This document shows, one piece after another, positions 1-34,014 of a DNA stretch of 34,014 bases. Every line of letters begins with the position of its first letter. Within the stretch, counting starts at the first letter, position 1. A program made the position numbers and the translations under genes. The DNA lies in NCBI GenBank assembly GCA_011045915.1, contig DSBT01000018.1:1-34014 (forward strand). Reading direction: 5' to 3'. The notes under the pieces were generated by a model that did not search any database, was not told the DNA's origin, and worked only from the letters and a program-made list of their open reading frames with translations. This DNA is from Mesotoga infera (GTDB lineage: Bacteria; Thermotogota; Thermotogae; Petrotogales; Kosmotogaceae).

Positions 1-408
1 ACTCCGGCAGTTATTGCTCTAGTGATATATTCCTTCCTGCCTGTCATAAGAAATACTGTGGTGGCAGTGAATTCAGTCGATCCCAGAATGATTGAGGCAG
101 CAAAAGGAATGGGAATGACTAACTGTCAAATACTTTTCAGAGTAAGGCTTCCGCTTACTATCCCAATCATCATGGCCGGTGTTAGAAATGCGGCGGTAAT
201 GGGTGTAAGTGTCGCTACAATAGCCTATCTAATAGGTGCGAGAGGTCTCGGATACTTCATCTTCTCTGGACTCGGAAGATCGAATTTCAATATGGTTCTT
301 CTTGGAGCGATTATTGTCTCAGCCTTGGGAATAGGGATGAACTACGGTTTGCTTGCTCTGGAAGAGGCCATTACTCCTAAAGGTCTGAAAATTGAACGGG
401 ATAAGTGA
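1..408 (+). CDS. Osmoprotectant (glycine betaine/choline) ABC transporter permease, 5'-truncated by window edge
   Basis: This is the C-terminal part (about 135 residues) of an inner-membrane permease of the OpuCB/ProW type. The frame is open from base 1, so the real start lies outside the window. The EAA loop that docks on the ATPase is visible (MIEAAKGMGMTN, encoded around bases 90-122), followed by hydrophobic membrane segments. The downstream ATPase, second permease and binding protein identify the system as an uptake ABC transporter for quaternary ammonium osmoprotectants. The stop codon lies 11 bases before the ATPase start, so the genes are co-transcribed. The second permease at 1552 carries nearly the same EAA motif, so the pair probably forms a heterodimeric channel. 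The substrate itself cannot be read from the sequence. Confidence 0.88.
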   Translation, partial: TPAVIALVIYSFLPVIRNTVVAVNSVDPRMIEAAKGMGMTNCQILFRVRLPLTIPIIMAGVRNAAVMGVSVATIAYLIGARGLGYFIFSGLGRSNFNMVLLGAIIVSALGIGMNYGLLALEEAITPKGLKIERDK

Positions 409-419
409 GGAGGAGATTG

Positions 420-1547
420 ATGTCGATAGAATTCAAGAACGTAGTAAAAGAATATGAAGTCGGGTTTAGAGCAGTGGACAATCTGAACATTTCATTTGAA
501 GATAAGAAACTTACAATACTTATCGGTCCTTCCGGTTGCGGAAAGACGACTAGTCTCAAGATGATCAACAGGTTAATTGAGAAGACAAGTGGGGAAATCA
601 TTGTCGACGGAACATCTCTTGACGAAATTGATCCCATCAAATTGAGGAGAAGCATTGGCTATGTGATTCAGGAGATTGGACTCTTTCCTCACATGACCGT
701 TTTCGATAATATAGCAGTTGCCCCCAGACTTATGAAGTGGGATGAGTCAAGAATCAAGAAGCACGTTCTTGACTTGCTGGATCTAGTTAACCTCGAACCT
801 TCCGATTATTCTCAGAAATATCCAGCCCAGCTTTCGGGCGGTCAACGCCAGAGAGTTGGAGTTGCGAGAGGGTTAGCTTCTGACCCGAAGATCGTCCTTA
901 TGGACGAACCTTTTGGGGCAATTGACCCAATAAACCGAGAAAAACTCCAGGATGGGTTTCTAGAAATTCAGTCGAAGATCGAGAAGACGATTATCTTTGT
1001 TACTCACGATATTCGAGAAGCGATTAAGTTGGGTGACAAGATAGCTATTCTAGATAATGGAAAACTGGTTCAGTACGCCGACACTATGACGGTAGTTCAG
1101 GAACCGGCTAACGAGTTTGTTGAAGATCTTCTTGGTGCGGACAGAGCGTTGAAGGGTCTTGAACTTGTGCGAGTAAGGGAGACTTACGTTCCCGGTGGAA
1201 AGTGGATAGAAGATGAAGGCGATTGCGATGTGAAAAGAGCGAAGGATTTCCTAAACAGTGAGGGAAGGAAATTTGCCTACGTCGTCGACGGTAAGAAGAG
1301 ACTTAAGGGCTATGTGATGCTGAAACAGCTTGACAAAGCGTCTGATGGAGAACCGTTGAAGAAGTACTTGAGATCGATCGAGACCATACAACCTCTTTCG
1401 AATTTGATGGAGGCGATGTCATTGATCATGAATACCGGGCTATCCTCATTGCCTGTAGTAGATGACAAGGAGAGGCTACTTGGTATCCTTAGGTTCAAAG
1501 ATCTTGTAAACCTAGTAGGCTCTTATGAATCATCTGATGAGGAGTGA
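420..1547 (+). CDS. Osmoprotectant ABC transporter ATP-binding protein with C-terminal CBS domains (OpuCA-like)
   Basis: Cytoplasmic ATPase of 375 residues that powers the betaine/choline importer. The Walker A motif GPSGCGKT is at about residues 36-43, the signature LSGGQ at 138-142, Walker B IVLMDE at 158-163 and the switch histidine in THD near 196. The last 120 residues look like paired CBS domains (for example LPVVDDKERLLGILRFKDL), which in OpuA/OpuC transporters sense ionic strength or nucleotides and gate transport. I chose ATG 420 because GAGGAGGA (407-414) sits just upstream; a GTG at 405 in the same frame overlaps the previous stop and has no ribosome site. The length matches OpuCA proteins. 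Confidence 0.92.
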   Translation: MSIEFKNVVKEYEVGFRAVDNLNISFEDKKLTILIGPSGCGKTTSLKMINRLIEKTSGEIIVDGTSLDEIDPIKLRRSIGYVIQEIGLFPHMTVFDNIAVAPRLMKWDESRIKKHVLDLLDLVNLEPSDYSQKYPAQLSGGQRQRVGVARGLASDPKIVLMDEPFGAIDPINREKLQDGFLEIQSKIEKTIIFVTHDIREAIKLGDKIAILDNGKLVQYADTMTVVQEPANEFVEDLLGADRALKGLELVRVRETYVPGGKWIEDEGDCDVKRAKDFLNSEGRKFAYVVDGKKRLKGYVMLKQLDKASDGEPLKKYLRSIETIQPLSNLMEAMSLIMNTGLSSLPVVDDKERLLGILRFKDLVNLVGSYESSDEE

Positions 1548-1551
1548 GACT

Positions 1552-2193
1552 ATGGAAGTCTTTGAATACATGGTCGAGAACTCTGGTTACATAATGGAAA
1601 GATTGCTTGAACACATTTTTATCTTCCTCGCTTCCTGGAGCATGGCGGTAGTGGCGGGAGTTGCAATTGCAATCTTCGTTACCAGGCCAGGTCATAGAAG
1701 GGCCGGTAGCCTGGTTCTATCGATTACAGGAGCAACTCAAGCCGTACCCAGTATCGCAGTGATAGCTCTTGTTTTCCTGTTCATGGGAATTGGAGCTGCA
1801 CCTGCCATCGTTGCTCTGTTCCTTTACAGTCTTGTGCCAGTAGTTTTCAATACCGCTTCCGGCTTAATGAATGTTTCGATGAAGATGAAGGAGGCGGCCA
1901 AAGGAATGGGAATGACTAACAGGCAGATATTGTGGAAGGTGGAAATGCCTGTCACAGTTCCAACAATGCTTTCGGGAATTAGAAGTTCGGCGACAATAAA
2001 TATCGGTACTGCTGCTATTGCTGCATCAATTGGTGCGGGTGGTCTGGGAGAGATTATCTTCACTGGACTTCGTATGACGAAGGGTCCAATGATAATTGCA
2101 GGAGCAATTCCTGTGACGCTCCTGGCGATAGCAGTAGACATAATCCTAGGTTTTTCGGAGAAAGCTCTGACTTCGAAAGGTCTCAGAACATAA
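1552..2193 (+). CDS. Osmoprotectant ABC transporter permease (OpuCB/OpuCD-like)
   Basis: Inner-membrane permease of 213 residues with about five or six hydrophobic segments and a central EAA loop (KEAAKGMGMTNRQIL) for contact with the ATPase. The size is typical of OpuCB/OpuCD/YehY permeases. The start ATG 1552 follows GAGGAG at 1539-1544; an earlier in-frame ATG at 1525 overlaps the ATPase gene and lacks a ribosome site. The order permease-ATPase-permease-binding protein matches the OpuC arrangement seen in other bacteria. The second permease in the operon (1-408) shares the EAA sequence almost exactly, which suggests an old duplication within the operon. Confidence 0.9.
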   Translation: MEVFEYMVENSGYIMERLLEHIFIFLASWSMAVVAGVAIAIFVTRPGHRRAGSLVLSITGATQAVPSIAVIALVFLFMGIGAAPAIVALFLYSLVPVVFNTASGLMNVSMKMKEAAKGMGMTNRQILWKVEMPVTVPTMLSGIRSSATINIGTAAIAASIGAGGLGEIIFTGLRMTKGPMIIAGAIPVTLLAIAVDIILGFSEKALTSKGLRT

Positions 2194-2214
2194 GAAACAT
2201 GGAGGTGTTTAGTT

Positions 2215-3099
2215 TTGAAGAGACTATTTCTTATTTCGTTGGTAGTTTTAATGGCAACAGTTATGTCATTTGGCCAGACAAGGCTGAATGTTGGAGCAAA
2301 GAACTTCACCGAACAGTATATCGTCAGTAGCATGATTTCGCAACTTCTTGAAGATGCAGGGTTTAGAGTGACCGAGAACTTTGGAATGAGTTCATTTGTT
2401 GCAAGAAGTGCGCTCGAGACCGGGCAGATTGATCTTTATGCTGACTATACGGGTACTGCTTGGCCCACATATTTAGGCCACGAAAAAATGATTAGAGATC
2501 CCTTTGATCTCTATGATGCTGTAAAGACAGAAGATCTTGAAAATGGAATCGTATGGCTTGACATGGCCAATTTCAATAATACATACGCTCTGGCTGTAAG
2601 AAGAGATTTCGCGGCCGAGCACGGGCTACAGAATCTTGAGGATCTTGCTGAACTTACGCACGAAAACCCAGATCTGCTTTTCGGAATTGTATACGAATTC
2701 CTTGAAAGAGATGATGGGTTCTGGCCGATGAGTGAGACATACGGTTTTACTGTTGAAAAGAGGCAAGTTAAGACAATGGAGATCGGGCTGACCTATGAGG
2801 CACTTGATAAGAATCAGATAGACGTTGCCATGGTCTTTTCAACTGATGGAAAGCTGGAGAAATACAATCTTCTGGTACTCGAAGATACTAAGAATTTCTT
2901 CCCGTCATACAATCTCGCCGTTACAGTACGTAAGGAAGTGTTGGATAACAATCCCGAGATAGAAGAGATTCTGAGACCCATATCCGTTTATCTTACAGAA
3001 CCAATAATGATCAGGCTGAATTATTTGGTAGACGCTGGTGGTTATGAGCCAGATGAAGTTGCCGAAGGATTCCTCAAAGGATTGGGTCTGATAGATTAA
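2215..3099 (+). CDS. Periplasmic glycine betaine/choline-binding protein (OpuCC/ProX-like)
   Basis: Secreted solute-binding protein of 294 residues that delivers substrate to the permeases encoded just upstream. The N-terminus is a signal peptide (MKRLFLISLVVLMATVMSFG) with probable cleavage near residue 20. The mature protein begins with a sequence typical of OpuAC-type binding proteins (KNFTEQYI), and DLYADYTGT around residue 80 is a hallmark of this family. The start is TTG 2215, preceded by GGAGGTG at 2201-2207. No lipobox cysteine follows the signal peptide, consistent with a free periplasmic protein. It is the last gene of the operon; a GC-rich terminator follows within 25 bases. The exact ligand (betaine, choline, carnitine) is not determinable here. 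Confidence 0.9.
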   Translation: MKRLFLISLVVLMATVMSFGQTRLNVGAKNFTEQYIVSSMISQLLEDAGFRVTENFGMSSFVARSALETGQIDLYADYTGTAWPTYLGHEKMIRDPFDLYDAVKTEDLENGIVWLDMANFNNTYALAVRRDFAAEHGLQNLEDLAELTHENPDLLFGIVYEFLERDDGFWPMSETYGFTVEKRQVKTMEIGLTYEALDKNQIDVAMVFSTDGKLEKYNLLVLEDTKNFFPSYNLAVTVRKEVLDNNPEIEEILRPISVYLTEPIMIRLNYLVDAGGYEPDEVAEGFLKGLGLID

Positions 3100-3120
3100 C
3101 TTAGTTCATATTTGTTTCAG

Positions 3121-3145
3121 AGCCGCCTCAGGGCGGCTTTGTTAT
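3121..3145 (+). terminator. Intrinsic terminator of the osmoprotectant transporter operon
   Basis: Perfect stem AGCCGCC/GGCGGCT with a short TCAG-type loop, followed by TTTGTTATT. It lies 22 bases after the stop codon of the binding protein gene. Confidence 0.8.
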
Positions 3146-3239
3146 TATACAGCATGACTAATGATTGCTTTATCAGAATTGTGGTGGCTTCTAGGGTCCG
3201 TTATACCAATGAAAGAGACCTTCTCATTGGCGTTGCGGG

Positions 3240-3271
3240 TAGACACCGCGTCTGGCTGGCTGTGATATAAT
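3240..3271 (+). promoter_or_regulatory. Probable promoter of ppdK
   Basis: An extended -10 element TGaTATAAT at 3263-3271 matches consensus exactly. The best -35 is TAGACA at 3240-3245, with a long 20-base spacer, so the extended -10 is probably the main determinant. Transcription would start near 3278, about 30 bases before the start codon. Confidence 0.5.
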
Positions 3272-3306
3272 CGGTCGAATATGCTTTCAGGAAGGGAGGA
3301 AACAAA

Positions 3307-5949
3307 GTGTCAGAAAAATTTGTGTACTATTTTGGAAAAGAGAAGGCCGAAGGCGACGCGAAAATGAAGAATCTTCTTGGCGGAAAGGGAGCAAACCTAT
3401 CCGAGATGGTTAAGATAGGGATACCTGTTCCTCCAGGATTCACTATTTCCACAGAGGTTTGCAAGTACTACTACGAGCATGGTAATACATATCCAGAAAG
3501 CCTGGAGAATGAAGTGGAAGAAGCTGTAAAGCTTTTGGAGGAAGAAACCGGAAAGGGTTTTGGCTCTACTGAGAAACCATTGCTTGTTTCGGTGAGGTCC
3601 GGGGCAGCAATTTCGATGCCCGGCATGATGGACACGATTCTAAATCTCGGTCTCAATGATGACAGTGTAAATGGTTTGATCAAAGAGTCAGGCAATCCCA
3701 GATTTTGCTACGACGCCTATAGAAGATTTCTTCAGATGTTCGGCGACGTTGTTCTGAAAATCGAACACTCCGAGTTCGAAGGAGCACTGAAGAGCATCAA
3801 GAAAGAAAGGGGCGTGAAACTTGATACGGAACTTGATGCAGAGGATATGAAAGAGGTAGTTAAGAGATATCTGGAGGTCTACAAAAAGTCCGGCAAAGAG
3901 TTCCCTCAGGATCCCTGGAAGCAATTATGGATGGCGACTGATGCAGTATTTGGTAGTTGGATGAATGAAAGGGCGATTAAGTATCGTGCCCTGAACGGTA
4001 TAAAAGAAGGAGAACTCCTGGGAACTGCGGTTAACGTTGTTGCAATGGTTTTTGGCAACACTGGAGAAGATAGTGGAACGGGCGTCGCATTCACGAGAGA
4101 TCCCAATACCGGCGAGAAGCAATTCTATGGAGAGTATTTGCCGAACGCTCAAGGAGAGGACGTTGTTGCCGGAACACGTACGCCATTTCCCCTAACAAAA
4201 CTCCAGGATATTAATCCAGCAGTTTACGATCAGCTACTAGATATCTTTAGTAAACTGGAGAACCATTATAGAGATATGCAGGACATTGAGTTTACTGTTG
4301 AACACGGGATTCTGTATTTGCTTCAAACGCGTAATGGAAAGCGAACTCCTTACGCAAGTGTCAAGATCGCGGTTGATCTCGCTGAAGAAAATAGAATTTC
4401 TAAAGAAGAGGCAGTTATGAGAGTCACTCCAGAACATATAGAGACTCTTCTTCACCCTTATTTCACCAAAGAGACTATGGAGAGTGCAGAGCTCCTCGCA
4501 AAGGGGGTAGCAGCATCTCCGGGAGCGGCATCCGGAGTAGTTGCCTTTGACCCGGAAACGGCAGAAAGAATGGTTAAAGAAGAGAGCAAATCTGTCATCC
4601 TTGTCAGGCCTGAGACTTCTCCAGAGGATATCGCAGGAATGGCGGCTGCTCAGGGAATTCTGACCTCAACTGGAGGCAAGACTTCACATGCCGCAGTCGT
4701 TGCCAGAGGTATGGGCAAGACCTGTATCGTAGGCTGTGAAGCCGTTGAAGTTGATCAGAAGACAAGAATCATGAAGGTGAATGGAAAGATCATAAAGGAA
4801 GGCGAATGGATAAGCATTGATGGTACATCCGGCGAGGTCTTCATGGGCAAACTGGATTCCGTCAAGCCTCAGGGTCTTGAAGGTCCTCTGGCAAAGCTTC
4901 TAAATTGGGCAGACGAAATCAGGAAGCTGGGGATAAGGACCAATGCCGATACTCCAAACGATGCGAAAATAGCCCGGGAGTTTGGTGCTGAAGGAATAGG
5001 TCTCACGAGGACCGAGCACATGTTCTTCCAGGAAGACAGGATTTTTGCTGTTCGACAGATGATTACTTCTAATACCAAAGAGCAGAGAGAAAGATCTCTG
5101 GCTAAGATTCTTCCGATGCAGGAAGAGGATTTCTATGGGATATTCAAGGCCATGGAAGGGCTTCCTGTAACAATTAGGCTTCTCGATCCCCCTCTTCACG
5201 AGTTCCTTCCAAAAGATGACGAGGACGTTAAAGAACTTTCTGAAGAGATGGGTATGACCTATGAGGAGCTCAAGGCAACTATTGAAGATCTTCATGAATT
5301 CAACCCTATGATGGGATTCAGAGGTTGCAGACTTGCTGTCGTTTATCCTGAAATAGCTGAAATGCAGACTAAGGCGATAATTGGAGCAGCTATACGGTTG
5401 GTCAAGGAAGGAAAATCGGTCATTCCCGAAATCATGATTCCTTTGATTGTCGAAATAGAAGAATTGAAGTACGTCAAATCGATAATCATAAAGGCGGCTG
5501 AAGAGCTGATTGCTGATTCTGGTAATAAGCTTGAATACAAAGTGGGAACAATGATTGAAGTGCCGAGAGCCGCACTTACTGCCGATGAAATAGCCAAAGA
5601 AGCAGAGTTCTTTAGCTTTGGAACAAATGACCTCACTCAGATGACTTATGGGTTCAGTAGAGACGACTATGGGAAATACGTCGGTCATTATTTGGAGAAA
5701 GGTATTCTAGAGAGCGATCCATTCCAGAAGTTGGACAGAACGGGTGTTGGACAGCTTGTTAGGATGGGAACAGAAAAGGGACGCTCAACCAGACCGGATC
5801 TCAAGGTCGGAATATGTGGTGAGCATGGCGGAGAGCCTTCATCGGTTGAATTCTGCCATATTGTAGGTCTCAATTATGTCAGTTGCTCTCCTTACAGAGT
5901 TCCTGTGGCGAGATTATCGGCTGCTCAAGCAGTAGTGAAGAATAGATAA
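3307..5949 (+). CDS. ppdK: Pyruvate, phosphate dikinase
   Basis: Cytoplasmic enzyme of 880 residues catalysing the reversible reaction pyruvate + ATP + Pi to PEP + AMP + PPi; in fermentative anaerobes it often runs toward pyruvate. The N-terminal nucleotide domain begins at KNLLGGKGANLSEM. The swivelling domain carries the phosphorylatable histidine in GGKTSHAAVVARG at about residue 461. The C-terminal PEP/pyruvate barrel ends with GICGEHGGEPSSVEF, whose cysteine (about 837) is the family's acid/base catalyst. Full length is normal for PPDK. The start is GTG 3307 after GGAAGGAGG. It has its own promoter, and a GC-rich hairpin follows the stop. The next gene is a Na+-pumping decarboxylase subunit, which suggests a role at the pyruvate/oxaloacetate node. 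Confidence 0.97.
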   Translation: MSEKFVYYFGKEKAEGDAKMKNLLGGKGANLSEMVKIGIPVPPGFTISTEVCKYYYEHGNTYPESLENEVEEAVKLLEEETGKGFGSTEKPLLVSVRSGAAISMPGMMDTILNLGLNDDSVNGLIKESGNPRFCYDAYRRFLQMFGDVVLKIEHSEFEGALKSIKKERGVKLDTELDAEDMKEVVKRYLEVYKKSGKEFPQDPWKQLWMATDAVFGSWMNERAIKYRALNGIKEGELLGTAVNVVAMVFGNTGEDSGTGVAFTRDPNTGEKQFYGEYLPNAQGEDVVAGTRTPFPLTKLQDINPAVYDQLLDIFSKLENHYRDMQDIEFTVEHGILYLLQTRNGKRTPYASVKIAVDLAEENRISKEEAVMRVTPEHIETLLHPYFTKETMESAELLAKGVAASPGAASGVVAFDPETAERMVKEESKSVILVRPETSPEDIAGMAAAQGILTSTGGKTSHAAVVARGMGKTCIVGCEAVEVDQKTRIMKVNGKIIKEGEWISIDGTSGEVFMGKLDSVKPQGLEGPLAKLLNWADEIRKLGIRTNADTPNDAKIAREFGAEGIGLTRTEHMFFQEDRIFAVRQMITSNTKEQRERSLAKILPMQEEDFYGIFKAMEGLPVTIRLLDPPLHEFLPKDDEDVKELSEEMGMTYEELKATIEDLHEFNPMMGFRGCRLAVVYPEIAEMQTKAIIGAAIRLVKEGKSVIPEIMIPLIVEIEELKYVKSIIIKAAEELIADSGNKLEYKVGTMIEVPRAALTADEIAKEAEFFSFGTNDLTQMTYGFSRDDYGKYVGHYLEKGILESDPFQKLDRTGVGQLVRMGTEKGRSTRPDLKVGICGEHGGEPSSVEFCHIVGLNYVSCSPYRVPVARLSAAQAVVKNR

Positions 5950-5960
5950 TTATTACTTCA

Positions 5961-5985
5961 GGCCGCGCCTGAGGGTGCGGCCTTT
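5961..5985 (+). terminator. Hairpin after ppdK, probably a partial terminator
   Basis: Stem GGCCGCGCC/GGTGCGGCC with a TGAG loop, followed by only a weak T run (TTTACTATTTT). The next gene starts 24 bases later and no separate promoter is obvious between them, so read-through into the decarboxylase subunit gene is likely. Confidence 0.6.
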
Positions 5986-6008
5986 ACTATTTTGGAGGTT
6001 CGCCTATC

Positions 6009-7130
6009 ATGGCAGCGTTGATCTCGGGATATCTAGCACAGACAGGTTTCGCCACGGTAAGCTGGGAAAACTGGGTAATGTTTGCAGTTGCGGGGCTTCT
6101 TGTCTATCTTGCGGTTGCAAAAGATGCTGAACCGCTACTTCTTGTGCCAATTGCATTCGGAATGGTTATTGCAAATATTCCTCCAGAGGTCACGGGGGTT
6201 TTTACTCCTGGCACTGGAATTATGTGGATTCTACAACAGGGATTGATGCTAGGAATATATCCTCCTTTGATATTTCTCGGTATTGGCGCGGTTACTGATT
6301 TCTCTTTCGTGTTAGCTAATCCCAAGACGCTCTTTCTTGGGGCTGCTGCTCAGATAGGGATTTTCATCACCTTTCTTGCAGCGAACTGGATGGGGTTTTC
6401 CATTTCCGATGCCGCAGCGATAGCAATTATTGGTGGAGCCGACGGACCTACTTCCATTTACGTTGCAAGCATCTTGGAGTCCCAGTTTCTTCCAATTATC
6501 GCGATAGCTTCGTATTCATACATCGCCTTGATCCCTGTTCTTCAACCACCAATAATGAGAGTTCTTACTACTCGCAAGGAACGCTCGATAACAATGGGAA
6601 AGAAGCTCAGGAAAGTCTCTAAGCTCGAAAGAATTGTGTTCCCGATTGTCGCGACTATTGCGATTTCGCTGATTGTTCCTCAGGCGCTTCCATTAGTTGG
6701 AATGTTGATGTTAGGAAATCTCCTGAGAGAGAACGGCAGGACTAAGCGACTGGTTGAAGCTTCAGGAAAGTACATTTCGGATACTGTAATAATTCTGTTG
6801 TGCGTATCTGTAGGTGCCAAGGCGGATGGGAAGATATTCCTTACGTTGGAGAGTATAATGATTTTGGGATTGGGTTGCGCTGCGTTCATTGTAGCAACTG
6901 CTTCGGGAATTCTATTCGCTAAGCTGATGAATGTGTTTTCCGCGAACAAAGTGAATCCTTTGATAGGCGCCGCAGGTGTTTCGGCAGTCCCGACCGCTGC
7001 AAGGGTGGCACAGAAAGTAGCATCGGAGGAAGATCCGACAAACTTCGTTCTTATGCACGCAATGGGCCCGAATATCGCGGGTGTAATCGGATCGGCAGTT
7101 GCTGCGGGGGTATTCCTTTCAATAATTTGA
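6009..7130 (+). CDS. Sodium ion-translocating decarboxylase beta subunit (OadB/GcdB/MmdB family)
   Basis: Integral membrane protein of 373 residues with about ten hydrophobic segments. The hallmark GGADGPTSIYVAS lies at residues 142-154; its aspartate corresponds to the residue known to be essential for Na+ coupling in OadB. A second conserved block, NPLIGAAGVSAVPTAARV, is near the C-terminus. In this family the beta subunit decarboxylates the carboxybiotin carrier and pumps Na+ outward. The start is ATG 6009 after GGAGG at 5994-5998. The usual partners (carboxyltransferase alpha subunit, biotin carrier, small gamma/delta subunit) are not adjacent, so the substrate (oxaloacetate, methylmalonyl-CoA or glutaconyl-CoA) cannot be assigned. 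Neighbours ppdK and the 2-oxoacid oxidoreductase genes favour oxaloacetate, as inference only. Confidence 0.92.
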   Translation: MAALISGYLAQTGFATVSWENWVMFAVAGLLVYLAVAKDAEPLLLVPIAFGMVIANIPPEVTGVFTPGTGIMWILQQGLMLGIYPPLIFLGIGAVTDFSFVLANPKTLFLGAAAQIGIFITFLAANWMGFSISDAAAIAIIGGADGPTSIYVASILESQFLPIIAIASYSYIALIPVLQPPIMRVLTTRKERSITMGKKLRKVSKLERIVFPIVATIAISLIVPQALPLVGMLMLGNLLRENGRTKRLVEASGKYISDTVIILLCVSVGAKADGKIFLTLESIMILGLGCAAFIVATASGILFAKLMNVFSANKVNPLIGAAGVSAVPTAARVAQKVASEEDPTNFVLMHAMGPNIAGVIGSAVAAGVFLSII

Positions 7131-7152
7131 TAATGTTGAGTGGGAGGACGTA

Positions 7153-7377
7153 ATGGCCGAAAAGAAGCAGTATCAAGTTAATATCAATCACACTCTGTGT
7201 AAGAAGTGCGGCATATGCTATTGGATATGTCCTACGAAGACGATCACTAAGGGCGAACTGGGTAGGCCACAGATTGTTGATCAGAAAACCTGCATTGGTT
7301 GCCTCATGTGTGAAAACGCTTGCCCTGATTTTGCGATCGATGTTCATCAATTAGAGGCGGTGAAAGAAGATGCGTGA
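7153..7377 (+). CDS. 2x[4Fe-4S] ferredoxin, delta subunit type of 2-oxoacid:ferredoxin oxidoreductase (KorD-like)
   Basis: Small iron-sulfur protein of 74 residues with two classical clusters, CxxCxxCxxxCP at residues 16-27 (CKKCGICYWICP) and again near 47-58 (CIGCLMCENACP). It carries electrons from the 2-oxoacid oxidoreductase catalytic subunits. Its stop overlaps the start of the alpha-subunit gene by 8 bases, the usual sign of translational coupling in korDABC-type operons. The start is ATG 7153 after GGGAGG. It lies only 22 bases after the decarboxylase beta-subunit gene, so both are probably on one transcript. Confidence 0.9.
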   Translation: MAEKKQYQVNINHTLCKKCGICYWICPTKTITKGELGRPQIVDQKTCIGCLMCENACPDFAIDVHQLEAVKEDA

Positions 7378-8524
7378 ATTCATGCTGCTTCAGGGCGATG
7401 AAGCATGCGCGCTTGGAGCGATAAAGGCTGGATGCAAGTTTTTCGCCGGCTATCCAATTACGCCGGCCACAGAAATTGCCGAGACTATGGCAAGAGAGCT
7501 TCCGAAGATTGGAGGAACTTTCATTCAGATGGAGGATGAAATTGCAAGTGCGGCAGCAATAATTGGCGCGTCACTCGCCGGTGAGAAATCAATGACTGCA
7601 ACCAGCGGGCCGGGTTTCTCTCTGATGCAAGAAGCCATAGGGTACGCGTCGATGACTGAAACTCCTACCGTAATAGTCAACGTGCAGCGAGGCGGACCCT
7701 CGACAGGCATGCCCACAAAGACGGCTCAAGGAGATATCATGCAAGCGAGATGGGGTACTCACGGGGACCATCAGATCATTGCGATTTACCCTTCAAACGT
7801 TGAAGAAGTGTACAAGTATATTATCACTGCCTTCAATTATGCCGAATTATATAGAACACCGGTTATCTTTCTGATGGACGAAATTCTCGGTCATATGAGG
7901 GAAAGTGTTTATCTCCCCCATGATTCAGAAATTATGGAAGTTCAAAGAGTGGGTGAAACAGAAATGGCCGAAGATGATATCTTTCATCCCTTCGAAGGTG
8001 ATGATCAGATGATGGCCACACCACTTGTTAAGATGGGAAAGTCAAGATTTCATGTTTCCGGCCTCGTTCACGACGAGTCAGGGTTTCCGGTTGGATCGCC
8101 ATCTGATTCTGCCAGGCTGCTAAGAAGACTTGACAACAAGATAAGACTTCACAGTGATGAAATAGTCATTTATGATGAGTATATGACAGAGGATGCCGAA
8201 ATACTTGTTCTCGCATACGGATCGGTTGCTAGAAGCGCAATCAAGGCCGTGAAGATGGCGAGGGAGGACAAGATCAATGTTGGGCTTTTCAAACCTGTTA
8301 CCATTTGGCCGTTTCCAAGTACAAGACTCAGACAGCTCCTGAAAAAGGTAAGTGCCGTAATTGTTGCCGAGATGAACCTTGGGCAAATTCTCTATGAAGT
8401 GTCCAGATTAAACAAGCGTGGCGCAAAAATTGAACATCTGAGTAAAGTGAATGGTGAATTAATAACTCCACAGGAAGTTCTCGACGCTATATCGAGGGTT
8501 AAGTCCGAGATAATGGATCTTTAG
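7370..8524 (+). CDS. 2-oxoacid:ferredoxin oxidoreductase alpha subunit (KorA/VorB-like)
   Basis: Cytoplasmic subunit of 384 residues. In complete enzymes it works with a thiamine-diphosphate-binding beta subunit, a gamma subunit and a ferredoxin subunit to oxidise 2-oxoglutarate or a branched-chain 2-oxoacid to the acyl-CoA with reduced ferredoxin. The N-terminal domain shows GYPITPATEIAE and TSGPGFSLMQEA, both typical of this family; the C-terminal part resembles the transketolase C-terminal-like domain. The start ATG 7370 overlaps the ferredoxin gene. No beta or gamma subunit gene follows: 118 non-coding bases and then a SpoVS gene with its own promoter. KorA rather than VorB is a guess based on length and the KorD-KorA order. 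Confidence 0.88.
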   Translation: MREFMLLQGDEACALGAIKAGCKFFAGYPITPATEIAETMARELPKIGGTFIQMEDEIASAAAIIGASLAGEKSMTATSGPGFSLMQEAIGYASMTETPTVIVNVQRGGPSTGMPTKTAQGDIMQARWGTHGDHQIIAIYPSNVEEVYKYIITAFNYAELYRTPVIFLMDEILGHMRESVYLPHDSEIMEVQRVGETEMAEDDIFHPFEGDDQMMATPLVKMGKSRFHVSGLVHDESGFPVGSPSDSARLLRRLDNKIRLHSDEIVIYDEYMTEDAEILVLAYGSVARSAIKAVKMAREDKINVGLFKPVTIWPFPSTRLRQLLKKVSAVIVAEMNLGQILYEVSRLNKRGAKIEHLSKVNGELITPQEVLDAISRVKSEIMDL

Positions 8525-8577
8525 AATTTGAAAAACAATGATTCTTTCTTCTTTTTGCGAACAGTATGTTAAAACTT

Positions 8578-8607
8578 TTGCCAATTGAGCGGCCTCTGTG
8601 GTAGAAT
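8578..8607 (+). promoter_or_regulatory. Promoter of the spoVS-like gene
   Basis: TTGCCA (8578-8583), an 18-base spacer, then an extended -10 TGgTAGAAT (8599-8607). It lies in the gap after the oxidoreductase alpha subunit and supports separate transcription of the next gene. Confidence 0.6.
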
Positions 8608-8642
8608 TACAGCGAAATTACCTGCAAAAGGAGGAAATCTCA

Positions 8643-8918
8643 ATGGAAATCCTGAAGGTCAGTTCTAAATCTAATCCGAACAAGGTAGCAGGTGCCATAG
8701 CCGGGGTAATCTCAAAGAACGAGCAAGTAGAACTTCAGGCCATTGGTGCTGGTGCTGTGAATCAAGCAGTAAAAGCAGTTGCCATCGCTTCCAGATTCCT
8801 CAGAGAACAGGGCACTAAAGTGTATATGGTCCCTGGATTTGTGGAGATTCAAATTGGCGAAGAGATGCGAACGGGGATCACCATTAAGATTGTTTCTGAG
8901 AAAGACGAAAGTAAGTAA
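8643..8918 (+). CDS. spoVS: Stage V sporulation protein S (SpoVS) family, Alba-like fold
   Basis: Protein of 91 residues that matches SpoVS along its full length: MEILKVSSKSNPNKVAGAIAG at the N-terminus, then QAIGAGAVNQAVKAVAIA, and a C-terminal strand region EIQIGEEMRTGITIKI. SpoVS proteins have an Alba-like fold and are thought to bind nucleic acid; they occur widely in bacteria that do not sporulate, including Thermotogota. The start ATG 8643 follows AAGGAGGAAA at 8627-8636; an upstream in-frame GTG at 8598 lies inside the promoter and is rejected. The gene is monocistronic: its own promoter lies upstream and a terminator follows within 30 bases. The actual cellular role in this organism is unknown. 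Confidence 0.93.
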   Translation: MEILKVSSKSNPNKVAGAIAGVISKNEQVELQAIGAGAVNQAVKAVAIASRFLREQGTKVYMVPGFVEIQIGEEMRTGITIKIVSEKDESK

Positions 8919-8945
8919 TGGGGGTTCGGTAGTCTCTGATAGTCG

Positions 8946-8974
8946 GGGGGAGGTCTTTGATCTCTTCCTTTTTT
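8946..8974 (+). terminator. Intrinsic terminator after spoVS
   Basis: Stem GGGGGAGGTC/GATCTCTTCC (10 pairs, including G-U) with a TTT loop and a run of six T. Confidence 0.7.
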
Positions 8975-9025
8975 ATGTTAGAAGCGCGTCATTGAAGCAG
9001 TATTACGAAACGAAGGAGGTAGCGA

Positions 9026-9469
9026 ATGCTTACAGTAAGCGATATGCTAGGTATAGCATTGAAGATCGAAGGAGCGGGTTACTCATATTACGAAAGGCTT
9101 GGCGAAAGAACTTCAGGAGAGGTCAAGGCTCTTTTTCTCAAGCTGGCGGAACAGGAAAGAGAGCACGCAAACATATTCAGAGAACTCCTCAAGGATGAGG
9201 GAAAGACTTCAACAACTCAGGACTGGGACGACAATGTCGGATATCTCAAAGCATATGCCGAAATATCAATATTTCCCCGGATCGAATCTTCCGAGATTCC
9301 ACAGAATTTGAACAGAGCGATTAGTAGCGCAATGGAAGTGGAGAAGGACAGCATCATATTCTATTCCGATCTTTCCTCCTTCATTCCCGACAGCAATGAA
9401 CTCAAAAAAATTATAGAGGAAGAACGCAGACATCTTCACGATCTCGTTAAGCTTTATGGCTCTTTGTAG
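9026..9469 (+). CDS. Rubrerythrin/ferritin-like diiron protein
   Basis: Cytoplasmic four-helix protein of 147 residues. The two halves each provide a helix with an iron ligand pattern: KIEGAGYSYYE and EQEREH (ExxH) in the first half, and EVEKDSIIFYSDL and EEERRH (ExxH) in the second. This is the diiron-site layout of rubrerythrin and ferritin-like proteins, used in anaerobes to remove peroxide or store iron. No C-terminal rubredoxin-type CxxC domain is present, so electrons would have to come from a separate partner. The start ATG 9026 follows GAAGGAGGT at 9012-9020. The gene stands alone between the spoVS terminator and the uracil permease leader. Confidence 0.82.
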   Translation: MLTVSDMLGIALKIEGAGYSYYERLGERTSGEVKALFLKLAEQEREHANIFRELLKDEGKTSTTQDWDDNVGYLKAYAEISIFPRIESSEIPQNLNRAISSAMEVEKDSIIFYSDLSSFIPDSNELKKIIEEERRHLHDLVKLYGSL

Positions 9470-9548
9470 GTAACAATGCCGTCGGAAAATGCATTAGTTT
9501 GCTGTTCGCTGACTGTTTGGTAAGAAATCCGGGGTGGACTTGCAGTAG

Positions 9549-9576
9549 TTGATATTGATCATCTTTGTGATACAAT
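9549..9576 (+). promoter_or_regulatory. Promoter of the uracil/xanthine permease leader
   Basis: TTGATA (9549-9554), a 16-base spacer and TACAAT (9571-9576), with a TGa extension before the -10. Transcription would begin near 9583, giving a leader of about 254 bases before the permease gene. Confidence 0.55.
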
Positions 9577-9597
9577 TGCCGATGGATGATTTTTCTT

Positions 9598-9704
9598 GGA
9601 GAGTGACTTCTATGTCGGAAACGATTGTTGAAAGTGGGACTGCCTTGTTCACCGACCGGTGCGGGAGTCACTTCTGTCCTCTTGGTAGCAGGATGTCACT
9701 CTCT
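9598..9704 (+). ncRNA. Structured 5' leader RNA (candidate riboswitch or attenuator) of the permease gene
   Basis: A closing helix pairs GGAGAGTGAC (9598-9607) with GTCACTCTCT (9695-9704): nine Watson-Crick pairs plus one G-U over an 87-base interior. Inside are at least three hairpins. One is GTCG-GAAA-CGAT near 9614-9625. A second is AAGTG..ACT paired with AGT..CACTT (about 9630-9673), enclosing CACC/GGTG. The third is TCCT/AGGA (about 9677-9693). A strong terminator lies 60 bases downstream, before the gene. This is the architecture of a multi-branched aptamer plus expression platform. I could not match it to the purine, glycine, SAM, THF, TPP, c-di-GMP or PyrR-type consensus. Pairings were found by eye, so the class and ligand are unknown. 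Confidence 0.5.
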
Positions 9705-9765
9705 CGAATAATTCATTCAATCGAGATGATAATAAACAAGATTGTGAATGTTATAGACTCCGAGA

Positions 9766-9800
9766 AGAGACCTCACGAAGATTCGTGAGGTCTCTTTTTT
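9766..9800 (+). terminator. Attenuator-like intrinsic terminator upstream of the permease gene
   Basis: A near-perfect stem AGAGACCTCACGAA/TTCGTGAGGTCTCT followed by six T. It ends 36 bases before the permease start and follows no complete gene from its own promoter, so it most likely controls read-through of the leader. CGAGAAGAG (9761-9769) could instead pair with CTCTCTCG (9699-9706), linking it to the closing helix of the upstream structure (inference). Confidence 0.8.
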
Positions 9801-9836
9801 CTAGGGTTGCTAATTCATAACAAGAGGAGGGATCTT

Positions 9837-11144
9837 GTGAGCAATGAAAAATCGGCTTATCAGGAAGTGAGGGAGCAGGAAGACAGAAGTAAAGGTCTGG
9901 GCAAAGGGGGACTTCTTGTACTCGGTCTGCAGCATGCGTTTACGATGTTTGGGGCAACGGTCCTAGTACCATACCTCACCGGTGTTCCCGTAAATGTAGC
10001 GTTGTTTACTGCAGGTGTTGGCACGCTTCTTTTCCATCTGCTGACACAATGGAAAGTGCCTGTGTTCCTTGGGTCAAGTTTTGCGTACATAGCTCCAATC
10101 AATGCCGTAATTCTTTATCACGCCAATGCGGCCGACACTTTCAGTTCAGTTCCGGAGGCAATTTCCGCAGGATTTGCGATTACTCCCGATATGATTGCCT
10201 ATGCAACGGGAGGAATATTGATAGCGGGTCTTGTTCAGGTGGGAATCGCAATTCTAATCAAACTGCTTGGGGTAAGCAAATTTGAGAAGATTTTCCCGCC
10301 AGCTGTCGCCGGAACGATAATAGCAGTGATAGGCTTGAATCTAGCCCCAACTGCGATAAGCATGGCGAGTTCAAACTGGTGGATTGCGGTTGTCTCTCTG
10401 GGAACAGCGGTGATTGTCAGACTTTACGTAAAGGGATTTACCAGGCTTATTCCCGTTATGTGCGGAATAATCGTGGGTTACATTGTGGCCGCAGCAACGG
10501 GAAATGTCTCATTCGACGCGGTGAATCAGGCAAGTTGGGTCGGGATTCCTTCCTTTGTGCTTCCCAAGTTCTCAATTTACTCGCTAACGGTTCTTGTTCC
10601 TGTAGCTCTAGCGCCGACAATCGAGCATTTCGGAGATATCTTCGCGGTGTCGGCAATCACTGGCAAGAAATTCTATGATGATCCAGGCATACACAGGACG
10701 CTAGCCGGAGACGGAATCGCCACTGCTGTTGCCGGTTTCTTTGGAGGACCCGCTAATACTACATATAGCGAGAACACGGGTGTTCTTGCGATTACGAAGG
10801 TCTTTAATCCTGTAGTAATGAGGATAGCCGCGGTATTTGCAGTGATACTGTCATTCGTGCCGAAGGTGGGAGCGCTGATTCAGTCAATTCCCACTGCAGT
10901 GATGGGCGGAATTGAGATATTGCTGTTTGGGATGATCGCTGCTGTTGGAATGAAGACACTTATAGAAAACAGGGTGAAGGTCGATGGAAAAAACCTCATA
11001 GTGATATCGGTAATGCTTGTAGTTGGCATAGGTGGCGCAGCTATAGGAATTGGTCCGGTGAGATTCGAGGGGATAGGACTTGCTGCACTCGTAGGGTTAC
11101 TCCTAAATGGAATATTTGTAATGACAAAGGCTCCTGAAGAATAG
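9837..11144 (+). CDS. Uracil/xanthine permease, NCS2 family (UraA-like)
   Basis: Inner-membrane nucleobase:cation symporter of 435 residues with about 12-14 hydrophobic segments. Family features include GLQHAFTMFGATVLVP near residue 30, the mid-protein block with PTIEHFGD, and TTYSENTGVLAITK, which belongs to the NCS2 substrate-binding region. The glutamate in PTIEHFGD corresponds to a substrate-binding position in UraA. Sequence style is closest to the uracil branch rather than the xanthine/urate branch, but the substrate is not certain. The start is GTG 9837 after AGAGGAGGG; earlier in-frame codons from 9807 overlap the leader terminator region. Expression is probably controlled by the leader RNA and terminator upstream. 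A terminator follows. Confidence 0.92.
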   Translation: MSNEKSAYQEVREQEDRSKGLGKGGLLVLGLQHAFTMFGATVLVPYLTGVPVNVALFTAGVGTLLFHLLTQWKVPVFLGSSFAYIAPINAVILYHANAADTFSSVPEAISAGFAITPDMIAYATGGILIAGLVQVGIAILIKLLGVSKFEKIFPPAVAGTIIAVIGLNLAPTAISMASSNWWIAVVSLGTAVIVRLYVKGFTRLIPVMCGIIVGYIVAAATGNVSFDAVNQASWVGIPSFVLPKFSIYSLTVLVPVALAPTIEHFGDIFAVSAITGKKFYDDPGIHRTLAGDGIATAVAGFFGGPANTTYSENTGVLAITKVFNPVVMRIAAVFAVILSFVPKVGALIQSIPTAVMGGIEILLFGMIAAVGMKTLIENRVKVDGKNLIVISVMLVVGIGGAAIGIGPVRFEGIGLAALVGLLLNGIFVMTKAPEE

Positions 11145-11166
11145 AGAAGACCGCTCAGTTCTGCAG

Positions 11167-11194
11167 AGAGGTGCCAAAGCAGGCACCTCTTTTG
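11167..11194 (+). terminator. Intrinsic terminator after the uracil/xanthine permease gene
   Basis: Perfect stem AGAGGTGCC/GGCACCTCT with an AAAGCA loop and a TTT tail, 22 bases after the stop codon. Confidence 0.8.
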
Positions 11195-11201
11195 CTATAC
11201 T
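11193..11201 (+). promoter_or_regulatory. Possible extended -10 promoter of the acetyltransferase gene
   Basis: TGcTATACT at 11193-11201 lies directly after the preceding terminator and just before the ribosome site GGAGGTGA (11211-11218). No good -35 is visible because that position falls inside the hairpin. Confidence 0.35.
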
Positions 11202-11223
11202 ATCTCAAATGGAGGTGAGTTCT

Positions 11224-11757
11224 GTGTTCAAGGGTCGGCTAGTATATCTTAGGGAATATAGAAAGAGCGATATTGCTCTTGCTCACAAGTACATAAACGA
11301 TTACGAAGTCAGGAGGATGCTGGTTCCTGGGATTCCCTTTCCTCTCAGACTGGAAGAGGAAGAGAAGTGGTATGATTCTCAGAGTGCCTTCAAGGATACG
11401 TATAGCTTCGCAGTTTCGAAGATTGAACATGATGAATACATTGGAGGATGCGGCATAAACGAGGTTGACTGGAAGAATAGGGTGGCAACGGTTGGAATCT
11501 TTCTAGGAGTGCAGTTCTGGAACGAAGGATTTGGAACGGATGCAATGAAAACGCTTCTGATATTCATCTTTGACCAAATGAATATAAACAAGGCGAAGCT
11601 AAACGTCTATTCGTTTAACAAACGCGCGATCAAGTCATATACGAAGTGCGGCTTTCAGACAGAGGGAACGTTGAGGCAGGAGATCTTCAGAGACGGAGCA
11701 TTTCACGATGAAATAGTCATGGGGATTCTCAGGTCAGAGCTTATTAGGGAAGACTAG
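11224..11757 (+). CDS. GNAT-family N-acetyltransferase (RimJ/RimL type)
   Basis: Cytoplasmic acetyl-CoA-dependent transferase of 177 residues. The N-terminus (GRLVYLREYRKSDIALAHKYIND) is typical of the RimJ/RimL group. Acetyl-CoA-binding motif A is the region FWNEGFGTDAMKTLLIFIF, and motif B is the following LNVYSFNKRAIKSYTKCGFQTEG. Substrates in this group include ribosomal protein N-termini, small amines and antibiotics; nothing here picks one. The start is GTG 11224 after GGAGGTGAG; ATG 11209 in the same frame has no ribosome site and overlaps it. The stop overlaps the stop of the converging Nif3-family gene within a CTAG palindrome. Confidence 0.88.
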   Translation: MFKGRLVYLREYRKSDIALAHKYINDYEVRRMLVPGIPFPLRLEEEEKWYDSQSAFKDTYSFAVSKIEHDEYIGGCGINEVDWKNRVATVGIFLGVQFWNEGFGTDAMKTLLIFIFDQMNINKAKLNVYSFNKRAIKSYTKCGFQTEGTLRQEIFRDGAFHDEIVMGILRSELIRED

Positions 11758-12485
11758 AGTTCATTGTAATACTCGATGAATTCTACATCAAGCGAGAACC
11801 TTTCTTTTACTAGTTTCCCGAGGTTCATTACACCAAACCGCTCGCTGGCGTAATGCCCCACGCAGAAGTAATTGATACCCATCTCTTTAGATAGTTCCCT
11901 TGTAGGTTCTCGTACTTCGCCTGATATGAATGTGTCGGCGATTCCTTCAAGCTTATCCAGCATTGACGAGGAGCCTCCAGATATTATACATACTTTCTGA
12001 ACGACTTCAGAGTTCTTGTGAAGGAATATCTTCTGATTAGGAAAAAGCTGAGAAAGAGAGTGTGTGAACTCGGACACAGTAGTTTCCATAGGAGTTCTGC
12101 CTATTAAACCTACGTCAAATTTCTCTAGACTCTCAAGACCTAGCTTCTGAGCAATTGCGTAGTTGTTTCCATATGGTATGTTTGCGTCCAGGGGCAGGTG
12201 GTAACCGAGAAGCGTGACACCATTTAGCAATACGCGTTCGACTCTTCTTTTCAGGTGACCTGTGAGTCTGAAGAAGGTCTTTCCGAAGATTCCATGGTGC
12301 ACTAGTATTGCATCAGCACTCGAGTTTAGGGCCTTTTCTACGAAGGCGTGGCTGAAGGAGACCCCTGTAACGAGTTTCTTTATATCTCTATCTCCTTCGA
12401 TCTGAATACCATTGTGGCAATAGTCGTCAAACTTTTCCGGTTCAAGAACAGAATCTAGAAAGCCTTCAAGCTCAAATGGTCTCAC
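11754..12485 (-). CDS. Nif3-like dinuclear metal centre protein (DUF34/YqfO family)
   Basis: Protein of 243 residues from the NIF3 family, often annotated as GTP cyclohydrolase I type 2 homologue. The characteristic metal ligands are visible: tandem histidines in DAILVHHGIFG (63-64), H96 and D100 in GYHLPLDA, and H211 and E215 near the C-terminus in GHYASERFG. These bind two divalent metal ions. The family is nearly universal but its reaction is unsettled. The length is that of the short form, lacking the inserted PII-like domain found in longer homologues. The start is GTG 12485 with AAAGGAGG upstream on the minus strand. An extended -10 (TGaTAGAAT) about 50 bases upstream suggests an independent promoter. 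Confidence 0.88.
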   Translation of the reverse strand: MRPFELEGFLDSVLEPEKFDDYCHNGIQIEGDRDIKKLVTGVSFSHAFVEKALNSSADAILVHHGIFGKTFFRLTGHLKRRVERVLLNGVTLLGYHLPLDANIPYGNNYAIAQKLGLESLEKFDVGLIGRTPMETTVSEFTHSLSQLFPNQKIFLHKNSEVVQKVCIISGGSSSMLDKLEGIADTFISGEVREPTRELSKEMGINYFCVGHYASERFGVMNLGKLVKERFSLDVEFIEYYNEL

Positions 12486-12535
12486 GTTTGCCTCCTTTGC
12501 TTAAGAGAATCCTCCATATGATATCCTCGATCATT

Positions 12536-12544
12536 ATTCTATCA
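12536..12544 (-). promoter_or_regulatory. Extended -10 promoter of the Nif3-family gene
   Basis: On the minus strand TGaTAGAAT lies 51 bases upstream of the GTG start. The -35 region is poor (GGTCTC). Its position downstream of the minus-strand terminator at 12570-12595 means the gene need not depend on the transcript entering from further upstream. Confidence 0.4.
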
Positions 12545-12569
12545 TGCACCATTGAGTGAGACCTTAACT

Positions 12570-12595
12570 AAAAAAAGAGTGGTGCAGTGCACCAC
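12570..12595 (-). terminator. Intrinsic terminator on the minus strand
   Basis: The perfect palindrome GTGGTGCAGTGCACCAC (12579-12595) is followed, reading the minus strand, by TC and seven T. It lies in an intergenic region and stops a transcript moving leftward from about 12692. Confidence 0.75.
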
Positions 12596-12692
12596 AATAA
12601 TCCGCATCTCTAAACAAGGGGTTTATCTATTTAAACACAAATACATATATATTTATTGCAATACAAATTCTTATTTGATAACACCTGACATA
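12571..12692 (-). ncRNA. Candidate small RNA of about 120 nt
   Basis: A minus-strand promoter (TTGACT, 17 bases, TATATT) and a strong terminator bracket about 120 bases with no plausible open reading frame longer than a few codons. The region is much more AT-rich than its surroundings. The downstream Nif3-family gene appears to have its own promoter, which favours an independent RNA over a leader. The alternative is an attenuated leader of that gene. No known RNA family was recognised. Confidence 0.4.
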
Positions 12693-12703
12693 GTGAATAA
12701 TAT
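12675..12703 (+). promoter_or_regulatory. Possible promoter of the MATE exporter gene
   Basis: TTGATA (12675-12680), a 17-base spacer and TAATAT (12698-12703). Its -10 overlaps the -10 of the minus-strand promoter, so the two would compete. The region is AT-rich, so a chance match is possible. The leader to the MATE gene would be about 180 bases. Confidence 0.35.
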
Positions 12704-12727
12704 ATCATAATAGGAATTATAAGTCAA
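12699..12727 (-). promoter_or_regulatory. Minus-strand promoter of the candidate small RNA
   Basis: On the minus strand TTGACT (12727-12722), a 17-base spacer and TATATT (12704-12699). Five of six -35 and five of six -10 positions match the sigma-70 consensus with optimal spacing. Predicted start near 12692. Confidence 0.5.
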
Positions 12728-12887
12728 GGGATACATCATAAAATTTAACTATGTGCGCGATAATTATTATATTTGTCTATTCCCATCATTATCAGGAATT
12801 GAATCGTCGATTTCGAGATTGCCTCTTTCAGAGCTAGTTCGTACATGCTAAACTTGGTAGTACGGATTCCTTACTGTGGAGGCGTAG

Positions 12888-14276
12888 ATGGCTTACAGTC
12901 TTCTAAAATCCTATCTCAATGTAGAGGAAGCTAAGGAGATCAGGAAGTCACTTCTTGTGATGGCACTTCCCGCCATAGGTGAAAACGTTCTTCAAATGCT
13001 GCTAGGTATATCAGACACCGCTTTTCTTGGTCATTATGACTGGAGAATAATGACAGCGGTTGGTACTGCCAATCAAGTAGTTTTCATTTTTCAGGCAGTT
13101 CTAGTAGCGATTTCGACAGGGTCGATGGTCTTGATTTCGAATAGCTATGGAGCTGGCAATCGTCAGAGAGTTAATCTCATAGCCTGGCACGCAATCTATC
13201 TGAGTGCGACCACCGGTCTTGCTCTTTCGTTTGGCTCTCTCTTTTCTGAGAACCTACTTTCACTGCTCTTTCCCTCAAGCGATTCCTTTATGCAATTGAA
13301 CGGCAGCGACTATCTAAGAATAATCATGGCCGGTTTTCCAGCAATGAGCATAATGATTGTGCTCGGGGCCACACTGAGAGGATCCGGCGATACTAGATCA
13401 CCGCTTATTGTCGCTCTTGTTGCAAACGTCTTGAACGTCTTTCTTGATTATGCAATGATTTTTGGCAAACTCGGTTTCCCTGAGATGGGAGCCTTTGGCG
13501 CGGCACTTGCAACAGTATTATCGAGAGTCGTTGGTTCAGTGATAATTATTGTTCTGCTGTTTCGAAATCGAAGAATATCAATGTCAAGGAAACCTCAGAG
13601 ATTCTCTAAATGGTTATTCAAGGAGATTTTTATTCTCGGTCTTCCGGCTTCCATTGAGAACTTTGGATTCTCCCTTGGAGTTCTTGTCTTTGCAAATATT
13701 CTCTTCATTGCTGGTCCAGAGGCATATGCCGCCCACAGAATTGGTATTCAGGTAGAGTCTCTCTCCTTCATGCCTGCTTGGGGTATGGGTGTGGCAATAA
13801 CTGCCTTAGTCGGAATCTACAATGGCGGCAGACAAAGAAGAATGTCAATAGGTGTGGTCAGGCAGGGCTGGTTCATCGCCCTGGCAATCTCCTCTGCGAT
13901 TGGATTTGCTATTACGTTGTTCCCGGACCTTTTCATCTCTCTTTTCACAAATGAGTCGTCCCTAATTGAAGAGGGACGACTACCTGTGAGAATTATCGGA
14001 CTCTTTCAAGTAGTGATGGGTACAGATTACGCGGTTACCGGGGCGTTGAGAGGTATGGGCGACACTTCTTTCCCAATGAAGTCTTCCCTAGTCGCAATGT
14101 GGTTCTTGAGACTTCCTATTGGTTACTTGCTCGTGAGATATTTCAATCTCGGCCTATTTGGTGCTTGGATTGGAATGATGGCCGACATGGCCTTCAGGAC
14201 AACACTGAAATTCATCAGATTCTACTCGGGAAGATGGGAGAGTACCGCAGATTCGATCCAGGCAAGATCAAACTGA
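12888..14276 (+). CDS. MATE-family Na+ or H+-coupled multidrug efflux protein
   Basis: Inner-membrane antiporter of 462 residues with about 12 hydrophobic segments in two homologous halves. The first half has LPAIGENVLQMLLGISDTAFLG and LGATLRGSGDTRSP; the second has LPASIENFGFSLG, AAHRIGIQVESLSFMPAWGMG and ALRGMGDTSFPM. The repeated RGxGDT motif in both halves is a hallmark of MATE transporters. It exports organic cations or drugs in exchange for Na+ or H+; the substrate is unknown. The start ATG 12888 follows GGAGG at 12878-12882. It is transcribed alone, from within the AT-rich gap upstream, and no clear terminator follows. Confidence 0.93.
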   Translation: MAYSLLKSYLNVEEAKEIRKSLLVMALPAIGENVLQMLLGISDTAFLGHYDWRIMTAVGTANQVVFIFQAVLVAISTGSMVLISNSYGAGNRQRVNLIAWHAIYLSATTGLALSFGSLFSENLLSLLFPSSDSFMQLNGSDYLRIIMAGFPAMSIMIVLGATLRGSGDTRSPLIVALVANVLNVFLDYAMIFGKLGFPEMGAFGAALATVLSRVVGSVIIIVLLFRNRRISMSRKPQRFSKWLFKEIFILGLPASIENFGFSLGVLVFANILFIAGPEAYAAHRIGIQVESLSFMPAWGMGVAITALVGIYNGGRQRRMSIGVVRQGWFIALAISSAIGFAITLFPDLFISLFTNESSLIEEGRLPVRIIGLFQVVMGTDYAVTGALRGMGDTSFPMKSSLVAMWFLRLPIGYLLVRYFNLGLFGAWIGMMADMAFRTTLKFIRFYSGRWESTADSIQARSN

Positions 14277-14378
14277 AGTCTATGCTCAATGCGGAACTTG
14301 ACAACCCGGTAGACTTCACTGAGAACTAACTGGCCAATAACCAGTCGCTTCTCTAGATACTGGAATTCGGCAATTGCT

Positions 14379-14407
14379 TTGGTCTTTTCAGGCTCTTTTG
14401 GTAAGAT
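14379..14407 (+). promoter_or_regulatory. Promoter of the CoA-transferase operon
   Basis: TTGGTC (14379-14384), a 17-base spacer and an extended -10 TGgTAAGAT (14399-14407), about 60 bases before the first gene. Confidence 0.5.
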
Positions 14408-14469
14408 AGTGTAAGTGTTCGGAGTTTTTTTCGCCGACCTCAACTATGCACGAGAAGGGAGGAGTCTTT

Positions 14470-15126
14470 TTGAGAGTGGTAGGAATTGACGAGGCCGTAT
14501 CAGCGGTAGATGACAACTCTTCTGTAATGATAGGAGGATTTTTGGGCTGTGGTTCCCCAGACAATATCATTCAAGGAGTCGTCGAGAGGAAAACTCGGGG
14601 TTTGACTGTGATAGCTAATGACACTTCCTTCCCAGACAGAGGAGTAGGAAAGTTAATTGTGGGCAAGTGCGCGGCAAAAGTGATTGTCTCTCATATCGGT
14701 ACAAATCCGGAGACGCAACGCCAGATGATTGAGGGAGAGCTGGATGTGGAACTTGTTCCTCAGGGCACTCTCGCGGAGAGAATTAGGGCCGGAGGCGTTG
14801 GTCTGGGCGGGATTTTGACCCCCACTGGAGTTGGAACTGTAGTTCAAGAAGGAAAGAGAATTATCGCAATCGGTGGGAAAGATTATCTAATGGAACTACC
14901 GCTCAGAGCTGAGTTTGCTCTCGTGAAAGCCAAGAAAGCCGATTACTTTGGCAATCTGGTCTTCTCTTTGACTGCAAGGAACTTCAATCCACTAATTGTC
15001 CTTGCGTGCAACACAGTAATTGTGGAAGTGGAAGAGATTGTGCCTGTCGGTTCACTCACTCCAGATGAGATTCATATTCCCGGTGTTCTCGTTGATTGTG
15101 TTTGCGTGGGGAGTGTCGTCGGATGA
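14470..15126 (+). CDS. 3-oxoacid CoA-transferase subunit A
   Basis: Alpha subunit of 218 residues of a family I CoA-transferase (succinyl-CoA:3-ketoacid, acetate/acetoacetate or butyrate type). The N-terminal part MIGGFLGCGSPDNIIQGV matches the glycine-rich segment typical of SCOT/AtoD/CtfA, and the C-terminal half shows GKDYLMELPLRAEFALVKA. The enzyme moves CoA between acids such as acetoacetate and succinate or acetate. I chose TTG 14470 because GGGAGGAG (14457-14464) lies 5 bases upstream; an ATG at 14446 precedes that ribosome site. The stop overlaps the start of subunit B (ATGA), so the subunits are translationally coupled. Confidence 0.92.
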   Translation: MRVVGIDEAVSAVDDNSSVMIGGFLGCGSPDNIIQGVVERKTRGLTVIANDTSFPDRGVGKLIVGKCAAKVIVSHIGTNPETQRQMIEGELDVELVPQGTLAERIRAGGVGLGGILTPTGVGTVVQEGKRIIAIGGKDYLMELPLRAEFALVKAKKADYFGNLVFSLTARNFNPLIVLACNTVIVEVEEIVPVGSLTPDEIHIPGVLVDCVCVGSVVG

Positions 15127-15776
15127 TGGACGTAAAAGAACTGATCGCCAGAAGGATCGCAGCTGAACTACAGGATGGAGATTTGGTGAATCTGGGAATC
15201 GGCATACCCACTCTCGTTTCGAACTACATACCGGCAGGCGTAAGAATATACTTTCAGTCAGAGAACGGTATTATTGGAATGGGACCAGCTCCGGAAAAAG
15301 GTATGGAGAATAGAGACCTCACCAATGCGGGCGGTCAATGTATTACGGCTCTGCCAGGTTCTGCAACCTTCGACAGCGCAATGTCGTTTTCGATTATCAG
15401 GGGCGGACATCTTGACATAACAGTCTTAGGGGGTCTTCAAGTTGACGAGAGAGGGATTCTTGCTAATTGGATGGTGCCAGGCAAGATGGTGCCCGGAATG
15501 GGAGGCGCCATGGATCTGGTAACTGGAGCCAAGCGTGTGATAGTTGCAATGACCCACACATCGAAGGGAAGTCCGAAGATAGTCAGGGAGTGCTCACTTC
15601 CTATCACTTCAAACAGACCAGTCGATCTGATAGTGACAGAAATTGCTGTCATTCAGCCAACTAAGGCAGGACTGCTTCTCAGAGAAAAATCTAGAGAAGT
15701 CACTGTTGAAGAGATTATGAAGCTGACAGAAGCGCGTTTGATAGTCAGCGATAATCTCAAGGACATGCTTGATTGA
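15123..15776 (+). CDS. 3-oxoacid CoA-transferase subunit B
   Basis: Beta subunit of 217 residues. It carries the catalytic glutamate in the SENG motif (YFQSENGIIGMGP, E47) that forms the glutamyl-CoA thioester in family I CoA-transferases. Other family blocks are LVNLGIGIPTLVSNYIP near the N-terminus and GGHLDITVLGGLQVD in the middle. The start ATG 15123 overlaps the stop of subunit A; a second ATG at 15126 is also possible. Together with subunit A it forms the active heterotetramer. The specific acyl substrate cannot be read from the sequence, and no thiolase or dehydrogenase genes flank it to suggest one. Confidence 0.94.
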   Translation: MMDVKELIARRIAAELQDGDLVNLGIGIPTLVSNYIPAGVRIYFQSENGIIGMGPAPEKGMENRDLTNAGGQCITALPGSATFDSAMSFSIIRGGHLDITVLGGLQVDERGILANWMVPGKMVPGMGGAMDLVTGAKRVIVAMTHTSKGSPKIVRECSLPITSNRPVDLIVTEIAVIQPTKAGLLLREKSREVTVEEIMKLTEARLIVSDNLKDMLD

Positions 15777-16270
15777 ATGAGCTGATTCTTGGAACTGTTG
15801 AGTTTGTCTCGTTATTTATTGATACTTCGTCCATATCATCATTATCTCATGTATTTTTTGGGTTTTTTTGGTGAATTAGTTGTGCCATTTTTTGAGACGA
15901 AGACATCGCTCGTTTACCGATTACCTTCAGAAATCCAGGTAAATAATTCTGCAAAGTGCTCTGAAAGAAGTGTTTTGCTCCATGGCAGAATTGAAAAGGG
16001 TTCAGAAGCTGTAAATTCTATATGTCTAAGTTCTTTGATTTGGATTACGTACTAGACTGGCAAAGAGAATCAGAATACTCGCTCAATAATTAGCTGTACT
16101 CGCCTCAGATAGTTTCTCATGGTCAAATTGAAGACTCAGTACGTTCTGAAGAATTGTGGTAGACTCTCTCAGAAAATGCTTTCTGCAAGGGATGCATAAT
16201 TAAATGCAATCCTGAATATTTTTTATTGCGATTGAAATCATCACTTATTCTATTTTCCAGGAGGTTCAAA
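15777..16270 (+). other. Intergenic region of about 494 bases, mostly without recognisable content
   Basis: The region is AT-rich and holds no convincing gene. An open frame from 15789 to 16055 has no ribosome site and an atypical composition. A hairpin at 16190-16212 (GGAT GCAT, loop AATTAA, ATGC, bulged A, ATCC) is followed 7 bases later by TTTTTT and could be a weak terminator. An isolated extended -10 (TGgTAGACT, 16157-16165) has no matching -35. The secreted-protein gene at 16271 has a clear ribosome site but no strong promoter that I can point to. Confidence 0.5.
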
Positions 16271-16873
16271 ATGAAGAAGACACTGCTGTTACTGATTGCT
16301 TTTTCTATTCTGGCAACAACATCTGTATTTGCACTTATTAGTGGCGATGACCCCGTCAAGGGCGAATTGCCTTTCCTTCTCACGAATGCCGGCCAGGGTC
16401 CCGGTGGAAAGATGGCCAGACTCCTGATCTGGCAGTCGAAAGCCATTGAAGAGACGGACTTCGATTACAATGCAGAGCCCTTAAGAGACAATCCCGACGA
16501 TTTAGTTGCAAGGGACTACAAAATGCTCTTCGTAATAATCGGGTCTTCCGCGAAGGGCCTCGGAGCATCAGGTATAACGATAGAGGAGGAAATCTCCCGC
16601 TTGAACAAGATGATCGCTGAGGCAAAGGAACTGGGACTCTTCATAATTGCGGCACATATCGAGGGTAAAGAGAGAAGAGGAAATCCAGGAAGTGCGGACG
16701 AACAGTCAATTGACGCTATCGCTCCATATGCTGATTATTTGATTGTTGTGAAGAGCGGTAATCTCGATGGCAAATTCACCAGAATTGCTCAGGAGAACAA
16801 TGTTCCTCTTACCTTGATTGACAACACAATTGACTTCATGGAAGTCATTAAGCAGATGTTCAAGAGCGAATAG
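16271..16873 (+). CDS. Secreted protein of the DUF6305 type, possible transporter-associated protein
   Basis: Protein of 200 residues with a clear signal peptide (MKKTLLLLIAFSILATTSVFA) and no lipobox, so probably periplasmic. The mature part alternates hydrophobic strands and helices (LPFLLTNAGQGPGGKMARLL, YKMLFVIIGSSAKGLGASG, GLFIIAAHIEG, ADYLIVVKSG), suggesting a Rossmann-like alpha/beta fold. I relate it to DUF6305 from memory of the LLTNAGQ-like start; this is not verified. It sits 51 bases before a TRAP/DctM-like permease and has no resemblance to DctP binding proteins, so it may deliver substrate or assist the permease (inference). The start ATG 16271 follows CAGGAGG. Confidence 0.6.
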   Translation: MKKTLLLLIAFSILATTSVFALISGDDPVKGELPFLLTNAGQGPGGKMARLLIWQSKAIEETDFDYNAEPLRDNPDDLVARDYKMLFVIIGSSAKGLGASGITIEEEISRLNKMIAEAKELGLFIIAAHIEGKERRGNPGSADEQSIDAIAPYADYLIVVKSGNLDGKFTRIAQENNVPLTLIDNTIDFMEVIKQMFKSE

Positions 16874-16924
16874 GCAGAGTGAGCGACTGTGAAGATGATT
16901 TCGCTACTTTCGGGGGGAGTCTAG

Positions 16925-18226
16925 ATGTATCTTGAAACGACAATAGTGGCAATTGTTATGGTTGCAACCTTTGCAATAGCGAGCTGGAAGCTAAAGTCGC
17001 CTGAAATCTCGATGGTAATTACAGCCATAGTGGGCGCACTTGTAGGTGGTTTCGGTTTCCCCTCCAGACTACTTGTAGAGGGCATGTTTACTTATTTTGA
17101 CGTTGGTCTCGTATTCTTGACAGCCTCGGTCTTCATAAACATCTATTCCGAGACAGGAGCCATGAACGCTCTCGTTCGCTGGATAGTGAGAAGATTCTAC
17201 GACAGAAAGTGGTTCATGCTGGTCCTTCTTGGAATACTGTTGATTATTCCGGGTGCATTGACTGGAGCAGGCAGTGTGTCCATATTTGTGGTTGGCGGTT
17301 TGGTTGCCTCCGTAATGAACTATATGGGGTTCTCCAAGAAGAGAGTCGCTGCTTTCATTTACCTGTTCGCCATGCTTGCCGCAGTTGCTCCGCCGATAAA
17401 TCTGTGGGCGATGCTGATGGCCGCTCAGGCGAACATGCCTTATGTTGGTTTTAATGTAGTTCTGCTTGTGCCTATAGTAATAATTGCTTTGTTTACTATT
17501 CTCTACACTGGATTCAGCAAGACACCTTCAAGGAAATCAAAGGAAGAGATACTTAAGGAGCTTCCGGAGCCGCCGGCAGGGATGAATTGGGGCAAGATTC
17601 TTCTCCCGTTTGCTGCTCTAATTGTGATAATACTCCTGATGCAATACGCTGCGTTCAATATACCTGTTATCGGTCTGCCACTTACTTTCCTAATCTGTGC
17701 CTTCGTTGCAGTCATGATGGATCGCGATCGCTTGAAGATCCGGAGATGGTATGGAGTTATGGTTAAGACCGTCGATCAGGTTTTCCCGCTTCTTGCTACT
17801 GTAATTAGCGTAGGAGTGCTTGTGAATATAATGACGGCTACGGGAGTGAAAGGTCTTCTGGCAATAACTTTCATTACTCTTCCGATGGCATTCATCTATA
17901 TCACGGCTTTGGTTTTCGCTCCGTTTGCTCAAGGATCCCTAAGTTATGGAAGCGCGATTATTCTTGGTACGCCAATAATATTCCTTTTCAACTCGATGGG
18001 ACTGAATGTCACTGTGACTGCTGCTGCGCTCAGTTTTCTATTCCCGCTTGGCGACTGCCTGCCGCCTTCTCGAATCGTCGGAAGGCTTACGGTTGAAACG
18101 GTGGGTTACGAAGGGAGCTATATGTCTTTTCTGAAAGCAATAGCAATTCCATGGCTGTTCATGGGTGCAGTTGGCCTCTTGATGCTAATCTTCCCAAACC
18201 AGCTAGATTTCCTTGTGGTTTATTGA
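16925..18226 (+). CDS. TRAP/DctM-like large permease
   Basis: Integral membrane protein of 433 residues with about 11-12 hydrophobic segments. It resembles the large (M) subunit of TRAP transporters and the wider ion-transporter superfamily: two half repeats with helical hairpin regions rich in G, P and S (GALTGAGSVSIFVVGG and AVAPPINLWAMLMA in the first half; FAPFAQGSLSYGSAIILGTP and FPLGDCLPPSRIVGR in the second). Such proteins import carboxylates or similar anions using Na+. The start ATG 16925 follows GGGGGGAG. No classical DctP or four-helix DctQ gene is adjacent. The secreted DUF6305-like protein upstream and the 58-residue membrane protein downstream occupy those places. Confidence 0.8.
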   Translation: MYLETTIVAIVMVATFAIASWKLKSPEISMVITAIVGALVGGFGFPSRLLVEGMFTYFDVGLVFLTASVFINIYSETGAMNALVRWIVRRFYDRKWFMLVLLGILLIIPGALTGAGSVSIFVVGGLVASVMNYMGFSKKRVAAFIYLFAMLAAVAPPINLWAMLMAAQANMPYVGFNVVLLVPIVIIALFTILYTGFSKTPSRKSKEEILKELPEPPAGMNWGKILLPFAALIVIILLMQYAAFNIPVIGLPLTFLICAFVAVMMDRDRLKIRRWYGVMVKTVDQVFPLLATVISVGVLVNIMTATGVKGLLAITFITLPMAFIYITALVFAPFAQGSLSYGSAIILGTPIIFLFNSMGLNVTVTAAALSFLFPLGDCLPPSRIVGRLTVETVGYEGSYMSFLKAIAIPWLFMGAVGLLMLIFPNQLDFLVVY

Positions 18227-18239
18227 TGGGGGTGAGATG

Positions 18240-18416
18240 ATGCTAATTTTTCTTGACACAGTGATTTATTACCTTTATTTCATAATGACCGGAGTTTTTG
18301 CTTTTCTGCTCCTGAGGAATCTTTTCAAGCGCGAGAGAAGAAAGGGCTGGGTTTACGACATTGTCTATTCTTACGTAATAATGACTTTTATCCTCCGGAT
18401 AATAGGGATCAAGTGA
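18240..18416 (+). CDS. Small two-helix membrane protein (58 residues)
   Basis: Microprotein with two predicted membrane helices (residues about 3-26 and 39-56) separated by a strongly basic loop (LFKRERRKGW), so the loop probably faces the cytoplasm with both ends outside. The start ATG 18240 follows GGGGGTGAG at 18228-18236; ATG 18237 is also possible but too close to the ribosome site. It lies 13 bases after the permease gene and 13 before the next, so it is within the operon. By position it may be a small accessory subunit of the permease, replacing DctQ (inference). No family was recognised. Confidence 0.68.
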   Translation: MLIFLDTVIYYLYFIMTGVFAFLLLRNLFKRERRKGWVYDIVYSYVIMTFILRIIGIK

Positions 18417-18429
18417 GGGGTTGAATGAT

Positions 18430-19623
18430 ATGAAGAATTCAATCAGTCTAAAAATTCTCTTTCTTGTCCTCGCAGGTATTCTAGGAATTCTCGGTGGAGT
18501 TGAGTTCTGGGAACTTCGCCATTACAAAGAGACAGTGGTCGTCTCTGAAGACTTCACCGAGAAGATAATGTTGAGTGAGTACCTTCCAAGCCTGCAAGGG
18601 ACCTGGGGTGATACTCCAATATACATATATGATTCAGGAGTTCCTGGAGGTTCAATGCTTATTCTTGGGGGAACCCATCCTTATGAACCTATTACCACGG
18701 TTGCTGCTTACGTGATAATGGAGAATATTGATGTTCAAAGCGGAAAGGTCTACATCATTCCCCATGCAAACATGAGTGCGTCGACCCTTGGAATGCTCGG
18801 CAATGCTTATCCCAAGTACTTCTCGGTTGAGACACCTTGGGGAGAGCAGAAATACAGAATTGGAGACAGAGGTACCAATCCACTTGATCAGTGGCCCGAT
18901 CCATTCACATATGTCCACTATCCATCTGGTCAAAATCTTGCATATCAGGACATAAGAAACCTTAACAGAACTTTCCCCGGTCGAGAAAACGGCACTCTCA
19001 CTGAAAGGATCTCGTTCGCAATTATGGAACTAATTAGAAACGAGAATATCGACATCTTCTTTGATTATCATGAAGCATCCCTGATGTACCCGGTTGTTAG
19101 CACTTACGTTGCGCACGACGATTCAATGGACATCGGAATGATGGCGGCGATGATGCTTAGCGCAACACAGTTTCCCATGAAGATTGAAGCTTCTCCAAAG
19201 AATCTGAGGGGATTAACACACAGGGAAGTTGGAGATTTCAGCGACACTCTTGCTCTGCTAATGGAGACACCTGAGCCCTTTATCGACAGAGTAGTTGGAA
19301 AGATGACAGAAGACCTCATGGTTGAAGGTATCGATGAGTTCCTTCAGACTGCAGCTGAGAAGGGTCTTCTTTACTGTGACTACGACATCAAAGAAGGATT
19401 TCAGGATGCACTGGGAAACACAATTATCGGAGCTCCTCTCGACTACAGAGTTGGGAGGCATCTGTCTGGAACTCTAGAGGCCATCAACTGGCTAAATCAG
19501 TTCTTCCCGGAGAAGGCAATGAGTGTTTCGTTCCCTGGATACGCCGAAATCATGGAAAACGGAACCGGGAAATATCTTCACGATCCAAGCAAAGCAGATC
19601 CATCCAGAGTCTTCCAGAACTGA
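18430..19623 (+). CDS. Membrane-anchored or secreted succinylglutamate desuccinylase/aspartoacylase-like metallo-hydrolase (M14-related)
   Basis: Protein of 397 residues starting with a hydrophobic segment (about residues 8-24) that acts as signal or anchor, placing the enzyme in the periplasm. The zinc site of the AstE/AspA/M14 fold is visible: HxxE in GGTHPYEP (H83, E86) and the third ligand H214 in FDYHEAS, with the substrate-binding NLNRTFPGR at about 177-185. The family removes acyl groups from N-acyl amino acids or C-terminal residues from peptides. The start ATG 18430 follows GAGGGG; a TTG at 18421 lacks spacing. Its place between a carboxylate-type permease and two dipeptidases suggests pre-digestion of peptides or acyl-amino acids before uptake. 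Confidence 0.8.
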   Translation: MKNSISLKILFLVLAGILGILGGVEFWELRHYKETVVVSEDFTEKIMLSEYLPSLQGTWGDTPIYIYDSGVPGGSMLILGGTHPYEPITTVAAYVIMENIDVQSGKVYIIPHANMSASTLGMLGNAYPKYFSVETPWGEQKYRIGDRGTNPLDQWPDPFTYVHYPSGQNLAYQDIRNLNRTFPGRENGTLTERISFAIMELIRNENIDIFFDYHEASLMYPVVSTYVAHDDSMDIGMMAAMMLSATQFPMKIEASPKNLRGLTHREVGDFSDTLALLMETPEPFIDRVVGKMTEDLMVEGIDEFLQTAAEKGLLYCDYDIKEGFQDALGNTIIGAPLDYRVGRHLSGTLEAINWLNQFFPEKAMSVSFPGYAEIMENGTGKYLHDPSKADPSRVFQN

Positions 19624-19681
19624 TATTCTGAAGATCAATTGATACAGGAAGGCACCACAATCCTTTCTTAGGGGGTTAAGC

Positions 19682-21247
19682 ATGAAATTGAAGCTGAAAG
19701 CGTTCCTAGTACTTGCGATCTTACTGGTTTTCTTGAGTAGTACCGCCCTTACCTGTACCATACTTGCTGTTGGTAAGGATGCATCAGTGGATGGTTCGAC
19801 AATTGTTACCCACAACGACGATTCCAGTTCAGCCGACTTCAGGCTCTGGATAATTCCGGCTATGGACTGGCCGGAAGGTTCGATGAGAGATATCGTGATC
19901 GACTCCCATAACTACATCGATTACGGTGACTATCCCTTAGTCGATGTCGGTGACAGGGGAGTAGTCGTTGGACAGATACCTCAGGTGGAGCATACGTATC
20001 AGTATTTCCACTCCAGGTACTCTTTTATCAACGAGATGGGAGTTGCAATGGGTGAGTCCACTGCAGGAGGCAGAAGGGAACTGAGAGAGGCCAGAGGCTG
20101 GATCGACTGCTGGACGGCTCAGGATATTGCTCTAGAGAGAGCCTCTACGGCAAGAGAAGCGGTCAGGATCATGGGGGATCTTGTTGAGCAGTACGGCTGG
20201 TACGGTTCTGGCGAAATCATCAACGTGACTGACGGAAACGAAGTCTGGATAGCCGAGTTCTATGGACGCGATCTCTGGGTTGCCTTAAGGATGCCGGACG
20301 ACTGTGTCTTCGTCGGCGCAAACACGATGAGAATTCGAGACGTTGATTTTGAAGACACTGAAAATGTGATGTACTCTCCGAATCTTATTACTTATGCAAT
20401 TGAACAGGGATGGTACGATCCAAATTCCGGAGAACCCTTCAGACCTGCAGATGTGTACGCCCCAAGGAGCAGCGGAAATATTCGCGAATGGAGAGCATTC
20501 AGCTTGATGGCTCCATCCATGGGGTACGAGTATCTTGATGTCCACTATCCTCTCTGGATAAAACCCGATAAGAAACTTTCCGTTTGGGACATTTTCACAA
20601 TTTCTGGAGATTGGTACGAAGGAACTGAATTCGATCTGACCAAAGGAATTGGCGCAGGGCCATTTGGCGATCCATCTGCAAGTTACAGAGTTGGAGGAAG
20701 ACAGAGACCTATAGGTATTTACTTGAGTTGTTACGTCCAGATTAGTCAAATCAAGAACTGGCTGCCACCTGAAATCGGATCCGTAGTATGGTTCGGCTAC
20801 GGTGGAGGCGGGACACAGTACCATACTCCTCTTTGGCCGGCAATGGCAGAGCTTCCAGAGTTCTATGAGGTTGGCTCTAGGTATGAAGACTTTAGAAGAG
20901 ATTCTGGCTGGTGGACAAGTACATATGTTCAGGAAATGACCAGGCTAAGATTCAAAGATGCTATCGTCGATCTAGGAAGCTTCAGGGATCCGAAGATGCA
21001 GGCCGTGTATCAGACGGTGCCGAAGATTCAAGAATTCGCCGCAGAATTATACGAGACCGATAAGGATGCCGCGCTTGCAATCATAAGTGATTATGCTTAC
21101 AACACTGCAGTTGCGTGGCAGGCTGACTGGCTGAAGTTCGGAGATTATTTGGTGGGCAATTACTGCGCTGACAGAATCAATTTCGGTACAGGTTTGCCTA
21201 AAGAGTGGGGAGAAGTCCTGGACTCCTTGAATAACCAGGATTCTTAA
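19682..21247 (+). CDS. Secreted peptidase family C69 dipeptidase (first of a tandem pair)
   Basis: Ntn-hydrolase of 521 residues. The nucleophile is Cys25 in CTILAVGKDASVDGST, directly after a signal peptide (hydrophobic residues 7-20, ending STALT). In C69 enzymes the cysteine becomes N-terminal by processing; here export cleavage may itself expose it. Other family blocks are THNDDSSSADFRLWI, YFHSRYSFINEMGVAMGES and ALERASTAREAVRIMGDLVEQYGW. The enzyme should cleave dipeptides outside the cytoplasm. The start ATG 19682 follows TAGGGGG. The neighbour at 21363 is a close paralogue, so the pair arose by tandem duplication. It is the longer-spaced continuation of the transporter operon, 58 bases after the metallo-hydrolase. 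Confidence 0.9.
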   Translation: MKLKLKAFLVLAILLVFLSSTALTCTILAVGKDASVDGSTIVTHNDDSSSADFRLWIIPAMDWPEGSMRDIVIDSHNYIDYGDYPLVDVGDRGVVVGQIPQVEHTYQYFHSRYSFINEMGVAMGESTAGGRRELREARGWIDCWTAQDIALERASTAREAVRIMGDLVEQYGWYGSGEIINVTDGNEVWIAEFYGRDLWVALRMPDDCVFVGANTMRIRDVDFEDTENVMYSPNLITYAIEQGWYDPNSGEPFRPADVYAPRSSGNIREWRAFSLMAPSMGYEYLDVHYPLWIKPDKKLSVWDIFTISGDWYEGTEFDLTKGIGAGPFGDPSASYRVGGRQRPIGIYLSCYVQISQIKNWLPPEIGSVVWFGYGGGGTQYHTPLWPAMAELPEFYEVGSRYEDFRRDSGWWTSTYVQEMTRLRFKDAIVDLGSFRDPKMQAVYQTVPKIQEFAAELYETDKDAALAIISDYAYNTAVAWQADWLKFGDYLVGNYCADRINFGTGLPKEWGEVLDSLNNQDS

Positions 21248-21362
21248 GGATCTTTTCGACTAATTTGCATTTCATCTGGGAGGTGAGATCAGAATTAGAT
21301 TACTGAAGCTGCAAAGTTCTTTGAGCAACAACAAATTTATCTAGTTGGGGTGATGTACTTTT

Positions 21363-22976
21363 ATGAAGAAAGCATTAATAGTCCTGATTGTGACACTTAT
21401 TACCTTGGGAAGCGCCGCTGTGGCGTGTACAATCCTTGGCGTTGGCAAGGATGCAATGATCAATGGTTCAACTATCATTACACACAACGATGACTCAACC
21501 AGTGCCGATTTTCGTCTGTGGATTATCCCCGCGATGGATTGGCCGGAAGGCTCCATGAGAGATATCGTTCTTGATTCTCACAACTATATCGATTATGGCA
21601 ATTACCCGGAAGTCAATATCGGTACAAGGGGTACTCTTATAGGCCAGATTCCTCAGGTCCCCCACACGTACCAGTACTTCCACTCAAGATACTCCTTCAT
21701 GAACGAAATGGGAGTTGCAGTTAGTGAGTCGACATTTGGTATCGACACTAGCACAGATTACGGCAAGGAAGTAAGACAGGTTCTCTGGACGGACAGCAAA
21801 GGAATCATCGACTGCTGGACCGCCCAGGATATAGCTCTTGAGAGAGCGGCAACTGCAAGAGAGGCCGTCAGAGTTATGGGAGACCTTGTCGAGCAGTACG
21901 GATGGAGCACTGTTGGTGGAGGCGGAGAGACAATGACTGTTGCCGACGGCGAAGAGTGCTGGATTGTTGAGTTCTACGGAAGAGATATCTGGGTTGGCGT
22001 AAGAATTCCCAGCGATCACTTCACTGTTGCTGCGAACAGAGCAAGAATTATGGAAGTCGATTTCGAAGACACTGATAACGTAATGGCTTCTCCGAACATA
22101 GTATCGTTTGCCGTGGAACAGGGCTGGTATGATCCTGACTCAGGCAAACCATTCAATGTTGCCGAGATTTACGCTCCGAACGACAACCTTTATGCGACCA
22201 GAAGAGAGTGGAGAGCATTCGACATAGTAGCTCCTTCTCTGGGACTCAGCCCACACGACTTGAGATTCCCGCTTTCCGTTAAGCCCGATGAACTTCTCAC
22301 CGTACATGACATCTTTGTCATCAAGGGCGACTACTATCAGGGAACGGATTACGATCTGACAGTCGGACTGGCTGCGGGTCCTTGGGGAGATCCTCTCAGA
22401 TATGCTAACACAAGCAGAACTGGAACCTGGGAACGAAGCATAAACATGCACAGAACCTGCTATGTCCACATAGGTGAGACAAACTCCGCCTATGCAGAAC
22501 CATTCAAGGGAATTGCATGGTATGGCTACGGTGCGCCTGATACAACTTACATAGTTCCACTGTGGCCTATTATGAGAGAGCTTCCCAAGTTCTACGAGAC
22601 CGGTAGTAGATACGAGGAGTTCAGAAGAGACTCCGGTTGGTGGGTCAACTCTTACGTTCAGCAGATGGCCGAACTTCATTACAACCTAGCAATTGAGGAT
22701 ATCAGGAATTACAGGGATCCCAAACTGGAAGTTCTCTACAAGGTTACACCGGAAGTTCAAAAGATTGCTACTGATATGTATGAGACAGATCCAGAAGGCG
22801 CCATAGATTTGATTTCCAATTATGCCTTTATGAACGCGGTTGCATGGCACGAAGAATGGAAACTGCTTGGAGACAGGCTTCTTGGAAACTACGCTCTTGG
22901 ATATGTGAATTTCAGGTCCTCGCCATATCCCGACTGGTGGAACGAGGCAATCGGTTACGGTTTCCCAGAAAGATAA
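21363..22976 (+). CDS. Secreted peptidase family C69 dipeptidase (second of a tandem pair)
   Basis: Ntn-hydrolase of 537 residues, closely similar to the preceding gene over its length (for example WIIPAMDWPEGSMRDIV and QVPHTYQYFHSRYSF). The nucleophile is Cys22, placed immediately after an AVA signal-peptidase consensus (GSAAVA then CTILGVG). It differs from the first copy by an insertion after SESTFG and around 180-190 (GWSTVGGGGETM), which may alter substrate preference. The start ATG 21363 follows TTGGGGTGATG with a somewhat long spacer. The 115-base gap before it contains a GGGAGGTGAG (21278-21287) not followed by a real gene. A strong terminator ends the operon after this gene. Confidence 0.9.
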   Translation: MKKALIVLIVTLITLGSAAVACTILGVGKDAMINGSTIITHNDDSTSADFRLWIIPAMDWPEGSMRDIVLDSHNYIDYGNYPEVNIGTRGTLIGQIPQVPHTYQYFHSRYSFMNEMGVAVSESTFGIDTSTDYGKEVRQVLWTDSKGIIDCWTAQDIALERAATAREAVRVMGDLVEQYGWSTVGGGGETMTVADGEECWIVEFYGRDIWVGVRIPSDHFTVAANRARIMEVDFEDTDNVMASPNIVSFAVEQGWYDPDSGKPFNVAEIYAPNDNLYATRREWRAFDIVAPSLGLSPHDLRFPLSVKPDELLTVHDIFVIKGDYYQGTDYDLTVGLAAGPWGDPLRYANTSRTGTWERSINMHRTCYVHIGETNSAYAEPFKGIAWYGYGAPDTTYIVPLWPIMRELPKFYETGSRYEEFRRDSGWWVNSYVQQMAELHYNLAIEDIRNYRDPKLEVLYKVTPEVQKIATDMYETDPEGAIDLISNYAFMNAVAWHEEWKLLGDRLLGNYALGYVNFRSSPYPDWWNEAIGYGFPER

Positions 22977-22991
22977 GTGACTTTCGATTAA

Positions 22992-23021
22992 GAAGCGGCC
23001 CTTGCGGCCGCTTCATTTTTT
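22992..23021 (+). terminator. Intrinsic terminator after the C69 peptidase genes
   Basis: Perfect stem GAAGCGGCC/GGCCGCTTC with loop CTTGC, followed by ATTTTTT. It closes the cluster that begins at 16271. Confidence 0.85.
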
Positions 23022-23224
23022 ATCTTCTTCTCGGACCCCTGGCAATCTCTGTTCTATAAAAACAAGAGTGTTCATACTTCTTTTTGGGTTTAACAGACGC
23101 TTGGTTGTCTCTGCAGCTGACGTGATGACAGTTTTTCGATAAGGACTCTCTTCCTGTACAAAACTGCCCGAACTTGTGATAACATCTCTCAGTATGGAAG
23201 TCAAACCCGAAAGGAGTGGCAAAG

Positions 23225-23497
23225 GTGCAGAACATAGACAAGATCATGGATCTCGTGGAGGAGCTTTTCGATGAACTCGAAATTGCAGATGTTCAGGAGC
23301 TTACAGAGGCGTTGCCAGATATGGAGCAGGATGAAGTGACTGAGTTAAGGTCGAGCATTGAGGAGTGGGTTGACGGCCTTGACGAGATCATTGCTCGATT
23401 GCCAGAGCTGCAAGCGTCGATTCTCGAGCTAAAGGGTGATCTTGAGAGATTAAACGATTCCGTTGTTGAGATTGAAGAGGATTTCGAAGAAGATTGA
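23225..23497 (+). CDS. Small, very acidic helical protein of unknown function (90 residues)
   Basis: Not recognised. About 32 of 90 residues are Asp or Glu against five Lys/Arg. Leucine and isoleucine recur at heptad-like spacing (DLVEELFDELEI near the start; LPELQASILELKGDLERLNDSVVEIEEDFEED at the end), so one or two amphipathic helices or a coiled coil are likely. No signal peptide or membrane segment. The start GTG 23225 is placed 8 bases after AAGGAG; GTG 23216 overlaps that site. The gene is monocistronic, with a possible extended -10 (TGaTAACAT, 23177-23185) and a clear terminator. It could be a small adaptor or protein partner, but this is only a guess. Confidence 0.7.
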   Translation: MQNIDKIMDLVEELFDELEIADVQELTEALPDMEQDEVTELRSSIEEWVDGLDEIIARLPELQASILELKGDLERLNDSVVEIEEDFEED

Positions 23498-23510
23498 TTC
23501 AGCTTCAAGC

Positions 23511-23534
23511 AAGGGGCCGAACGGCCCCTTTTTC
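23511..23534 (+). terminator. Intrinsic terminator after the acidic protein gene
   Basis: Perfect stem AAGGGGCC/GGCCCCTT with loop GAAC and a short T run (TTTTTC). It lies between convergent genes. Confidence 0.75.
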
Positions 23535-23584
23535 TCGATTTGAGGTCGCGCTGAAGTCATAAGGATAGACCTGGAAGTGCACAT

Positions 23585-25711
23585 TCAAGAATCAGAAGGA
23601 TAGACTATGACAGCCTCCGATAGTTCTTCAAGTAACGAGGAGTCGTACAGCCTGTGAATCACGTATTTCACCAGCAGTTCCTCCGGAACGAATTTGTCGA
23701 GTTTCTCGCCAAAGAGATCATATTGTTTTCTCAGCTCTCCCGGCGTTCCTAAAAGATAGGTTGACAGAAGCCCCGATATTTCTCGACCTTCCATATTCGA
23801 AATCAAGCGCAACATCTCATGAATTTCATCAATGTCTGTCCCGCTCCTCACAACTACACTGTGCCAGTTAGCGCTCACAGCTTTTAGACCGGAAACAGCC
23901 TTTATGCACAGAGAAAGAAAGATGTTTGACATATCGCCTGCAAAGGTTTCTATTGATATGCTCTTCTTAAGTTTTGAAAGTGTTATCAAAGTGGAAGGAG
24001 CTTGGTGATTATCGAGAAAGTCGAGTACCATTTGTGAAGCGTCCGATGATAGGAAAACTCCATCGGGAATCTTCAGATCGTTCAACGAGGATCTTATGGA
24101 TCGCGCGAACTTTTTGGTCATCAACGAGCTGCCTCCAAACCATGAAGGAGTCTTTCCGCTGCTTCCGGGAATCACGTTTACGGTTTTCCTGCCTGCATTG
24201 ACTTCCTTGACCAAATAAGATCGTCCACCCAGAAGAAAGCTGACCTCATCGTCTGAAGCGCTATTTAGAACTGCAGGATGAATCTTTCCTATTTCATGCC
24301 CGTTGAGCTGAACCGAATATTCAATTCCGCCTGGGAACAGAACAACGAAATCCATCTTTTCCTTTCCGCTTCCCACAATCTCCGCAGTGGCGGCCCCTGA
24401 GATTAATGAAAGGCCCCTCCTTGCAAGAAAGCCCTCTTTCACAAGGTGATTCACCAGAATTCCGAATTCCTCTGTCTCGACCTTTCGGAAAGGGAAGGCT
24501 TCTTTGAGAAGCGCCAGGTCCTCTCTGGAGAGAATGCCCCTGGTTCTGGCAAGCCCAATCAACTGATGACCCAACAATGGAAGATGATAGTCGCTGGGTA
24601 GAAGCGGTTCGACAGATCCTTCACTTAACATTCCCAAAATTCCTAGAAGGTTGTACAGGCTTTGTGGATCCTCTATGAAGACGGAAATTGAAGACTTGTT
24701 GCCCTTTCTTCCTGCTCGTCCGGCCCTTTGAAGAAAAGAGGCAGTAGACGGCGGAATCTCAAGGAAGATCACTCGATCAATGTCACCGATATCTATACCC
24801 ATCTCCAAAGTCGACGTAGCAACTATTGCCCTTAGTTTGCTATCTTTCTTGAATTCCTCTTCGATCTCCACTCTTAGTGTTTTTGATACTGAACTATGGT
24901 GAACGGGGACTTCTATTCCGAGAGATTTAGCTCTGGCGGCAAATTCCTCAGCGCGCGCTCTTGAGTATGAGAAGACAAGAGTTTTATCGTCGGTTTCTTC
25001 AAGAAGCTTCGAAAGATATTCGGAAGGAGCTATTTCACCTTCGGTGAGAACTTCAATCGTTTTCTTGCTTCTGTTTCCATCGGTAACGATCACTGAATCT
25101 CTTTTTGAACTTCCCTTCAGCCACTCCAAAAGCAACTCAGGATTTCCTACCGTGGCAGACATAGCCATTCTCTGTTGATCTACACCAGATAGAATCTTTA
25201 TCCTCTCCATTAGTGAAGCGAGTTGAGCACCTCTCGGAGATTCAATGTAGGCGTGGACCTCATCCAGAACTATGAATTCAAGACCGGAAAGTAGATCACT
25301 ATTCTCGCTTAGAAAGATCCCTTCAACTGATTCCGGTGTAGTGACGAGTACCGAGGCTTCTCTTGCAATAGGCAACTTCTCTGATCTTGTCAAATCTCCG
25401 TGCCACTTTGCTGCTACTAACCCAAATGGTCTCAGCATGAGATCAAGGCGAGATGAAACATCGTTTATTAACGATTTGAGTGGGGCAAAGTAGATGCATT
25501 TCAGTCCGGCGGGAAGCTCCAGCAGTCTGTTGATGACGGGAATCATCACTGCTTCTGTCTTGCCAGAAGCAGTCCCCGCTATCAACAGCAGGTTTTTCCC
25601 GTCAAGAACTGAAGGAATGGTCTTGTTCTGAATCTCTCTAAAACTCTGCCAACGATATCTGTATGAGAACAGGTCTATCAATTTCTGATTGAGCCTTGGA
25701 TCGATTACCAC
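23585..25711 (-). CDS. Lhr-like superfamily 2 helicase, BrxHI-type
   Basis: DEAD/DEAH-type ATP-dependent helicase of 708 residues. The motifs in order are Walker A GTASGKT (46-52), TTPES (124-128), DEVH box (150-153), SAT (185-187), motif V ATSTLEMGIDIGDID (about 298-312) and motif VI QRAGRAGRKG (328-337). The C-terminal 350 residues are not a classical RecQ or UvrB arrangement and resemble the accessory half of Lhr-type helicases. The start is GTG 25711, overlapping the stop of the ATPase gene by 7 bases, so translation is coupled. A helicase of this kind is paired with a DUF2791 ATPase in type 2 BREX systems (BrxHI-BrxD). It acts on DNA or RNA in the cytoplasm; the target is unknown. Confidence 0.85.
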   Translation of the reverse strand: MVIDPRLNQKLIDLFSYRYRWQSFREIQNKTIPSVLDGKNLLLIAGTASGKTEAVMIPVINRLLELPAGLKCIYFAPLKSLINDVSSRLDLMLRPFGLVAAKWHGDLTRSEKLPIAREASVLVTTPESVEGIFLSENSDLLSGLEFIVLDEVHAYIESPRGAQLASLMERIKILSGVDQQRMAMSATVGNPELLLEWLKGSSKRDSVIVTDGNRSKKTIEVLTEGEIAPSEYLSKLLEETDDKTLVFSYSRARAEEFAARAKSLGIEVPVHHSSVSKTLRVEIEEEFKKDSKLRAIVATSTLEMGIDIGDIDRVIFLEIPPSTASFLQRAGRAGRKGNKSSISVFIEDPQSLYNLLGILGMLSEGSVEPLLPSDYHLPLLGHQLIGLARTRGILSREDLALLKEAFPFRKVETEEFGILVNHLVKEGFLARRGLSLISGAATAEIVGSGKEKMDFVVLFPGGIEYSVQLNGHEIGKIHPAVLNSASDDEVSFLLGGRSYLVKEVNAGRKTVNVIPGSSGKTPSWFGGSSLMTKKFARSIRSSLNDLKIPDGVFLSSDASQMVLDFLDNHQAPSTLITLSKLKKSISIETFAGDMSNIFLSLCIKAVSGLKAVSANWHSVVVRSGTDIDEIHEMLRLISNMEGREISGLLSTYLLGTPGELRKQYDLFGEKLDKFVPEELLVKYVIHRLYDSSLLEELSEAVIVYPSDS

Positions 25712-26898
25712 AACTGATCAGCAGCTTTCACCGAATTAGGGTCTCCAATTTCATCTGACTTATTACCCAGTCTCAGAGAGTCAAGTAGTTCAACAGTCAG
25801 CTTTGCTACTTCTCTGATGGAAGGCCTTAATTTTCCATCGATTCCAGTGTATTGCTTCACGAGGGTATCGATGGTTTTTTCTTCAAAAGCCGAGTCTGCT
25901 GTGAATGAATAGCAGTTCGAGTAAAGTGTCTTGATTTGCTTAATTAGCTGTCTAAGATCATCTCTTCCCAGAGGTTCAAGATTGAGAATCATGGTTTTTC
26001 CACTGCTATCACCGGAGATGTTTTTCATCCTGTCGTACAAAGCGTGGTATGATGCTATTCCTCTGTGCTTATTCTCAAACCATATGTCCGTCCCAAGCCA
26101 CAAAAAGTAAGTACTCTGTAGAAATCCTGAAGACATCTTGTCAATTATCTCGCGAAGCTGATTGAAAGTCCTATCCCTGACATCTCTCCTTCTATTCATA
26201 GTTGATTCAAGTTCATCCATTATTATTATTAGGCCGGGTACCTGCAAAGTATCCATCAAAGAAGTAAATGACTTCAAGAAGTTCCAGCCGTCATCTTGCA
26301 AGAAATGGTATATCCCGTGTTTCTTCATAGTTCTTTTGTCCACACTATCTCCAACGAGATATGCATAAAATTCTTCACCAGGAGACCCCTTACCTGCGCT
26401 GGCAACATAGGCTGCACAAAAGTGAGAGAACATTCCGTTGGGATCGTAATTGTCTCTGGTTGATAGATATTCTCTTACTGAATGCACATCATCAGCGGGT
26501 ATCTTCAGTTCTTCCAATTCAGTAAGAGTCTTTTCTGCCCATGCTCTGAGAAACATCTTCAAAGGGTTGCCGTTGATGCCCACCATTGTCATGTTCTTCA
26601 TTATCGACCTGAAAAACTCATCCTGTTTGTGAAGGGTGTCGTAGTCCTTTTCTGAAAGGCAAGAAATCATCAATCCCTTTTCCCTGGAGATATATTCGGC
26701 GTATCTTGCCAGAGTTGTCTTACCCAGACCGTATTCTCCCAGAAAGACCCTAACTTTGCTCTTTCCTGAGAGTACATAGTCAATGTCATTTTCAATTTCC
26801 ACTGTAAATTTTTCTCGGCCAGTCAAAATCTCCTTCACATAATCAACCGGAACGGCGGTCCCGGCTCTTATTGCCTCAAACATGGGGTGGTAATCCAC
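25705..26898 (-). CDS. BrxD-like P-loop ATPase (DUF2791, BREX ATP-binding domain)
   Basis: Cytoplasmic ATPase of 397 residues. Walker A is GEYGLGKTT (54-62), Walker B is LIIIMDELE (223-231), and the sequence after Walker B (MNRRRDVRDRTFNQLREIIDKM) and the WLGTD sensor-like segment near 268-272 fit the DUF2791/BrxD ATPases of BREX and related loci. The N-terminus (FEAIRAGTAVP) also fits this family. The start is GTG 26898 with AAGGAGA upstream on the minus strand. It lies 22 bases after the large unknown gene and overlaps the helicase gene. The helicase is its likely partner. Attribution to DUF2791 rests on motif memory, not a search. Confidence 0.75.
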   Translation of the reverse strand: MDYHPMFEAIRAGTAVPVDYVKEILTGREKFTVEIENDIDYVLSGKSKVRVFLGEYGLGKTTLARYAEYISREKGLMISCLSEKDYDTLHKQDEFFRSIMKNMTMVGINGNPLKMFLRAWAEKTLTELEELKIPADDVHSVREYLSTRDNYDPNGMFSHFCAAYVASAGKGSPGEEFYAYLVGDSVDKRTMKKHGIYHFLQDDGWNFLKSFTSLMDTLQVPGLIIIMDELESTMNRRRDVRDRTFNQLREIIDKMSSGFLQSTYFLWLGTDIWFENKHRGIASYHALYDRMKNISGDSSGKTMILNLEPLGRDDLRQLIKQIKTLYSNCYSFTADSAFEEKTIDTLVKQYTGIDGKLRPSIREVAKLTVELLDSLRLGNKSDEIGDPNSVKAADQLW

Positions 26899-26920
26899 AG
26901 AAATCTCCTTTCACTTTGCA

Positions 26921-28966
26921 TTATTCATCTGAAGCAAATCTCGCCCTGATCAGGTCCCTTGTTTCTTCGTCAAAGTTACATCCCCAGACCAGCTTCGGGA
27001 TATCACCGCCAATCACTTCAATAAGCGCTTTTCCGCCGGTAGTAATTTTCGGCGCGACTACAAAGACACTCCAGAAAGTCAATCCGAGTTCTTGAAGAGT
27101 GTATTCCTTTTCCGGCTCACAAGAAAGAATCTTGCAGACAGTCTTTCGTGTCTTTCCCGAGAGTGCTTCGATTTTCTCTTCAAGCTCTCTAAAGCCATTT
27201 CTCTCTTCATGAACAGGCTCCGAATAAACGTGGCTAGTCTCGGCTGTTTCTAATTCGGGAAAAAGATACGTCCACTCCAGTTCATTTATTCTCTTGGCAG
27301 ACCATTCGAGTTCATAATGAAGAGAGTTTATTTTCTCCAGCAAATCTGCTGTTATTGGGTCTTCTTCCTTATATTCGGGTGACTCAAGAATTTCGCCATC
27401 TTCGTCCTCTTCTACCAGCCTTTGTACTATCAGATCTTCTACTGTTTCTTTGTTGTCATTATTGTATTCTGAACCCTCTTCACGAAACTCTGACTTATTC
27501 CTGGTCTTCGCTTTCAACGGTGCGGGAAGGCCATTTTGGGGATACTCTTTCCACGAAGACATGATTCGAGTTTGCTTCAAGAACTCTATGAAAGTCCTAG
27601 CACTCTCTTCTTTTGCAAAGAAAAGCTTCATTAAAGGGACTCCGTAACCCGTCGCAGAGACGGTCACTACATAGTAATTGAAACACTCTATTCTTTCGTT
27701 GTTCTTCGCCTCTTTGTCAGGACCGCCTCCGGGGAGGATATACTTCCAGGTGTATCCAACGAAGAGCGCATCTTTACTGTCCAGAAATGCTTCTCTTGAA
27801 AGTTTTAGCTCTTCCAACTTCGTCCTAATCGAGTTGAAAGGGAAGCTTCTTCCTGCTTTCTTTAGGCCCGATGATGTTATTGTAAGATCATCAACCATGC
27901 AAAGAACAAAGACTCCGTTGCTTTCTTCCCCCTTCACTATGCGAAACTCACTCCTTCTTGCCGAATACCTCATTGTCTCGCCTGCGTGAGCCAAAGGGTC
28001 TTTGATCTGTCGCTCTTCGACAATCGTCCAGCAAGCCCAACCGGCAATAGCCTTCTGAAAAGATGGGAGGATTTGACCGCTTATCCTTTCGAAATACCAC
28101 TTTCGGGCCTCTTCCCAGTAACTTTGACAAAGCCCGTACTCCGTTCTTGCCTCTTTTATTCCTTCTAGCCATGAAGCGAGAGTCCCATGCCTTCTCAATC
28201 CCTTTTCAAGGAAAGATACAAAGAGATTGTCAGGGACTTTTAGCCAGTTCATGAAAGTTGAAGAGTATTTCTTTATTTCCCTAACAATTGTTTCAAGTCG
28301 GGACAGCTGAACTTCTATGCTACTTTCATCATATTCACCTACTGCCAGCTTGATCTGATTCTCCAAAAACCTGCATACTCCTTCTTCCTCAGGCGGAAAC
28401 TGTGAGAGAAAATCAATCAGATCAGACTCAATCATCGGAAGCAATGAGGAGTCAAGATAGAAAAGTCTTGACACAATTTCATTCAGGGGAAGGTTCGCTC
28501 CTAATTGATCGGCCGTCCTCCGCACTCTCTCGTAAAGAATCTTGAGCTCCCTCAGACCTGTTATCAGAGATTCAGATTCATCGACTATTTGATTTGCGTA
28601 ATGAACTACTATTCTCTCAAGAATCTGAGGCGCCTCTTTGAAGTAATCTAGAAAAGGCAGAAAACTCTCTTCCAAGCGTGGGTTTTCAGTGGCTGCTTTC
28701 AAGAATATTTCAAGCAGGTCGGAGGTTTTGTCCGATGTTTCAGAAAGTAGTTCGCCTTCAGCATTCCTAAATATGAAAGAATATCTAGTGTCAAATAGTT
28801 TTTTGAAAATATTTGCCACAAGCGGAGTTTTGAGAGATACTAGAGCAGCATTTGAATTCTCGATAAGCGGCTTCCAGTTCCTACCCTCAAGACTCTCATT
28901 GGCTTTCTCAATAACGTCTTCTTCAGACAAAAATGTAAAGAATTCCCGATAACGAGAACTAGACAA
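26921..28966 (-). CDS. Large protein of unknown function in the BrxD/helicase operon (about 681 residues)
   Basis: Not recognised. The first 270 residues look all-helical, rich in Leu and Glu, with repeat-like helices. The middle part (about 300-480) has hydrophobic strands and tryptophans (AGWACWTIVEERQ, GVFVLCMVDDLTI, YTWKYILPGGG, YYVVTVSATGYGVPLMKLFF). A very acidic linker follows (about 500-540), and then a C-terminal domain starting near ALSGKTRKTVCKIL. No catalytic motif is clear. I chose TTG 28966, which has AGTGAGGGA six bases upstream; an in-frame TTG at 28996 lies just after a minus-strand TATAAT (29006-29001) and has no ribosome site. No other good start codon is close. By position it is the specific component of this operon, perhaps a recognition or scaffold subunit (inference). 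Confidence 0.75.
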   Translation of the reverse strand: MSSSRYREFFTFLSEEDVIEKANESLEGRNWKPLIENSNAALVSLKTPLVANIFKKLFDTRYSFIFRNAEGELLSETSDKTSDLLEIFLKAATENPRLEESFLPFLDYFKEAPQILERIVVHYANQIVDESESLITGLRELKILYERVRRTADQLGANLPLNEIVSRLFYLDSSLLPMIESDLIDFLSQFPPEEEGVCRFLENQIKLAVGEYDESSIEVQLSRLETIVREIKKYSSTFMNWLKVPDNLFVSFLEKGLRRHGTLASWLEGIKEARTEYGLCQSYWEEARKWYFERISGQILPSFQKAIAGWACWTIVEERQIKDPLAHAGETMRYSARRSEFRIVKGEESNGVFVLCMVDDLTITSSGLKKAGRSFPFNSIRTKLEELKLSREAFLDSKDALFVGYTWKYILPGGGPDKEAKNNERIECFNYYVVTVSATGYGVPLMKLFFAKEESARTFIEFLKQTRIMSSWKEYPQNGLPAPLKAKTRNKSEFREEGSEYNNDNKETVEDLIVQRLVEEDEDGEILESPEYKEEDPITADLLEKINSLHYELEWSAKRINELEWTYLFPELETAETSHVYSEPVHEERNGFRELEEKIEALSGKTRKTVCKILSCEPEKEYTLQELGLTFWSVFVVAPKITTGGKALIEVIGGDIPKLVWGCNFDEETRDLIRARFASDE

Positions 28967-29048
28967 AGTATATCCCTCACTTAAGGTGACGTCCAAGTTG
29001 ATTATACTACACTTGAGAAGGCCGGTTATCAGCCTCAGAATCGATCTT

Positions 29049-29528
29049 CTAGCGTTCGATTTCCCGGTCGATCAGTTCCGCAAGATCCATCAATCTTTCC
29101 GCAATGAGAGCTTTGTTTTGACATGCTCTCAAAAATCTTTGATCCTTTACAAGAGATGGAAGACTCTCCCCAACTTTCTCCAGTCTGGAAATTGCCAACA
29201 GAAGGTAAGCGCCGTCAATTAGCTTTCTTACGATTATGGGCAGCTTTTCTGGCTTATCGTATGCTGTCCTTTCAATGTCTGAAAATAAAAAGTTGATCGA
29301 CTCAAGTATCACTTTGAATGAGAAAAGCAGAATGTCTTCTTTTGTGTCCAAAGGTAAGCTTTCAAGCCTTCTGAGCTCCGTCTTAATCTCTGCCACTGCC
29401 AGTCTAGACTGTGAAGGGTCTTCAAGATACTTCTCCATTCTTTCCGCAGTGATTCCAAACAGATCGGCAATATCATCGGCGCTGCGCCCCTCGGATAGAA
29501 GCTTACGCAAAAAGTCCTTCTTGCTCAT
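29049..29528 (-). CDS. Helix-turn-helix protein with helical C-terminal domain, first gene of the BrxD/helicase operon
   Basis: Protein of 159 residues. Residues about 5-35 (LRKLLSEGRSADDIADLFGITAERMEKYLED) form a good helix-turn-helix of the kind used in transposase- or sigma-like DNA-binding domains. The rest is helical with a hydrophobic core (LLFSFKVILESINFLFSDI and IDGAYLLLAISRLEKV). It may regulate the operon or bind DNA as a component of the system. The start ATG 29528 follows GAGGTGATC on the minus strand, and a promoter lies about 20 bases upstream. The next gene starts 83 bases downstream of its stop. The family was not recognised. Confidence 0.75.
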   Translation of the reverse strand: MSKKDFLRKLLSEGRSADDIADLFGITAERMEKYLEDPSQSRLAVAEIKTELRRLESLPLDTKEDILLFSFKVILESINFLFSDIERTAYDKPEKLPIIVRKLIDGAYLLLAISRLEKVGESLPSLVKDQRFLRACQNKALIAERLMDLAELIDREIER

Positions 29529-29545
29529 AGGATCACCTCAACTCA

Positions 29546-29574
29546 ATTATATAACCAGTTTTCCAGCATTTTAA
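29546..29574 (-). promoter_or_regulatory. Promoter of the HTH/BrxD/helicase operon
   Basis: On the minus strand TTAAAA (29574-29569), a 17-base spacer and a perfect TATAAT (29551-29546). The predicted start, near 29539, lies just before the ribosome site of the HTH gene. Confidence 0.55.
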
Positions 29575-29677
29575 GAGCACAGCAACAGAATCAGGGATCT
29601 GTTCGATCAAGTACGTGTTCTTAGAATAGGCGGGTTATTGGACTCATTTGTATTAGAATATGCCTGGAGGTGGTACT

Positions 29678-30628
29678 ATGAGAAAAGCAATTCCGTTGAT
29701 TATCGTTCTCTTTGCCGCCGCCTTCCTATGTGCTAGTGCCTTCCACTTTGGTTATGGGTTTAATGGATTGCTGGAAGTTTCCGTCGAAGACCAGGAGTGG
29801 AGAGTCAGAATCATTCCCGTGACTTCATTGTCAAGTGGAGGAGTCGCAGCTGGGGGCATTGTCTTCAATGTACTCGGGGATAAAGGGTTCGCGATTCTCT
29901 CCGCTCTTCAGCCTGAGAATTACCGCATAGTGGACACTTTTCATTGTGAAGCGATCGATGTCAATATCGAAAGACTTGAGGTCTTCGTTGCTGATGGAAC
30001 TCACGGGCTTGAGATTTTCAAGTTCTTCGGACTGAACTTCTACAAACACGTCCAAACGATACCTATGAAAGGATGGATAAGCACTGTCTCGTATATTGAC
30101 GATTACGTGTTTGCTGGAAGCGAGCTTGATGGGCTGTTTATAGTGAGGAGAGGAGAGAATGGATTCGAACTTGTCGACCATATTCTGCCGCGTTATATAA
30201 ATGATATTGAAACAGGAATAACGGTAAACGCCATTTCAGCATCGCAATACTCATTCTACGTTGCTGCGGGAGACCGGGGAGTTCTGGTCTTCGAGAAAGA
30301 TGGATTCACACTCAGGCAGAAATCTGAAATTCCGGTCAGCTACGCAATGGATGTAGCGGTTCTTGATGGGGAGGTTTTCGTAGCAGATTCCAGGGAGAGA
30401 AAGATAAAGATTTTCTGTGAGGCAGATTGTATTCTGAAGGAAAGCTATAGCACAGACAGTACTCCTAGAGAGCTTGTCCCCGTCAACGACTGGCAGCACA
30501 ACAGGAAGATGATTCTGTGCCGTTTTGATGATTCAATCTCTGTTTTCAGCAGAGATAATTTTCAAGAACTGTTTTCCCTGAGAGGCACCTTTTTCGGTAT
30601 AGTAGAGCCGAGATATCTCTTTAACTAG
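29678..30628 (+). CDS. Secreted protein with beta-propeller-like repeats, function unknown
   Basis: Protein of 316 residues with a signal peptide (MRKAIPLIIVLFAAAFLCASAF). The remainder is built from repeated units of roughly 40-45 residues ending in strand pairs such as ERLEVFVADGTHGLEIFKF, DYVFAGSELDGLFIVRR, SFYVAAGDRGVLVFEKDG and GEVFVADSRERKIKIFCE. The recurring pattern (V/A)AxxxxG(L/V)xIF is typical of LVIVD or WD-like propellers, which usually bind proteins or sugars. Two cysteines near the end of the repeats (FCEADCIL) could pair. The start ATG 29678 follows GGAGGTGG; an ATG at 29660 precedes that site. Its stop overlaps the stop of the converging sugar permease gene within CTAG. Confidence 0.72.
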   Translation: MRKAIPLIIVLFAAAFLCASAFHFGYGFNGLLEVSVEDQEWRVRIIPVTSLSSGGVAAGGIVFNVLGDKGFAILSALQPENYRIVDTFHCEAIDVNIERLEVFVADGTHGLEIFKFFGLNFYKHVQTIPMKGWISTVSYIDDYVFAGSELDGLFIVRRGENGFELVDHILPRYINDIETGITVNAISASQYSFYVAAGDRGVLVFEKDGFTLRQKSEIPVSYAMDVAVLDGEVFVADSRERKIKIFCEADCILKESYSTDSTPRELVPVNDWQHNRKMILCRFDDSISVFSRDNFQELFSLRGTFFGIVEPRYLFN

Positions 30629-31476
30629 CCTTTTCTCGAAGAATGGAGAGATGCACCACTAACAAAGTACTTCGAAAGTGCGAGAAAGAGAATGAGAATG
30701 GGGATGCTTGCAATAGCGGCAGCCGCCATCATTGCACCTTCATTTGTGTGCTTTTCCATTGCGAATTTGACGATGTAAAGGGGGATGGTCTTCATCTCTT
30801 CGCTTTGTGAAATCAATAGCGGCCATAGAAGATTGTCCCACTGGGTTCTGAATGTAAGAATTGCCAGAGTTGCGACAGCAGGGGCGCTGTTGGGAAGTAT
30901 TATTCTCAAGAAGATGCTGAATTCACCAGAACCATCGATCCTTGCGGCATCAATTATCTCGTCTGGAAACGTGATAAGGTATTGTCTCATCAAAAAAATG
31001 CCAAACGCGTTTATTAGAAATGGAAGTATCAGGCCTATATAGGAATTTTGAATCTTCAGTGATGTGGCTACCAAATAGAGGGGAATCATAATGGCTTCAA
31101 AGGGAATCATCATTGTGGCCATTATCAGCAGAAAGACAAGATTTCGACCCCTGAAAGGAAACTTTGCCAATCCGTATCCTGTGAGGGCAGATAGAAAAAC
31201 GGTAGAAATCGATACTACCCCGGCTACGATGAAAGAGTTAAGAATGTTCCTGGGAAAAATGAAACTCCCATCGTTTCCTCTGATTGCCTGCCAGTAATTT
31301 TCCGTGTATAGATCCTTTGGGATCCATGGATAAGGCATCTTCAAGATTTCCTTTGAAGGCATCAAAGAAGCGGTGAGCATGAACAATATGGGAGCCAGAA
31401 TCACAATAGCAGTCAGAATAAGGAAGGCCCAAATCAAGACGTCGAATACGATTGATTGCTTCTTGTTTGTCTTCAT
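30625..31476 (-). CDS. Sugar ABC transporter permease (MalG-like)
   Basis: Inner-membrane permease of 283 residues with six hydrophobic segments. The EAA loop is visible as DAARIDGSGEFSIFLRIILPNSAPA, preceded by a conserved QYLITFPDEI. This is the carbohydrate uptake family 1 (CUT1) permease, which forms a heterodimer with the MalF-like subunit encoded just upstream. The start ATG 31476 follows GGGAGG on the minus strand. It overlaps nothing downstream but its upstream neighbour ends at 31487, 11 bases away. No ATPase gene is in the operon, as is common for CUT1 systems served by a shared MsmK-like ATPase. The sugar is not identifiable. Confidence 0.92.
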   Translation of the reverse strand: MKTNKKQSIVFDVLIWAFLILTAIVILAPILFMLTASLMPSKEILKMPYPWIPKDLYTENYWQAIRGNDGSFIFPRNILNSFIVAGVVSISTVFLSALTGYGLAKFPFRGRNLVFLLIMATMMIPFEAIMIPLYLVATSLKIQNSYIGLILPFLINAFGIFLMRQYLITFPDEIIDAARIDGSGEFSIFLRIILPNSAPAVATLAILTFRTQWDNLLWPLLISQSEEMKTIPLYIVKFAMEKHTNEGAMMAAAAIASIPILILFLALSKYFVSGASLHSSRKG

Positions 31477-31486
31477 GATAACCTCC

Positions 31487-32398
31487 CTAATAGTCGACTT
31501 CTCCACCTGATCTGCTTACTCTGAACTGGAGCCAGGTGAAGAATAACATTAGCCCGAATAGCAGTATACTCATCGCGCTTGCACGACCGATATTGTGGTC
31601 CCTAATAGCAGTATTGTAGATGTTAAGTGTTATTACATTAATCGGTTCGGTCGGCGCTCCGGACTGCGTAAATAGATACTGGGTGCTAAATGTCTTCAGA
31701 CACTGGAGCATTGACATGATGGAGACTAGAACAGTAGTCGGTTTCAGCAAAGGGAGAGTTATGTGCCAGAAATCTTTCCACCCGTCGGCTCCGTCAATTC
31801 TCGCGGCTTCGTGCAGGCTTTGAGGAATACTGGCCAGTCCTGTAATGAATATGATCGTGAAGTAACCTATGTACTTCCAGAAGTATACCAGTATTGTAGA
31901 CAGCCTAACCATTCCTGCTGTGGCGAGCCATTTGTAGTCTTTACCTACAGTTCCAAGCAACGTGTTCATAGTGGTGTTGGCCAGTCCCCTGGGGTCGAAT
32001 ATGAGTAGCCAGATAGCTGCTGCCACTACAGAAGAAAGTACTGCGGGAGAGTAATAAGCCATCTGGAAGAATTTGTGAAATCTCCGTCTCGACATTATGA
32101 ATACAGCAAGCAGAAGGCTGAAGATCACTATCGGGATGAATGTTCCCAATGTGAATATAAAAGTTGCCTTAACAGAATTCCAGAAATCCGGAGATTTCAG
32201 GAGATACTCATAGTTTGAAAATCCGATGAATGTGGGTGGACGAAGATCAAGCAGTCTCTTTCTGAAGAGACTTGTATAAAAAGCGTTGATTATTGGGTAA
32301 AAAGAAAAGACTGCAAAAAAAGCCAGGGAAGGTAGAACAAAAAACCAGCCCCACCTTGCCTTCTTGTGTTCTATACCCTTGTTGAAGATGCGATTCAA
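31487..32398 (-). CDS. Sugar ABC transporter permease (MalF-like)
   Basis: Inner-membrane permease of 303 residues with six hydrophobic segments. The N-terminal part (WGWFFVLPSLAFFAVFSFYPI) and the EAA loop (HEAARIDGADGWKDFWHITLPLLKP) are typical of CUT1 MalF-like permeases. The start is TTG 32398 with AAAGGGGTGAG upstream on the minus strand. It lies between the binding-protein gene and the MalG-like permease gene, the standard order. The 58-base gap to the binding-protein gene contains a stable hairpin (32427-32450) that may lower expression of the permeases relative to the binding protein. Confidence 0.92.
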   Translation of the reverse strand: MNRIFNKGIEHKKARWGWFFVLPSLAFFAVFSFYPIINAFYTSLFRKRLLDLRPPTFIGFSNYEYLLKSPDFWNSVKATFIFTLGTFIPIVIFSLLLAVFIMSRRRFHKFFQMAYYSPAVLSSVVAAAIWLLIFDPRGLANTTMNTLLGTVGKDYKWLATAGMVRLSTILVYFWKYIGYFTIIFITGLASIPQSLHEAARIDGADGWKDFWHITLPLLKPTTVLVSIMSMLQCLKTFSTQYLFTQSGAPTEPINVITLNIYNTAIRDHNIGRASAMSILLFGLMLFFTWLQFRVSRSGGEVDY

Positions 32399-32426
32399 AG
32401 GTAAGGCTCACCCCTTTCTGAAGGAA

Positions 32427-32450
32427 TTTGCCCGCCGGATGGCGGACAAA
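32427..32450 (-). other. Intercistronic RNA hairpin between binding-protein and permease genes
   Basis: Ten-pair stem TTTGTCCGCC/GGCGGGCAAA (one G-U) with loop ATCC, read on the minus strand and not followed by a T run. Such hairpins in sugar operons commonly stabilise the upstream binding-protein message or reduce read-through. Confidence 0.6.
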
Positions 32451-32456
32451 TTATAA

Positions 32457-33737
32457 CTAGTACTGATCGTCCAATACTTCCTGCACCTTTCTGCGCAATG
32501 CATTTAGAGCATCTTGGGAGCTTGTACCAGTTAGCATTACAGATTCTACAGCCTCCTTTATGAGCGACTGAATCTTTGCAGAGCTTTCGGAAAAATAGAC
32601 GACTGAAGACTTTTCAAGATCAGAGATGAAGACATCAGAATAAGGGTAGTTCTTGAATGTCTCTGAATCAAGAAGGTCGTTTGTCGGTATTATGATTGCA
32701 ACCTCTTCAAGATATTCCTCTGCATGACTAAGCATATATGAAATGAATTTCCAGGCCATTTCCTGATTCTCCTTAGGCTTCTGTGAATTGACCATGTAAT
32801 AGTGACCATAATAGTGAGCCGGGACGTAATTCACAGCATTTTCGAACTGTGGAAAAGGAACGACCATAAACTCGCCGCTATTATAGAATTCCGGATTATC
32901 TGCCTTTATTCTTGCTATCTGATACAGCCCGGTTGTGCACATGCCGATGTCGTTGTTGTCCAAATTGAATAACTTCCGAGCGTTTTGGTAAGTTGGAGAA
33001 CCAAGATTCTGCCCATTTGGTCCCCAAGCAGCCATGTAATCAAGGAAATTAAGCCAGGCTTCATCATTGATTATCGCAGTCTTACCGTCGTCGCTGACAA
33101 GTTTTCCCCCCATCTGTTCAACTAGCGGCATGAACGCAACTAGATAGTATGGATATCTGAAGTCGAAGCCTCTCCGTGTGATGATCTCGCCCTCTCTTAT
33201 CGTAAGTTTCTCGGAAACTTCCATCATTTCTTCCCACGTCTTAGGATAGTCGACTTCCGGGTCTAGACCGGCATCTCTGAAAACTTTTTTGTTCAAGAAT
33301 AGACACCAGTTTGTTATTTCAAGTGGGAGACCATAAACCTCACCTTCATAAATCACAGGATCCAGTGTCCCGGGCAAATAGGACGCGAGTAGATCTTCCT
33401 TGCCAGCGAATCCTGCTGCCTCGTAACTAACAGGGGCGACTCTGCCATTTACGATGTAGGCAAATTCATCTTCAATTGACATATTGAAGATATCCGGACC
33501 TTGATTAGCGGCAAAAGCTGTAAGTATAAGCTCTTGAATCTTCGTTGAAGACTGTGTTACCCTCTTTATTACGACATTGGGATACATTTCTTGGAATTCC
33601 TCAATGAAGCGTTCTTCAAGCGGTGTTCTGTTCGGATCTTCATGAGTCCAAAACTCCAGTTCGATGGTGTTTGCAATTAGCATTGCAGAGCCTAGAAGAA
33701 AAGCCATGAGTAGAACAAAAAGAAAACGCCTATTCAT
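32457..33737 (-). CDS. Periplasmic sugar-binding protein of a CUT1 ABC transporter
   Basis: Solute-binding protein of 426 residues with a signal peptide (MNRRFLFVLLMAFLLGSAML, cleavage near IA-NT) and no lipobox. The mature start (IELEFWTHEDPNRTPLEERFIEEF) is typical of family 1 extracellular binding proteins, and the MYPNVVIKRV, LILTAFAANQGPDIFNM and GEVYGLPLEITNWCLFLNKKVF segments confirm it. The start ATG 33737 follows GGGGAGGTG on the minus strand; an ATG at 33800 precedes the promoter and is rejected. It is the first gene of the operon, and the palindrome in its 5' region suggests repression. The specific sugar is unknown. Confidence 0.92.
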   Translation of the reverse strand: MNRRFLFVLLMAFLLGSAMLIANTIELEFWTHEDPNRTPLEERFIEEFQEMYPNVVIKRVTQSSTKIQELILTAFAANQGPDIFNMSIEDEFAYIVNGRVAPVSYEAAGFAGKEDLLASYLPGTLDPVIYEGEVYGLPLEITNWCLFLNKKVFRDAGLDPEVDYPKTWEEMMEVSEKLTIREGEIITRRGFDFRYPYYLVAFMPLVEQMGGKLVSDDGKTAIINDEAWLNFLDYMAAWGPNGQNLGSPTYQNARKLFNLDNNDIGMCTTGLYQIARIKADNPEFYNSGEFMVVPFPQFENAVNYVPAHYYGHYYMVNSQKPKENQEMAWKFISYMLSHAEEYLEEVAIIIPTNDLLDSETFKNYPYSDVFISDLEKSSVVYFSESSAKIQSLIKEAVESVMLTGTSSQDALNALRRKVQEVLDDQY

Positions 33738-33759
33738 TAAAACACCTCCCCGTGGAATT

Positions 33760-33773
33760 GGAGCAGCTGCTCC
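33760..33773. promoter_or_regulatory. Palindromic operator-like site at the sugar operon start
   Basis: Perfect 14-base palindrome GGAGCAGCTGCTCC. It lies just downstream of a minus-strand -10 (TATTAT, 33786-33781), so it would cover the transcription start. A repressor such as a LacI- or ROK-type protein is a plausible binder; none is encoded in the window. It could alternatively form a hairpin in the 5' leader. Confidence 0.45.
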
Positions 33774-33780
33774 TGATAAA

Positions 33781-33809
33781 ATAATACAACTTTGATGCAT
33801 AAATACGAA
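33781..33809 (-). promoter_or_regulatory. Possible promoter of the sugar transporter operon
   Basis: On the minus strand TTCGTA (33809-33804), a 17-base spacer and TATTAT (33786-33781). The -35 is weak; the -10 differs from consensus by one base. Confidence 0.4.
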
Positions 33810-33867
33810 GCTAATTTTGACTGGATCTAGGCTATTAGGAATCCTTCTTGCAGAGATAATAACCAGA

Positions 33868-34014
33868 GTGTGCCAAGAAGGCGAAGAAGGAAACTTCTAG
33901 CCATGCTTAATCGAAGATGAGGGAGGGCCCCTCGAAGCCGTCATGCAGGTGGAGGCTTCAAACCACCGTAAGCTGCTGTGGTAAAGAGCCATGGTAGTGA
34001 ACGTTACGGGAAAA
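33868..34014 (+). ncRNA. Highly structured RNA, candidate 5' end of a group II intron (truncated by window edge)
   Basis: The sequence begins GTGTGCC, which fits the GUGYG 5' boundary of bacterial group II introns. It then folds into GGC-GA-AGAAG-GAAA-CTTCT-A-GCC (33880-33902), a stem closed by a GNRA tetraloop. Further helices are GAAGCC/GGCTTC and GGTGG/CCACC around 33934-33967, and CCGTAA (33965-33970) with TTACGG (34004-34009), the last enclosing CTGCTGTGG paired with CCATGGTAG. No reverse transcriptase domain can be seen because the window ends. The dense helices resemble a domain I start, but other structured RNAs are possible. Confidence 0.4.

What the first reader, a model, noticed from the sequence alone, without database searches (positions are those of the whole stretch)
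23585..29528. Four-gene operon: HTH protein, large unknown protein, BrxD-like ATPase, Lhr/BrxHI-like helicase
The ATPase and helicase genes are adjacent and overlapping, as in type 2 BREX, yet no PglZ phosphatase-like, PglX methyltransferase or PglW kinase gene is in the window. A dedicated HTH protein and a 681-residue unrecognised protein take their place. The four genes share strand and a promoter at 29546-29574. This could be a stand-alone antiphage or DNA/RNA-processing system built on the BrxD-BrxHI engine. The ATPase and helicase motifs are seen directly; the family names and the defence role are inferred.
Basis: partly seen in the sequence, partly recalled or inferred. Interest (0 to 1): 0.78.

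Follow-up and report, generated by a model that had tools for sequence, protein, structure and literature searches.

The report
Shango-like helicase operon, unknown partner protein
A four-gene bacterial operon pairs a DNA helicase and an ATPase, of the kind used by the BREX and Shango virus-defence systems, with a large protein that matches nothing in the databases searched; it looks like a separate branch of such systems kept throughout one genus of Thermotogota bacteria, and its function is untested.

Summary
Four minus-strand genes (29528 to 23585) form one operon: an HTH protein (P4, 159 aa), a 681-aa protein with no database match (P3), a PF10923 AAA+ ATPase and an Lhr/BrxHI-type helicase. 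The promoter -10 box is invariant in eight genus members. All four genes are under purifying selection (dN/dS about 0.04-0.13) and keep one position across the genus; one species has lost the ATPase and helicase, another has a frameshifted helicase.

It is not BREX (no PglZ, PglX or PglW beside it). But P3 has no TerB domains and no detectable similarity to Shango A proteins, and in both trees the ATPase and helicase form a third branch, apart from BREX and Shango.

In other genera of the family the A protein varies (P3, P3 with inserted WD40 repeats, or membrane-anchored WD40) but always ends in the same ~90-aa domain, proposed here as the coupling module. Most likely it is a Shango-like, ATPase-loaded helicase with its own sensor. 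Defence is plausible but unproven: the setting is not a defence island and inheritance within the genus is vertical. New variant of a known kind.

The parts
29546..29574 (-). promoter (TTAAAA-17-TATAAT) of the four-gene operon
   Evidence: 10 of 12 consensus matches; ATATAAT invariant in eight genus members; the -35 hexamer is not conserved
29049..29528 (-). P4, 159-aa protein; helix-turn-helix at residues 7-36 (29421-29510), rest helical
   Evidence: weak HTH_7 hit; profile matches the repeated HTH of designed protein 8vd6; found only in this genus
26921..28966 (-). P3, 681-aa protein of unknown family, the 'A' protein of the system
   Evidence: no hit in Pfam, PADLOC or NCBIfam; conserved in 10 of 10 genus members; AlphaFold2 model
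28043..28726 (-). P3 helical bundle, residues 81-308
   Evidence: AlphaFold2 model, pLDDT mostly 80-94
27545..28033 (-). P3 beta domain with C-terminal helix, residues 312-474; possibly PH-like
   Evidence: AlphaFold2 of the domain alone, pTM 0.79; Foldseek not significant, PH/PTB/FERM domains recur among weak hits
27200..27544 (-). P3 disordered linker, residues 475-589; the place where WD40 repeats are inserted in G015 and G016
   Evidence: pLDDT below 50; alignment A1; Pfam
26924..27199 (-). P3 C-terminal module, residues 590-681, the only part shared by all A proteins of the family
   Evidence: leave-one-out profiles, E 3e-10 to 4e-34 at Z=100,000
25705..26898 (-). PF10923 (BrxC/BrxD/SngB-type) AAA+ ATPase, 397 aa
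   Evidence: E 8e-43; BrxD 4e-37 and SngB 5e-22; Walker A and B intact
23585..25711 (-). BrxHI/SngC/Lhr-type superfamily 2 helicase, 708 aa
   Evidence: DEAD 9e-34, Helicase_C 1e-24; BrxHI 1e-131, SngC 3e-105; motifs intact

Best explanation
The operon encodes a third, apparently undescribed branch of the BrxD-BrxHI type ATPase-helicase systems, laid out like Shango (A protein, ATPase, helicase) but with an unrelated A protein. Proposed working: P3, with the HTH protein P4, recognises an aberrant or foreign DNA state; the C-terminal module of P3 engages the ORC/Cdc6-like ATPase; the ATPase loads or activates the Lhr-type helicase on that DNA; the helicase unwinds or clears it and so blocks its replication or expression. 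Anti-phage or anti-plasmid defence is the most likely purpose. Shown: gene order, promoter, intact ATPase and helicase motifs, purifying selection, co-conservation, separate clade, one shared C-terminal module with swapped front parts. Inferred: complex formation, the loading step, DNA as target, defence.
For: ATPase and helicase best match components of two anti-phage systems, BREX type 2 and Shango (Shango restricts phages, PMC10250203; BrxD and BrxHI are a tightly linked dyad and BrxD is proposed to load BrxHI, PMC12839542). Same gene order as Shango. All 4 genomes outside the genus that have the ATPase also have the helicase and an A protein with the same C-terminal module. Fast divergence compared with most neighbours (P3 52%, helicase 62%, ATPase 72% against 82-91% for most flanking genes, window against G006) and decay in G008 and G006 fit a defence gene more than an essential one.
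Against: Vertical inheritance and one fixed position in the whole genus, no mobile genes and no defence genes around it in any genome looked at; no phage was tested; P3 has no recognisable effector domain; the divergently transcribed NHL-like neighbour diverges as fast as P3, so fast divergence alone is weak evidence.
Confidence: 0.5

Rival explanations
1. A housekeeping or stress-response nucleic-acid processing complex (repair, replication restart or transcription-linked helicase), inherited vertically, that uses the same kind of ATPase-loaded helicase but is not a defence system.
For: P3 in 10 of 10 genus members at one position, RpoB-like branching within the genus; purifying selection; housekeeping surroundings, in G015 and G016 directly downstream of rpoB-rpoC; Lhr-type helicases outside defence act in DNA repair (general knowledge).
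Against: Absent from genus g4 of the family and from most of the phylum; ATPase and helicase lost in G008 and helicase frame broken in G006; evolves faster than most neighbours; both known users of this ATPase-helicase pair are anti-phage systems.
Confidence: 0.35
2. A diverged Shango system whose A protein has lost recognisable TerB similarity.
For: Same order and sizes, SngB and SngC model hits; A protein of similar length; the G002 A protein is membrane-anchored, as SngA proteins appear to be.
Against: Profile of five SngA proteins finds held-out SngA at 1e-137 to 1e-144 but gives P3 and its relatives no real score; profile-profile probability 0.1-0.2%; ATPase and helicase outside the SngB and SngC clades.
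Confidence: 0.1
3. A BREX type 2 remnant, or the ATPase-helicase part of a BREX encoded elsewhere in the genome.
For: The helicase is nearest to the BrxHI model; some genus members have PglZ-family proteins above cut-off elsewhere (G006, G008, G010, G012).
Against: This genome has no PglZ above cut-off; G008 has a PglZ but lost the ATPase and helicase; the ATPase scores 128 bits against a BrxD equivalog cut-off of 350; own clade; P3 and P4 match no BREX protein.
Confidence: 0.05

Closest known systems
Shango (SngABC; PMC10250203)
   Same: Three-part operon in the order A protein, PF10923 ATPase, superfamily 2 helicase; ATPase and helicase match the SngB and SngC models.
   Different: SngA has TerB_N, TerB and TerB_C; P3 has none and no detectable similarity. 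ATPase and helicase form a separate clade. Extra HTH gene. Chromosomal and vertical rather than in defence hotspots or plasmids.
BrxD-BrxHI dyad of BREX type 2 (PMC12839542)
   Same: Adjacent ATPase and Lhr/Ski2-type helicase genes, same order; helicase matches the BrxHI model over its whole length.
   Different: No PglZ, PglX, PglW or BrxC; ATPase far below the BrxD equivalog cut-off; separate clade.
Orphan ATPase-helicase operons of Deinococcus psychrotolerans (L057) and Aulosira laxa (L077) plasmids
   Same: PF10923 ATPase plus Lhr-like helicase with partner proteins that belong neither to Shango nor to BREX.
   Different: Partners (LRV/coiled-coil; a second ATPase and a 279-aa protein) are unrelated to P3; on plasmids, the Aulosira one right after a BREX operon.

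Membership tests
Shango | A protein with TerB_N, TerB and TerB_C domains | tested here: not met
   no TerB hit in P3 or its relatives; hhalign 0.1-0.2%; SngA profile negative with working positive controls; no TerB_N above cut-off in 17 family genomes
Shango | PF10923 ATPase and DEAD/DEAH helicase downstream in the same operon | tested here: met
Shango | ATPase and helicase belong to the SngB and SngC clades | tested here: not met
   own supported clade in both trees
Shango | anti-phage activity | not testable with these tools
   needs phage challenge
BREX type 2 | PglZ, PglX and PglW beside BrxD and BrxHI | tested here: not met
   none among window genes scanned; no PglZ above cut-off in this genome
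BREX type 2 | BrxD equivalog | tested here: not met
   NF033438 128 bits, cut-off 350
BrxD/BrxHI-type ATPase-helicase dyads (broad kind) | PF10923 ATPase with intact Walker motifs next to a helicase that matches BrxHI/SngC over its full length | tested here: met

The most novel reading that the evidence does not exclude
One ATPase-loaded helicase engine is plugged, through a common C-terminal module, into interchangeable sensor proteins (P3, P3 with WD40, membrane-bound WD40), and in this genus it serves as a chromosomal, vertically inherited genome-surveillance machine rather than a mobile defence system.
Probability: 0.3. Interest if true: 0.7.

Novelty: new variant of a known kind. Interest (0 to 1): 0.5.

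Why it matters
The BrxD-BrxHI pair is a part of BREX and Shango whose job is not known. A separate branch with its own partner protein, plus further swaps in Deinococcus and Aulosira, suggests that the pair is a general engine into which different sensors are plugged. The shared 90-aa C-terminal module gives a concrete, testable candidate for the docking site. If the system is not a defence system, it would show that this pair also has a resident cellular role.

Tried and rejected
BREX membership and Shango membership were tested and not met. Foldseek of whole P3 against PDB and viral models found nothing at E <= 0.001; the beta domain alone gave only weak hits, many of them PH/PTB/FERM domains, so 'PH-like' is an impression, not a result. 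P4 and the small protein of other genera are not demonstrably homologous (probability 0.8%). The low E-value of P4 against 8vd6 sums five weak matches to one repeated helix-turn-helix and supports only the HTH. The weak JetB3 hit (1.6e-3) of the small protein of G002 was not pursued. No phage or viral-contig homologues, no plasmid homologue of P3. The distant ATPases of family f6 lack a helicase partner and sit beside chemotaxis or HD-domain genes, so they are something else. The genome scan with the ATPase used narrow patterns and returned six loci of this family only, so absence from other phyla is not shown.

Full report
WHAT IS THERE. From promoter to end, on the minus strand: P4 (29528-29049, 159 aa), P3 (28966-26921, 681 aa), the ATPase (26898-25705, 397 aa) and the helicase (25711-23585, 708 aa; 7-bp overlap with the ATPase gene). 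A 691-aa reading of P3 from 28996 exists, but the 681-aa start has a GAGGG ribosome-binding site and matches homologues in length. The promoter-like site at 29546-29574 is not significant in a bare scan (8 found, 7.9 expected), but in an alignment of eight genus members the ATATAAT box and the GGTGAT ribosome-binding site are invariant.

FAMILIES. The ATPase is PF10923, BrxC/BrxD (E 8e-43), with intact Walker A and B. It is below the curated BrxD equivalog cut-off (128 against 350 bits) and matches the PADLOC models BrxD (4e-37) and SngB (5e-22). The helicase matches BrxHI (1e-131) and SngC (3e-105) over its full length; its nearest solved structures by sequence are ATP-dependent DNA helicases 5v9x and 7lhl, which from general knowledge I take to be Lhr enzymes. 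P3 matches nothing in Pfam, NCBIfam or PADLOC at a meaningful E-value, and no solved structure by sequence. P4 has only a helix-turn-helix at residues 7-36.

CONSERVATION. P3 is in all ten genomes of the genus (record titles of near relatives read Mesotoga or Kosmotogaceae), at one syntenic position between a C69 peptidase and an NHL-like gene plus ABC transporter genes. The ATPase is in nine of ten. In G008 the ATPase and helicase are gone and a group II intron maturase lies in the gap beside an intact P3; that assembly is fragmented, with 7% contamination. In G006 the helicase frame breaks near residue 560, real or a sequencing error. For close pairs dN/dS is 0.04-0.13 in the four genes. Between the window and G006, P3 is 52% identical, the helicase 62%, the ATPase 72%, most flanking genes 82-91% and the NHL-like neighbour 48%. 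Branching within the genus agrees with RpoB, so descent there is vertical.

OTHER GENERA OF THE FAMILY. Four further genomes have the ATPase and helicase, each with an A protein beside them, at unrelated loci. G001 has a 657-aa P3 relative and no small gene. G015 and G016 have a P3 with WD40 repeats inserted where the window protein has a disordered linker, directly downstream of rpoC. G002 has a protein made of hydrophobic N-terminal segments, WD40 repeats and the C-terminal domain. The only part common to all is the last ~90 residues; leave-one-out profiles find it in each, with E 3e-10 to 4e-34 at a database size of 100,000. The three g4 genomes have neither P3 nor ATPase. A small gene of other sequence stands between A protein and ATPase in G002, G015 and G016 and is not demonstrably related to P4.

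STRUCTURE. AlphaFold2 on six sequences (mean pLDDT 71.5) gives an N-terminal alpha/beta part, a long helical bundle (81-308), a beta domain with C-terminal helix (312-474), a disordered stretch (475-589) and the small C-terminal domain (590-681). The beta domain alone folds with pTM 0.79. Foldseek finds no significant match for either. PH, PTB and FERM domains recur among the weak hits, so a PH-like fold is possible but not shown.

SHANGO TEST. The nearest system is Shango: TerB-domain protein, ATPase and helicase, anti-phage in P. aeruginosa and found in E. coli (PMC10250203). Shango loci fetched from Sulfitobacter, Cetobacterium, a haloarchaeon, Rhizorhabdus, Burkholderia and Moraxella all have TerB-domain A proteins. 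The profile of five of them finds held-out SngA proteins at 1e-137 to 1e-144 but gives P3 negative bits; profile-profile probability is 0.1-0.2%. Trees of ATPase and helicase put this family in its own well supported clade, apart from SngB/SngC and from BrxD/BrxHI, in two samplings; branches are long and the deep order is unsure. TerB_N above cut-off is absent from all 17 family genomes. So it works like Shango in outline but is not Shango by its defining feature.

BREX TEST. No PglZ, PglX or PglW among the window genes scanned, and no PglZ above cut-off in this genome, although four other genus members have one elsewhere. Not BREX.

THE WIDER PATTERN. A Deinococcus plasmid carries the same kind of ATPase-helicase pair with a leucine-rich-repeat-variant, coiled-coil protein. 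An Aulosira plasmid has, after a type 2 BREX-like operon, a second pair with an extra PF10923 ATPase and a 279-aa protein. With BREX 2, Shango and the present family, the pair appears with at least five sets of partners. The published proposal that BrxD loads BrxHI (PMC12839542) fits a reusable engine.

MECHANISM. Shown: operon, motifs, selection, co-occurrence, modular A proteins with one shared end. Inferred: P3 (and P4) sense a DNA or cell state; the C-terminal module docks on the ATPase; the ATPase loads the helicase; the helicase clears or blocks the target DNA. Defence is favoured (0.5) because the two characterised users of this pair are anti-phage and because the genes diverge fast and decay in some species. 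A housekeeping or stress role (0.35) is favoured by genus-wide vertical inheritance and the lack of any defence island. The data do not decide between them.

LIMITS. Distribution outside Thermotogota could not be mapped: the genome scan used narrow patterns and found only this family; plasmid, phage and viral collections hold no P3 or ATPase relative of this branch.

Noticed in passing
L098, L099, L100 (G003, G009, G006); also G007, G012, G015: A second, divergent RpoB-like protein (open frames of about 1300 aa, 31-34% identical to the C-terminal half of RpoB) is present in several genomes of the family.
   Followed up: no
L057 3930-16876: Deinococcus psychrotolerans plasmid: LRV/coiled-coil protein plus PF10923 ATPase plus helicase; a second ATPase-helicase copy follows on the same plasmid, its helicase with the same protein accession.
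   Followed up: partly
L077 11258-16652: Aulosira laxa plasmid: after a type 2 BREX-like operon comes a second, very divergent unit of two PF10923 ATPases, a helicase and a 279-aa protein.
   Followed up: partly
L058 1164-2396; L059 8362-9597; L060 1174-2409: In Thermotogota family f6 a PF10923 ATPase follows a 242-273-aa protein and stands beside a chemotaxis-receptor-like or HD-domain gene, without a helicase; in two genomes an alpha-2-macroglobulin gene is upstream.
   Followed up: partly
L027 100-6244; L028 6926-17902: In genus g5 the operon lies directly downstream of rpoC on the same strand (rpoB and rpoC in L028), and its A protein carries WD40 repeats.
   Followed up: partly
window 29660-30628: The divergently transcribed NHL-like gene beside the operon evolves as fast as P3 (48% identity to G006; dN/dS 0.12-0.17 in close pairs).
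   Followed up: no
L024 6982-9115: In G008 a group II intron maturase lies where the ATPase and helicase genes would be, while P3 is intact.
   Followed up: partly
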